Shown piece after piece: positions 1 to 64,000 of a DNA stretch of 64,000 nt. This DNA comes from Isoetes taiwanensis (lineage: Eukaryota > Streptophyta > Lycopodiopsida > Isoetales > Isoetaceae). The notes below the pieces were generated by a model. It saw only the letters and a list, made by a program, of their open reading frames with translations, made no database searches and had not been told where the DNA came from. The first letter of the stretch is position 1, and the number at the start of each line of letters is the position of its first letter. The position numbers and the translations under genes are program-made. The stretch is taken from NCBI GenBank assembly GCA_021234155.1, contig JAJEKV010000062.1, positions 8,168,083-8,232,082 on the forward strand. The letters run 5' to 3'.

Positions 1-950
1 AATCCATTTCTTCCAAAGAGGGCACATGCGCTCTTGCATGGCATGGAATTATTGATAGGTTTCAGCACATTGCATACCTAACAAAGTTTAAATTGGAACA
101 CACTTATTTGCTCCAAATGCACTTTAGAAGGAATCTTTGAAAGATTCCCTAAGATTCCCTAAAAAAAAGTCCATTTTGAAGGTTTGTTCGTGACAAGTGT
201 AATAATTTAGGTAATTTAGGTATTCTTTTTGAGGGGTTGATTGAACATAGCTTGTATGCAAAAATATTTAATAGCTTTTTTTAGCCCCCTAATTTGGAAC
301 AATAAATAGTTACTTAGATGAAAAGTAAAAAAATAGGCAATGAAAAAATAGCAAGGGTAGTAGAGTGATAAAGAAGTGTTGTATTCATATCTTGTGAAAA
401 TTTTACAAAATTATGAACAAAATTGTCAAAAACATAGCACATTTTGACAAAGCCTCATCACTGGCACTTTGTCTTGTTTACATGTCTGTGTCATCGGACG
501 AACTTACATTTTGCAGCAATATCAGGATGCATGTCATCCTCAAACTAGTTCAGTCCTTGATCATTAGAGCTTTCATCCTCATCCTCACTCCCAAAACTGG
601 ATGTACTCGAACGATCTTCGTGATCACTGTCTACCAGTGAGTCTTCATCATCATCTTTTTTGGCAACCTTTTTAGGTTCTTTATCTAATCCACATGCCGA
701 CCTTATTAAAGTTTAAGTGACTGCACGTAACTTATTAGCAGTAGTCAGAACAAAGTCATATACAAGAACCTTTAGTTGCCTAGATCTATGATACTAGTAT
801 TTGCTTTAGACTTTGCTCTCCTTCCCACTTCTGTTTTTACCATCTTCAAACTATAACTTCCACTGAAAGCATTGATAGCACTTGTTCTCATCCACCAGTA
901 CACTTTAATTGAGTGGGAATTCCATCCTCTCTTGTTACCTCCAATACTCT
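1..950. other. AT-rich stretch without a recognised gene
   Basis: I see no coding sequence supported by family resemblance here. The short reading frame at 413-640 has no recognisable motif. The stretch borders the 3' end of the minus-strand DUF7869 gene and may hold its 3' UTR. It also contains one member of a diverged direct-repeat pair (76-149). Confidence 0.5.
76..149 (+). repeat. diverged direct repeat, left copy
   Basis: Bases 76-110 resemble 11,258-11,293 in the same orientation; both contain AACAAnGTTTAAA followed by a shared CACTTATTTG. A second shared block, TTTGAAAGATTCC, follows in both (about 136-148 and 11,296-11,308). The two copies bracket the DUF7869/methyltransferase unit about 11.2 kb apart. 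They could be remnants of a dispersed repeat, or old ends of a larger element. Similarity was judged by eye. Confidence 0.4.
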
Positions 951-952
951 AG

Positions 953-3613
953 CTAGTTTAATGGATTCGTTTCATTATCATCAGCTGGGACAACAACAAG
1001 CATTCCTTTCTGAATCTCTGAGACAACTTGTTGTGCCGTGCGTCTGGGGCCAATATACATGACTCTGTCATCTTCATCTGAGCTAGGCATTAGCTGTACA
1101 TGTTCTTCTTGATTCTCAACTTGCATAGGCAGAGTTTGCCTAGATGGCCAGTTGAATGCAACAGGTCTTCTACCTTGTGACAAAGCTTGTAGCATGTCAC
1201 GTTGCTGAGAAAAAAACTGAGGCCACCATAAAGCATCTGCCTCCCCAAAGTGGTTAGAGCATGACTGAATACTTGTCTCAATATAATCCAATGATTTGTT
1301 TGAGTTAAATGCTCTTCCCTCCTTTTTACTCTTTGTGATTTCTTTCAAGCTCTTTAGAGGCATTTGCTCTGCAGAGAGCATAGAAGTAGTCTCGGGGATG
1401 GTGCGAATGAATTGAATACCAGATGTTGGCTGCCACTGCAAGGATGTGGCATATTTCTTTCCTTGTAAGATGGCCTTGCCATCTGCAAGTGAGAATTTGA
1501 TCCGATCTTTGAAATGTAATGTTTCTTAAGGGCTCAATTGCACAGTGACCCAATTGATCTCTCCGAAAAATCCATTCCTTGAAATCGTAAGTTTCTTCCA
1601 ATATCTCGCTTTCTGGTCGAGGATTGTAGGAATCTTGGATAACCTCAATCATTGCTGGCAGGCTGAGAGCTTTTTTTCGAGCAAGACATTTAGAGAACCT
1701 ACTAAACATCTGATCAATTTGATCGTGTGTATGACCAACAAGCAGGAAACCAATCTTCAGCTTCTTGAAGATTTGTTTCTCAACTAGCATGGCACAGTAA
1801 GCAAACAATGCCTGATTCTTATTCTCTCTTGTCGTGTTGTCTAGCTGAAGATATAGAACTGGTGGTATATGTTCCGCATCGAAAGAATCTTATTCAATAT
1901 TGTGATAGTGAGATTTGGATCAAGATGAATGTTTGGATAGTTCAAAAATGCCTTGCAAGAGAGTTTTCCATTAAAAACATAGCACCAACGACATGCGGGT
2001 GTATGAAATCTTCTTTAGGAGCATCCTTAGGCACATTGACAAAGTGTGGTAGGGTGGTCTTCTTCTGGTCCATTCCACCAATAACAACCGATATATAGTT
2101 GAGTGGTTGTTCTAGTGCCTTCTTCCTGTGTTTTGTCAATTTTCTCCTTTCCAAAGATTGTTGCTCTCTGTGCTTGTTCGGTTTCTTTTTCAATGCATCT
2201 GAAATGAAAACATGTTTAGGAAAAAAAAACCTACCATTGAGTAGAACTAGGCAAGAGTACGTTGTGGAAGCTTACTTTTAGTGTGAAGTGTCCTTGCATT
2301 TTGTCTCTGAGCTTTTAATTTAGAGCATGTAGCACAAACAGACATCCGGTGCTTTCTAGGAATAGACAATGGGAGAGCACAGTGAAGTAAGAGTAGCATA
2401 CATGGCGTTCTCCAGCCTCAACACACAAATCCTTATAATTATTGTAGACTTCATGTTTCGTGAAGTTGTCATTCAAGTGGTACATAGGGCTGTTAGGGAG
2501 TTTCTCCCAAGACTCCTTGAAGAAACCTTCCATCCAGGAAACACGTTAAAGGGCATGAATTCTGGATATACTTCCCAAATGGCAGTAGTCATTAATGCCA
2601 GGATTCTTGTCAAGCCTTTTCTTCAGGCGATGAAGTCGTCTGCTGCCTAAAGCATGAATCAATTTAAAGGCCGTTTGACAGACAGTGTGGCCACCAGCTG
2701 TGTAAGTAAACTTATCACCATAATCTGGCCGAATATTGAAGGCTAAGTAGCCCCTTTGGTCTAACAAAGTCATTGAACTGTAGTTGTCACGAATCAACCT
2801 TAATTCCTTTAGTCCAATCTTGAGCAAACAACATTGAAGACAACAGTGCTTTGTATGTGTTGCCCTCAAGTGACCCTCGTCTATTAGTTTCTTTCTTCTT
2901 TGCGATGTACAAGCTTTCTTGTGTAAGTTTCGCTTGAGGTTTTCACTCGCATGAGCTTTGAATTCGAACATAGAGTCATGTGGCTTTGCTACATCATCAT
3001 CTGAGAGATCAACATGAGGTGTTTGCATGGGAGCAACAGATGGTGTACTAGTAGATGCTGTGAGGTTGGGTGTGGGCAGGTCTTGGAGGGAGTTAGTTTT
3101 CCTTTCTCTTGGAAAAAGTAGTCGAGGTTGATGATGTAGTTGAGCAGCTCCTGAAGTGTCATAGAACATAGGAGTTACATGGCGCTGACTGCTCCCACTT
3201 AGTGTAGTATCAGGTAGCGAGATGGATGGAGTTGGAGTGATTTGCGCCCGGGGAAACTGTCTACGCTGGACTATAGGAGACAGACTAAAATGAACTGGAG
3301 GAGGGAGTCTGAGCTCGTCTTCGCTTGCTGGAGTGAACTGAATGGGTGGAGGAAAGTTGCGATGTTCTGTGGGCTGTGGTGGAGTAAAATGCATTGGTGG
3401 GGGCAAACGACGTTTAGGAGCAGGCGATGGTGGAGTAAACTGAAATGGTGGTGGAAGCCGACGTGCACAAACGCCCGGGCTGGGGCTTTGAATGTCAGAG
3501 TCAGAAGTTTTGTGGCTACTATCCGGGGACATTGGACAAGGTGTGAAAAGCATTGGAGGAAGGAGCCTGCGAGCAGGACGTGGCGGCTCGGAAGCTCTCT
3601 TTTTTCCAGCCAT
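953..3613 (-). CDS. DUF7869 transposase-like protein, multi-exon, probably no longer intact
   Basis: Read on the minus strand. The first open stretch (3613-2546, 355 codons) starts MAGKKRASEP, carries five to six proline-rich repeats of the form RRLPPPxxFTP (about residues 15-125), then a Cys/His block (HCCLQCCLLKIG) and a segment with GGHTVCQTAFKLIHALG, as in the N-terminal half of DUF7869 proteins. Following blocks include LPNSPMYHLN...TKHEVYNNYK (about 2,530-2,400), a cysteine pair block ending at a good donor near 2,275, GGMDQKKTTLPHFVN (about 2,080-2,030), LQLDNTTRENKN (about 1,860-1,825) and GFLLVGHTHDQIDQMFSRF (about 1,750-1,690). The conserved DN and GHTHxxID residues suggest an RNase-H-like (DDE-type) fold; that is inference. 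The C-terminal part (1,441-953) has the expected LQWQP...IRTIPE segment and an acidic tail. At least one frame change separates conserved blocks, so this copy is probably disabled. It is divergent from the methyltransferase gene, with the palindrome array at its 5' end. Confidence 0.7.
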
Positions 3614-3634
3614 AGTCAGTAAGTAGAGTCTGAC

Positions 3635-4413
3635 GGTATAAATTTATACGACACAGAAGCAGAAGAGATAGTGAACGGTATAAATTTATACAGAGACGGT
3701 ATAAATTTATACGAAAACTTCAGATTTCCGTATAGGAAACGTTATGGAAAACTGCTATACGGAAGAACATACAGCAGAAGTACTTAAGACCAGCAGCGGC
3801 GCGTCTATTTCCTATATACGTTGTTTGGATTCGAAGGCGCTCGCGCTCTGCCTTATATACTCGCCCCAATTTGCTCCTCCGAACAGCTATAAGCAATTCC
3901 ATACGGTCATGGCCACGTAAGTCTCTAACCCGTACCATTTTAGTTCTGCATCTCTTTTAATCTTTTTACTTTTCTTCTATTTTGGGTCTATGGTATAAAT
4001 TTATACTGAGGCTGAGATCCCTCGTTATAAATTTATCCCATTGCAGAACTCTCTCGGTATAAATTTATACCGCGAGAGTTCTGCAACGGTATAAATTTAT
4101 ACCGCTCGTGTTCCCTCAGTATAAATTTATACCGTTGTAGAACTCTAGCAGTATAAATTTATACCGAGAGACCACAGATGGTATAAATTTATATCGTTGT
4201 AGAACTCTCGCGGTATAAATTTATACCGAGAGAGTTCTGCAATGGTATAAATTTATATCGAGGAAGCACGAGCGGTATAAATTTATACCGTTTGAACCTT
4301 TGCCGGGATAACTTTAATCCGCTCGTGTTCTTTCAGTATAAATTTATACCGCTGTATACTCACTCGGTATAAATTTATACCGAGAGACCACCTCCTCGGT
4401 ATAAATTTATACC
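3635..4413. repeat. array of GGTATAAATTTATACC palindromes
   Basis: The 12-bp palindromic core TATAAATTTATA occurs at 3637, 3679, 3700, 3994, 4058, 4090, 4130, 4152, 4192, 4214, 4245, 4275, 4337, 4368 and 4400, with decayed copies near 4025 and 4308. Most are extended to GGTATAAATTTATACC. Some lie in still larger inverted repeats, with flanks of the type GCAGAACTCTC...GAGAGTTCTGC around 4,043-4,084 and 4,202-4,240. Spacings are mainly 21-22, 30-33 or 40-42 bp, close to two, three or four turns of B-DNA. The array starts 22 bp upstream of the DUF7869 start codon and lies between two divergent genes. Each core contains TATAAAT on both strands, so it could serve as a bidirectional TATA-like element or as a dimeric protein binding site. 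Function is inferred. Confidence 0.9.
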
Positions 4414-5052
4414 GAGGATGTGAGGTCTAAAGAAAGGTTTGGAATCATGTTTTTTAAATAATAGTGGTGTGTTTTAGAGTCTAAATACACCGAAAAAAGG
4501 GTACAATAGCCCCAAATTGAGGTTCTTTAAGGCACCATTTTTAGAACTAAAGTAGTTAAAAATTTGTTAAAAAAAACAGCTTCGTGAAGTAAAACGGGTC
4601 TTTTTACACCTTTTCAGCCCCAAGATTGTCATTAAAGGCAAAGGCTAGCAGTCATCTTCGAAGACACAATCCTATGAACTGAAGGATGTGACATGGTGCG
4701 GCATCGGGGGAGCCGAGAACGCTACCCCTGATCGCGTGCACTGCATTTGTGCAAGAAGACAGAAGGGGAAGTTTAGGCCCGAGGACTACTACTACTGGTG
4801 AAATGACAAGTTTAACGCCCACAGAAAACGAAGACAAACTTCCTGATGAACTGTGTGAACGATGAAGGGGATGTAGAGTAAATTTTGAACAGCAGAATAT
4901 TTCGTATCAGCATGTGCAAGCCTAAAGATAAGATGTCCACGAGTACATTTCAGAGAATAACAAGCTTGGTTATGTAAGTATGCGCATCTCCCTTTTTTCT
5001 TCGTGGCTTCTCCGTATAAATTTATACCGACAGCGGACTAATTTAACCTACA
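4414..5052 (+). promoter_or_regulatory. presumed upstream region of the ParB-methyltransferase gene
   Basis: This stretch separates the main array from the first clear plus-strand exon. One further palindrome (core 5,015-5,026) sits about 30 bp before a good splice acceptor (ACTACAG, about 5,052-5,058), so part of the stretch may be an intron. A short upstream frame with ATG at about 4,933 (also at 4,912, same frame) could be the first exon, but its donor is not clear. No other promoter signal is recognised. Confidence 0.35.
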
Positions 5053-5058
5053 CTACAG

Positions 5059-5484
5059 GACTTAGTGGACATCTTATCTTCAGTGACTCTCTGTGAAGAG
5101 AGAGTTATGGTCAAAGGTTTGTGGTACCCACGTGCTAGGGATGACGTGGAGAAAGAAAGCGAACCGGAAGAGGAACAGGAAGAGGAAGAGGAGGAAGAAA
5201 TGGTGACGAAAGGAAAGGGTAAGAGACAAGCCCTGGTTGTAAAAACACAGGCCACAAAAAAATCTAGAACCACAAAGGCCTTGACAATCGGGGAATCAGC
5301 AGAAGCGCTTCAAAAGGCTCCTGGGGCAGATATTGTTTTGAAGCCCTCAGACAGATCAGGTGCTATACTAAAAAGGGTTAAAACCATCATTCATTTACTT
5401 TCGGTTTATGTCGAAATTGGGCATTTTAGAGAGCATCCCTTTGCCCGGTGGCTTTTCCCGTCAGGTGAAAATGGCTCCGCTTAA
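5059..5484 (+). CDS. N-terminal acidic exon of the ParB-methyltransferase gene
   Basis: After an acceptor at about 5,058 the frame reads DLVDILSSVTLCEERVMVKG, then a strongly acidic run of Glu residues (about 5,155-5,200) and a Lys-rich stretch (KGKGKRQALVVKTQATKK) of the kind found in chromatin-associated proteins. The frame stays open to 5,484, but a donor of the form CAG|GTGAAA at about 5,464 may end the exon earlier. I link it to the downstream ParB-like and methyltransferase exons only by orientation and proximity. No known domain is recognised in this piece itself. A 1.9-kb gap, part of it a SINE, separates it from the next exon. Confidence 0.5.
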   Translation, partial: DLVDILSSVTLCEERVMVKGLWYPRARDDVEKESEPEEEQEEEEEEEMVTKGKGKRQALVVKTQATKKSRTTKALTIGESAEALQKAPGADIVLKPSDRSGAILKRVKTIIHLLSVYVEIGHFREHPFARWLFPSGENGSA

Positions 5485-7017
5485 AAACAATTCAAAATTT
5501 TTCCCTCTCCGAATCTCTCCAAGAAGGCTTTTTTTTTTCCCATTTTTTCTTCGCATTTTTTTTCGCTTCATCTTCCCTTCTTCCCCGTTTTCACTCCACC
5601 GCCTCTTCTCTTCTCCTTCCTTTCTTCAGGTGATGACAACGGCGCCTCCAACTCTTCTTCCGGCCATTGCTTCTGCCCCCGCTATGACGGCATTGCTTCC
5701 ATGATGGCATCGCATAGGAAGAAGCTTTTTGAAACACGAACGCTTTTGGGCGCCATCGAAAAAAGAGCGGTTTTGTAACCGATCGTTGAGGTTATTTAGA
5801 ATCCAGAGGGCTCCTTCAAATCCCGACCTGTGAGTTTTGGCTCAGCCCAGATGACCTAGGTTGTTTGTTTCTGTTAGGCCTAAGAAGCTGCGCCCTAAGA
5901 AGCTAGGCATACCGTAAATGTTTCAAGGAAACATGCATATGTAAATTTAACCGCAAGAAAGAGGTAACTTAAATTCATTTGATTTTTGTTTGTATTGATA
6001 CTTGTGAAATTTCAAGCTTTGCAATGAATGCTCTTTTTTGTTGGATTTCGGCATCAAATTCTGTGAAGTTTTGTTATTCATTTTTTTCTCGATTTTTTGC
6101 ATAAAAGTCGTTAACATCTTGAAAGATCTAACGTGCTTTTGTTGAAGGTGGTTGCAGTGTGCTAGATGATGCTCAATCACGGCTTAAAGGCGATTAGAAT
6201 CACGTCATATCCATATACGATACAACATCATGAGAGGCGGTGCTCAGCAAGCAATCATCCAACCGCTCGATCCAATTGATCCAATTGTTCAGATAACTTG
6301 AAACGTAGTTTATGAAGTTGTTATTCCCTTTGGCAAAGATCAATTTCATTGCACGTGATACTAGTATTAAAGCATTGGACAATAAAAAAGCCCATAGTTC
6401 TGAAAGAATCCTTGAGCTTCACATGCAAATGCTACTCTGTAGTTGAATCAAAGCCCCTTAGTCTGATTTTTCTATATCACAAGAATAAAAGCTTCAGAAT
6501 CCCAAATCAGTATTTTCAGTTAAGTGGGCATCATATTTTGAGCAGCTTTTGGAATTGATTGATTGTTGGCCTAATTTTGTGAGTTTATCTGGTTTGGAAA
6601 GAGCAGCTCAAAGATCATGAAGGCAAAGCTAAATCACGCTTTGGCATGATAATGTGCTACAACCTTTGTTGAATGGTCCTTCCCAAATCACGCCATGGCG
6701 GTATTGCTGCTCCATACACCTTCATAACTGCAAAATCATGTGCTTAGTATAGAGAAAAAGCACTGCTATATTTCTCTTCAATGGAATATATGTTGATAAA
6801 TCTGGTCAAGCATGTTTGATGCTTTAAGGAAAAAAGACTAATGTAGTATATTTTATCTGAGAAGCAAATGTCTCAATGTATTATTGGGCTTTAATTTTCT
6901 AGTTTTTCTATAATAATTTCAATTTGACACAGCTCACAAGGGTTTTAAGTGAGATTTTTTTTAAAGTAATGACAATGTATTTTAATATCAAAGCAATAAT
7001 AATTGCCAATAATAATA
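5485..7017. other. gene-free stretch, probable intron
   Basis: T-rich sequence (about 5,520-5,630) followed by AT-rich DNA without a convincing reading frame. It lies between the acidic exon and the ParB-like exon on the plus strand and is most simply read as a long intron. Confidence 0.4.
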
Positions 7018-7172
7018 AAAAAAGACTGGTTGGTCTAGTGGTAAGGGTGGGGGTTTGGGGGCAAATGTCCGTGGTTCAAGTCCATGGTAAAACAAAAAAA
7101 AAAAATTCATGTGCTCCATGGCCCCGCGAGGCCCAAGTGAGCATTAGACAAAAATTAAATTAAATTAAATTA
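7018..7172 (+). mobile_element. tRNA-derived SINE with (ATTAA)n tail
   Basis: An A-box-like TGGTCTAGTGGTAAG (about 7,031-7,045) and a B-box-like GTGGTTCAAGTCC (7,071-7,083) stand at tRNA spacing. A short body follows, then a tail of repeated AATTA units (about 7,146-7,172). There is no foldable tRNA acceptor stem or CCA-like end, so it is a SINE and not a tRNA gene. The tail repeat matches that at the end of the LINE at 49,790-51,238, which suggests that LINE family as its mobilising partner. It sits in the presumed intron of the methyltransferase gene, in the same orientation. Confidence 0.7.
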
Positions 7173-7381
7173 AATATTGTGTGTATGAATGTGCTAATGT
7201 CTGTAAATGCTGATCAAACATCAATTTCTTCCTCGTATTTTAAATAATAATTAAAACACCTATTAATTATGACTCAAACATTGTACTTTTGCATAACAAC
7301 ATGTCAAGCACCACATCATTATATTGAGTAAGGGGTTTGCAAAAGTGGCGTGCTTTTGGGACAGACATAATCCCAATTTAA

Positions 7382-8028
7382 ATGAATGATGGTTTTAATG
7401 AGACGAAGATGTTGAAGCAAACTATTTTATTGACAATGAGCACGATCAAGAGGCCACCAAAAAATGAAGATGGGGTCAGAGTGTTTCAGGTGAGGAAGTT
7501 ATACGTGGCACATGTGGCTATCCGAAAGCGGAGAATGCGAAGGAATCCACATGCACATGTGTCGCCACTTGTTGTCATGGTCGATAGAACCCAGGTCCAG
7601 GAGCTGAGGCATTATAGGAAGGCCGACTTCGAGGACTACGCTTATTATGTTCTTGGTGGCACACACAGTTATAAGGCAAGGAAAGAACTATCTAAAGAAG
7701 AAAGCCAAAACGAGGTCTGGAAGAGCATGGAAGCCCACATATATGTGAGTCTAACAGACGAAGAAGCGAAAGTCATTGTCGTGAGCCACAACCTCGACAA
7801 TGACTTTAGGTTAAAGATAAGCCTTATAGATAAAATCCGCTTCATGCACAGAGAGTATGTCGAGTTCAAACAACTGCATGGAGAGGACTTCAAGAAGCAG
7901 AAGAACAAGCTCCAAGAACTTCGCGAGGCCTGACTGGATGCTGCCTAAGTTACGATTCTGATAAGAAGCCCATCATGGCTGTGAAGCAGTACGATAACTA
8001 CTTCCAACTTGCTTTCAGAGATGGCCAA
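7382..8028 (+). CDS. ParB/Srx-like domain exon fused upstream of a DNA methyltransferase
   Basis: The open stretch 7,382-7,933 includes VRKLYVAHVAIRKRRMRRNP, then YYVLGGTHSYKARKEL and an Ile/Val strand followed by SLTDEEAKVIVVSHNLDND. This is the order expected in ParB-type folds: an N-terminal strand/Arg-rich segment, the GG(T/H)R-like turn followed by Ala-x-x-x-Leu helix, then the acidic D/E-E-A and N/D block. The usual second Arg of the turn is Ser here, so catalytic activity is uncertain. Coding similarity seems to continue in another frame to a good donor (CAA|GTAAGT after 8,028), with SDKKPIMAVKQYDNYFQLAF recognisable, implying a small frame change near 7,930. ParB-like domains fused to N4/N6 methylases are known from phages and bacteria; in a plant nuclear setting the arrangement is unusual. 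Confidence 0.6.
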
Positions 8029-8118
8029 GTAAGTGCAACCTTTGTATTATCCTTTCAATTCTATGTTTAGCGTGGTCTAGAAGGTGTAGAACGGAAGGGA
8101 ATAATGAAGACGAGAGCT

Positions 8119-8352
8119 GTATAAGTTCGTACCCTGGCGTGGAGCGGTATAAACTTATACCGCCAAGACCGAATCCAGATAAATTTATACCCAAGACTCG
8201 AATCGGTATAAATTTATACCGGTCCGGACCACAGTATAAAATTATACAGCAGCCTTCCACGGTATAAACTTATACCACAGCCTGGCACGGTATAAATTTA
8301 TACCGAGGCCTGGCCCGGTTTAAATTTATACCATGGCATGGACTGGTATAAG
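8119..8352. repeat. second palindrome array with 28-bp period
   Basis: Nine copies of the same palindrome family, several diverged, begin at about 8120, 8148, 8178, 8207, 8235, 8263, 8291, 8319 and 8347. From 8,207 onward the spacing is exactly 28 bp. Perfect cores lie at 8,207 and 8,291; others carry a TATAAACTTATA or similar variant. The sequence between palindromes (12-16 bp) differs each time, with a tendency to CCTGGC-like words. The array lies in the intron after the ParB-like exon. A single further copy (GGTATGAATTTATACC) occurs at 9,329-9,344 in a later intron. Confidence 0.85.
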
Positions 8353-8480
8353 AAAGAATTTTCTGCATGTTCGAGGATGGTGAACTTAAGGAGCAAACCA
8401 GCACCGCTGAAAAAAAAACCGAAAAAAAATAGTGAGACAAGAAAAAAAATATGAGCATTGTACATTGGACGCAAGTACAG

Positions 8481-10058
8481 GGGCTAAAGAGCAAATAAAT
8501 TTTTGTGCATCACTTAGAGAAAGTTGTGGCCAAAGAATTCACTCTCGATGAAATGGCAAAGGAAGCTAAGACGTAAGCCGCCTTTACTATGTTGTGTTCT
8601 TCTTTTCCTCATTTTGTCTTACAATCTCTTTCTCTTTGCGGTCAGAAGGACATTGTCACCTGCCAATCCAAGTTAATGAAGCAACTAAACCTAGAAGACT
8701 GGGAAGAGTGCAATCTTCTTTATCCAACTTGTATGACAGACATCATAATTAGAGAACACGCAGTGAACTTCAGTGGCTGGGTGAGTTTTGTAGAAAACAT
8801 GTTTTGTCTTCGTGCCTTTGTCTCATAGTTCTCTTACAGAACAAGAAGAAAGGGCTGCCAGCAGGCTTTCTGAACCTGGTTTGTAGGGCCAAAGAGGAAA
8901 GGCAAAGAATGAAGGCCATCGAACAGGGAAAGCAAGTCGCACCAAGCAGTTTTGACAATGGCTATCGAAGATTTACTACGTTTGGCCAGGACTGCTTGTA
9001 CAAGGTTGTACAAGGTGATTGCACTAGGTTGGGGACTGTGATGGACAAGCAAAACTTGACAGTGTGCATAGCCGACATTCCATACGGATTCAAGATTAAA
9101 GACAGCGCCTTCGATGATGAGGCTTTCACACATGTGCAAGTACGTGTTTTTTTGGATGGCCTGAAGGAAGTCACCTTATCAGCAAATTGGCAGGTTATCA
9201 TTTTTCACTCCGACCTGCAGACCATGTCAGTGCTCAAACCAATAGGAGCGGTCTGCAACGCCGGCTTCGAAGACTGCATTTGGTAAGCTTTACATTTGTT
9301 CACGTTTTCGTTTTCACTAGAATCCTACGGTATGAATTTATACCGCGGGTGCCTTGCGGTCCATGGGGCGTAAGATCCCTAGGCGTACTCATTTATATAT
9401 TTTTCTTATTGCTTCTAGTTTACAATTGCTTTATCTTCTACCAGGCTGAAGACTAACGTCAAAGGACATGGTAGGGGTCCGCGTTTAGTCAGCTGCTTCG
9501 AGCATTCCCATATAGGTTATTACAGCGCAAACACCAAAAAAACCATGGTGCATTTCAATACATAGAATGAGAAGTCGCCGCCATGCAATGCATTCCAATT
9601 CCTTGCTGTCTTGCAAAAGTTGAGAGACCCACAGAGACAAGGCGTTGTGGTGCCCGGGGGACTGGGTTCTGGACGCTTTCTCTGGAACAGGCACCACAGC
9701 GATTTGCGCCCTTAAGAAGGGGCGTAATGTTGTTTCAGTTGATATAGATCCAGATAAAATTAGTTTCATCGGGACTAGAATAAGCTTCTATGAATCCTTT
9801 CCCGATGAAAATGAGGAATTGGGAGCAAAGAATGGTGCTGGGGATGTTAAAGGCACTTACCCAGAAATCCAGCCTCCAATTACGAGAAGAAAAGATGAGG
9901 AGGTGGAGTTCGTGGATCTGGAGCCAGTGGAGCTAGAGCCCGCCAAACCGCCTGCTCCAATAGGATTAGAATCAGAAGCAGGTGTCTCTGGCTTTGTGGC
10001 CTCTCAAGAGACAGATCCAAAGGGAGACGAGAGTCTTGCATTTTATGCTAGATATTAG
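8481..10058 (+). CDS. beta-class DNA N4/N6 methyltransferase exons
   Basis: Exons with good splice sites can be placed at about 8,481-8,572, 8,646-8,780, 8,840-9,282 and from 9,445. The third encodes YKVVQGDCTRL, then VCIADIPYGFKIKDSAFDD, which is motif IV (DPPY-type, here DIPYG) of N4/N6 methylases. The last part (9,645-10,058) encodes GDWVLDAFSGTGTTAICAL followed by VVSVDIDPDK, motif I (FxGxG) and motif II for S-adenosylmethionine binding. Motif IV before motif I defines the permuted beta class (Pfam N6_N4_Mtase). A Glu/Pro-rich tail ends at a stop at 10,056-10,058. A stop in the first exon and frame changes before motif I suggest this copy is decaying, or that my splice model is incomplete. 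It would use S-adenosylmethionine to methylate adenine N6 or cytosine N4 in DNA; which base cannot be told from sequence. Confidence 0.75.
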
Positions 10059-11257
10059 CATGGCTTCATCTTCTCTTTTATTCATCCTTGCTCAACCAGC
10101 ATTAGTGCTGCCCCTATCAAACCACTCCCAAAAACTCTTCGTCTTCCGAAGTCCCTAGAACTTGAACAATTAGCCGCCCCATGGTCAAAGCTGACAATTA
10201 AAACATTTGCTTTCTTTCATCTTAGGGCAGTTGAATTTTAGATGTCCACTAGTAATGGGTGCTCGGCATTGCCGTGCATAAGGAGGGGCATATCTTTGTA
10301 TAGGATTTGTCTATAGGAATTTATTAGTTAAGTTGCTACCTTTTACAATTTATAGTTAAATGCAAATAAACTATGGCACACACCATTTTCCCTAGACACA
10401 ACAAATTAGCGATTCATCATGATAAATATCACAAAGAATGGTTTGCCGTGCAAAACGTATATTTATATAGTCATGTCACTATGGTTTTTCTATGATTATG
10501 TTGATGTTTATAGAGGCGTGCTTAGGATTTTGAGTTGCTAGTGCAATTCTTAGTTCTATGATTGGGCATTTATGTATGTGTTGGTGACTTTCTTGGGCAT
10601 GGCATGGAGAGATCGAGCCCTTCCATTTTAGGGCTTGTTGGATAGTAGTTTTGTTATTTAAAATGCCTTTGTAAAAGGTCTTACTTTCATGTCACTATTA
10701 TCCCTACTTATGCAAGTAAAAAGATCTGCCCAAAGTTGTCAGGCATGTACAGGAGTGGGCTTGCGATGTAAGGAGTGTCAATTAGTTTCATGAAGTTAAT
10801 GCAAACAAATAATTTGTTGTATTTGCATTGATTTATGTTGGTTTATGATGTAAAATTGTTAATTGCCTTTTCATTGAGAAGGTAATATGCTAATCAAAAA
10901 GCCTTATATGGAATGTTCATCCGTTATGACTTTGGGAACTAATGGACAACTTAGATGCTAACAAATGTGATATTACATTGTTTGTTTTGATAATATTTGG
11001 GAACCAACTATGATACCATTGCACTTACAAAAGTGCTAAACTGAGCCTCTTAATCTTTCCATATTAAAGCTGAATCTCTTAATCTTTCCATATTTGCTAT
11101 TAAATGTGTGCTGGACATAACTTATACCACTCAAAACTATTAATACTCTTATAACCTTTAAGGTTTCACGTCAGCTCAAGATAAAATTGAATTAATGTCT
11201 TGGTGAATAAAATTATTTTACAGCTTTGAACCATCTTTGGAGACACCAATACATATG
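10059..11257. other. AT-rich stretch without a recognised gene
   Basis: No reading frame with family resemblance and no structured repeat was seen between the methyltransferase stop codon and the copia fossil. The first few hundred bases may be 3' UTR. Confidence 0.5.
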
Positions 11258-11310
11258 CAGGTAACAAGGTTTAAAATGAAACGCACTTATTTGTGTTTGA
11301 AAGATTCCTT
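11258..11310 (+). repeat. diverged direct repeat, right copy
   Basis: Partner of 76-149, in the same orientation. It lies a short distance before the copia-derived sequence that begins near 11,370. Confidence 0.4.
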
Positions 11311-11371
11311 CAAAAAATTTGAAAAATTGCAAAAACAGACAAAATAGGGAGCAAGATAGATTGTTGAGCAC

Positions 11372-12762
11372 ATTCTTAAGGTTAAAGAAGTCAGAAGATG
11401 GTGGAGAATAGGTAGTCGGATTTTCTTGACATCGGTCCCCATCTACACCATTATACTGCCTTGACCACACACCTTATATGCCCTATTATCACCGACATAT
11501 ATTTGCTGTTCAGATGTAGATGCCTCAAATGTTTCAAATATTTCTCTCACCAGAGTCATGTGCATTGATGCGCCTGAGTCCAACCATATATCCCTGATCT
11601 GATTCATTCTCGGTGATGAACTTACCATGAATAATTTATCACCATCTTTATTGTCTCCCTTTTCAAAGTTTCTTGATGGAAATCTGTTCCTATCCACTGA
11701 TGACGACAATCTGGTTCTGCAATCCTTCGCCATATGACCAGCCTTGCCACACCGAAAGCAAGAGGATTTTCTGTTCCTATTCTGCATGCTTGCTTCCCCT
11801 CTAAATCTGCCAAACGGAGTTGGGCTTCTATTCCCATTTGATGGAACATCCCTTGTCTGCATTGGTTTCTTTCCAAACCATCTCTTCTTGTCTTTGATCA
11901 TAAAAGCTGTATTCTTCGCATTTCCTTCTAATTTCAGTTTTCTTTCCTCTTCTATTAACGCTACAACCAAGCTGTCCATTGACTGGTTTGGGATGTTTGT
12001 TAATGTTGTAACAACCGATCTGAAATCTGAGGCCAATCCCTTCAATAGCACTGCCATTTGATCTTCTGCTGAGACCTTTACATTCACTCTTGCTAATTGT
12101 ATGACAAGAGCACGCAACCGACTCAAAAATTCTGGAATAGATTCCCCTGAGGTCATGTGGAAATCAAAAAATTGCTGCTTCAAAGACAATTCACATGTCT
12201 TTCCAGTCCCTCCAAATGTCTTCTCCATTGTTTCCCAGTTCTCCTTGGCACTCTTCTTCAAGTCTACAAGGTGAATATACTCTTCCCCAAGAGCTAATCC
12301 TATTGTGGTGACTGCTTTCCTGTCCCTCTCATCTCATTCCAGGCTTTTGCTGCCTCTGCTGGCCTGACCTCTGTGCCATCTACAACTGTCCAGGTTGCTT
12401 CTCTCATCATGATTAATTGAAGTTTTAGGGACCAGATATGATAATTGTTTCCAGTGAATTTCTCTAGAAACATCTCAAAGAATTTATCTATTCCCTGAGT
12501 TGATCCTGCCATGCTTTCAGAAACTCAAATTTCGTGTATGAAATTCGTACCTCAATAGGTCACCGATAAATTCTTTGTGGGAACTGGAGCGTCTGAATAC
12601 GCTCCTCCTTTGCTGTAGGCGAATTCGAATCTGTTCTCTCAGCCTTCTCTGCCGAAGCCTTTGATTTACCCTGTGTAGAACCCTTTGAATCCTTTCTTCG
12701 AAACTATGGCAACGGCTGCCCTGTCTATGCCCCATAGCAAAGCTCTGATACCATTGTGGCAC
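11372..12762 (-). mobile_element. Ty1/copia fossil, inverted gag segment with primer-binding site
   Basis: On the minus strand a primer-binding site of initiator-Met type (TGGTATCAGAGC, about 12,754-12,743) precedes a gag start (MAGSTQGIDKFFEMFLEKF, from 12,512), a Gag body, a CCHC zinc knuckle (CFRCGKAGHMAKDC, about 11,760-11,720) and the protease-type DSGA motif (about 11,600). At 11,372-11,428 it abuts sequence reverse-complementary to the end of the LTR at about 16,247-16,300. The segment lies head to head with the plus-strand pol segment that begins at 12,753, so the two halves do not form a colinear element. Broken. Confidence 0.85.
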
Positions 12763-15700
12763 TTTACGTAGATGACTGCATATTGGTCTCTAATTCCATT
12801 GAGTTCTTGAAACAAGTAAAAGTGCAACTCAGCGCAGAGTTCCGCATGTCCAACACGAGGGAGATTGATTACTACTTGGGCATACAGATTGTTAGAGACA
12901 GAACAAAAGGCTGGTTACAAATGGTGCAAAGACGGTACATTGAAGAATTATTGATCAGATTTGAAGATCCATGATGTGAAATACGTACCAGGATTGACTC
13001 AAACTTTACTATCCATTGGGAAGATAGCTGATACAGGATTGGTGGTGACATTCACAAAGTACACTTCCACTATATTAGATGAACAAGGTGTGCAGGTCGC
13101 CAGTGGGAGTCGCAAGGATGGGCTCTACAAATTAGATGTCACAATCAAGATTCCACATCAGGCATTGAATGGAGGAAGGAGTATGAATGAATTACAGCTT
13201 TGGCACAATCGTTTGGGTCATGTGAATGTACAGTCAATAAAGAAGTTACACAAGGAGAGGCAGGCAGTAGACTTCAGCATTGGTGATGAGGAAGAGATAG
13301 AGCACTGTGAGGCATGTGTGATGGGAAAACATAAGAGAGGCACATTTCCAGTAGGAGAAAGTGAGCGAGCAAAAGATGTATTGGAGCTCATACACTCTGA
13401 TATTTGTGGCCCTATGCGCACCATGTCCATTGGGAATAAGCGATATGTGATCACATTTATAGATGATTTCTCCAGATTTGTGACTGTTAGACTGTTGGCC
13501 AGAAAATCAGAAGTATTGGACATGTTCAGGGAATTTCAAGCACAAATGGAAACTCAAACTGGGAAGAAGATTAAGTTGTTACGAAGTGACAATGGGGGAG
13601 AATATTGTTCAAAACAGTTTGAGGCATATTTGCAAGAACATGGCATTATCCATCAGAGAACTACTCCCTACACACCATAGCAGAATGGAGTGGCGGAGCG
13701 TATGAACCGTACATTGATTGAAAGTGCCCGATCCATGTTAAGCTTTGCTGGGATGCCGGACAAGTTCTGGGGTGAAGCGGTCATGACCGCAGCATATCTT
13801 CGCAATCGATTACCAACATCCTCTTTGCAAGGACGCACATCATTACTTGTGGTCAGGTCAGGTTCCCTCTCTTGGTCATTTGAGAATTTTTTGATGTATA
13901 GCATACCCTCTTTTTTCTGCTGAAAAACGTCATAAATTGGAGGAGAAGAGTGTGCGCTGCATCCATCTGGGATATTCTCTAGAATCAAAGGCCTGTAGGT
14001 TGTATCATTTAGAAACCAATCGCCTGATCATATGTCGCATTGGAGATGTGAATTTTAATGAAGATATGTATTATGGGGGAGCAGTCTACCCGAGGGGATC
14101 ATCATTGGACATCTTAGGTGTAAATTTTGGAGACATAGATGAGTGGTGCATGGGAGAGGGCTCTAGTTCAATCAGCTCCACGATGGAAGAAGAGGAAGAT
14201 CCTCTTCCAAACTATATTCCAGAAGATACTGCAGAAAAATCAGATGGGTCTCAAGTGGGAGTGACTGGATCTAATGTGGCAGATGCACTTAGAGGACAGC
14301 AGCAAGTTTCTTTGGGATATGACAGTGTCAACAGCGCAAGGCATGCACATGAACAGTTTATCAGAGGAAACAAGGGCACAACCAGATCTGGGCGGGTTCC
14401 TAAGTTAAGTGTGAAAGCTAAGGAAGCGCTAGAATCAGCCAGCTTCAATAGTAGAAAGCGCACTCATCTCAACTTGGTTATGCATGATGAAGATATACAT
14501 GAGCCTGCAACTGTGGAAGAAGCACTAAACAGCACGCATGCAATGGAATGGCAACAGGCCATGGATACGGAATACAACTCTTTGTTGCAGAATCAGACTT
14601 GGGAACTAACGAATCTTCCACCTGGCCGTCAGGTGGTTAGTACCAAATGGTTGTTCAAGCTTAAAAGGAATGCAGCAGGTCACATTGAACGATTCAAAGC
14701 ACGGTTTGTGGCCCGAGGGTTCTCCCAAATTGCAGGAGTGGATTTCACGGACACCTTTTCTCCTGTAGTAAGAATGTCGTCCATACGCATTCTGCTGGCC
14801 CTGGCAGTTCAGTTTAATTTAGAGGTCCATCAGATGGATGTGCAAACAGCATTTCTTCATGGAGAACTTCAAGAAGAAGTTTATGTATCACAGCCAGAAG
14901 GATATATCAAAGCAGAAAATGAGCAGCTTGTATGCAGGTTACACAAGGCCTTATATGGGCTGCGCCAGTCTCCCAGGGCATGGTTCGAACGCATAAATGG
15001 ATATTTGCTTCGATTGGGTTTTGGCAGTACACAGGCAGATGGCAATGTTTATGTCAAGACAATGGGCAGCTTCTTCACCATTGTGGCACTTTACGTAGAT
15101 GACTGCATATTGGTCTCTAATTCCATTGAGTTCTTGAAACAAGTAAAAGAGAAACTCAGCGCAAAGTTCCGCATGTCTGACATGGGGGAGATTGATTACT
15201 GCTTGGGCATACAGATTGTTAGAGACAGAACAAAAGGCTGGTTACAAATGGTGCAAAGACGGTACATTGAAGAAGTATTGATCAGATTTGGTATGCAGGA
15301 TTCAAATCCCGTGGCAACTCCAATGGAATCTCATTTGCAGCTTACTAAAGATATGGCTCCATCAAATGAAGAAGAGGCGCAAGAAATGCGGAATGTTCCA
15401 TATAGGCATGCAGTAGGCAGCCTAACTTATCTAGCAGTTTGTACCCGTCCTGACATTTCATTTTAAGTGGGAGTTGTAAGTCAGTTCATGGATAATCCGG
15501 GACGCCAGCATTGGCTTGCCATCAAGAGGATCATGCGCTATCTAAAAGGTACAATGGATTCTGCATTGGTGTATCAAAGGCAACAGGATAAAGAATTGTT
15601 CAAGTTAGTAGGATACACGGATGCAGATTGGGCTGGGGATGTGGACAGCAGACGATCAACTTCAGCCTATGTTTTTCAGCTTGGAACAAATGTTATTTCA

Positions 15701-16099
15701 TGGCAAAGTAAGCGCCAACCTATCACTGCTTTATCATCAACAGAAGCAGAGTACATTGCTGCTACTACAGCAGCTCAAGAAGCGGTTTGGCTGCGCACAT
15801 TACTGCAGGGAATGTTGTTACAGCAGCACGAACCAACCTTACTTTACTGTGACAATAGAAGTGCCATCGCACTAGCAGACTCAACCAAGTTTCATGCAAG
15901 AACGCGTCACATTGACACTCGATATCATTTCATAAGAGAACAGGTGCAAGCTGGAGTGATTAATCTGCAGCATTGTTCAACAAACGAGATGATGGCAGAC
16001 ATTTTGACCAAACCATTGGCAAGAGACAAATTTCAGCTGCTAAGAGATGAGATGAATATATTATTCTGTGATAAGAGACCGCAAACAGATCCTGGCTGA
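12753..16099 (+). mobile_element. Ty1/copia fossil, pol segment
   Basis: A short stretch (12,753-12,970) duplicates part of the reverse transcriptase found again at about 15,082-15,298. From 12,961 the parts follow the copia order: GAG-pre-integrase zinc region (LWHNRLGHVN...CEACVMGKH), integrase core (HSDICGPM, FIDDFSRF, SDNGGEY), a linker, reverse transcriptase with the YVDD motif (about 15,095), and RNase H (YTDADWAGD, SSTEAEYIA, ending at 16,099). The fossil is fairly well preserved in pol, with only a few breaks, and looks young to moderate in age. The rearrangement of its 5' part makes it clearly non-functional as it stands. Confidence 0.9.
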
Positions 16100-16107
16100 A
16101 GTGGGAG

Positions 16108-16307
16108 TGTTAGAATATGATGAGTCGGCAAGGATCTAGGTTAGATGTCATCTAGTCAGCAATATATGAGTCACGTTGTTTAGGGAATCGTCACATCTGT
16201 CCGATGCATATGATAACTACTTTTGTTGTATTGTGTGATTGAATCAATAAGAAAATCCGACTACCTATTCTCCACCATCTTCTGGCTTCTTTAATCTTAA
16301 GACACAT
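16108..16307 (+). repeat. copia 3' LTR
   Basis: A purine-rich tract (AAGTGGGAG) just after the pol stop is followed by a segment beginning TGTTAGAATATGATG. It is about 200 bp long, with a Pol II-like tail that includes AATCAATAAGAAAA. Its last 55 bp or so recur inverted at 11,372-11,428. The exact right end is uncertain by a few bases. Confidence 0.75.
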
Positions 16308-16598
16308 AGCGTTCAGAATACCACATAAAAAGTAACATTTTTAAAGCTATTTGATTTAGAAAAGAAGGCAAGAAAAAAAATGCTTGTGTTGTAGGACAGA
16401 TTCGATATACTCCTTGGCATGCAACCCAATAGAGGGACAATTGGTGCTCTGGTGGAGGAGATGATACAATATTTATTTGGAAAGTAGGAGAAGGAGATGC
16501 TCCAGTGGAGTTGAAAGGTGCATTCTATAACTGTGTGCAAATCTAGCATGATCGCAAAGTGTTCAAAGGCGCAGCTCCATAACTTTTTTTTCGTTTCA

Positions 16599-18040
16599 GG
16601 ACATAAGGATTATATTGTAGCACTAGCTTTCAGTAGTGATGGAATGCTGCTTGCATTCAGTAGTGATGGAATGCGCACAACATAAGAAGCAAGCTTGATG
16701 GTCCTAGTGAAGGCATTGAGATCTGTCTTTCGTAGTGTACTTTGTGATCCTATCTAGTTGACTAAGGAATGGAATTTTGATGCTGTGTGCACAAAATGAT
16801 TTTTAATAAATTTTCTATAAAGTCAATGATGGCCATTGAGGTGAGCATTGGGCTTTATTTTCTTGCCATTCCTATTGTTTGAAGTCTTGTGCCTATATGC
16901 AGTGGCTAAAATAGCATCCAAGAGGGCAAGTAGTACTTGCTGGTTCTGAAGATTATACAGCATGGATGTGGAATGCTGCCAATGGAACTTGCATGAAGGT
17001 TTTCTCGGGGCACAGTGTATCAGTCACATGTGGAAATTTCACTCCAGATGGTACTTTTTCAATCCAAACATCTTATGCTTTTATTTTGAGATCATTAGAT
17101 CATAGATATAAAATACGCAGTTAGATGTAGTGCTTGAAGAAGTATTTGGTCAACGACATTTAGTTGTTAGCGGTCTGTACCAGTTCTGCTGATGGCAGCT
17201 TCAGGGTTTGGAATGCAAGGTCTGGAGAAACTAGTTATATCATCCATCGTACAGTGCTGTTGCATTCTGGGCTTTCAGTTAGTGCAGTGTAAAGGTAGGT
17301 ATAAATGAATCAACTTTGCTTCAAATCCTTGATACGATGTTTGTTCTGTGTAGCTTGTTTAGACGTACACAATGATTCAGCCATAGCATGACAGGATCGA
17401 CTGTGGGAGTGCTTGCTTGGTGAACATTCTAAAATGGAAAGGTAGTTTAAGGGTCTATGGTCTATCTGATATGGTCAAGTTGTGTATATCTACCATTTTG
17501 TTTATGCGCCAACTCTGGAAATCCTGTCTGAAAGGTTATTTGAAGCTTCAAGAATCATGAAAACTTTGTTGACTCTATTGGTTTCTCAAGTAGGTGAGCT
17601 ATGGTGCTTTTGTTCTGGGTGGATGCTTTTGGATTAACTATTGACCACCAAAAGTGCAGTTTACCCTTAGCTGCCCCTTGGTTCATGGATGCCAAATTCA
17701 TTATTTGGGATCTTCAGAGCTCAGAGCATTTGTGAGCACAAGGTATATGATTGTCGGTATTACAAAAAAATCTTACAGAAATAACTATGTACATACCTTG
17801 GTATTTAGGAAAGTGGTTGTGGTAATGGAAAGGTAAGATTGTGGGATGGTAAAACCGGTGCTTGTGTTAGATTTACCTTCTTTGCTTCAACCTACAACAC
17901 TTCAGAACTTGTACTATCTATGTAAACCTATCACTCTGCTCAATTTGAGTTTTGTTTCTGGCTTTAAAAATTCACAAAGATCTACCTGTTTGCAGGGATG
18001 AAAAGTTCATTATAGCTGGTTATGGTGACTCCAATCGTAA
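16599..18040 (+). pseudogene. unprocessed pseudogene of an AAMP-like WD40 protein
   Basis: Successive islands read like WD40 blades of the plant homologue of angio-associated migratory cell protein: GHKDYIVALAFSSDG (16,599-), HPRGQVVLAGSED and WMWNAANG...FSGHSVSVTCGNFTPDG (about 16,916-17,051), SSADGSFRVWNARSGE (about 17,182-17,230), MDAKFIIWDLQSSE (about 17,685-17,727), GNGKVRLWDGKTGACVRF (about 17,822-17,874) and DEKFIIAGYGDSN (about 18,001-18,039). Several islands keep splice-like edges (TTTCAG before 16,599, GATG|GTACTT at 17,052, TTGCAG before 17,997), so this is a decayed duplicate with introns and not a retrocopy. No long frame survives, and some blades are missing or scrambled. AAMP assignment is from memory of the family; another WD40 gene is possible. 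Confidence 0.65.
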
Positions 18041-18659
18041 GAGTTTTGAAATATAATGTAATTGTAATTCCTCTTCTATGCCGATGTCAAGTTCTGATGA
18101 GGAACTGAAAGGTTACGACGTTATAGAGCTCCATAGTTCGTATAAATATATGATGGCCAGATTGGAGTTCCTCAGCACTTCCTTTAAGAAGTTTCAACAT
18201 GAATTGACATGAAATTTAAGAGATGACATGGTGACTTTTAAATGGAAATATAGCCAACAATTCATTTGTATGAATGCAAATCCTTCTTAATGAAATTCAA
18301 TTGCACTATAGATGCAAAAACTGGTATTAATTTGGTTGTCATCTTTGAGGCTATATTAATCTCACTCCGAGTTTTTCAAACTTCGCTTTTAGAAGATTGA
18401 TAATTATTTCTTGCTTGACTGCATGCTTTTGTTACTTGCATAATGATTTAGTTTTAAAGGCATTTACAGATGAGCTGTTACCAAGCATGCCCTTACCTGC
18501 CAATGACTACATAGACCTCCAGTTATGATAGAAAACGTGTGACCGGCTTTCAGAGCGCCTAGGGTTTCATGAAAGCGAGAAAGGTAAAATGGAGGAAGGA
18601 GTGGTTGTGATGAGGCCACATTGAAATTCTTAGAAGGACAAAAAACAAAGTTGCATCCT

Positions 18660-18694
18660 TGGAAGGAAGGAAGGAAGGAAGGAAGGAAGGAAGG
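18660..18694. repeat. (GGAA)n microsatellite
   Basis: About eight consecutive GGAA units. Confidence 0.9.
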
Positions 18695-21600
18695 TATTTT
18701 TATCGTCCACGGAGATCAATCGGTCTATGGGACCCAATACAAAAGCGCAGCAAGCGGATTACTACCCGGATTAAAAAACCCCCGCCCCGAAGGGTTTTCG
18801 AGGGTAGGAGGGGGAAAACAAATATGCTGGAAACTTTTGTATGGAATGTGGGGTGATTTATTTACAGTTTGGACAATTTGTGGCTTAGATTATGAGTTAT
18901 GCATGTAAATTCTTTGGAATATGCCAATTTGACTGGCTAAGATGGAATTCAAAACAACTTGCCATTCTCTTTTCATTTTCTCACACACCAACTACATATG
19001 CATGTCCACCATATTGCTTTACACTAGGAGCAACCCCTTATGCAAAAGCATCATGTTTTGATTGTGATCATGGCCACACTCCCTTCTAAGCATTAGGGTG
19101 GGAGTCGGTGCGATCATATCACTAGAGCCCTATGCTCTTCATTGACCCCATTCATCCTAATATGAGATTGTATTGGTGCTTCATTCTAAGTTTAGATTCA
19201 AGGCCTTAGAGTACGAGCCAATGCAATTGCAACTAGTGGTGTGCTTTTTATTACTATAGAACATAAGTTACTTTGTAGTGTGGACATCATCTCAATTATT
19301 ATAACATCTAAGAGCAGAAAACAATATATGGAAGTTACTAATGCAATCGGGCATTGCTGGCAATAGGCAGAGGGATTTGCGTTTGTTTTGAAACATGAGT
19401 AAATGGATATATCATTGAAACATTTTATCTATGCTTTCCTAATTGCAAGGATACTTCCTTTGTTGTAGTATTTGAAAGATACATAGGAATTGCAGATGTC
19501 TTTGCCCTTCGCCTCCAAAAGATTGCTATTTTGAACTACGCCATAAAGCCATGTAATTAATAAAATAATATTTATGGTGTGACCAACTCTTGGTGATGAA
19601 AGAAAACGTCTTTGCATGAGTCAGATCCGAACATAGCACAAGAAGTTTACAAGGTTGTCCTAAAAAATATCACAGAAAAATAGAGCACACATATTGCTTG
19701 GTGCTTTTGAGTATAAAGAGCCCTATTTACACAAGAACCTTAACAAGAGGCCAAGGTGTATTTACACATAGAGATAAATACAAGAGCCCCAATAAGAGGC
19801 TTGACAATTGTTTCAAGGATTGTGGTTGCTAAACGGCAATGTTGTGCCACAACTCAACCTGTTGGTACATTCAACATGCAAATTTTGCATGAATGGGGGC
19901 TCTCTATCACATAGGCTATTTTTGGGTTGCCCCTAGGGGGGCAAACCCTCGCTTATGTGGGTTTTTGGAATATCTTAAGTATATGCTAGAATATACCTAG
20001 GATATGCCGGTAATCCGCCCAAACCTATTGTTTCCTCAGAACCGGCGGTCACCGTGATTCGGATCGAGGATGTTTCAACCGGGTAACTGGCAAGGCAACT
20101 GCAAGCAAACAATATGTTGTGTAAGTGTTATGGCCTGCGGCATACTCCCTCTGGGAGATGCAACTTCAAGCTCGTGTTTTGATAGACAAAGCCCTGACTA
20201 TGGCAATCGAACATTCAGTTCCGGCAGTTGAAGTCCAGGGTTCACACTTGCATCAGGTCTTAAACGATGCTACATCTCGTCCATCTCTGTAAGTACGTTA
20301 TTTTCTTCCGAGCACATTTACGTACAATACATTTATGAACTCATGGCCATCTAATCTCATGAATGCACAATGACAATGTGACAGTGGGAATGCAAGCATT
20401 GCACAGAGGCGATCTGTCCCCAAAAAGAATGGATGAAGCAACAACAGTTATGGCATCTGCAGAAGTTTTCTGATGTGCCTTTTTGCTCTGTGCATTGCTA
20501 GTGATATATATGCAAGAGGTTTGAAACTTTGGGATGCATCATATATAAAAACGCACATTCTCTTCTCTACTTGCTGGAATCACTTACAGTCCCCTTTACT
20601 GCATTGATATGCAAGAAATTTGTCATGGGCCGGATGGTATTTGTGTTACTTCTTCCGGGCCTTTGTGACTTCGCAGGCTTACTTCCTTTCTCATTTCACG
20701 CCTTTGTTTCCTTTCTATGCAAAGATCCCTAAACCCCGGATGGCAGTTGACTGGAATGCAGAAAGGACAGAGCGCACAGATTTGTTGGGTGCTTTGATTA
20801 TTTATTTTTATTCTCGATCTCGCTCCTTGTTGTAAAATCTCAGTTGCATTAGCCTTATCAAATCGCTGCAGGCCTTGTAAATCTATAAGTTTGGTTTTTA
20901 TCAATTTATATCTGATTATTTTCTCGCTTAAGTTTTTATTCTTACAATTTGTGCAACTCGATCTGTTGAAAATCTTGCTCTGATGGTAATCTTTCTCTGT
21001 CATATACAGAAATTACAACAAGATCCTCTTCATGCAAAAATGAATATATGCTCGTTGGGTTAAAACCATCACAAACAACAAGGTAATCATAATTAGTTAA
21101 AGATTAATCTTGTTAATTCCTTCTCCTAGCAAAGTTTACGCGATCGAAAATTGGTTGTAGCTTTTAAACATAAATTTCTGAGCAGATAGAACAATTCCAC
21201 ATATATCGGAGATCTAATAAAGATGTAACCGATAGTACTGATAGAACTCATCAGATTTAGACATAACAACCATTGCTTTCACAAATAATGATTTCTTAGG
21301 GTAGAATCAAGTCTTTCCTGCAGTTTCAAGCATTTGCATAATGTGATGATGAGATTCAAAATATTTAAATATGCTTTGGGATCCAAGAAACAAAGTCTTC
21401 AATTCCTGATACCAGATCACATTTTGTTTTTTGCTATTATGGTTATGGTTTTGTCTAAAATGGCCATTGCATATAAGATACTCTGAGTGCATGTGTTAGA
21501 TTAATTTTACACGCTCATTTGTTTTTACTTTTTGTTTTCCAAACATGGAGATGGCTCATTATTTAGGTAAAATCTATATAATTCAGGTCGTAACATCTTA

Positions 21601-21794
21601 TTGGAGCTAGTTTTGCACACATGCTTAGGTCTTCAATTGCAGATTATTGGTTGGATTATTTAGGTTGCAATTTATATCTATTTGAATAATTAGAGACAAT
21701 GGTTTAACCAAGGTTCAAATCCTTGGAGCTCCTTTCAATTTATTTGCAGTACGAAAAAATAGCAATTCTTATGTATTGGCAAAATCTCCAATAA

Positions 21795-21960
21795 TATGAC
21801 CAATATTCTGACTATTGCGTTGAGTAATAAACTGACTAATATGATGACCAATCTTCTGACTATTGATTTGACTAACACAATGACTCTGACTATTAGAATG
21901 ACTAATTTACTGACTAATCATCTGACTATGTCTGACTAATTATCTGACGATTATTTCGAC
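21795..21960. repeat. degenerate TGACTAAT-type tandem repeat
   Basis: The words CTGACTAT, TGACTAAT and close variants recur about a dozen times at irregular spacing. A longer word, TCTGACGATTATT, closes the run (about 21,943) and recurs near 22,041, about 100 bp downstream. Confidence 0.6.
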
Positions 21961-22074
21961 ATTAAACCGTCGGATAAAACCCCCACAAGACATTCGGCCA
22001 GAATAAGGGGCCCTGGCGGTTGTTCTGTTTTTATGAAGGATGTCTGACGATTATTCTGATGTTTAGCCATCATT

Positions 22075-22261
22075 CTCTTCTAGTGACATATCTAGTGATA
22101 ACCCTAGCCCCCCATATTTCACAACCATATAGAATGATGGCTTGAACTAAGGTCTTGTAGAGCATTTTTTTGAGGCCAAAATCTATTATTTCTGCTTTCT
22201 TGCACCTTCTCTGCATGGAAAATAGGGCTTTAAGCCCACCGTCTGTCCTGTGAATGCTCAT
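22075..22261 (-). mobile_element. LINE reverse transcriptase scrap
   Basis: The minus strand encodes KKMLYKTLVQAIILYGCEIWG, the segment after the palm domain typical of non-LTR reverse transcriptases. The LINE at 49,790-51,238 has the parallel VKPVILYGSPVWG, so the two are probably related. Only about 60 codons remain. Confidence 0.6.
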
Positions 22262-22279
22262 ATATGGCTATCATTTCTG

Positions 22280-22282
<3 letters not shown>

Positions 22283-22366
<84 letters not shown>
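22283..22366. repeat. (GA)n microsatellite
   Basis: More than 40 uninterrupted GA units. Frames of Arg-Glu or Ser-Leu across this tract are artefacts of the repeat. Confidence 0.98.
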
Positions 22367-22583
22367 GCCTCCACCTCCGGCCCAGAGAATCGGCAGCCTC
22401 CACTTCGGCCTGCATAGAATCGACCTGCACCAAATCGACATCTGAGTCTAACCCTGATTCCGATGCTGCCCCTTTTGTTTTTTTTGGATGCAACACCACC
22501 GAGAGTGACCTCGGATGTGGTCCCCTTAGTTTTGTTTTTTTCAGTGTCGGACTTGGAAAACTTTGCCCTTTTTGCCCTTTGCG

Positions 22584-22585
<2 letters not shown>

Positions 22586-22673
<88 letters not shown>
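22586..22673. repeat. (GA)n microsatellite
   Basis: A second long GA tract in the same orientation, about 220 bp after the first. It lies about 320 bp upstream of the 5' UTR intron of the Myb/SANT gene, so it is close to or within its promoter. In plants GA tracts can bind BBR/BPC-type factors; any such role here is inference. Confidence 0.98.
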
Positions 22674-22674
<1 letters not shown>

Positions 22675-22996
22675 CCTTGGCCACATGCTGACTTAGAGAT
22701 GACGAGAGAGAATACGAGAGATGAGAGATGGGGGAGAGATGGGAGAGATGGGTGAGAGTGGAAAAACCCAACTCTCACCTCGAGAGATGATTCGCCCCTA
22801 ACAGCCGTTAGGGGCGTTTTCATTGCCCACTAACCAAACAATTAGCCTTAATTTTCGCTGCCTGAAAAAACTGCCCGAAATGTTTCCCACACCGAAAACC
22901 AGGGGCGCCATTTCCCCTGCTTCTTGATCTTCAAGGCCGCCTAATTCTTACTCCAAGTATCCAATTCCTCGAAGCATTTAGCCGATTACGATCCAG

Positions 22997-23113
22997 GTAT
23001 GCATCAGATCACGCAGGCATTTGCATTATGTTTTTTGTGCATTCGTTCATTAAGTTCTGATCGTCAATTTCGTTTTATGTCGTCCTTATTCCCAATCAAT
23101 TATTTGGATTCAG
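22997..23113 (+). other. intron in the 5' UTR of the Myb/SANT-domain gene
   Basis: A donor ATCCAG|GTATGC (after 22,996) pairs with the acceptor GGATTCAG|ATG, whose next base is the A of the start codon at 23,114. This gives a 117-bp leader intron and supports the chosen start. Confidence 0.65.
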
Positions 23114-24301
23114 ATGTCTAAGGCCTCTCGATCTGCTTTGCCAGCAACCAGCAAGCCTTTCGTGCCTCCTCGGGTTGAAAAAATGGCACCAAGAAGGACC
23201 CGGAAAATGACAGGCCAGATCTCCATGGATGTGCAATTGGAGACTAATTCTGAGCCAATTCCCTCTTCAAGACAGTCAAAAGAAAAGAGATCCAAGCGTG
23301 TATTCAGTGAAATTCAGGCATCCTCTGATATTGTGAGTGAATCTATAGAAACCGATTCTGCTTTGGCTATTGTTGTGCATGAGAAGGAAAATTCGAAAGT
23401 GATAGACACAAAGAATAGGAAGTCCCCTGTGCAATGGACAGATCACGGTGTCTCCACATTCCTCAATCTCCTGAACGAGATGAAATTGGTAACCGGAGGC
23501 ACCCTCAACCTCTCCAACACACAATGGAGGGAAATTATGATGAAATTGCAGCCCTTTGTTGGGGGTTTAGTGGAGCTGAGACAACTAAAGAACAAGTGGG
23601 ATAAGCTACAAGCTAAATTTAAAGATGAGAAGGAGGCTTGTAGCCATACAGGTTCTGAACCATCAACTTGGCAGTGGTATGACAAAATGGAAGAAGTGAA
23701 ATATGGTGTTACCTCTGATAATCCAATACCAGGTGCTGGTGATGATGGTGATTTTGGCAATGAAGCTTTCGAGGCTGCAGACTTGCATACTAATTACTCA
23801 GAATCTTTCATGAATGACAGTTTTTTTGAAACTGTTGGAACAGATGCAGCATTTGAAGACCACTTTGCTGATCCACCCAATTCAAACAATGATGTGAACG
23901 AGGGAAATCCAAGCAGTCCAGTGATGCCAGAAATTCCAATCAATAGGACACCAACAGGAAACCAGACAGATTCTTCAAGTCCTAGATCAGCTGCATGTAA
24001 TCAGCCTGGAGTTTGTGGAAAACCTACAAGTAGAAAGAAGTCCAGGTTGCAAATAGATGAGGACATTGCATTGGGAATATCACAAATGGCAAGCACATTT
24101 GGGGACACTGAGGTGAAGAAATTAGATTTCCTCAAAGAAGAAAGTGCAAGAAAAATTGAGTTGGTCAGGGAATTGGAAACAATAAGGTCTGCAAACAGTC
24201 TGAAAAAAGAGTCCATGGCTGCAACGACTCAAAGCATATGTGAAATGACAAAGGAGACATTGCTGGAAATTGCCAAACTGGCTGCCAACAAGAAGGACTA
24301 A
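23114..24301 (+). CDS. Myb/SANT-like (trihelix-type) DNA-binding protein
   Basis: A single open frame of 395 codons begins right after a leader intron. Residues about 103-205 form a Myb/SANT-like domain of the Myb_DNA-bind_3 kind: VQWTDHGVSTFLNLLNEM, then TQWREIMMKLQ, then LKNKWDKLQAKFKDEK and a Trp-rich end (STWQWYDKMEE), with the spaced tryptophans expected of the fold. The N-terminus is basic (SKASR...MAPRRTRKM, Lys/Arg rich), the middle is acidic and Ser/Asn rich, and the last 65 residues are a charged likely coiled coil (KKLDFLKEESARKIELVREL). Such proteins act in the nucleus as DNA-binding factors; the same domain also occurs in accessory proteins of PIF/Harbinger transposons and in virus-resistance factors of the LIMYB type. 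No transposase was found beside it, so a host gene or a domesticated one is likeliest. Confidence 0.75.
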   Translation: MSKASRSALPATSKPFVPPRVEKMAPRRTRKMTGQISMDVQLETNSEPIPSSRQSKEKRSKRVFSEIQASSDIVSESIETDSALAIVVHEKENSKVIDTKNRKSPVQWTDHGVSTFLNLLNEMKLVTGGTLNLSNTQWREIMMKLQPFVGGLVELRQLKNKWDKLQAKFKDEKEACSHTGSEPSTWQWYDKMEEVKYGVTSDNPIPGAGDDGDFGNEAFEAADLHTNYSESFMNDSFFETVGTDAAFEDHFADPPNSNNDVNEGNPSSPVMPEIPINRTPTGNQTDSSSPRSAACNQPGVCGKPTSRKKSRLQIDEDIALGISQMASTFGDTEVKKLDFLKEESARKIELVRELETIRSANSLKKESMAATTQSICEMTKETLLEIAKLAANKKD

Positions 24302-24478
24302 AGGTTCGTTTTCAGTTATTTGCTTTTTTTAAATTCTTTTTTGGAACTTCTTAAATATTAAAGAAGTTGTACAACCCTGTTTTTTAGTATTAAATATTGC
24401 CTATTAGTCACGATCATCCAAATTCGTAAAGGCTACTTAAGCTTCCTCCAATTCTTGCATGCACGCCCATTGAAAGAA

Positions 24479-25032
24479 ATGGAGAGAGTCGTGAGCAGAA
24501 AGCGCCAACGCTCTCCAAGCCCTAGCTCGAGCTCTTCGAGCTCAAGCTCATCCAAGTCCTCATCTTATAGAACTCCACCAACTACTTCGAGTCCTCTTCC
24601 TCAGAGTTACCCTATTACTCTGACCACGATTCCTGGCCCACTTCCAGTGAGGAAGTTCTTCCCGACAGCGGTGGGGATTCTCGCCAGTTCAGCGAAATGC
24701 CTGTAAGTTTGGAGAATCAGTTTCAAGAAAATTATGTTTCTCATGAAGACGAACAAGAAAGCCAGTTTTCCTCCCCTTCTGTTCAGCCTGCAAATCCGGA
24801 AGTGGAAGTTTTGACCCACAAGAAGATCCACTGCAATTACTCCAAAGAGACAGTCACAACTTTTTTTCAGATGGGGGTTTCTATTGATCTAGATGTTTTG
24901 GAATGGGCTGCTAATTCTGCCAGGAACAGGACTGTCCACATGGAGACTGTGTACGTCAGGCAGAATGAAAAATGGTGCCTTGAAGAGATACGAAACATAA
25001 GCTTCCGTTGTGATCTTTGTCCCAGGATCTAG
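24479..25032 (+). CDS. uncertain small gene, Ser-rich N-terminus and unknown C-terminal part
   Basis: I do not recognise this one. An ATG at 24,479 opens a Ser-rich frame (RKRQRSPSPSSSSS...) that ends at 24,706. An overlapping frame stays open through to the stop at 25,032 and encodes an acidic, Ser-rich stretch (SDHDSWPTSSEEVLPDSGGD, from about 24,619) and then a more ordered part with VTTFFQMGVSIDLDVLEWA and MRCDLC-like ending (FRCDLCPRI). The second frame looks the more protein-like. Either there is an intron or frame change between them, or the first frame is spurious. AATAAA and a 12-13 base A run follow at 25,279-25,301, which could be a 3' end signal or a retrocopy tail. Confidence 0.35.
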
Positions 25033-25719
25033 TGGATAAAAATTTTTATGTTACATCTTTTTGTTTTTGTTTCCTATTTTCAATTTGAAACAGGTATCTG
25101 TTATGTGGAAAATGGCTTGCATGCCATTTTTTTTTTGCTGAATTTTGACGTGAAGAAACACATGCATATTTCCCATGCAGATTGCCTATGCCCTTTGGGA
25201 GGAGTGACTTATGCTCTTTTTGTTTTCCTATGCACTTTGATTGTAACTGGTTGATGAGATATCTTGACCTTGTTTTTGAATAAAGTCAAAAAAAAAAAAT
25301 GTACTCAATTTCTTTTGAATATAAAACTTGTTTACCTTCTTTTTCCACTGTTGTTGAAATTTTAAAATATTTTATGTGTATCAATGTGAAGTCATTTGAC
25401 TCAGAAAAAATTGTGACCTCTTTGTTCGATTCGATAATGACGAGGGTTTTTCGAGCACAAAAAACAGGCCACAAACACATTTAACTTTGTATCATTCTGT
25501 AACAATCGATTAACAAATCAGAATTAAAGAGATCACATCAAATACAATTGATTATGAATTTCATTCTTTTGGTTGCAAAAATTCATTCATTCAAAGGATG
25601 ACATGGCCATCCAACTCGAGAGACAATCGTCTCTCCTCTCCTCCTAAAAAAATACGTACATTTCGGGGAGGAACCGTATGTGGCGAGAGATGCATTTTTT
25701 TACGAGCATGTGGCCGACG

Positions 25720-25720
<1 letters not shown>

Positions 25721-25809
<89 letters not shown>
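25721..25809. repeat. (GA)n microsatellite
   Basis: Third long GA tract of the window, more than 40 units, same orientation as the other two. It is followed by a short run of GAATAGAAT-like pentamers (about 25,810-25,830). Confidence 0.98.
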
Positions 25810-25813
<4 letters not shown>

Positions 25814-26125
25814 ATAGAATGGAATAGAATGTTGATTATTTCGTCTTTGAGACCATCATGTTTAAACAGTAAGAAAATATGTCGTCAGTCATGAAAGTTC
25901 TCTTTGCAAAGTGCCCTTAATAGGGCGTCATTGGACTCTCTATTCTCTTCTTCATCATATAAATCAAGTAAATGATTATAATTCAAAATAGACATCTCTC
26001 ACATTTTCAGCACCTCTATTAGAAAGTCTCTAATAGTATTAGCTTCAAGTGTAAAAAATTCAAGAAGTGTCTTAACATTCGTGAACTGGAATCTGTGCCT
26101 TATCATTCTGATAAGCAGGGCAGGG

Positions 26126-26154
26126 GGGGAGGGAGGGAGGGAGGGAGAGAGAGA
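26126..26154. repeat. (GGGA)n to (GA)n microsatellite
   Basis: Five GGGA units grade into GA units. Confidence 0.85.
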
Positions 26155-26785
26155 TCCTCATTTAGCTATGGAGCCGGATTCTTAGTATGTGCGTTGCATA
26201 GATCTTGCATTTTGAGTCTGTGATCATTGGGTTTTACTTCTTCTTGCAAGGTCTGGAGTTAGGCTATGCATCAATGTTTTATTCCTCTACAAAACTTACT
26301 CCTCATGTTTGAAGCTCTCTATGACAAAAACCCGATCAGAGGTCTTCAAGGAGTTCTCTCATTTCTATGCTAACAAAGAATGTATTTCCATTCTCTGCTC
26401 TATTAGACTTGTTCTTATGCTTCTGCAATACTTCTTCCATGCCGAGCACCCCTGAAAACTTCTTAAGGCCAATTCCCACAAAGTCATGGTATCAAGTATT
26501 CTATTATTTTGAAGTAGCAATTTGCATTGATTGTGAAAACATGACTTCGAACTATGATTTAAGCCACTTTACCCTCTGGCCATGGAGGGCAACCCTCTGT
26601 GCGCAGCACCTTGTTAGTCTTTGAAATACAACGAAGTGTTTTGATCAAATTTGAAATTGTTGTTGATTGTTTTTAAGTAGATTGCTTTGAAATTATTCTT
26701 GTTGATTGATTCATCGATGAGCTCTATTTCAGATTGAACTGCGTTGCTAGATGAAGAATGTTTGGCAGGTTTGGAATGGAAGTAA

Positions 26786-26971
26786 TGTTGGGATGAGATT
26801 CCCTTTGCAGAGGTGAAAGATTTCTACTTTGCTGGAACAACTGCAATTACAAGCACTGCAATTGTTGCTATTGTATTCTACTATCCTGTAGTCATGCCCA
26901 CACAAGTAAATTGCGGGCGAGACAAATGGGAGTGTGTCAAGATCTTACCATATGATAGTTCCTACCCTTGA
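26786..26971 (+). pseudogene. orphan coding-like fragment with one hydrophobic segment
   Basis: A frame of about 60 codons without a start reads WDEIPFAEVKDFYFAGTTAI and continues through a 20-residue hydrophobic stretch (STAIVAIVFYYPVVM), then a Cys-containing polar end and a stop. It has the look of a C-terminal exon of a membrane protein, but I cannot name the family and see no partner exons. It may be an exon scrap or chance. Confidence 0.3.
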
Positions 26972-27179
26972 AGATGTATCATTTTATTGGTCTATATTTG
27001 TGAAAGCTATGCTCAAATGCTGGAAGTGAAATCTGGCCATTAGAATGTTCAGCAGATCAAGAGTGCTGCAAGTAGATCGAGAGTGTTATTGGTAGATACT
27101 GAAGACGATGTGCCACGTATTCCACTTTGATATACGTGGCGAGATGTAAACTCATTGAAGGATTTCACTAAGTAAAATA

Positions 27180-28159
27180 GTAAATTACCACGGTAACCCT
27201 AAACGAAACATTGAAAAATGCATTCATATCCGCACGCGTTTTCGGCGACCAGGATCGCAGTTCAATTCATCGCAGCCCCTTCCGACACGTGCCGCGTCCC
27301 AGTGATGGGCCGCCTCCTCCTGTCTCTTCCTTCCCTTTTCTCTCTCGCGGAATCGGTGCACCGCCGTCATCGTTTTCGCCACGGTTTCAATCCATTTCCT
27401 TTGGTCTGCCTATCCTTTCCTCACTCCCGATCAATCCGCAGTTCAGAGCCCATTCGATCACTACATTTTCTGTTTGTTTTGCCCCCTGAATCAGCGAGAT
27501 CCGACCCCTTAGGGTTTGCATTGTTCGGTAAATTGTTCAAGAGTATTTACGATCTGGGCTGTTTCTTTTGGGCGTTTTTTCGTGCGGAGTTTTATTGTGC
27601 GGAGTCTGTCTTGCGGTTAAGAGGGATTGTGGGCTGTCAATTTGTGGGCATTTAATAGTATTGTGAGTATTTTGATCAGTTGTTTGGAATTCGCTTGCTT
27701 CTTTTTGCTATATCAAGCAGCCGCGTATTAGGACTCTGCAAGACAGACATACACGTTGAGCATATTGTAAATCTTTAACAAGGCAAGGTAAAGGACATTT
27801 GAAGCTGCCATTAATAGTTCAACTACGGTTGCAGATCCTTTGTATACCTTGTTGCTTTTCCCATTTCCCGTGTATGGTTTTGCACCTTTTCTCTATTTGT
27901 TGACATTTTGAATTTGGAAAAAAAAAACCAGAAAATACTTGAAATTTACAAAAACTACACTTCCACTGTCTACTTCCGCTGTCTTTCACCACTCTTAGCA
28001 ATCAATTCATTTTCCTTTTTCCGAGTCCTCTTTCTGCGCTTTTTGATTTACTTTGAACGGTCGTCTCACCTTGTTGCCTTTTATTTCCTGGATATTCTTG
28101 ACGTGATAAAGAAACAGTTCACGATTAGCCATTGGTCAGCTTGCTTATAAACACTCAAC
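27180..28159 (+). promoter_or_regulatory. promoter and 5' leader of the SKIP14-like gene
   Basis: A locally GC- and CT-rich island (about 27,230-27,530) in otherwise AT-rich DNA precedes the F-box gene by less than 1 kb, as expected of a plant promoter/5' UTR. Open frames here (for example 27,218-27,655) lack family resemblance. One or more leader introns are possible, since the island is 600 bp from the start codon. Confidence 0.45.
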
Positions 28160-30283
28160 ATGGCATTTACTTTATTTTCCAAAACATCTGATGATTCTTA
28201 TGGACGTGGGATGAATAAGAAGTCTGTGGAGGAGCCAAAGAGTAAAGTTCAAAGTAATGGGGGAATTTGGAAAGACAACATGGCTCTAGGGGGTTCAGAG
28301 GTAATGGATGATCAGATGGAGGAGTGTATCGGTTTTCTTGAGTTATGGAGGCATAAATGTGTTACACTTACAGGGGATCCTGTCCAGGCCAAGATGGTTT
28401 TAGATTTTATGAGAAAAGCGAATACTCTGCAAAACGATTTGTGTAATTCCAATGGGGGTGGAATTTTTCAGTATCAGGGGCACGCCGAGGTGCCTAATCT
28501 ATTTTCTGCACTTGCTGAATGGGTGCAAAATTTGCCCCCAGATAAGACATCCAGTAATGTAGCATGGGATGGTATAGGAAAAGAAGATCTATTATCCTTT
28601 ATGGATTGGAGCGGAGGGCATGTGTTGAATGAAGGGAGAAATTTAAATAATATTGATGGCAGTTTTTCTCTCCTAGAAGCTCATGGATTTGGGGCATTTC
28701 AACCAGGAGTGGGGAAAAATGGATATGGAGCATCTCCAGGACTAGTTGAGAAAGGGAGTGGTTGTATTGGGTTTAGTACAGACGCTGTTCCCAGCCTGTC
28801 GGACAAAGATGCATGGTTGATATCTCGCAATTGTGTCACTCAAGAGGACAGTAGTAGAAGGAGATCTGCAAACACAGGAGCATTAAGAAATCATGGAAAA
28901 AGCATGAGATGGTTCCCTGTTAAAGACAACGCAGGCCAGGTTGAGGAACAGAAGAGACTTTCAGAGCATGGCATTTACATGGAGAACAGAGGGATCTGTA
29001 ATGGGCATGGTGCAGTAAGCAACTTCCATGGAAGTTCATTGTTTGAAGAAAATGATAGACATGAAACCATGCAACAGAAAGAGATCAAGGGTTTTGTTGG
29101 GCCTGAAGACTGTCCATACCATGCAGGAAATAAGCTTTCTGTAGCCACTCAAACCTGGGCGGATGAGATTGCTTCAATTTCTGATGATTATATGCATAGT
29201 GATGATTCAACATCAACTACAGTGATGAAAATTAATAGGGTTATGGAAAAAACTTCTATTAATCAAGGAAAGATTACGGATAATCAAGTGAGACAAACTC
29301 TACATGATGGGATATTTTATGTTCTTCCGTATCTAAGCCTAGAAGATTTGCTATCAATTGAGCAAGTCTGCAAGCCTTTGCATGAAGCTGTTCGCAGTGA
29401 TGTTTTATTGTGGCAGACTTTGCATATAGAACCTCCATTGAGCAAGAAATTAACAGATGACGCACTCTTAAGAATGGCTATGAGAGCCCAGGGGCATCTT
29501 GTTTGCCTGAGCCTTGTGGAATGCACAAAGGTCACTGAGATGGCCATAGAGGAGGTCCTCAATCACAATCCGATGATTTTTAAGGTATGCAGATTGCTCC
29601 TTGTGATAGAATTAGTACTAGTCTAGATGCTATTTGTGGTTCTTTCATCTGACATGCTTGTCTTACAGCTTTATCTTCCTGGTTGCACAAGAATAAGTCC
29701 TGATGCAGTTGTGAGAATGGTAAAACAGTTTAATGAAAACAGACCTGCTGATAGACATGGTCTCCGGCAATTGAGAATTCGTGGACTTCATGGAGTCACA
29801 ACAGAACATTTGGAAATTCTGAAGTCAGCATTGAGTGATGGAACTCCACTGCAAGCAGAGAATTTCAAGCCTCAATTTTATCATAACGGTCATTATTCAT
29901 TTTCTGGAGATGATGGTCGTGCTATTGATGTTGAGACATGCCCAAAATGTGGAAACGTTAGGATAGTATATGATTGCACTCGCGATAGGTGCCAACAACG
30001 GCAAGCTCTAAAACTGCAACAATGTCGTGGTTGTACATTTTGTATTGCTCGTTGTGAAGAATGTGGTAACTGTATAGACGACACAGAATATGAGGAGACC
30101 TTTTCATTGGATCTGTTATGTGCAGCATGTTGGCGTAGATTACCAAAGTGTAAAGAGTGCAACAGGCCTGGCTGTGGAAGGCATGCAGATCACTTTATTC
30201 GCAGTCCTGATACAACATTCATGTGCGCCGATTGTCGGGGTTCTTCCCCTGGAGAAGCAGGGCCCGAGTTTTATGTACCCTGA
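28160..30283 (+). CDS. SKIP14: F-box protein, SKIP14-like
   Basis: Two exons, 28,160-29,584 and 29,669-30,283, are joined across a clean 84-bp intron (AAG|GTATGC ... TTACAG|CTT), giving 679 residues. The N-terminal 370 residues are low in known domains. An F-box follows (about 380-422: LPYLSLEDLLSIEQVCKPLH...VLLWQTLHI), then a leucine-rich-repeat-like stretch (LVCLSLVECTKVTEMAIEEV, LYLPGCTRISPDAVVRMV, LRIRGLHGVTTEHLEIL). The C-terminus is a Cys-rich domain (about 564-667) with CPKC, CRGCTFCIARCEECGNC and CKEC pairs. This order and wording match plant SKIP14 proteins, which bind the Skp1-like adaptor ASK of SCF ubiquitin ligases. The N-terminal part is longer than I recall for Arabidopsis. AATAAA at 30,652-30,657 is a plausible polyadenylation signal. 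It converges with the plastid-protein gene at 31,031. Confidence 0.88.
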
Positions 30284-31030
30284 TGGTTGGTGCCTGTAGG
30301 GAATAATTGTCATGTATCATAAGGTAAGCTCAGCATATCAGGTATAAGATGATTCTTAAGGCAATAATTTGGAGGCTGCTGTGATGCACCATGGCAGCAA
30401 ATTTTTGTGGGGATGTAGATGACAATCCTTACCCGGCTGTACTAGTTGTAAACACTTCGGAAGGCGGGACGTGGAACCAAGCAGTTCGTATCAACTTGTA
30501 AATATTTTTTGCACGGAACGTCTTGAGTTGACAAAGAATTATCAGAAATGTACAGATCCTACCCAGTTATCAGGGATTTTACATATAGGATTAGCTTCAA
30601 CTGAGGCTCAAGTATATTTTAGGTTGTGAAGACATTTTTTGGTTTGTCAAGAATAAAAGAAAAAAAAGGTTTAGGGCAAGGTGTTTTGATGTTGTTGGTG
30701 CCTTTTAAATTCCAGTAAGAGGCGAAGTTTTCTCTTTGTTATCAAACATTTGCCTTTAACAAACAAAAAACCTGCTCTGTATTATATTATTTACAGCATT
30801 GCATAAAGATGTCAAAAGTATCAAGTTCAGATTGTTTTGTATAGTTGAGGCGAATAAATACACACCCACCAAAGGCATTTTGCACTACTAAATTCTCCAT
30901 TCTTTTTGTCTGCTATTGATAAGCTATTAAGAACTTGGTACAAGCTTGACATCTCTGCATCGACCCACATTGCATTTTGCAAACATGCACGTCTTGACTC
31001 GTTTGCCATGTAAGAAACCCTTAAATCAAG

Positions 31031-34000
31031 TCAAACATCGTTCAACTTCACTGGTCGTGCCAATACAGAGTTTGACGATGCGTCATTACAAACAATGAGT
31101 TCTATTACGGCACAGTCTTCTGCCACTCTCTTGTACTTCACAGATTTTTCCATAACCCCTGAACAAAAGGAAAAACAATCCTTAAATTAGGATCCACACA
31201 GTTATAACTAGTTTGGTGGGTGCTTACCAGGTCTAAGTTTACGAGAGTTGTGCAAGAGCTTGGCAAAAGGATAGAATGCCCAGTGCTTCACAGCAGCTTT
31301 ATTGGTTGGACGAAAACCTATTACTGTTCCGTCACGCAACAGTGTTACCTGTCCAAAAAAGAAGAACCATTGACAAGACTTCTAACATAGATTTAAAAGT
31401 GAAGGAGTTAACCGTACCTCAAACGATAACAATTTTTCATCCTCAGCTGCAGCCTGTGAAACCATATTGCCAATAGCGTCACTCCTGCTCTCTTAGTGAT
31501 AAAATCATTACATAAAAATTTAAGTTACCATTTGCTTGTGTGGCAGGTCTTTTCCAATCCATGCTCCTATATCTGGATGACTTTCAACTTTTTCGGACAA
31601 CATAAATGAATCTTTAAGTATGCCAATGACCAGACTGCAGAGTTTTTGGAGGTCTTCCGATGGCATTGCATTGATATTAACCACAGATTTCTGCAGAATA
31701 ATAACAAGGTTATCGAAGAGGACCAAAGGAAAAAAGAGTCATGACATAAATTTCTGTCCTCTATTCTGTTTGCATTGCACTAGAGTAATGCAAAGCAGTC
31801 ATAATACATGCACCATCTGGCTGTAACCAAAATAATCCATATCATAAAAGCAGTGAACCTAAGAATTACATGAACTATTACGAATGGTCCTTCCAAATAA
31901 AAGGCATCCTAAAAACAGGTCTTAATTTCTAATGTTCAGACATTCTCGTTATTCGTTATTCGTATGTTTCACTTTTGCCAAAACCATAAACTTTTTCAAT
32001 GGTGCCTGAACAGTCTGTTTTTAATGCCGTGACGTAACTATAGGAGCCCAGCTTTGAAGTACAAAAAATTGAATACCATGATACCAACAGAAAATGTGAA
32101 TACCTTGGGATCACCCAAGCTTTTCCCTGAAATGGTGGCTGCCTGCCCTTTCATCCATGGCATACAACGAGGTGGCAATAAACGTAGCCTTGCAATCACA
32201 GACATGGAAACAAATGCCATGCCGGCCATGAAGGTGAGAAGAGCAATTACCATCCATGATGTTGCCTGGTAATATCAGACCACAAATCAATGTCATAAAA
32301 AGAACAAAATTTGGATGACGCAAGCGTTAGAAGAAAATGGCAAGCACCTTACTTCTGGGCTTATTTATAGTGTCCAAGGGAAAGCCCCTCTGCAGCTCCT
32401 CTCCAGGGCAGGTGCAATGATCGCCATAGAAAAGGTCAAGTGCATTGGCCAAATCTACCTATGCAATAAAGCAAAAAAAACATAACATAAATAACATATA
32501 CAACAGCATGAATCGGATATGAGCATAGATGTGGCTAAGAGAGATAATACAGGGCAGTCATTGACGTAAAGTAGTTTTAGTTCTCACCATTTGTGCATGT
32601 GTAAGATGCATCTCCCATACTTTCCTCTTTACTTGCTTCTGACCTTCCTTGACCACGATACCAAGCTTTTCCAAATCTATCTCCAATTTATGAATAGGAA
32701 GATACTCATGCACCCATGGGATTAACCTATGGTCCTTGATGATATGTGTAAGCATATATGACGGCATGGACCACCATGCATGACTTTCTGGGACTGATTC
32801 TGGCAATTGACTTCCCATTAGCACTCTCGAAACTCTGGATTTTAGGTTTCTATCAGCTGCCAGAAGGGATGAGAATCGAATTCTCACTCCAGAGCCAGGA
32901 ATCCAATGAAGCTTAGATGCCACATCTCGAAAATTCCATCGCATGCTTTTCTTCATGTATGTTTGCCTCACCGATTCAGTTGAATAATATGCTAATGCTT
33001 CAGAAAATTCTTTAAGCGCACTCGCATTGCAAGACTCCAGGCTTGTGATGGCATCCATCTGCAGAAACTCACATTGCCAAATTTAATTTCCTTCTATAGT
33101 TGTTTTTCCATTATTGAATATATTATAAATATATAGAGATACATAAAATATTCTAACGTTCACCTAAAATTATGCCACAGTGCTATCCATAAAAATCATT
33201 CCCCCTTTTCTTTACTTCTATATGTTATCCTCATGAACCACCAATACACTTCTTAGATTTTGTATTCCAGCATGACAAAATTCTACAATAAGTGTAACAA
33301 AATGACTAGCTACTGCCACTGTAAATTCTCAGGCATTCTCTTAGTTGCTACAAACACGTTCTTATTCAGCAGAAATGCTGAATCTAACTGCAACAAAATT
33401 TTATGCTTAGTGATTGGTTTGCTGGTAGTCTCACAACTCATCCACCTAACACAATTAACAAAATAATTAGCCAATTGGAAGCTCAAGCTGCCTTTAGAGG
33501 GAGCACCAAAATGGAATTTGCCAGCAGCTTGATACTGCCAACTGGGAACACTGTCAGGATGCCGCTGCCATGACACAAGCTCAAAATGGACACTGATGCA
33601 TGTATTGCATAGAAATACTTCAGTATTATTTACTTGAGCAATCAGGATGCTACAGACTTAGCTGACACTTCTACATATATAAACCTTGTACGTATTATCC
33701 CTTTACAACATGATCTCTTAGTACATATATGAGACATCTACATTTCTTCCATATGTCCACATCTCTAAATTACGACCAAATACTGAAGCTCAATACTATT
33801 TAAGGTCACCTCATCTTCTTCAGTAAGGGAAGCCACATTTCTTTGTTTCCCAGGAGCATTAATGCAAATCTTAAAATCTGAAAAACGGTGCATCACAACT
33901 GCTTCGAATGCTTTGGCTGCAGTATTCTCTAAATCCTGCTTTGACAGCTTTGGTGGAGACTTTCTCGTCCATGATGACTTCGCATTCTCTAGAACCAACA

Positions 34001-34756
34001 AGGTTGGGGCCAGCTGCTCAAGGAGAAAATAATGAATTATAAGAAGCGGTTCCCCAAAAGTGAATTATCTAAAATGTTTCCCCAATTAAAAACAAATGAT
34101 GTATGTTAATGACTTGGGACATACAATGGAGTGAGAAACATGATATGGGTTATTTAAATCTTCAAAGGAATGAATGTGCCTAGATCCATATCCTGTACAT
34201 GTCTCTGGTATTCACGAAATGCCTAAAATCTTAAGTTTCATTTATAAAGTTCCCCACAAATGATAATTAGCCACAACAAGCAGGACACACAAATTCTCAC
34301 AAGTTTCGTCGAGATGGCGCCACCTTTGCAAGGGATAATACACTGAATGCTCATCAAAGATTTCCCTTTCTCCAGCTCTTGTAAAGCTGCAACACCCCCA
34401 TCAGCAGACATAGATTCAATGACTTGATTAGGATCAGCATCTCCTGTGAGTTCCAACATACATAATCCTGTCTGAAAAGCTCTCATCATAGGATAAACCT
34501 TTGATTGCTGAAATCTCTGGGCAGTTTTATATTCATCAATGCTTCCATCCAAAGTTTCCACATTCTCTTTGGGACTCGCAAAAGCATCTTCTGATAGTCC
34601 TCCATTTGAGGCATTGGCTAGGATGGGCCTGGCAAGATAAAATTGCCTGTTTCTTGTTTTCAGGTTGCATGAGGATATTGGAAAAGACGGAAAAGAAGAG
34701 AGGAGGTCGAGCCGGATGTGGCCAACAAAGGCATGGCTATGGAGGAGAGCTGCCAT
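31031..34756 (-). CDS. conserved plastid-targeted membrane protein of unknown function
   Basis: Ten exons on the minus strand fit canonical splice sites and keep one frame of 669 codons: 34,756-34,301; 34,013-33,784; 33,592-33,460; 33,058-32,588; 32,458-32,348; 32,265-32,104; 31,690-31,529; 31,453-31,418; 31,348-31,228; 31,158-31,031. The edges of exons 2 and 3 are the least certain. The first 45 residues are Ser/Arg rich and acid-poor, like a chloroplast transit peptide. Exon 4 encodes a well-ordered block (LAYYSTESVRQTYMKKSMRW, WIPGSGVRIRFSSLLAADR, SHAWWSMPSYMLTHIIKDHR). Residues about 471-492 form one membrane segment (WMVIALLTFMAGMAFVSMSV). The C-terminal part reads like a compact beta-rich domain (VTLLRDGTVIGFRPTNKAAV). 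I recognise the plant-wide look of the protein but cannot give a name or function. Ten consistent splice junctions argue that it is a live gene. Confidence 0.8.
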
Positions 34757-35096
34757 ATTCCATCATCCAGGATGACAGTATGTTTTGGTTTCCCTTCCCC
34801 CTCTTCTTGGGATTTTTGCCTGCGTGTTCTGCCACCTAGGATACCTTACGTGTCATTTCTCAACTATACACAATTCCAGCTCACGTTAGCCTCTGAATTG
34901 GAGCCCTAGAAGTGTGAGCTTTTAGGTAGTGGTAATGCTTTATTACCCTCTGAAAGGCATGGTGAGCCCGTTAGGGAGAGCCCGGTCAAAACCAGCCATG
35001 CTGGCCGGGGGAGGAACATTTCCACTTGAAATGTTAGGAGACATGACATTTTAGAACACGTGGCATGATATGATTGTTCTTTCTCTGCATTGAGAG

Positions 35097-35153
35097 GAAG
35101 AATAGAATAGAATAGAATAGAATAGAATAGAATAGAATAGAATAGCATAGAAT
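35097..35153. repeat. (AATAG)n pentanucleotide microsatellite
   Basis: About ten AGAAT/AATAG units. The surrounding 34,918-35,500 holds no recognised gene. Confidence 0.9.
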
Positions 35154-35522
35154 GGTCATGTTGAGAGGGAGGAGGACATTGTCAAATGTAATTTGTGTCA
35201 AAAATTTGCCTCGAAGGGTGATCAAAGGACTACTATAAGGTCAATTGTGAGCGCATTCTTATGCAATAGTAGCGCCTATTATTTCTAATGCCACGATCAT
35301 GCATATCGGGAGGCAAGCCTCTGCCTCGCTTCATATGAAAAGAGGCTGTCGGGTTTAACCAGTGCCTAGTCTCTACACTAATTTGATTCTGTCTCCCCCT
35401 TGTAGAGGGGAGCTATGCTTGCCGATCTGGATGTGCCGTTAAGCTACTGACGACAAAAAGCTGCTGGAAAAATGAGGGCCTTGGGTCCTCTGACCGAGAC
35501 TTTCCATGATTGAAAGTCAGAT

Positions 35523-37479
35523 ATGGCTAGATTTTGGGATTATCGGAAGCTTACAATTATGCAGTATGCAGATGACACCTTCATGTTCGATGACAACAGT
35601 TTTCAATCCTTCCGTGATATTCTAGTTGCATTTAAGGATATCTCTGGCATTGAGCTCAACGCCAACAAGTGTTCCACCCTATGGGCTCTTGAAGGGGATA
35701 TCGATCCACGTGCTAGAGGACTTGAACAGGAGAGACTGTCAAGCTCTTGGGTCTTCCACTATCTCTTTCGAACAGTATGAAGGGCCTGTGGTCCCCAATC
35801 TTAGACAGACTTAGAAAGAAAATGGGAATGTGGTCCGCCAAGGGACTATCAGTCTCTGGTAGAGTCACGGTGGCCAATGCTGTGTTTGCTAGCTCACACA
35901 TCTACTTCTCATCAGTAATAGTAGCTCAAAAAAGTATATACAATCAGATACAGGTCATCATCAGAAAGCTTATTTGGGGTGGCAATGCTAAAGTGGCATG
36001 GGCAGAGCTATGTCGAGATAAGAGAGATGGTGGGCTTGGATGTAAGGACCCTTTTATACAAGCACAGGCACTAGCAGCCAAATTTGTTTGGCGTATGCTA
36101 CATAACGACTCCTCTCCAGCTATGATATTCGTTAAACACTGGATGGATCTGTGCAAGCTCAAGCATAAGCCAGCACTTCCCAGGGACGAACTAGGGGCCT
36201 TCTTCTATGAGGCCAAAATAGCTCCAGGTACCTCCCCGGTGATGAGAAGAATACTTCAGGTCTGGATGAAGGTACTAACAGTATGCTCCCCAGCTGACAT
36301 TCCTAAAGAGACTGGAAACATCAATATCTTTTGGAATACACAAGTTTGGAACATGGAGGGTCTCCCTTTAGCCCTAGTCCATCCCCGTGTATTTGGGAAA
36401 TGGAGAAAACAGGGAATTCAGTCCCTACGACATTTATGGGTGAATGGCAGATGGATATCCTGGACTAGATTCAAGTGCAAGGTACAAAGGGCAGGGGAAG
36501 GAGATAGGAAGATATTACGTGAGATTCTAGATAATATCAAAGACTACACGGGGACTCCGGGCCCTAAGGAAATATGGTGGTGTGTCAGGAGTGAAAGGTA
36601 CTGTGTGGCGAGTATCTATCACGCTTTAAGTGGTGACGAAACTCCACTAACAGCAGAAGTTAGGATGGGGGTAACAACTATGGTCGCTAAGCTTCTCCTA
36701 TCTAATTCATGGAAATCTATCTGCTCAAAGAAACTTCAGTTCTTTAGGTGGACTGCGCTTCAAGGAGGTCTCAATACAAAACAGGTTTTACTCCAAAAAG
36801 GGATTGTGGCTGATGATATGTGCCCATTGGGTTGCCAAGCATGTGAATCGATCATACATCTCCTTTTGTGTCCTAAGATTTTCGAGTTCTGGTGCTGGAT
36901 TACCCCGATCTTAGGGATAGAGCTGGGCCATCTGGCATGGCCTGGGCTGCTCGTAAGAACTGATAAGTGTATAATTACTGCCTCCTTGACCAATGTGGCA
37001 CTTTGGGTGGTGTGGAGGCACAGATGCAATGTGGCATTAGGGGGGCAGGTTACTTCAGTGGCAAAACTCAAGAACCTCTTTAACATGGAAGTGGCTCTAA
37101 TGGCCTTGTCCCACCATAGAAAGATGGGTGTGGCGTACAATAAAAAGTTGGATAGAGTAGACAAAGTTGAAGGATTCTACAGCTACTTCAGATGCCAATG
37201 GATGGATGGAGAAGATTCAGCCCCCACGAATGATAATGGGATCCACACACTTGGTAACTAAATACCTAATACGCCCTGAAAACCTTTGGTGAGTGGAAAC
37301 TGGGATTGCCCACTCTATAGTACCTGCCTCTGCGAAGAAGACGGTGATATTTTCCTATAGTACTCACATGCAGGGAAGAAGAGCAGGTATTCCGGTAGTA
37401 CACTCACACCTAGCTCTATGGGCATGCCCCTTGAAGGGGCTCTTTGTTTTATCTACAATAATAATATACTCCTACCTTC

Positions 37480-37507
<28 letters not shown>
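35523..37507 (+). mobile_element. 5'-truncated LINE (L1-like) with poly(A) tail
   Basis: The frame begins inside the reverse transcriptase at the catalytic palm (LTIMQYADDTFMF, about 35,550-35,585), continues as a long open frame (35,747-37,261) and ends with a zf-RVT zinc-binding domain (KKLQFFRWTALQGGLNTKQV...CPLGCQACESIIHLLLCP, about 36,727-36,880) and a WxVWRHRC segment. A short 3' UTR leads to about 25 A residues (37,482-37,507). A one-step frame change near 35,750 separates the palm from the rest; otherwise the 3' part is well kept, so insertion is fairly recent. The RT fingers, endonuclease and ORF1 are absent, as usual for 5'-truncated insertions. Confidence 0.88.
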
Positions 37508-37510
<3 letters not shown>

Positions 37511-38455
37511 CCTCCCCAAACATTCCTCTTGATCTTGCATGTATCTTCTTCAATGCTAAATGTGAACTTAAATACAACTGTCAAATTCAAAGCATTTTGA
37601 ATCTTTAACATTTATTGTAGAAGCCATAGGGTAATAAGAAATTGGTGGTCAAGGAACATTTAGGTAATTTTAAAACATGTTGCGAAGGGTCACCCCCTAC
37701 TGCGACTCACTGGCAGCTACAGTCCCAGTGAGTACAACCCCGTCTTGCAATCCCCCGACACTGTATGGGAACTAACTTCCTATCGTTCTACATTGCGTGA
37801 ATGTCAACCAAGTGGCCATTCCCAGACGATATGTGGCCCCTTTTCGACACCACAAACATTCTGATCGCGTTCTGAAAACCCTGCACAAATCTTCAAACTA
37901 GCTCCCAATCAATGCGAAGGGGCTCAAATTGGCAAGTAGGTCGTCATTATTCTTTCAAATAAAATCGATAAGTTAGGGGTAACTTTGGGGCATAGGCATA
38001 ACTCTTGGTGCAGTGATAGAGAAGACAGTCCAGATGTCTAGCAATGGTGAGATATCCACCATCAATGGTTTGCCAGGTAACATATGGTGGAAACTATTAA
38101 AAAAGAGGCTCCTTGAGATCTCTTTGAGGAGTGTGGAAACTTGAATTAGAAAGATGGATTCCTATCATGCCTACCCTAGCTATTCATGTCGGCATAGAAA
38201 TGGCATTAATGGTCGTAGACGTATGCACTCTATGGTGCCTACATGCTCTCCCCTTTCCTAAAATGCATTTTACACCCCGCTCCCTTTATGATCCCTCCAG
38301 ATCTATCATTCAGAAGAGGATATGTTCACCTTCGAAGTCGGATTGATCACATCATCCATGGTGCGTCCTTGGTATTGCTTCATAAAGTTTGCGTATCAAA
38401 ATCCATTTTGCGAACCCGTATTGCATCCTCTGGTGGTAAATGCGGGTAAATATTT
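37508..38455. other. gene-free stretch between LINE and gypsy fossil
   Basis: No coding or repeat structure recognised. It could include the LTR or untranslated end of the neighbouring gypsy fossil. Confidence 0.4.
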
Positions 38456-41070
38456 TCATTTAACCAAATATTGCAGGATTTGAGTCTTCCTTGTTTGCTT
38501 ACATGCTCGATCTAGGAGAGCTTTGGGAACTATTTCCAGTTGTTCTTCCGTCATCTCCAATAATGCCAGTGATTCAAGTATCTCATCTAGGTCAGGTTTA
38601 TGCTTCTTAAAAAGGCTCACATTAAAGACTTTATGAACTTTTAGGTATATGGAAAGATTGAGCTTATAGGCCACTCCATGCGCTCATGATCTCAAAAGGT
38701 CTCGCCCCTCGAGGAGCTAACTTCTTGTAATTCCCAATTTTAAGCTTGGCCTGCTTAACCTTTATCTTTAACCATATGGAACCTAAAATTCCTGTGGGGT
38801 TCGATGCTTGTCTGCGAGACTCTTCTGTCCACTCCTTGCTGCTAACAAGTACTCACGTATCTCCTCAACTAGGGCTTGCATGTCGGTGATCAATTTCTAA
38901 GAGAACTTTTAATATCGGGTTATGCCACATATCTGAAGGAAGGCATTGGTATCTATAATTAATCATGAATGGAGACATTCTTGAAGACTCTTGCTTTGTA
39001 CTATTGTAGGCAAATTCCACCAAATTGCCCACTTAGATTGCTTATTCCAGACATAATTTCGTAGCACATCTTCAATTATGCGATTGGTGCATTTTGTCTG
39101 ACCAGCTGTCTACGGATGTTGCACTCATGGAAAGCTTGGTCTGTATAGTGCTGAAGAAGTCCATCCAGAAAACACTAACAAACTTGGGGTCTCTGTCTGA
39201 TATAATCGTCCTTCGCATACCATGAAGTCGAAAGATCTCTTTTATAAAGAGGTATGTCGCATCCAAGGCGGTGTCAGTGGTTCTATAGGGCAAAAAGTGT
39301 GTCATCATAGAGAGCTTATCAACCTTCATCATCGAAGAAACATGTCCCTTTAAGGATCGTGAAAGACCTACTATGAAATCCACGGTAATGACTTCCCACT
39401 TAGGGTTTGAGACATCCAAATATTGTATACCTGGCACGCTAATTGCTCGGCCTTTGTTTTTGTCTGTGAAGTGACATTATTGCTTAATACTTAGTAGTAT
39501 ACTTTTCACGATCAAAGGTATGGCGGTTCGTATTTTTGAAATCGTCTTCATGAACCTAGCATGACAGGCTATTGGACTATTATATGTATCATGGAGAATA
39601 AGCTTCCTTACTCCTGATGGGTGTGGAACACAAAACTTACTTTTATAATATAGAAGGTTGTCTTCCTTCTTATAATCCAAAAGGTATCATGTTCCTTATT
39701 TGTTCTCGCCTCCTTAAACAAACTATACCACAATTCATTAAACTCTGGATAGTTGAGAATAGATTGCTCAATTGTATCATCAAACTCACTTGTAAGGGCT
39801 AAAATAACATTACAATGAGTTCGATAATCAATGGATGGTGGGATAGAGCATCTGCTATAATGTTATATTTTCTCGGCTTATAAACCACCTTAAGTCATAC
39901 TCTTCAAGAAACTCCATCCATCTCCTTTGTCAAAGATTAAGGTGTGGATGAGTGAAAATACATTGGCGGCTCTAATGATCTGTATCTAATTGGAAGCGTC
40001 TACCAAGGAGATAGTGCCTCCAAATCCTCAAGGCTTGCACAACCACTAGCGGCTCCTAGTCATCGTGGGATAGTGTAATCGTGCGGAGATCAATAATGTA
40101 AGTACAAGTGGAGCACTTAATGTGTCCTTTAACTTGTCAAAAAATCATTGCACTTTTTCTTGCCAATGTTTGGCCCAATCCTAAACCCTTTCATGCTTTG
40201 TAAGATCTGTTAGAGGTCTTGCTACCTTTGCGAAATCCTTACGTTTAGCAATAACCTGCCAATCCAAGAAGCTTTTGACCTCAAAAATATTACCTGTTGG
40301 CCATTCCTTAACTGCATTAATATTGGCTGGATCAGTTGATATTGCCTTCTATTGAGACCATATGCCTTAGATACTCACTTTTGTGGTAGCAAATTTGCAT
40401 TTGGAGAATTTGGCAAAAAGCTTATGCCTTCTCAACTTTTGTAAAACCAGACGAAAATGGCGTTCATGCTCCTCTAGGGTCTTACTATAGATGAGTATGT
40501 CATCGAAGAAAATGATGATACATTCATTGACAAATTAGTTGAAAACGGCATTCATCAATTTCATGAACGTTACCGCCGTATTGATTAGCCCAAAAGTCAT
40601 AGCAATGAATTCATAATGGCCATATCGCGTCCGAAAAGCCGACTTATGAACATCTTCTTCTTTTATCCGTATCTCATGATAACCTAAGGGGAGATCTATC
40701 TTGGAGAAATGCATAGTTCCTTGCAGCTGGTCCACGAGATCATCAACTCTAGGTAAAGCATACTTATTCTTTATAGTATGCTTATTTAGTTGATGGTAGT
40801 AAATACACATTCTTAAGGTACCATTCTCCTTCTTAACAAATAAAATGGATGCTCCAAAAGGAGACATACTTGGGTGGACAAATCCTACTTTAAGAAGGCC
40901 CTATAACTACTTCTTAAGTTCTGCCAACTTAGAGGTACTCATTCGATAAAGAGCCTTACTGGCAGGCTTTGTATCGGGCGCAAGGGCGATTTCACATTCA
41001 ACCCCCATGAATGGTGGCAATTTGCTTATCTCATCGAGCAAAAGGTAATAAAGTACCTAATGAGGTTGCC
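38456..41070 (-). mobile_element. Ty3/gypsy pol fossil
   Basis: Read on the minus strand, the parts follow gypsy order: reverse transcriptase ([20 protein letters not shown], about 40,867-40,530), RNase H region (about 40,480-39,800, degraded), H2C2 integrase zinc domain (about 39,680-39,480), integrase core (WEVITVDFIVGL...TIISDRDPKF, about 39,400-39,170) and a C-terminal segment with KVFNVSLFKKHK (about 38,630). The last is typical of chromovirus-type gypsy elements. Many breaks; clearly old. Confidence 0.85.
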
Positions 41071-41570
41071 AATAGCTTTGGACAAGCTACTAATAGTTTC
41101 TTGCTGCTTGGATGGAGATGCAACCTTTACAATACAAGTGACTTTATGCTTTCTTATGGCCCAACCAATTGGTTCAAGGAAATATACTCCATGGCGGGAT
41201 TGACTTTATTACCCTTAATTGTGACACATGTACCATTTGGTGTGGCGTCTGTTAAAGTAAGTAAGTCTGTCAAACCAGGTTTGTCCCTTTCCCTTACGCC
41301 AAGGCTGCTTGAGTTGCACGGGTCACATAAGGCGATCTTGCATCGGTATCCCTTTGGGGCGTAAGCGGTAATATGCCTCATCCTTCTTGAACCGCTCTCA
41401 TGCTTTTCTTGAAATAGATTGTAGAGGAGGCAATGGGTGGGTGGCGAGGCCTATAAAATTATAAGGCCCACTTTGCCCTTGAAATCGGTAGGCTTCTAGT
41501 ATGATTTGAGCCCTTCCTCTATCGTGAAGGGTATCGCTGAAATCTCTACATAGATTGAAGCAACGCAGTG

Positions 41571-41666
41571 TGTTGATGCAGAGATTCAGACTGAGACTAG
41601 ACATTGTGTTGATGCAGAGATAGATTCAGACTAAGGCCAGGCACTATGTTGATGCAGAGATTCAAG
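41571..41666. repeat. three-copy tandem repeat
   Basis: Units starting TGTTGATGCAGAGAT begin at 41,571, 41,607 and 41,647 (36-40 bp period, third copy partial). Confidence 0.85.
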
Positions 41667-41680
41667 TCTCATATTCTGAC

Positions 41681-42140
41681 TTGCCACCACACAGGGTTCT
41701 TGCTAGCTCCCAGGCGTCTTCATCACATGATGCCTCTATGACTGACACATCGACCCTTTATTTGCGTATTATAGGGGTTATAGAATTGGATGCAGAAGGA
41801 AAAACAGATTTGGAGGTAGCAACGAAATTTTTTATGGAGACAATGCATGTTCCTGCTACTGGAATTGTGAGTGCTACTCGGATGGGAGCAACACGTCCTA
41901 ATCGGCCTCGTCACCTTCTCGTTCGCTTCGGGATCGTTAAATTAAGCCTTCATATTCTTGACATGGCAATCGAAGGGGGCGCATTCATGCGGAGGATCTT
42001 TCTCCAATACTGAGGTTGTGCAAGTGCAGGGACGAACTCTGTAGAGTAAGGGAAGTGCGCCAGCATAAGAAATGGGCAGTTTATCGAGGAGGAGCAGCGA
42101 TTGTTCTAGACCATAAGCCTTCCAACTCGTGCATAGGTTA
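41681..42140 (+). mobile_element. possible LINE ORF1 fragment
   Basis: A frame at 41,681-42,013 includes ATRMGATRPNRPRHLLVRFG, resembling the RxGxxxxxRPRPIxVxF signature of L1-type ORF1 RNA-binding proteins. In another frame just downstream, LCRVREVRQHKKWAVYRGGA (about 42,040-42,100) resembles the following ORF1 helix. It is a short, decayed match made by eye. Confidence 0.4.
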
Positions 42141-44160
42141 TGTCTAGAACATTTCAATAGCACTAATATCCTTAGCATCCATGAGCATGTTCATCCTGTT
42201 TGTACTGGGGCTTTTTGCCCTCATGTGTTCTTTGGGCCTTGGCCCTTTGTTTTCTTTGTGTCTTTGTCCTTTGGTTTTGTTTGGGCTTTTGCCTTCTTTC
42301 TTGTAGGCTATTTGGGCTTAGCCACCCTTTTCTTGTATGGGTCCCATAACCCTATTGGGTTTCCAGGACGATAAAAAATTATCTTTTATCTTTTTATCTT
42401 TAAGCTAAGGGCCAATGAGGTCAGCCAATAAGGTGCCAAATTCGACATGCCAAGTCATGCCATGCGAGGTGCCAAACATCCTAGAGTAGTTCTTACTGGG
42501 GAAAGTTATGCGAGGCTTAGATTCTCCCATAGGCTAGTCATGGTTGAATCCACGGTCTTCTAGTAATCCTTCTTACTAGACTTCTGGATCTAGTTTTAGA
42601 GCCCAAAGAATCTGAAGAACCAGAACTCGAACTGGAAGTCGAAGATTGGCAGGAGTGCTTAGGACGTCCTTGATTAACGTTGGTAGAGGCATTTGGTTGG
42701 TATCACCCTTCGATACTTCAAGTCCAGGTACTCGAAGCATGGCGGGGGTTCCTTTATTCAGATATAAGCACGGAGTGCGCGCATTTGTCATTTTATGATT
42801 AGCGGCTCTTATCACGGAATGCGTGCCCATGGTCAATCAGGGTAGCCCATGGAGCATTGGGCACCTCGTCTATATAAAGAAAAGATTATCTATAGATGAT
42901 AATAGCATATGGAATGATTGTAAGTTGTTTCTTACAGAACATACACAATGATCATCCAGACATAGACACAATCTTTAAGACATAATTTATCTTATGATAA
43001 GTATGCCAAATATGGCTATACATATAGGGGTCTGATCATAAATATTCCAAAATTATAATAACAAAAGGTCCATCTCACGAGCTTGATCCTCGCCTCATCG
43101 TCTTTGAGGTGGGGGCATGGCCGATCATTTACGATGCCAAAGAAGACTAGCATATCGACTCGATGGACATGCATTTCTTCAACTATCTGCTTTCATCATT
43201 CATAATCACCCTTGCCCATGCGCTCGCATTCTTCCTGTGGTTCAGGGATGGGCTTCTTCCCTTTCTCTTCCTCTATGTCCTCGTCCTCTATGTATCTATC
43301 CATTAAAATCGCAAGCACAAAGTAACCTCAAAGAAGGTTTCATCTCCTTTTCTCTGATGCCATAGATTATCTAATATGTTATCTGATCATCCCCTGGCAT
43401 CTGGGTCAGAAGGGCTTGTGAAAGATACAACTTGGTAGGATCGCCAAACCGAGAATAGTGTGGTACTATCTCTTGAGTGTAAAAGGTCACCCAGGCAGCA
43501 TACTCTGGATTGACCTGCTTATTAGAGATGAGGTTTGTTTTCTAGACTAGGTGCTGGTGGAAAAGATTGAAAGGGATCTTTGGATCCCAATGTTCACCAT
43601 CGACATACCATTGGTGGCGCTTAGAATAGTTCATTGGAGTGAAGTATAGAGCAGGAAAGAATGAAGGCGCTTGGACGAGCTTGAAGAATGAAAATGCTAA
43701 AATAAAACCCTGTCTTTTATTAAGATTATGATGATGTTAGCATCATTTATTGCATTTACAACTTATAATACATCAAAAATACTAGAACCATGGCTTGAAA
43801 CCCCATCTTGTAATCTTTCTACATCGTTCGAGGGGTAGACTTGGGCCTCCTTTTAGTACTGGATCCAATTTCTCTATCTGCCTATCACTTTGCTTCCCAT
43901 TCTCCTTCCCTTTGGGTGTATCTTTTGTCAGCTTGATAGAATTGAAACCTCCTTTTCAGCTCTGTGGGTTGTAGGAGATCAAGAGAGAAATGTCGGGGAC
44001 TTCCACCATACAAACTTTTGGGTGGCCTCATTAAAGAAATCTTTGGGGTATATGGAAGTATTCCCCTTCTAGGATGCATTCCCCATCATCGGATAGGCGT
44101 GCGATGCTTGAATTTGGGGTCTCCTTTGGTTGCTTCTTAAGCATCGGTGATAGTGGGCAT
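42141..44160. other. gene-free stretch
   Basis: No coding region or named repeat is supported. Several short frames lack family resemblance. Confidence 0.45.
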
Positions 44161-44959
44161 TGTTGGCGTGGCCAACATTTTTGAACATATTTTGTCGTTG
44201 TTATTTCCTTGGCCTTTCCACTTGCTCATTTTCTAACCTTTGCTATTTTCAGACATTTACTTGCCTATTCTTGAACTTTGATTTTCCTATGCCTTCTTAC
44301 ATCTCTGATTTCTTTTTCCCTAATGTATAGAAATTCATATGCCCATAGGAAGACCATAGGATGAAATAATGGAGCAATGTTTTTCAAGCATGTTTTCACC
44401 GTCATATGGTGTGCCAAGAATAAACCTCGACCAGATTTGGCTTTCTATAAAAGATAGTCAATCACAATTCTTGATATAAGGTCGGTTAAGGGCGGGATTT
44501 CTTGATACTTGAAGAAACTTCGGTGGATTGTTCAAATAAAGGGAGACTCTAAGAAGATACACCGCGAGGCCGTTTGCAAGGCGATTCGCTTGCCGGCTTT
44601 GTCATGATGCCAGAAATTCCTGTTGTACTCTTTTATAAAGTTTGAATATTGAATTGAGAAATTTTATTTGCTCTTGTTATATCCCGGTTGAAGTGGACCC
44701 AAAACTTTTGTTCTGGCCATTGATTATCTGTAATAGCTAGATCTTGTGGTTCAGAGACACTTTCTTTGCCAGCAAAAAAAATAACTCTTGATTTTGTGTT
44801 AGTTTTCAGCATAACCAATTCCTGTCGTGGATTCCATTATGTTGCACTTTCCATTGCTTTGCACAAGGGCTTGAATTGTGCCCTTAAACAATTCTGGAGG
44901 TCCTGACCATTGTTTAGGACTCCAAATCGTGTGTTGGCTCGAAAAGGTGAGGCCAAACA
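44161..44959 (+). repeat. LTR, left copy, of a compact LTR element
   Basis: Starts TGTTGGC and ends GCCAAACA, matching 46,761-47,562 in the same orientation at roughly 96% identity by eye. Immediately after it, TGGAGGTCCCACGGGATT (44,963-44,980) has the form of a primer-binding site complementary to a tRNA 3' end. Confidence 0.85.
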
Positions 44960-46760
44960 TATTGGAGGTCCCACGGGATTCTTTACGGATGGTGTAATTT
45001 TGGCTCACTTTTGATGTTACATTGAACAATAATGGGAGATGAAGATTTTTGTGACTATTGTCATCGATTTGGAAATCTTGATGCAAATTTGTGATGATAT
45101 CCCATTTCATCATTTACTTGGATGTTTTATACATGGCTTGCAATTCAGGCCTGAGATTTACTCACAGATGTATGCTTATTTCAAACTAGGATCCTTTGAT
45201 AACTGGATGCAGGTCTTTCACATGGTGAAGGATGTTGCGAGATAAAATGCATATGTGCGAGACCGCGATGATATTTGAAGAAGATGCCAATGATAATGCT
45301 GCATATGATGGCGAGGAACATGATGATGTGTTTCCTTTCACGAAATGACAAGTGGAGAATGCGAGGTATGCACTTATTGTGATTTGCTAGGCCACATCGT
45401 TAGTGAATGCCAAGTATTAGAATTCCATAATTTGAAAGCAGCTGAGATTGAAGCTTGTAGCTATTGCAATTTAAAAGGGCACAAAGTTGGTGAGTGCCAA
45501 GTATTAGAATACTGTAAATTGCATAATCTATGCACCTACTGCAAGATGCAAGATCATTCAATACAAAAGTGTCGGACAGGCGCGATTGATTTTCCACGAG
45601 GGGATTTTCCACGAGCATCAAAGGCAGAAATTAGCTTCAAATATCAACTTTGAATATGAAGTCGCGAAGGCGGATTTTTTCACATGCAGGGAACATGTAT
45701 TATCAAACCTTTTTGATTTGCCGGAATCCTCTACTAGTGTGTCAGATGAAGTAGAGAACTTAAATGCATATCGTCGCTCTTGTCTAGCAGATGGCTTAGT
45801 CATTCAGAGGTCTGATGCAGCTTACATCATTCATAAATGTGATTTAAAGGAAATGTCAAATGAAGAAAGTTCTGAGGAGATGCAGGAATTTTTTGACATG
45901 CCAGGGATACATTTGTCTTGTTTTGAAGATCCATGGCACTCTGAATGCCAGAAGGGTTTAAACTGTATGCTCATGCCCCAAGTAAATATTGATCAAGATA
46001 TTGAAGTTGATCCACAAGTGAACAATCCTGCACCAAAAGAATGTGATGGAGATGACGAGGTAAGTTTTGATATTGCAGATCTTTTTGAAGAATCAGTACA
46101 TGAAGAAGGCGACATATCACAAGCATCAGCTTGACATCTCAGACCTATGTATACTGCATATAATGATGCCATAAGCCTTACTGCTACTCCTTCCAGTAGA
46201 ACTGCCTTTGTTCACAAATCCTCAGTTGCCCCCAAAGCATTGCTACCTACTACAGCCAGTACGAATTTTCCGGTTTATAACATTCACTTTGAGAAAACAC
46301 TCTACCCTCTATTGCCTGCTATCAGTGAGAATAATTGCCCTACCAAAACCATTTCGTTTGACCATACCTTGTCGTTGCCAAAACCATTATTTACTGCTAT
46401 AGCAAGCTTTGAGCCTACAACTACACATTGTACTAATGCTGTCCTACACATTGCCAGTACAGATCAATATCCTGTCAAATCTATTTTCTGTATTTTTACA
46501 TTTGAGGCATTGTCTACTGTTAAAAAAAGCCGATTTGCCCATTCCTGAGCTGCCTGTTAAACTCTTCATTCAGGAAAAAAAAGAAAACCAGCTTTGCATA
46601 TATCTGCCTACATGCTTATGATCACCCTCTTGTTTTGAAGCTCAAAAGAGTGCTCCGTTTTTGCTTCTGTATGCCCTAAACATATTCCCTAAAAGCAGAA
46701 TTGGATGATCTGCAAACCCTAATTTTGGCTGAGGGGACCAGCCTGTTTCATTTGGGCCTA

Positions 46761-47562
46761 TGTTGGCCCGCTGGCCAACATTTTGAACATTTTGTCGTTG
46801 TTATTTCCTTGGCCTTTCCACTTGCTCATTTTCCAACCTTTGCTATTTTCAGACATTTACTTGCCTATTCTCGAACTTTGATTTTCCTATGCCTTCTTAC
46901 ATCTCCGATTTCTTTTTCCCTAACGTATAGAAATTCATATGCCCATAGGAAGACCATAGGATGAAATAATGGAGCAATGTTTTTCAAGCATGTTTTCACA
47001 GTCATATGGTGTGCCAAGAATAAACCTCGGCCCGATTTGGCTTTCTATAAAAGATAGTCAATCACAATTGTTGGTAAGGTCGGTTAAGGGCCAGGATTTC
47101 TTGATACTTGAAGAAACTCGGTGGATTGCTCAAATAAAAAGGGGAGACTCTAAGAAGATACACACAGGCCGTTTGCAAGACAAGTCGTTTGCACAGCTTT
47201 GTCATGATGCCAGAAATTCCTGTTGCACTCTTTTATAAAGTTTGAATATTGAATTGAGAGATTTTATTTGCTCTTGTTATATCCCGGTTGAAGTGGCCCC
47301 AAAACTTTTGTTCTGTCCATTGATTGTCTGTAATAGCTAGATCTTGTGGTTCAGAGACACTTTCTTTTCCAGCAAAAAAAATAACTCTTGATTTTGTGCT
47401 AGTTTTCAGCATAACCAATTCCTGTCGTGGATCCCATTACGTTGCACTTTCCATTGCTTTGCACAAGGGCTTGAATTGTGCCCTTAAACAATTCTGGAGG
47501 TCCTGACCATTGTTTAGGACTCCAAATCGTGTGTTGGCTCAGAACCAGGCTGATGCCAAACA
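46761..47562 (+). repeat. LTR, right copy, of the compact LTR element
   Basis: Direct repeat of 44,161-44,959, with small insertions and scattered substitutions. A short purine-rich tract lies just upstream (about 46,727-46,737). Confidence 0.85.
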
Positions 47563-48412
47563 ACTGTCCATGACCCTTTGAGCCTCCCTCCTTATGAGCT
47601 CAACAGAATCTACGCTTTTAGACTGGAGAGGGTTTCATCTGGTTGATCTACTATGGTGTAACTGGCGCCCAATTAAACTTATGTAGAAATCGTATGTTCA
47701 AATTTCAGTCATAAAGCAGTTTGCAAGTTGGTCTGGAATGGGTTCAATCACAATTGAGGTCTTGGCTAACTTCAACCCTAACTGAGCAAAGGATTGGGGC
47801 ACACTAGAAATGTCAAGACTCTGAGTAGTTTTAGTATAGGGTATAGATATAGGGAAGACGAACTAGCACAAGAGAGGATATAGGTTGGTGCAAGCTTATC
47901 TGTGATAGGTTTCTGGCGGAGGTCCATTAGTGGTTGACTATGGCAGAGGTATGGCAATTGTGGCAGGTATGGCAGATGTACGGCAGTTCTAGTAGCTATG
48001 GCAGATGTGAAGAGTTCAAAAGTGAAACGGTAACCTAAAGAGAAGCATAGTTTGGCAAGTTCTAAAAACTTCTTACATGGACCATCTTCTGACGGGTCTT
48101 CTTGGGGCTTTTGGTCAATTGAAGTGTCCTTTATGCAACGCACCAAAATCGCCTCGATTCAAGCTTCATACAAAATGTTATGGCCCTCGAGATCAAGTGA
48201 CCTTATTCTATTGTAAACTTAGCCTTGTCTTTCAATTTTCACCTTCTACTTCTAAATAGTCAGTAGTTCATATACTTAAGTTATTCTATCAGAGCGGAAG
48301 AGACAGAGAAATTTTTTCCTATTTTAACGCTCACTACAACTCATTCGACCTAGCTAATTAGGGCATGGCTAGTGCTATGATCTGGTCTACTGAGATCAAG
48401 ACTCTAATACCA

Positions 48413-49600
48413 TTGTGATGCTCCTTGAACCCATATGATGCTCCCATCGTATAAATACAGAAAATCCTCCTTCCCAACAAATTATCACTAGGAAAGGTGC
48501 TTCGTCTGGCTTGGACCACTTGTGATAGCCAAGAGTACAAGCGAAAGACAAGGAGGTATCATTGGCCCCATTCCTTCCTCTGGGATAACCCTACTCTACA
48601 GAAGCATATGTACATGTTAGTACCTAGCAACAATACATAGTAATATGCCACCTTGAAGGGTGGCTCAGCCATCATCAATACTGACATTATCATAAATATA
48701 CATAATGCATCAGAAATAAGGGTTCTACCCTGGCTGAGACTCAAAAGGGGATTAATTGACGATCAAGATCACGGATAACAAAGGGACGGACTAATGACAA
48801 TGGCATTGATTGGCATAGAACATTGGCTAGGGTAGCCCTTTCCATTATGTACATACTTTGCAAATAAATTTTGAAACATCTTGAGTAGCGACTATAGGCA
48901 TTGCAATTCTATGGAGTCACCCTATGGAGCTACTCTAGGTTACATCACCCTCATCCAATGAGGCAAAAATGGGACAAGTTCCCTTCCAACGGCATAATGA
49001 GATTGTGGCCGAGCATAATGAGATTGTAGTCGTGCTATAGGATCATGTGCACCTGTCCGTACCCAACTTACCCTCCATAATCTATAGGTCGGGCTCACTT
49101 GCATCCTATCGAATCCAGAACAATGCCTGCGGCCCATGGAATGTCAAACTCATACTTGGCCCCACAGACAATGACCAGCTATAAGCCTCACTCGCTATAA
49201 AGTACCTCAGTAGCCACGCTCAGCAAGATCCTACCATCCATAATCTCGCTATCCTCGTTATCTGGTGCTAAGTCATTACATACCATCTACAACCAAGCAG
49301 GCTTTTATACACACAGGCCACAATTATTGGGATTTAAAGGGTTATAGCTAGAATCATCCATAATCCTATGAGCCTTTAGGTCTCTATCCCCCTTTCTCCC
49401 ACAAGCACAAAAGGTGCAGCCTCGGGGGATGCACCTATATAAAAAAGGGTATGACGTGTGCGTGAAGAGGGTGGCTAGAGACACCCCTGGATATGATTTT
49501 TTGAAAGGCAAATTGGACCCCTTCCATACAAAATTTACCCCAAGTAGTGGCCAAATACCTCCGTAACTCATACAATCATGTGGAAATGGGTCGAAAAAAC
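48413..49600 (-). repeat. probable LTR of a gypsy-type element, minus orientation
   Basis: Read on the minus strand, GGAGCATCACA is followed by ATGGTATTAGAGTC (about 48,416-48,400), closely parallel to the LTR end and primer-binding site at 55,748-55,771. Farther in, the word GTAGCCACGCTCAG (about 49,210) is the reverse complement of a word in the 54,116-55,757 LTR. The far boundary is not defined. No internal coding sequence was recognised between 47,563 and 48,400. Confidence 0.4.
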
Positions 49601-49789
49601 CCCTTGCGAGTCATTCAGGCGCTTAGTATGGCATCCAAAGGTGGATCCACCTTGGGTGCAGCAAAGAACTACCATATATCCATTCATAACTTCAAACTAA
49701 GAACATCATAAGATTTATCATCTACCTACTCAAAGAAGGGTTAACTCCTAGCTAGAAACTCAAACTATCTATCCTGCTAACCAGTTTCT

Positions 49790-51238
49790 TGGCTGGATTC
49801 GTTATCCCTAAGATTCTACCTCTTCTGATGGCTATAATTGGAGTTAAACAGGGCTGCCCGTGCTCTCCTACTCTTTTTGGTTTGCTTATAGATGAGCTCG
49901 AATGTTGGATGACAAGGCTAGGTGGCATGGGAGCAAGGCTTGGGAAATATGTCTGCGCAATTGCTAATGTTTGCAGATGATATAATATTAATTTCAAGGG
50001 ATGCAAGTGGGTTACAGAGACACCTGGACGTGCTTGAGTCCTTTTGTTCCTCTAAGCAAATGCAGATTAATGTAAATAAATAAAAAATTATGGTGTTTGG
50101 CAGCAAGGATTTCACTATATTTACAGTGGGCGGTGCTCCTTTGCAAAAGGTGACAGAATATAAATATCTTGGGATTGATATGACATGTAATTCTGGATGG
50201 ACAAAATTTCTCGGCTTGGCCGGGAGGATTGCGGGCCTTTTATAGTATGATTTATCAATGTAGGCTTAATAATTTTGAACATTGGAAGTTACGAAGATTG
50301 CTTTTTGGAGTTCAAGTGAAACCAGTTATTCTATATGGCAGCCCAGTATGGGGCCACAGGTTATCGAAAATCTTTGGAATGACATTGAGAATGTGCGAGC
50401 GTTTTTTATTAAGTGAGCTTGGTGCAAAGCCACAAACTCCATATTGCATGATGTTGGCTGAGACAGGCATGTTACCCTTAGAAGTGGAAGCCCTATGCAG
50501 AACAATAACTTTTGTTAATAGGGTTCTCACAATGGAAGTGGATAGATTTCCTCACCTAGCCCTTGAGCAATCCAAGGATAAGGGGTGGTATTGTGAAGTG
50601 AGAAAATGGAGTACCAAGTGGCTTGGACAAAATGTGTGGCGAAGTCAACTAAGTACAAAGAAGTTTATGGGGAGGTGAAGGCTTGTGCCACGAAGGAAAT
50701 GTGGAAGCTTGAACGTGCGGAGATGTTAAAAAGGTTCTATCTTGATGATATAAATAAAATTTGGACACATATGAAGAAACGGGAGTATTTGCTTGCAAAC
50801 ATCGAAAGAACCGCATGTTAATTCTCGATTCGCGGTTATCATCGCATCACCTACATGTTGAAACAGGTAGATGGAATGGAACACCTCGTAATGAGAGATT
50901 TTGCCTAGGATGCCTAGACCCTGAAGTTGAAACAGAGAAGCACGCATTTCTGGAATGTTCAGCTTATGAGAATATTAGAACCAAATATGATATACAGAGC
51001 CAGACCTTGAGAGAGCTACTAGAAATACCTGCACATAAGTTAAGTGTTTATCTTAGGGATGTTTGGATGGAGCGTACAGACATTATAAACTTATTTAATC
51101 TTATGGATAGTTTTGATATTTCAGGTGCTTCGGATTGAGTGCCTATATTACATTGCATTACATTATGTATTTTGTTTGCCATAGAGGCCTGGGGGCCTAA
51201 ATGGCTTGATAATTAAATTAAATTAAATTAAATTAAAT
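49790..51238 (+). mobile_element. 5'-truncated LINE with (ATTAA)n tail
   Basis: The sequence begins in the reverse transcriptase with IIGVKQGCPCSPTLFGLLID (about 49,838-49,897), followed in another frame by the catalytic MFADDIILIS (about 49,968-49,997), EYKYLGIDM and VKPVILYGSPVWG (about 50,319-50,357). A C-terminal Cys/His cluster (RFCLGCLDP...KHAFLECSAYE, about 50,900-50,970) is of the zf-RVT kind. After the stop at 51,138 a 70-bp 3' UTR ends in five ATTAA units (51,211-51,238). A few frame changes and stops show it is decayed. The tail type differs from the A-tailed LINE at 35.5 kb, so two LINE families are present. Confidence 0.82.
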
Positions 51239-51958
51239 TGATCCTCGTCCTCCACATTCCCCAAAATCGATTTGGGGATGGTTGAGATACTTGGAATGAA
51301 GAGAAGAAGCATAAATCTTGTGGGGAACATGTCGAATTTGGGTTGGATGTGGTTGAAATTGGAAAGGGCTGATTTAAGGTCGATTTGGTTTTGAATATGA
51401 ACAATCGATGCCTTGAGAATATTCTCCGATGATATCAGATTTGGAACGACTTGCTTTTTGTTGGTTATATTTGCTCTTGTCTTATTTGTGTCTTTTTTCC
51501 ATTGTATTGTTAAGACATTGATATTTAAGTGTAAATGAATATATAAGAAGTCCAAAGGGAAAACATGGAAGTATCAAGGGGCTTGGATATAGCAAGGACC
51601 CTTTGCCGAAAAAATACAGGCGAAACTGCAAGAGATTTGGGTAAACATAAAGGACGAAAACATGTAAGAAGTTGAAATGCTTTGAATAACACGTAATAAA
51701 GAATATTATGTAATCAAGATTAAGAAGTCTAAAAGATAGAAAAATTGGTATTTCTTGGCTCGTCGAGTTGGAACTCTTATTAACTATGCCAAATTGATTG
51801 TTAGCTAAGGAATTGAGTTTTTATTATGAAATAATAAAAACCATAGGTAAGGGACCTAATATCGAAATTAGCATCCATGTTCTAAGATTGAGATGAGTTC
51901 ACGAAGGTACAAAGAGAGCCATGAGAAACTTGGGGCTTTTGAATATGGCATGGAGCAT
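51239..51958. other. gene-free stretch
   Basis: No supported gene or repeat between the LINE tail and the SINE. Confidence 0.4.
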
Positions 51959-52252
51959 GGGGCGTTTGGTCTAGTAGTAACACACTAGTTCCTTAGCAAT
52001 GTGGTCTCGAGTTCAAGACCGCCCAGAATCGCACTCGGTACTGTTGGGGGTCAAATCCCAACAGACGCAATGTAAGGTGGTTGGGGGCAGGGCCCAACCA
52101 AGCAATGTAGTGTGGTGTGTGGTCACATGTCCAGTTGGATGCTACCTAATGTAGTGTGGTGTGTGGTCACATGTCCAGTTGGATGCTACCTAGTGGCGTG
52201 ACGTTAAAACTACTATCTATCTATCTATCTATCTATCTATCCTAAAATATGT
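51959..52252 (+). mobile_element. tRNA-derived SINE with (ATCT)n tail
   Basis: An A-box-like TGGTCTAGTAGTAACAC (51,967-51,984 region) and a B-box-like GTCTCGAGTTCAAGACC (about 52,004-52,020) head the element. The body contains a perfect 44-bp tandem duplication (52,104-52,147 and 52,148-52,191), and a run of about eight to nine ATCT units closes it (52,215-52,250). A tRNA gene is excluded by the lack of a matching acceptor stem. Tail and body differ from the SINE at 7,018, so it is a different family. Confidence 0.7.
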
Positions 52253-53433
52253 AACTATAAGTTGTCTAAGTTGTTGCACTATATTTTATCAAGATCCTCA
52301 TAGCTAGTGGATTCCATGTATAAATTGATTTGAGATGTTGGATTCTTTATGGGAGGAATGGCCGTGGTACAATCATATAAAGAGGTTAGCTAAGAGAGTG
52401 CAGATGTGTTGATCTACATCAATATGACAGCTGTGCTGTGACTTTTTCGACAAGTTTGAATTGTTGACATGATCTTCATCAGTAAGCTAAGCTACTTCAA
52501 CATGGGTAAGTTGTATGGGCAACCTTGACAAAGGGAAAGAGTATGATCTAGGCACATGTTTAGTAAATATTTAAACAAACATCACATGTCATTGTCTTAG
52601 TCATTGCACCACAATTGTCTTGTTATTTTGTTATCTCTTGGATCCTCCGGGGTCGGACTTCCAGGTTCGGTGGCCTGGGTTGCTCTAGCATGACTCATGT
52701 TTCTATGTTCTATGTATTTGTGTTCTGTGACACCGGGCATTAGTTCTCCTGGCTGAGATTGCTACGTCAGTCAACTCTTGTGAACTCCCATGGTAAGATG
52801 TCCTCCAGTGCCAAACGTGGGCTGAAAAGGGTATGTGCATAGGAGGTTCACCCCACCCCCCGTTACAAGGCTTGGAATGTCGGGTTGGCTAGGCAACATC
52901 GCTATGGGGCATGTAATGCTGGTGGCTAAGCTACCCATTGTCCCCAAGTTTGTTTATAATAGTTTGGCACTCTGGTTATGTTATTTGCTCCTGATGTTTA
53001 TGTTGGTTCTTTGTTGTCATTGTCTAGCGTTGCACCATAGATTCTTGTGTCTTTAGTTGTTATGTTTGTTATCCAAGATTGCAAGATGTTCTATGCATGC
53101 AGAGGCAACTCTGGGATTTCCCACTTAGTCACGAGGACTAACCCCTCAAGTGCGTGTTCAGTGAGTTTACCTGATGCTCATGTGCTAATGCTATTGTAAT
53201 TTCTATATTTATTCTCTTTCTTTTTGGCCCATCGGGACCCAACATTTTTGAACCACTTGAACACAAGCTATTACATCCAACACTTTGAATTACAATTCAC
53301 TTGAAACCCCCTTTGGTTTGGGTGTAGCGTAACTATAACATGTAAACCATTTATTCCAATTATGCAGTGTATTTCATTGCGTTAGTTGGACAAAGCCATC
53401 AAGAAGTATTAGTTTGCTTGTATTGTTAGACTC
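52253..53433. other. no recognised gene, probable repeat-derived DNA
   Basis: A frame at 52,835-53,056 lacks resemblance to known proteins. Sequence around 52,720 (TGTGACACCGGGC) could be an LTR edge, but no partner was found. Confidence 0.3.
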
Positions 53434-54115
53434 GCATCAGTAGAGGCCAAGACCAAACAAGAAGACGTTATTGAGAGCTTGCCCACACCCATAGCTGCGG
53501 TGCTTCGAGAGTTCCACGGCCTTTTTCGGGATGAGATTCATAGGTTGCCACCTTTAGGGGCGTGGAATGTGAAATTACCTTGGAACCGGTACTAAACCTA
53601 CCGGTAAAGATCCGATTAATTACACCAGATTAACGGAGCTTAGAAGTAGTTGCAAGAGCTCCTCAAGTTGGGGTTCATTCGACCAAGTGTATCATCCTTT
53701 GGTGCCCCTATTACGTTTTGTGAAGAAAAAGGATGGTACCTTGAGGATGTGCATCGATTATAGGCAATTGAACAAGCACACAATTAAGAATCGGTATGCT
53801 CTACCACAATTGGATGATTTGATGGATCAATTGCAAGGGGCCAAGTATTTCACAAAGATTGATCTTATTTCGAGGATATCACCGGATAAAATTAAGAAGG
53901 ATGACATCTATAAATTCGCTTTTTCGGACATGTTATGAGCACTATGAGTTCTTTGTTATGCCATTTGGGCTAACAAATGTACGCTACATTCATGAGGTTG
54001 ATGAATCGTGTATTAAAGTGAATATCTTGATGACTTTGTCATCATTTTCTTTGATGACATCCTCATATATAGCAAAACCTTAAAGGATCATGAGCATCAT
54101 CTTCAGTTGGCCCTG
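53434..54115 (+). mobile_element. Ty3/gypsy reverse transcriptase fossil
   Basis: Recognisable parts are the pre-RT linker (VLREFHGLFRDEIHRLPP, about 53,500-53,553), the RT start ([17 protein letters not shown]), [20 protein letters not shown] (about 53,717-53,775), [19 protein letters not shown] and the segment before the catalytic motif near 54,050. The sequence stops abruptly at 54,115, where a 1.64-kb LTR begins. Old, with several breaks. Same broad group as the minus-strand fossil at 38.5-41 kb. Confidence 0.85.
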
Positions 54116-55757
54116 TGTGACGTTCCAGGGGAATATACGCCATAAATACGTATATTCCTGGACCCATCACTATACAAGTCTGCCCTTGTAGCCTTGTATA
54201 CCTTAGGAAGTGTCAATGGGTGCACATCTAAGTTAAATGCTTAACTTAGATAACCTTAGGATAAGGCCCATTTCCACATGGCCTTATCCTATTGGGTACC
54301 CGCCACACAGCCCCACCCCATTGGTGCCACGTGGCATCCCATGTGGACCCTAACTTATATTAGTCTAAACCTAACCCCTAACCTCTTTTCACGACCCTAG
54401 CACCCGAGACTCATCTATGCACTCGAAACTCCGTTTTGAGCACCGTTTGCTGTGGCATAGGCTAGTGCAGCAACCCTCGGAGTGTGGATTAGATCTTGGA
54501 GCAAGTGCAGCTTCGACCAATTCGAAGACCATGGAGACGCCAGGATTGGGAGGGAGTGCTTCTGGAGCAGGTATGTAGAGTAGTGCTCTTGGTAGATCAT
54601 CTGGAAGTTAGCACTCCAGATGGGTTAGTATTTCGTATCTAGAGTAGAGCCATCCTAGACCCCTTATACAACATCTTGAACCCTAATCAAGGAACTTAAC
54701 TGTAAGTTAGATATGTATGATTAGGTTAAGATGTTCTTACTATGATTATCATGATATGATGTTATGTGATGTTGATTGATCATGTTTGCTCCTCTTGTAT
54801 TGGGACGGGGGGTAGAGACCTAGTAGCCATTACGTAGTATGCTCCTAGTTAGACCCCTTAGTTTCTATTATATGCGGCCTGTGCATAAGAGCCCACCGGG
54901 CTATTGGGGCTATGATGTGACTCAACACTACACAACGGGGCTAGAGGCAATACGGATGGGGGATCCCTACTGAGCGTGGCTACTGGGGATCCCATAGCGG
55001 GCTAGGCTTATGGCCGGTCACTTTGCATGGGCCGGGCATGGGTCCGACACCTCCTGGGGCAATGGTGTCGCCCTGCCTCTCAGGAGTTGCAAGTGTCGGC
55101 TTGGCTCCTGTTTTGGGGGGTTAAGTCGCGTACGAATCGTGTGTCGCCACGATTCTCTAGCCGCCCGTGGAACCTCTAGACCCCGGAAAGGGAAGATGCA
55201 ACCCTTCCTGCCTCGACGGACCGGGGAGATGCAACCTGGAGTAGTCCTGATGGGTGATGCCATGGGATTGCGTATCCGGAAGGCTAGAGTCATGTCAGAG
55301 CCCGATTTAGCTCATTCTGCAAAGTATGCACAGGAGGGGCGGATGGAGTGGTCAACCCTAGCCATTGTCTATAGCTAGCCCCGCCATTGTTATGACTTGG
55401 TCTGCTCTATCTTGAGGCCTAGCCAGTCAGTCATCTTCCTTATGAGTCGGAGCCATGGGTAGGAGCTCTCATGTTTTATGGCATATGATTATCTTCTCTG
55501 TGGTTATAGATATGTGGATGGGCTACCCTTCGAGGTAGCATGATGTATTGTATTGCTAGTTCTGATGTTGTTTATGTTTCCGCTGTGATAGGAGCCCATA
55601 GGGGAAGGGCGCGCAAGACACCTTCGTGTCCCCTTCCCACACTAGAGTCACCCCAGAGTGCGGGATAGACGGAGGGCCCGTGCCGCTGAAGGACCGGATG
55701 GGGGATTTCCTGTGGAGTGTACGGCCGGGCGCCGTATATTTAGCAGGGAGCGTCACA
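54116..55757 (+). repeat. 1.64-kb LTR of a gypsy-type element
   Basis: Begins TGTGACGTTCC and ends GGGAGCGTCACA, so both ends carry the TG...CA rule inside a short inverted repeat. The interior is distinctly GC-richer than the flanks. Its left edge interrupts the gypsy RT fossil, showing that it inserted there. The matching 3' LTR is not in the window. Confidence 0.75.
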
Positions 55758-55758
55758 A

Positions 55759-55770
55759 TGGTATCAGAGC
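55759..55770 (+). other. primer-binding site
   Basis: TGGTATCAGAGC, the initiator-Met type, follows one base after the LTR end. The same word serves the copia fossil at about 12,754-12,743. Confidence 0.8.
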
Positions 55771-56322
55771 GATGTTCTTGGTTGACCAGGAACTAGCACT
55801 GACCATATCCCTGAAAGTAGTCTAAGTCTAACAGGCCTAATAGGGTGTGAAATAAAAAGTTTCCACCATGGAACCTCGAAAATAGGGGAAAAAAATTTTC
55901 AGTGGGTCTGTAAGAATAGGCTAAGTTGTTAGATGAGGAAAAAGAATGAGTCAAATTAACATTCTAGTAAAAATTGGAGTGGAAATTATGCATTAGCATT
56001 AGATTTCACCTTAAATGGGTCAAAGAATCATGCCAATCCGAGACCTGGGTGAAAAATGGCGCAAATTCATAATTAACACCTCAAACCATTAGGAAAAATT
56101 CGAAAATTTAGTATAATACAGTATTAAGTATATATTAATAATTAGTTATATTGGAGTAATTAATAAGGGGGGCTAATTATTAGACCTATTAATGGTAGGG
56201 GAATATTCCCTAGAGCATCTTCCTTTTTAAATATCTTCTTGCCACCTCATTTCCCCCAACCTTGCCTACAACCTTCTCTCTCTTGATCAGCCTTACGTCA
56301 TCTGTTTCCCTAACCGTAAGAC

Positions 56323-57547
56323 ATGGCAAGGACGAAATGCACCATGAGGAAGTATAGCCCAAGGCGCACCCCTTCGATGGCGGCAGCAGCCGGAGGACAC
56401 GGAAAGCAGATCCCCGAGCACCTCCGGCCGAAGCAAGGAGGAGTCGTCTTCTTCGACCGACGAGACTTTCCATGCGTCGCAGGAGGAGCCCCAGAGCAAC
56501 TCCTCGTCAATAGAGACTCAGCGAACCGACGAGACCCGTCACTTGGGTCCGCTATCCGACTAGGAGGAGGACCACCAGGAGGATCATCGCTAGCCAGGAT
56601 CAGCAGCCAGAAGCAAGAATGTGATCATCAACAAGCAAAGAAGATCAAGAAGCCAGGAAGAAGTAAAGCAGCCACAGAAGAACGCCAAGAGGAGGTGGGG
56701 ACCTCCAGAAAGAAGAAGGGGAAGGAGAAGGTGACGGAGTGGCCTGGAGGAGACTACGTCCAAAGAAAAAGGGAAAGGGAGCAGTAAGGAGAAGGAGCCT
56801 TGAGGAAGAGGGCTTAGGAGAGATAAGCCACGGGGACCGCGGATAAATTGAAGAACCTCGCCCACGCGAGGAGGAAGAGAGGCAGAGGAGGAAGAGGAGG
56901 TTGAAGAGGAGGAAGAGGAAGCCGACGCCGGGGAACCCTTGGACCCCAACGACGCTTACCCCTACCCTAAGTGGCCCAAGCCACCTAAGGTAGTAAAGAA
57001 GTAGAGGTGGACGAAGCGGAATTCACCTCCCCAGATCGTGAATTCAAGCTCAATGAAGGTGTGTGTGAGTACCTCCGGCCGGACCAGGTACAATGATTGG
57101 TACCGCAAGCGTAACATATAGAAGTACGCGGAAGGGGCGGCCGAAAAACCAACCTGCCGCCGCCAGAAAGGCCGTGAGAAACGAAGAAGGTCCACCATGG
57201 ACCTAATTCCCTAAGACGCCGGAGTTTTCCCTCGGGAGATTAGGCACTTTTAGCAGTGCACTAATCTCCTGATCCGGAAGGCGCCGTTTGAGCGGCTCCT
57301 CCAGGAGGTTATGCAGGAGTTCCGGACGGATTATAGGGTCACGCCCCTAACCACCTGGGCCCTTCAGGAGGCAGCAGAGGCGGAGCTGATCCAGCTCTTC
57401 GAAGAAGGGAATCTCTGCGCTATCCACGCCAAGCGGGTAACCGTCATGCCGAAGGACCTGCACTTGGCGCGGAGAATCCGCAAAGAGAGACCTAAAGGCC
57501 TCAAGTTTTGTAATTATCTTAATATTAAAGTTTTTCAATGTAGTTAA
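56323..57547 (+). mobile_element. interior of the LTR element with histone H3-like parts
   Basis: Two separate pieces recall histone H3. A frame at 56,323-56,787 opens MARTKCTMRKYSPRRTPS, like the H3 tail (MARTKQTARKS), and then becomes a long Lys/Glu/Arg-rich stretch. A frame at 57,311-57,547 encodes [15 protein letters not shown] and [20 protein letters not shown], the alpha-2 helix, loop 2 and alpha-3 start of the H3 fold; H3-like residues are also visible just upstream (about 57,220-57,310). Loop 1 has the canonical H3 length, not the longer one usual in CENH3. The pieces lie about 0.55 and 1.5 kb after the primer-binding site, where gag is expected. The locus is broken, with several breaks. 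Alternatives are a host H3 copy captured by the element, or an unrelated histone pseudogene next to a lone LTR. Confidence 0.65.
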
Positions 57548-57599
57548 CTTTTTTTTTTCCATATATATACAAGAATTTGGCGCTGACGGAGCCGGCGCC

Positions 57600-60500
57600 T
57601 GGTGTCCGAACCATAAATAGTTGGGTATCTAATGCAATGGTGTATTGTGTTTTGTGATGTGTGCAGTGTGAATATCTCTTAGGCTAGGGATGCCATTGGA
57701 TGGCATATTTATGCCTAAGGGCATTGATAAATAGGCCTAAGGCATTTGGGAAGATAACATATTTTATGCCATGGGTAAAAAAATTTTATAGCATCAAAGG
57801 CAGCAACATATGCTATACTATTAGCAACAACAACATATTTTACATCGTGGGTAAAAATTTGTCGGGACAATAAAACAATGATTTATTTAAACCATTGGAA
57901 AAAAGTGAGCTGTCATGTTAGCATCGGATTGGGTTGGTAGGCCTGCTGCTAGTGGTCACCATGTGCTATTGCCACATTGGCAGGAGCCATTAAAAAAGGG
58001 CAGCTTGGGAAGAACACTGGTTTTGGCCGTGGGAGAGGAATACGCCCAGCATTTGTTATGGGCAAAAAAAATCAAGGAATATTTAGTTGTATTACATAAT
58101 TTAAAGATCATCTATGTTTTTTGGGATTTGAAAATCTAAAATTCATGTGTTTTACATTCCTTCTGAACAGCATTTTCGATGGAAGTTTGGCTTCGATTGC
58201 TCCACTGTCGATCTTCATCGGACCACAATATGACATCAACATTCTAATTTGGAAGGTAAAAACCCAAATTCCTTGCCGCTACAACAAATCAGGCTATAAA
58301 AATGCACAAATCGCTTTAAAAACGCGCATTTAGCTTTGATTTTAAGTGGCTGATGGTTTGTTTTGATTTACAGGTTTCAAGGAGATTGAATTGGTAGATG
58401 AGGATGGGCAGAATTCACCATTGCAGAATTGCACATTTTCTAGGATCCATTGGGGATCTCATGGTTTTGGCCTTATGTATAGGTTCAAGGTTTTTTTAAT
58501 GACATTCGGCGTGGAAGGGGTGGGGTCCCGCGGATCGCACAGATCGAAGCTATGGTCGTCAAGCCATATCCATAGCCGTCGTCCAAGCTATGGCAAGACG
58601 TTGCCAGATCTGAAGTTCCAATAAAGCTTGCTCTATTTTTTGAAGCAGTATTTTTTTGGTTTTGCATGCCTTTACTTTCTCTTCTCCGACAATCATGCAA
58701 GCTAAGGCGCAGAGGGTATGAACGCGGCAAGTTACGCACTCGCACGGTTGCAATGGAATCGTGTGCCACGTGGCGGCCAGGAAATTAACTCAAAGCAAAA
58801 AAATCGTGACCCAAATACCATATTGTTAGCATGTTCAAGTCACCATCTTGCAACACACCATTGTACACAAATCATAAATCTAGGTGCATGTTCCATTCTA
58901 TCGTGAGGAGCTTGAGAAAAAGAGCAAAACAAAAGTTGTGGCAACAATATAGGGTAAGGTGAGTCTATAAACGTTAAATGAAATAATTTATCAAATTGGC
59001 TTGAAGAATTTTTTTAAATTCAACGTAACCTACCACCTTAGCATGTCACGCACAGGATTACCCTCGCCATATGGAAGCAAATGATTAGTTGTAAAATCTA
59101 TTGTATGTATGCTAATATTTAGTGAATCTTCTTCATGCCCTAAAGGTTTACAATTTTAACCATGGGTGAAAATAGAGTTGTCTAGTTTGATGTGCAAACA
59201 AATCTAAAAAATGAAATGTGAAGTCCTTTGTGTAATTTTAGAAGCTTGAACGCAAATTTGTGTAAAAGAAAAATGAATTGAGGGAATTCAATGAGACGAA
59301 CTACAAAAATTTGGACAGTGTACCTATGTAATGGAGGGAGTAAAGGAACATAAGTAGAATAAAAAATGCAATGTTAAGGAATGCCTTTTTATTTAAGCTA
59401 GCATCATAACAAATGCACTAAGGAATGTCACATGTCTGTCTTTAACATTGAATTCCGCACCCATGCGTACCACCATGTGCAAGGCGTATCATACTGTACA
59501 TATTTTAAGGTTTACATATTTATCCATGTTGAAAAAAATGCTCCTATAAGTATTAGCTTAGAGGCTACAATGTCATGGCAAGGAAAGAACAACAATCATG
59601 CAACATAAAAAGGCTACAGAAAAGCACCACTATGAGAAACATCCATTTAGCTTAGTATGCCGAAAAATAAAAATAAAAATATATGCAACTCCAAAAGACG
59701 ATGGAAAAGTGATGTCTTTGAGGCTTCAATGCCGCACCAATGCATAAAGAAACTATAATAACCCCATGACATGAACAAGCATTGAGCTAGATTGCAAGGG
59801 CAAAAGGCCACTCGGGACTTTGTACTCAATCCAGGAGTATTGGTGGGAAGAGAAATTCACCGATTAAATGGTGACAACAACAAGGTTACGCCATGCACCG
59901 CGCAATAACACGGGTTGATTTGCCTACCTAATCGAAGAGTAAAAGCGATAAACCACCGCCAAAACATGCGGTGTGTTGGCCGGAAGGAAAAAGGTAGAAA
60001 ATTTCAAAACACAGCTTTACTCCCCACCGCCTGTTTGATCCACAAAGAGGTCAGGCCGAAAAAGAAACATATCTATGGTTTAGAGTTTTTTAATTGGCTC
60101 GATGATAATGGGAAGAACAACTTGCCATTTTACTCCGGCCCCAAAATTCGATTGAATTTGGGATTTTGCATTTGTGTAAACATTGCGTACTTTTCCGATT
60201 GAAAAAACGAGGGAATTCAAGAGAAATAATGAATCCATTGGCTTGGTCGGGTCGGGCTCAAAGGACAATACTTTTTCTACAACAGGCCGGAAAGCTTCAC
60301 CACCGCCATAAATAATCGTTTAGGAGAGAAAAATCACAAGTATGACCTCGCCATAAATGGCTATAAACCAAAAACAGAAGTTTTTTATGCTTTGGGGCAC
60401 CAGACATTGTAGAAATTGGCTCAACCTCGTGAACGCTAATACTAATATTATCCGAAGATTCTTGAAGATTGGCCGGAGTTCTTTGCGGAATCCAACTTTT

Positions 60501-62675
60501 TCCTTTCTTATTTCTAATCACAACCAACAAAAGCAGCCATGCGACTTCAAAGCCAAGAGCCACATTCGCCGCGGGATCGCTTTCCAAGACTGACCAAGCT
60601 AACGGGGATATTCATGCCTCGTTCTCATCTCAGGCTTAATGCCTTGAATCCAGCCTGTGGGAACTCCATAGCTCTGCCAAATAAAAGCCGCGTAAGAATT
60701 GAGTGCTCAAAGGCATCTTCATTTAGATTTTTAGAGACGCCTTTATTGTGGGAAGCCGTGATGCATCAATTTTATAACCCCTCGTTTAGGAGAAGCCGAA
60801 TAACAGAATGCTCAAAGGCCTCTTTTGCTTAAATTTTTACAGAGCTTTTGCAGTGGGGAAGCTCCATCTAACATCAAAGCTCGGCCCCATCTAAAACCCA
60901 GAACCTAATGTTGAAAAGCATTTTGCTTAAATTTTTATAGAAATTTTAAAATCGCCAAAGCCATCAGATTGCAGCTTCGATTGCTTCGCCAGAGATGAGG
61001 CTCTCTAAAACTATTAACTGATTGGGGTAAATATAATCTAGATAGAACCATACCTGGGTTTTGGGTTGTCTCTCCGTTTTGTCTCTGCTCGGTGGAGCTC
61101 TAGGACACACCAGAACGCTTTGTCAGAGAAGGCATTATTCTGTAATGTTGGAATTTTTGATAGCCATCGCTGTGCACACGCTTTCTTGCTCCATTTTTGA
61201 GCGGCATAGGTGTTGTGTGTGGTAGGAGGGATGCTATCTCACGGGTGGATAGCCATCCGGAAGTTTAAATTGTTAAAAATCCATGGATCCATGGAGGTCT
61301 TGAGCTATGGCATAATTCTCATTCAGCTGAATCTGTCCTATTATGTCATACCATGAATGCATCCACCATAGCTGGTCTATATGCAATTTGAAGACGCATG
61401 GCAGTTCCGGTTATGGAGGCGGATGGTCTGTCGGTTATGGAGGCGGAAGCTGGGAGCAAATAAATATGGAATTTTGTAAGAACTTGGGTTGCTCAAATTT
61501 CCTTAAGAACCCACTGAAAAAAAATGTAGTTTCCAAAAACATACGTAATTTAATTTTACTCCACTTAATTACTAAAATCAAAAGATAGCTAATTCCAAAT
61601 GCCACTTTGTAAACCGTTTTTTTAATAATAATATATATAGAAGGAATATATAGAAGGATAAGTCCCTTTTCCTGTGAATTTGATTGTATTATGCTTGAAA
61701 ATGCAATTAAGTAAGTTAGATTGTAGTACAATTTTTGTATAAAGCTTAAAATGCTTTGTAATAGGTTAAGTAGAATAGGTTCCAAAGACAAAGAAATCAA
61801 CTTTGGCTCAAAAATCGGCCAAACTGGAAGTCGATCCGCCCCTAAATCAACTCTAAGGTTTCAAGGACGTTAAAAGCTGCTACAATCAACCCCAAACCGT
61901 GATTTGGGACAAAATTGATTGGAAAATTTGTGCTAAGAGATAGTAAATTGCTTAGAATTTTTAGGAACCTAGTTTAGAAGTTAATTTCAGCAAAGAATCA
62001 TCAAAAATGGCAAGTTCGGGCCAAACCGTGACCAACTAATAATCCGTCTGCGTTGCCGACACACGCATGTTCGCCTTGAACCAACGGTTACCTCAAATTG
62101 ACACTTTTAGATGTTCATTTTGCTTAAAACAAGTTCTTAGCTAGATTAGAATCCACCCAAATAGGCATGTTAGCATCTTAGAACCCCTAGAAATGTCTAA
62201 TCACCTCCCAAATCTACCAAACCGTCGAGTCCGCCAAATCGCTCTCTAACTGTAGCCTCGTTACGAACCGACTGGTTGACTCATTTTGGTCTGATTGGCC
62301 AAATTTGACCCAACAAACCGCCATATAGTGTTTTTGCCATGTTTTGCTTAGATTTGCACTTCATGGTAGCTCATTGGACATCCATAGCCTTAGGAACAAA
62401 ACCGCCCTATCAAGAACCCTCAGGCACGTAACCCGAAAGTAACCCTAGTCTATGTAAATCTCATTTGCCATTTTCCTTCAATTAAACCGCTTTGCCATCT
62501 TAGGCGATTTCCTAAACTTCTCATCAATCCTTCCAACCATTTTTTACACCTCCACTCACCAATGGTGCTCAAGAGTTTTGTCCCATGGTACGATGTCGGT
62601 AACCATATCCATGATTTCCTCACGAAGAGGCCTTCATGTGTTCGACCATCTCTTCACTCCATGCAATCTTGGACT
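57600..62675. other. long stretch without a recognised gene
   Basis: No family resemblance was found on either strand. Around 58,150-58,480 two short coding-like pieces (LASIAPLSIFIGPQYDINIL; then, after TTACAG at about 58,374, a piece ending GSHGFGLMYRFK) may be exon scraps of an unknown gene. Loosely repeated words (GAATGCTCAAAGGC, TTGCTTAAATTTTTA) occur at about 60,701, 60,806 and 60,920. Confidence 0.4.
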
Positions 62676-64000
62676 GTGACACCCTTCTATAATCGACATC
62701 ATTTGCTGACATGACCGCCAGATCCTACCCTAGGAAGTTAGCTGTCACTAGGGAGGGAAATAGTATCCCTAGATTCTAGCCAAGCCTTAGGGGAGGATCC
62801 AAGGGCAAACCACCGGTGGGATAGACAAGAGCCATGCCCGGACTACGACCCGCAAGCAATAGGCATAGATATTCACCCCATGCAGCCTCGCCTCTATTCA
62901 TGCAATATAAGGCAATCAATAAGGTGGGGAAGCCCCTCACTCCAGCCTTTTGACCTAGCCACCTCGACACTCTCCTCAAGGGAGCAAAGCCACATTCACG
63001 ATCGCAGTCCCTGAGTGGCCATGTACCACCTGCGATAACACGTGACCACCGACCTAAATCGGCAGGATTACGTAACGCCTAGGGGAAGAAAACCCGAAAG
63101 CAGAGAGGCTAATAAGGATCGAGGCTTATAGCCGCATGATGAGGAAATCAGCGCCTATGAGCCACCAATCGGGCATCACGTTCTAACGCCAATAATATCG
63201 ATGGAGAGGAGTACATTTGGCAAAATCCATATCCTCAACCTTCCTCATCGTCAAGAAGAAGGGCTTACCACGCAGCTCTTAGGCTTCGATGGCAAAGGAG
63301 TAAAGAAAAGTTTACTCTACCACTACTCCTACCGAAAAATCCTTAAGGGAACTAGCAGAGCTTTAATAATTTCACGGAGACAATGTCGATATAGCGTTCT
63401 ATGAACGATAAGGAGATGTATCGTCAACAGAACCAATCATCCCGCAGGGAGGAGTTTCAAAATACAAAGCAAGATTGTACAAACCAGAAGAGGGCCCGCC
63501 TCTAGCCGGCATTGCCTGTGAGGCGCAGAGGCATCCAAGAGCATCAACTGAGAGTGCAACTACCATGCGTGGAGGATTCAAGCGAAGATCTCTTTGGCAT
63601 TAGACGCCTACGCATCGGGGCGTACCGTGAGAAAGGGCACAGTTCGAAGCGCCATAGGAAAGGGTAAGGCACTGCACTATCTTCTCCAGCCCTACCAAGG
63701 GCGCATGATAAGCTACGTGGAGTTCAGCCCATCAGGAGAAGAGTCGCGGGCGCCCTCATAGCATCAAGCCGGGCAGCACTGCCAAATCCCGCAACGGATC
63801 ATAATAATTTCTAAAAGATCCGCGGGCACTCTACCGCCAGGGACCACCTCGGATCTAATCTGACTAGTGGCGTAATCCGCATCTCAACTCCCCCGCACTC
63901 CCAAATGGCTCGAGCCCCTCGGCGATCTTCTAGGAATATCTTGGCGGAACGCCGGCAAAGGACTTAGCAAATACGTAACCGGAACGAAGCAATAATGCAA
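62676..64000. repeat. GC-richer repeat-like stretch, cut by window end
   Basis: From TGTGACACCC (about 62,676) base composition becomes clearly richer in G and C than the preceding 5 kb, resembling the change at the 54,116 LTR. No coding sequence is supported. It may be the LTR or untranslated part of another element, but no second boundary is visible. Confidence 0.3.

Follow-up and report, generated by a model that had tools for sequence, protein, structure and literature searches.

Among described transposons, the closest to the element reported here is Sola1-1_Ec32 of the brown alga Ectocarpus, which codes for a transposase and, on the opposite strand, for a ParB-like/N4/N6 methylase protein; in the passages on this family, its authors propose that the protein binds and modifies the sequence of its own element (PMC12477816). 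The same passages cite ParB-methylase transposons of green and red algae, along with giant EnSpm elements of red algae that have several accessory genes (PMC12477816). For the algal ParB-methylase transposons, self-modification is a published idea, and its target goes unnamed in the descriptions used here. The green- and red-algal cases are reportedly those of Iyer et al. 2011 and Petroll et al. 2025. Certain fungal DNA transposons likewise bear a phage-type DNA-modifying enzyme, a TET/JBP dioxygenase (PMC12730594). Fusions of ParB with N6/N4 methylases, linked to mobile elements, occur in phages (PMC12704722), and in bdelloid rotifers a bacterial amino-methylase, N4CMT, acts in a eukaryote on transposon DNA (PMC8885841).

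We analysed a 64-kb stretch of the Isoetes taiwanensis genome (hereafter, the window), in which a DUF7869 gene and a gene for a predicted ParB-methylase lie around arrays of a palindrome. In the ParB-parS system of bacteria, a ParB-type protein is paired with palindromes about 16 bp long. The Isoetes element resembles it in having a putative ParB-type protein and palindromes, but its ParB-like part is fused to a methylase and the candidate sites stand in arrays. Like Sola1-1_Ec32, the Isoetes element has a putative transposase opposite a ParB-methylase; however, it measures 8-8.6 kb and belongs to a vascular plant, whereas the brown-algal family is 21.5 kb long, and the passages describing the latter, with which the comparison was made by description and not by sequence, do not mention a palindrome array (PMC12477816). 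With the green- and red-algal transposons it has its predicted domain pairing in common, as judged from the description that cites them. The fungal transposons carry a different enzyme, and the passages on them describe neither a ParB-like part nor a palindrome array (PMC12730594). The phage fusions (PMC12704722) join the same domains as predicted for the Isoetes protein but are phage proteins, the identity of 28-41% found here being confined to the methylase part. N4CMT is a chromodomain host gene that marks transposons (PMC8885841), whereas the Isoetes methylase is a gene of the transposon itself. The sequence-only reading of this DNA knew of no described plant element with this combination. 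In literature searches of open-licence papers, neither a land-plant element of such make-up nor palindrome arrays of this kind were found; but since a brown-algal Sola1 ParB-methylase is in print (PMC12477816, in part), the pairing was already known and the Isoetes element is a new vascular-plant variant.

Pfam searches of the window placed DUF7869 (PF25273, E = 7.1e-28) on a minus-strand open reading frame at 1329-1808 and N6_N4_Mtase (PF01555, E = 1.9e-8) on the plus strand at 9645-10055, which bears out the earlier claim of two genes lying back to back. The predicted structure of the DUF7869 protein shows the DDE/RNase H fold by which a transposase is judged, and from this model the protein is probably a DDE transposase whose C-terminal domain is BAH-like. 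With Foldseek alone, no match reached E 0.001; the best, to an Argonaute, had 8.9e-3. Relatives of the protein (n = 73) include sequences from Ceratopteris, Adiantum, Riccia and an oyster. No paper naming DUF7869 was found in a literature search, and none of the database results of this analysis gave PF25273 a Sola label.

In the second protein, motif IV (ADIPYG, exon at 8840-9283) lies upstream of motif I (FSGTGTT, at 9645-10055), which is the pattern of beta-class amino-methylases. A profile of 27 relatives matched RsrI (1.9e-6) and MboIIA (1.7e-5) among PDB entries, both of which we take to be adenine methylases of the beta class. From these sequence features we infer a ParB-like domain joined to a beta-class amino-methylase, and the DxPY form of motif IV favours N6-adenine as the predicted target. 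The putative ParB-like part contains LGGTHS and HNxD motifs, which we read as ParB/Srx. Pfam did not detect this part in the window exon. Phage ParB families matched the joined window protein weakly at one place (phrog_6392, E = 0.028; phrog_723, E = 0.1), and these matches were absent from the corresponding place of P0001 and P0002. A permissive tblastn search of phages with the ParB exon (E up to 10) gave 15 records, described as ParB-like (12), DNA methyltransferase (1) or hypothetical (2). When the 27 members of set A2 were compared with Pfam and the listed PHROG ParB families, none matched, except for DUF6551 in one member at 0.032. A ParB fold was not visible in the predicted structure of a ParB-methylase relative, because that model was poor (pLDDT 43.2; 27 of the 44 relatives used). 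No Pfam family was found in the likely first coding block. At E 0.01 or better the protein had 44 relatives: 40 from Adiantum nelumboides, three from A. capillus-veneris and one plant-like EukProt sequence, Gb_10123 (P0032), the prefix of which, as we take it, suggests Ginkgo.

Table 1. Features of the element copy in the window (window positions)
Feature	Position	Strand	Remark
Left target-site duplication, ACCT	76..79		
Left terminal inverted repeat, AACAAAGTTTAAA...	80..109	+	
Putative DUF7869 transposase gene	956..3613	-	several reading blocks; broken in this copy
DUF7869 gene, N-terminal block	2549-3613	-	
DUF7869 gene, DUF7869 block	1329-1889	-	
Palindromes in DUF7869-gene leader	3635..3713		n = 3
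Intergenic palindrome array	3992..4413		n = 13; spacing mostly 30-32 bp
Predicted ParB-methylase gene, likely first coding block	4649..4798	+	similar blocks in corresponding position in L011, L015, L016
Lone palindrome near methylase-gene start	5013..5028		L011, L015, L016 each have a single site here too
ParB-methylase exon, part one	5047..5377	+	
Nested insert, foreign to the unit	5378..7398		TTAA on both sides; 35-bp inverted repeats
Putative ParB-like domain exon, part two	7395..7930	+	GGTHS motif
Additional reading blocks of the ParB-methylase	7930-8028, 8520-8573, 8646-8780	+	exon edges inferred
Intron palindrome array	8146..8332		n = 7; spacing 28-30 bp
Methylase exon, catalytic motif IV	8840..9283	+	ADIPYG
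Palindrome in last intron	9329..9344		n = 1
Methylase C-terminal blocks, motif I	9443..10055	+	FSGTGTT; PF01555
AGGT, reverse complement of left duplication ACCT	11259..11262		adjoins displaced right end
Right terminal repeat plus subterminal DNA, in inverted orientation	11263..11370	-	
Inverted right end, resumed past nested insert	16307..16400	-	

The unit had been taken to begin at 953, but its left end is at 80, directly after ACCT. Its right terminus is displaced: no right end was present at the expected place after 10060, and an end of the right type, oriented the other way and preceded by AGGT, was located at 11263. Past an insert, the next 94 bases of this end recur (Table 1). This arrangement would be explained if the right end had been inverted along with its duplication. 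The similar sequences at 79 and 11262 were also considered as a direct-repeat flank; this was rejected, as they are the element's left end and its inverted right end. The ParB exon of the window copy is split by the 2-kb nested insert; when the insert is removed and one TTAA is kept, the reading frame is continuous. The copy has additional frameshifts and stops.

The palindrome GGTATAAATTTATACC had 25 matches (three mismatches or fewer) in the window, all at 3635-9344, as against a mean of 0.35 and a maximum of 3 in 100 shuffles of the 64 kb. A palindrome family between the two genes and inside the methylase gene, as the sequence-only reading had it, is therefore present, but the conserved unit, derived from 236 sites of the window and of 14 other loci, is 18 bp (CGGTATAAATTTATACCG) and not 16. 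Most spacer positions between the palindromes carried near-zero information at these sites. In the window, 13 palindromes are intergenic; within the methylase gene there are one at its start, seven in an intron and one in a later intron, all of them intronic, and three more lie in the DUF7869 leader. The one window site flagged as falling in a coding block, at 9329, is in an intron that is bridged by a BLAST match.

The Isoetes taiwanensis assembly (1,658,258,908 bases in 1110 contigs) was searched for the exact 18-bp palindrome, and 4415 copies were found; its letters read backwards, as a control, gave no exact copy in the whole assembly. In contig order, the first 50 of the 4415 sites come from 14 regions, all of which we retrieved. 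Both genes, in the same divergent layout around the arrays, were present in five (L006, L011, L014, L015 and L016). L009 had DUF7869 without a methylase match, and a methylase match was also absent from the eight others, two of which (L008 and L012) gave short, weak DUF7869 matches of 43-57 residues. Pairwise alignments of the copies stop at a common point (74-80 in the window), where terminal inverted repeats of about 30 bp, common to the copies, are found; both ends start with AACAA(A/G)GTTTAAAATGAAACRCACTTATTT (R = A or G), beyond which the left and right sides differ. Eight copies had both ends. Seven of these were flanked by identical 4-bp sequences (AAAT, ATAG, ACCC, AATC, TTCC, TCAT and TAAC), while shifted positions, as a control, matched in 16 of 2800 trials; the eighth, L012, had no target-site duplication. 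The eight comprise three two-gene copies with duplications (L011, 8601 bp; L016, 8536 bp; L015, 7955 bp) and five gene-less derivatives of 2168-2203 bp, L012 included, that retain the ends and the array. Within the stretches examined, no end was found for L006, no right end for L009 and no left end for L014, the other end of L014 being seen.

Since both genes and the palindrome recur together, with shared terminal repeats and 4-bp duplications, they form one mobile or formerly mobile unit, as had been proposed, and the element is almost certainly a single cut-and-paste DNA transposon of about 8-8.6 kb when complete. The sequence-only reading had named a lack of such co-occurrence, or of shared boundaries, as its refutation; both were found. 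There are nested insertions in the region, by which unrelated genes might have become neighbours, or chance might have placed them so; the recurrence of both genes between common ends and duplications speaks against this reading, and the complete copies L011, L015 and L016 contradict it. Sola1 elements make 4-bp target-site duplications. The duplications observed here fit a Sola1-like transposon, and the assignment is a tentative one. In the literature passages concerned, a 4-bp duplication is stated for Sola2.

Complete copies have 25-29 palindromes (L011, 26; L016, 29; L015, 25; window copy, 25), in similar positions: in the leader, in the intergenic array, singly ahead of the ParB exon and in the introns. 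The coding blocks of the three other full copies contain none. When sites defined in one copy were read in another, they were 83-94% identical, compared with 41-72% for the adjoining eight bases and 77-88% for whole elements, and exceeded their flanks in 12 of 12 directed comparisons. The excess was weaker in the derivatives (core higher than flank in 16 of 20, equal in 3, lower in 1). The size of this excess is uncertain, because the aligner may anchor on cores that are repeated; also, the derivatives were found through the palindrome, so that retention of the array in them is partly sample selection.

The main rival to self-methylation gives the arrays a part in transposase action or transcription: they would be sites for the transposase or host factors that work as internal enhancers of transposition or as promoters, and the methylase would act elsewhere, for example on the terminal repeats. 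We regard this as possible, though at less than even odds. The sites do cluster at the divergent promoters and in the DUF7869 leader, have a TATAAATTTATA core and are kept in gene-less derivatives, and might be bound by either protein. However, arrays are found in the methylase introns too, one site lies past the methylase stop in L011, L015 and L016, and an 18-bp unit with CGG/CCG arms exceeds a TATA box.

Of 15 pairs compared for the ParB exon, 13 had a dN/dS below 0.2; the values ranged from 0.05 to 0.65, with dS of 0.25-2.2, often saturated. Usable values for the motif IV exon were 0.11 and 0.17, two further comparisons being saturated, and those for the motif I exon were 0.17, 0.18, 0.18 and 0.24; the outlying values of 0.58 (motif IV, L015, with seven stops) and 0.71 (motif I, L006) are taken as misalignment or decay. 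Such low values in the ParB and methylase exons indicate that the methylase stayed functional through long evolution of the element. DUF7869 exons gave 0.21-0.81 in one set of comparisons and 0.34-0.50 in another. It is very unlikely, then, that the ParB-methylase is a captured passenger with no role for the element: passengers are common in transposons and gene-less copies are numerous, but the constraint on the ParB exon at these dS values goes against it, as do the relatives in Adiantum (43 of 44 matches), the plant-like P0032 and the same pairing in a brown alga. In 400-bp blocks of the same pairs, identity was mostly lower in the methylase half (0.59-0.86, a short end block aside) than in the DUF7869 half, where it was 0.79-0.94 as far as about 3275, and this greater divergence suggests that halves were swapped between subfamilies of the element.

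Spacings between palindromes cluster at 20-21, 28-32, 42, 52 and 62-63 bp, and a period of 10.75 bp describes them best (R = 0.55, n = 147). For the 43 spacings longer than 36 bp, R was 0.46, with p = 0.0002 relative to a uniform null; the copies are not independent, and related copies inherit spacings by descent. The periodicity is compatible with proteins that sit along a single face of the helix; the 28-29 bp spacings frequent in the intron arrays are an exception and do not match whole helical turns.

The explanation that we prefer, with a probability of about 55%, is a Sola1-like transposon that methylates itself from its arrays. The DUF7869 protein would move the element, and the ParB-methylase, alone or complexed with the transposase, would recognise the palindrome arrays cooperatively. 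Assembled there, it would methylate the element's own DNA in cis, a step to which we give an even chance. The methyl mark may counter host silencing or license the action of the transposase, and it would also benefit non-autonomous copies that retain the array. Bacterial Dam gates IS10 through methylation state. By analogy, methylation might gate transposition or the timing of replication and not act on silencing, half-methylated new DNA being the active substrate. Such gating would suit a cut-and-paste element whose amino-methylase has motifs I and IV conserved and is under purifying selection, but the terminal repeats have no copy of the palindrome and methylation itself is predicted from sequence; we consider this reading unlikely. 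Returning to self-methylation, a tentative wider view is that of self-recognition by a eukaryotic transposon in the manner of ParB-parS, in which a ParB-like switch with an adenine methylase would load on helically phased arrays and mark its own DNA in cis and array-bearing derivatives in trans; the element would thereby be told from the host, and silencing countered or transposition licensed.

With this element, the pairing of a ParB-methylase and a transposase is placed in vascular plants, in a quillwort, with methylase relatives in Adiantum ferns. The candidate target is now concrete: an 18-bp palindrome, present 25-29 times per complete copy and 4415 times in exact form in the assembly, conserved above its surroundings and kept in gene-less derivatives. 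Self-marking by a eukaryotic mobile element thus becomes directly testable, and this bears on the importance of 6mA or 4mC in plants.

The ParB exon of the window copy was interrupted by a 2-kb insert with TTAA on either side and 35-bp inverted repeats (89%), which looks like a piggyBac-type non-autonomous element. The displaced, inverted right end of the window copy also contained an insert, bounded by 54-bp inverted repeats (96%), inside which a copia-type coding sequence and two direct repeats were located.

Elsewhere in the assembly, the two-gene copy L006 had an ORF similar to the methylase gene's first coding block, next to a DUF7869 gene that was interrupted. Another stretch, L022, carried a second copy of DUF7869, a more distant one. 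An ORF immediately outside the complete copy L016 has a different ParB-like box (SGNHSICAAQ), and is possibly part of another related element. In a second type of derivative (two copies, 95% alike), a right end was present and palindromes were few.

When the whole elements of L011 (a complete two-gene copy) and the window were compared, the copies resembled each other much more closely in the DUF7869 half than in the methylase half, as though the two halves had been swapped between subfamilies.

Locations of inserts, derivatives and further ORFs
Feature	Stretch	Position	Strand
Insert, ParB exon	window	5378-7398	
Insert, inverted right end	window	11374-16302	
214-bp direct repeat	window	12750-12963	
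214-bp direct repeat	window	15077-15290	
Second derivative type	L018	2829-4155	
Second derivative type	L008	3710-5056	
Methylase-like ORF	L006	8422-9069	minus
Second DUF7869 copy	L022	1358-2548	
ORF with ParB-like box	L016	758-1129
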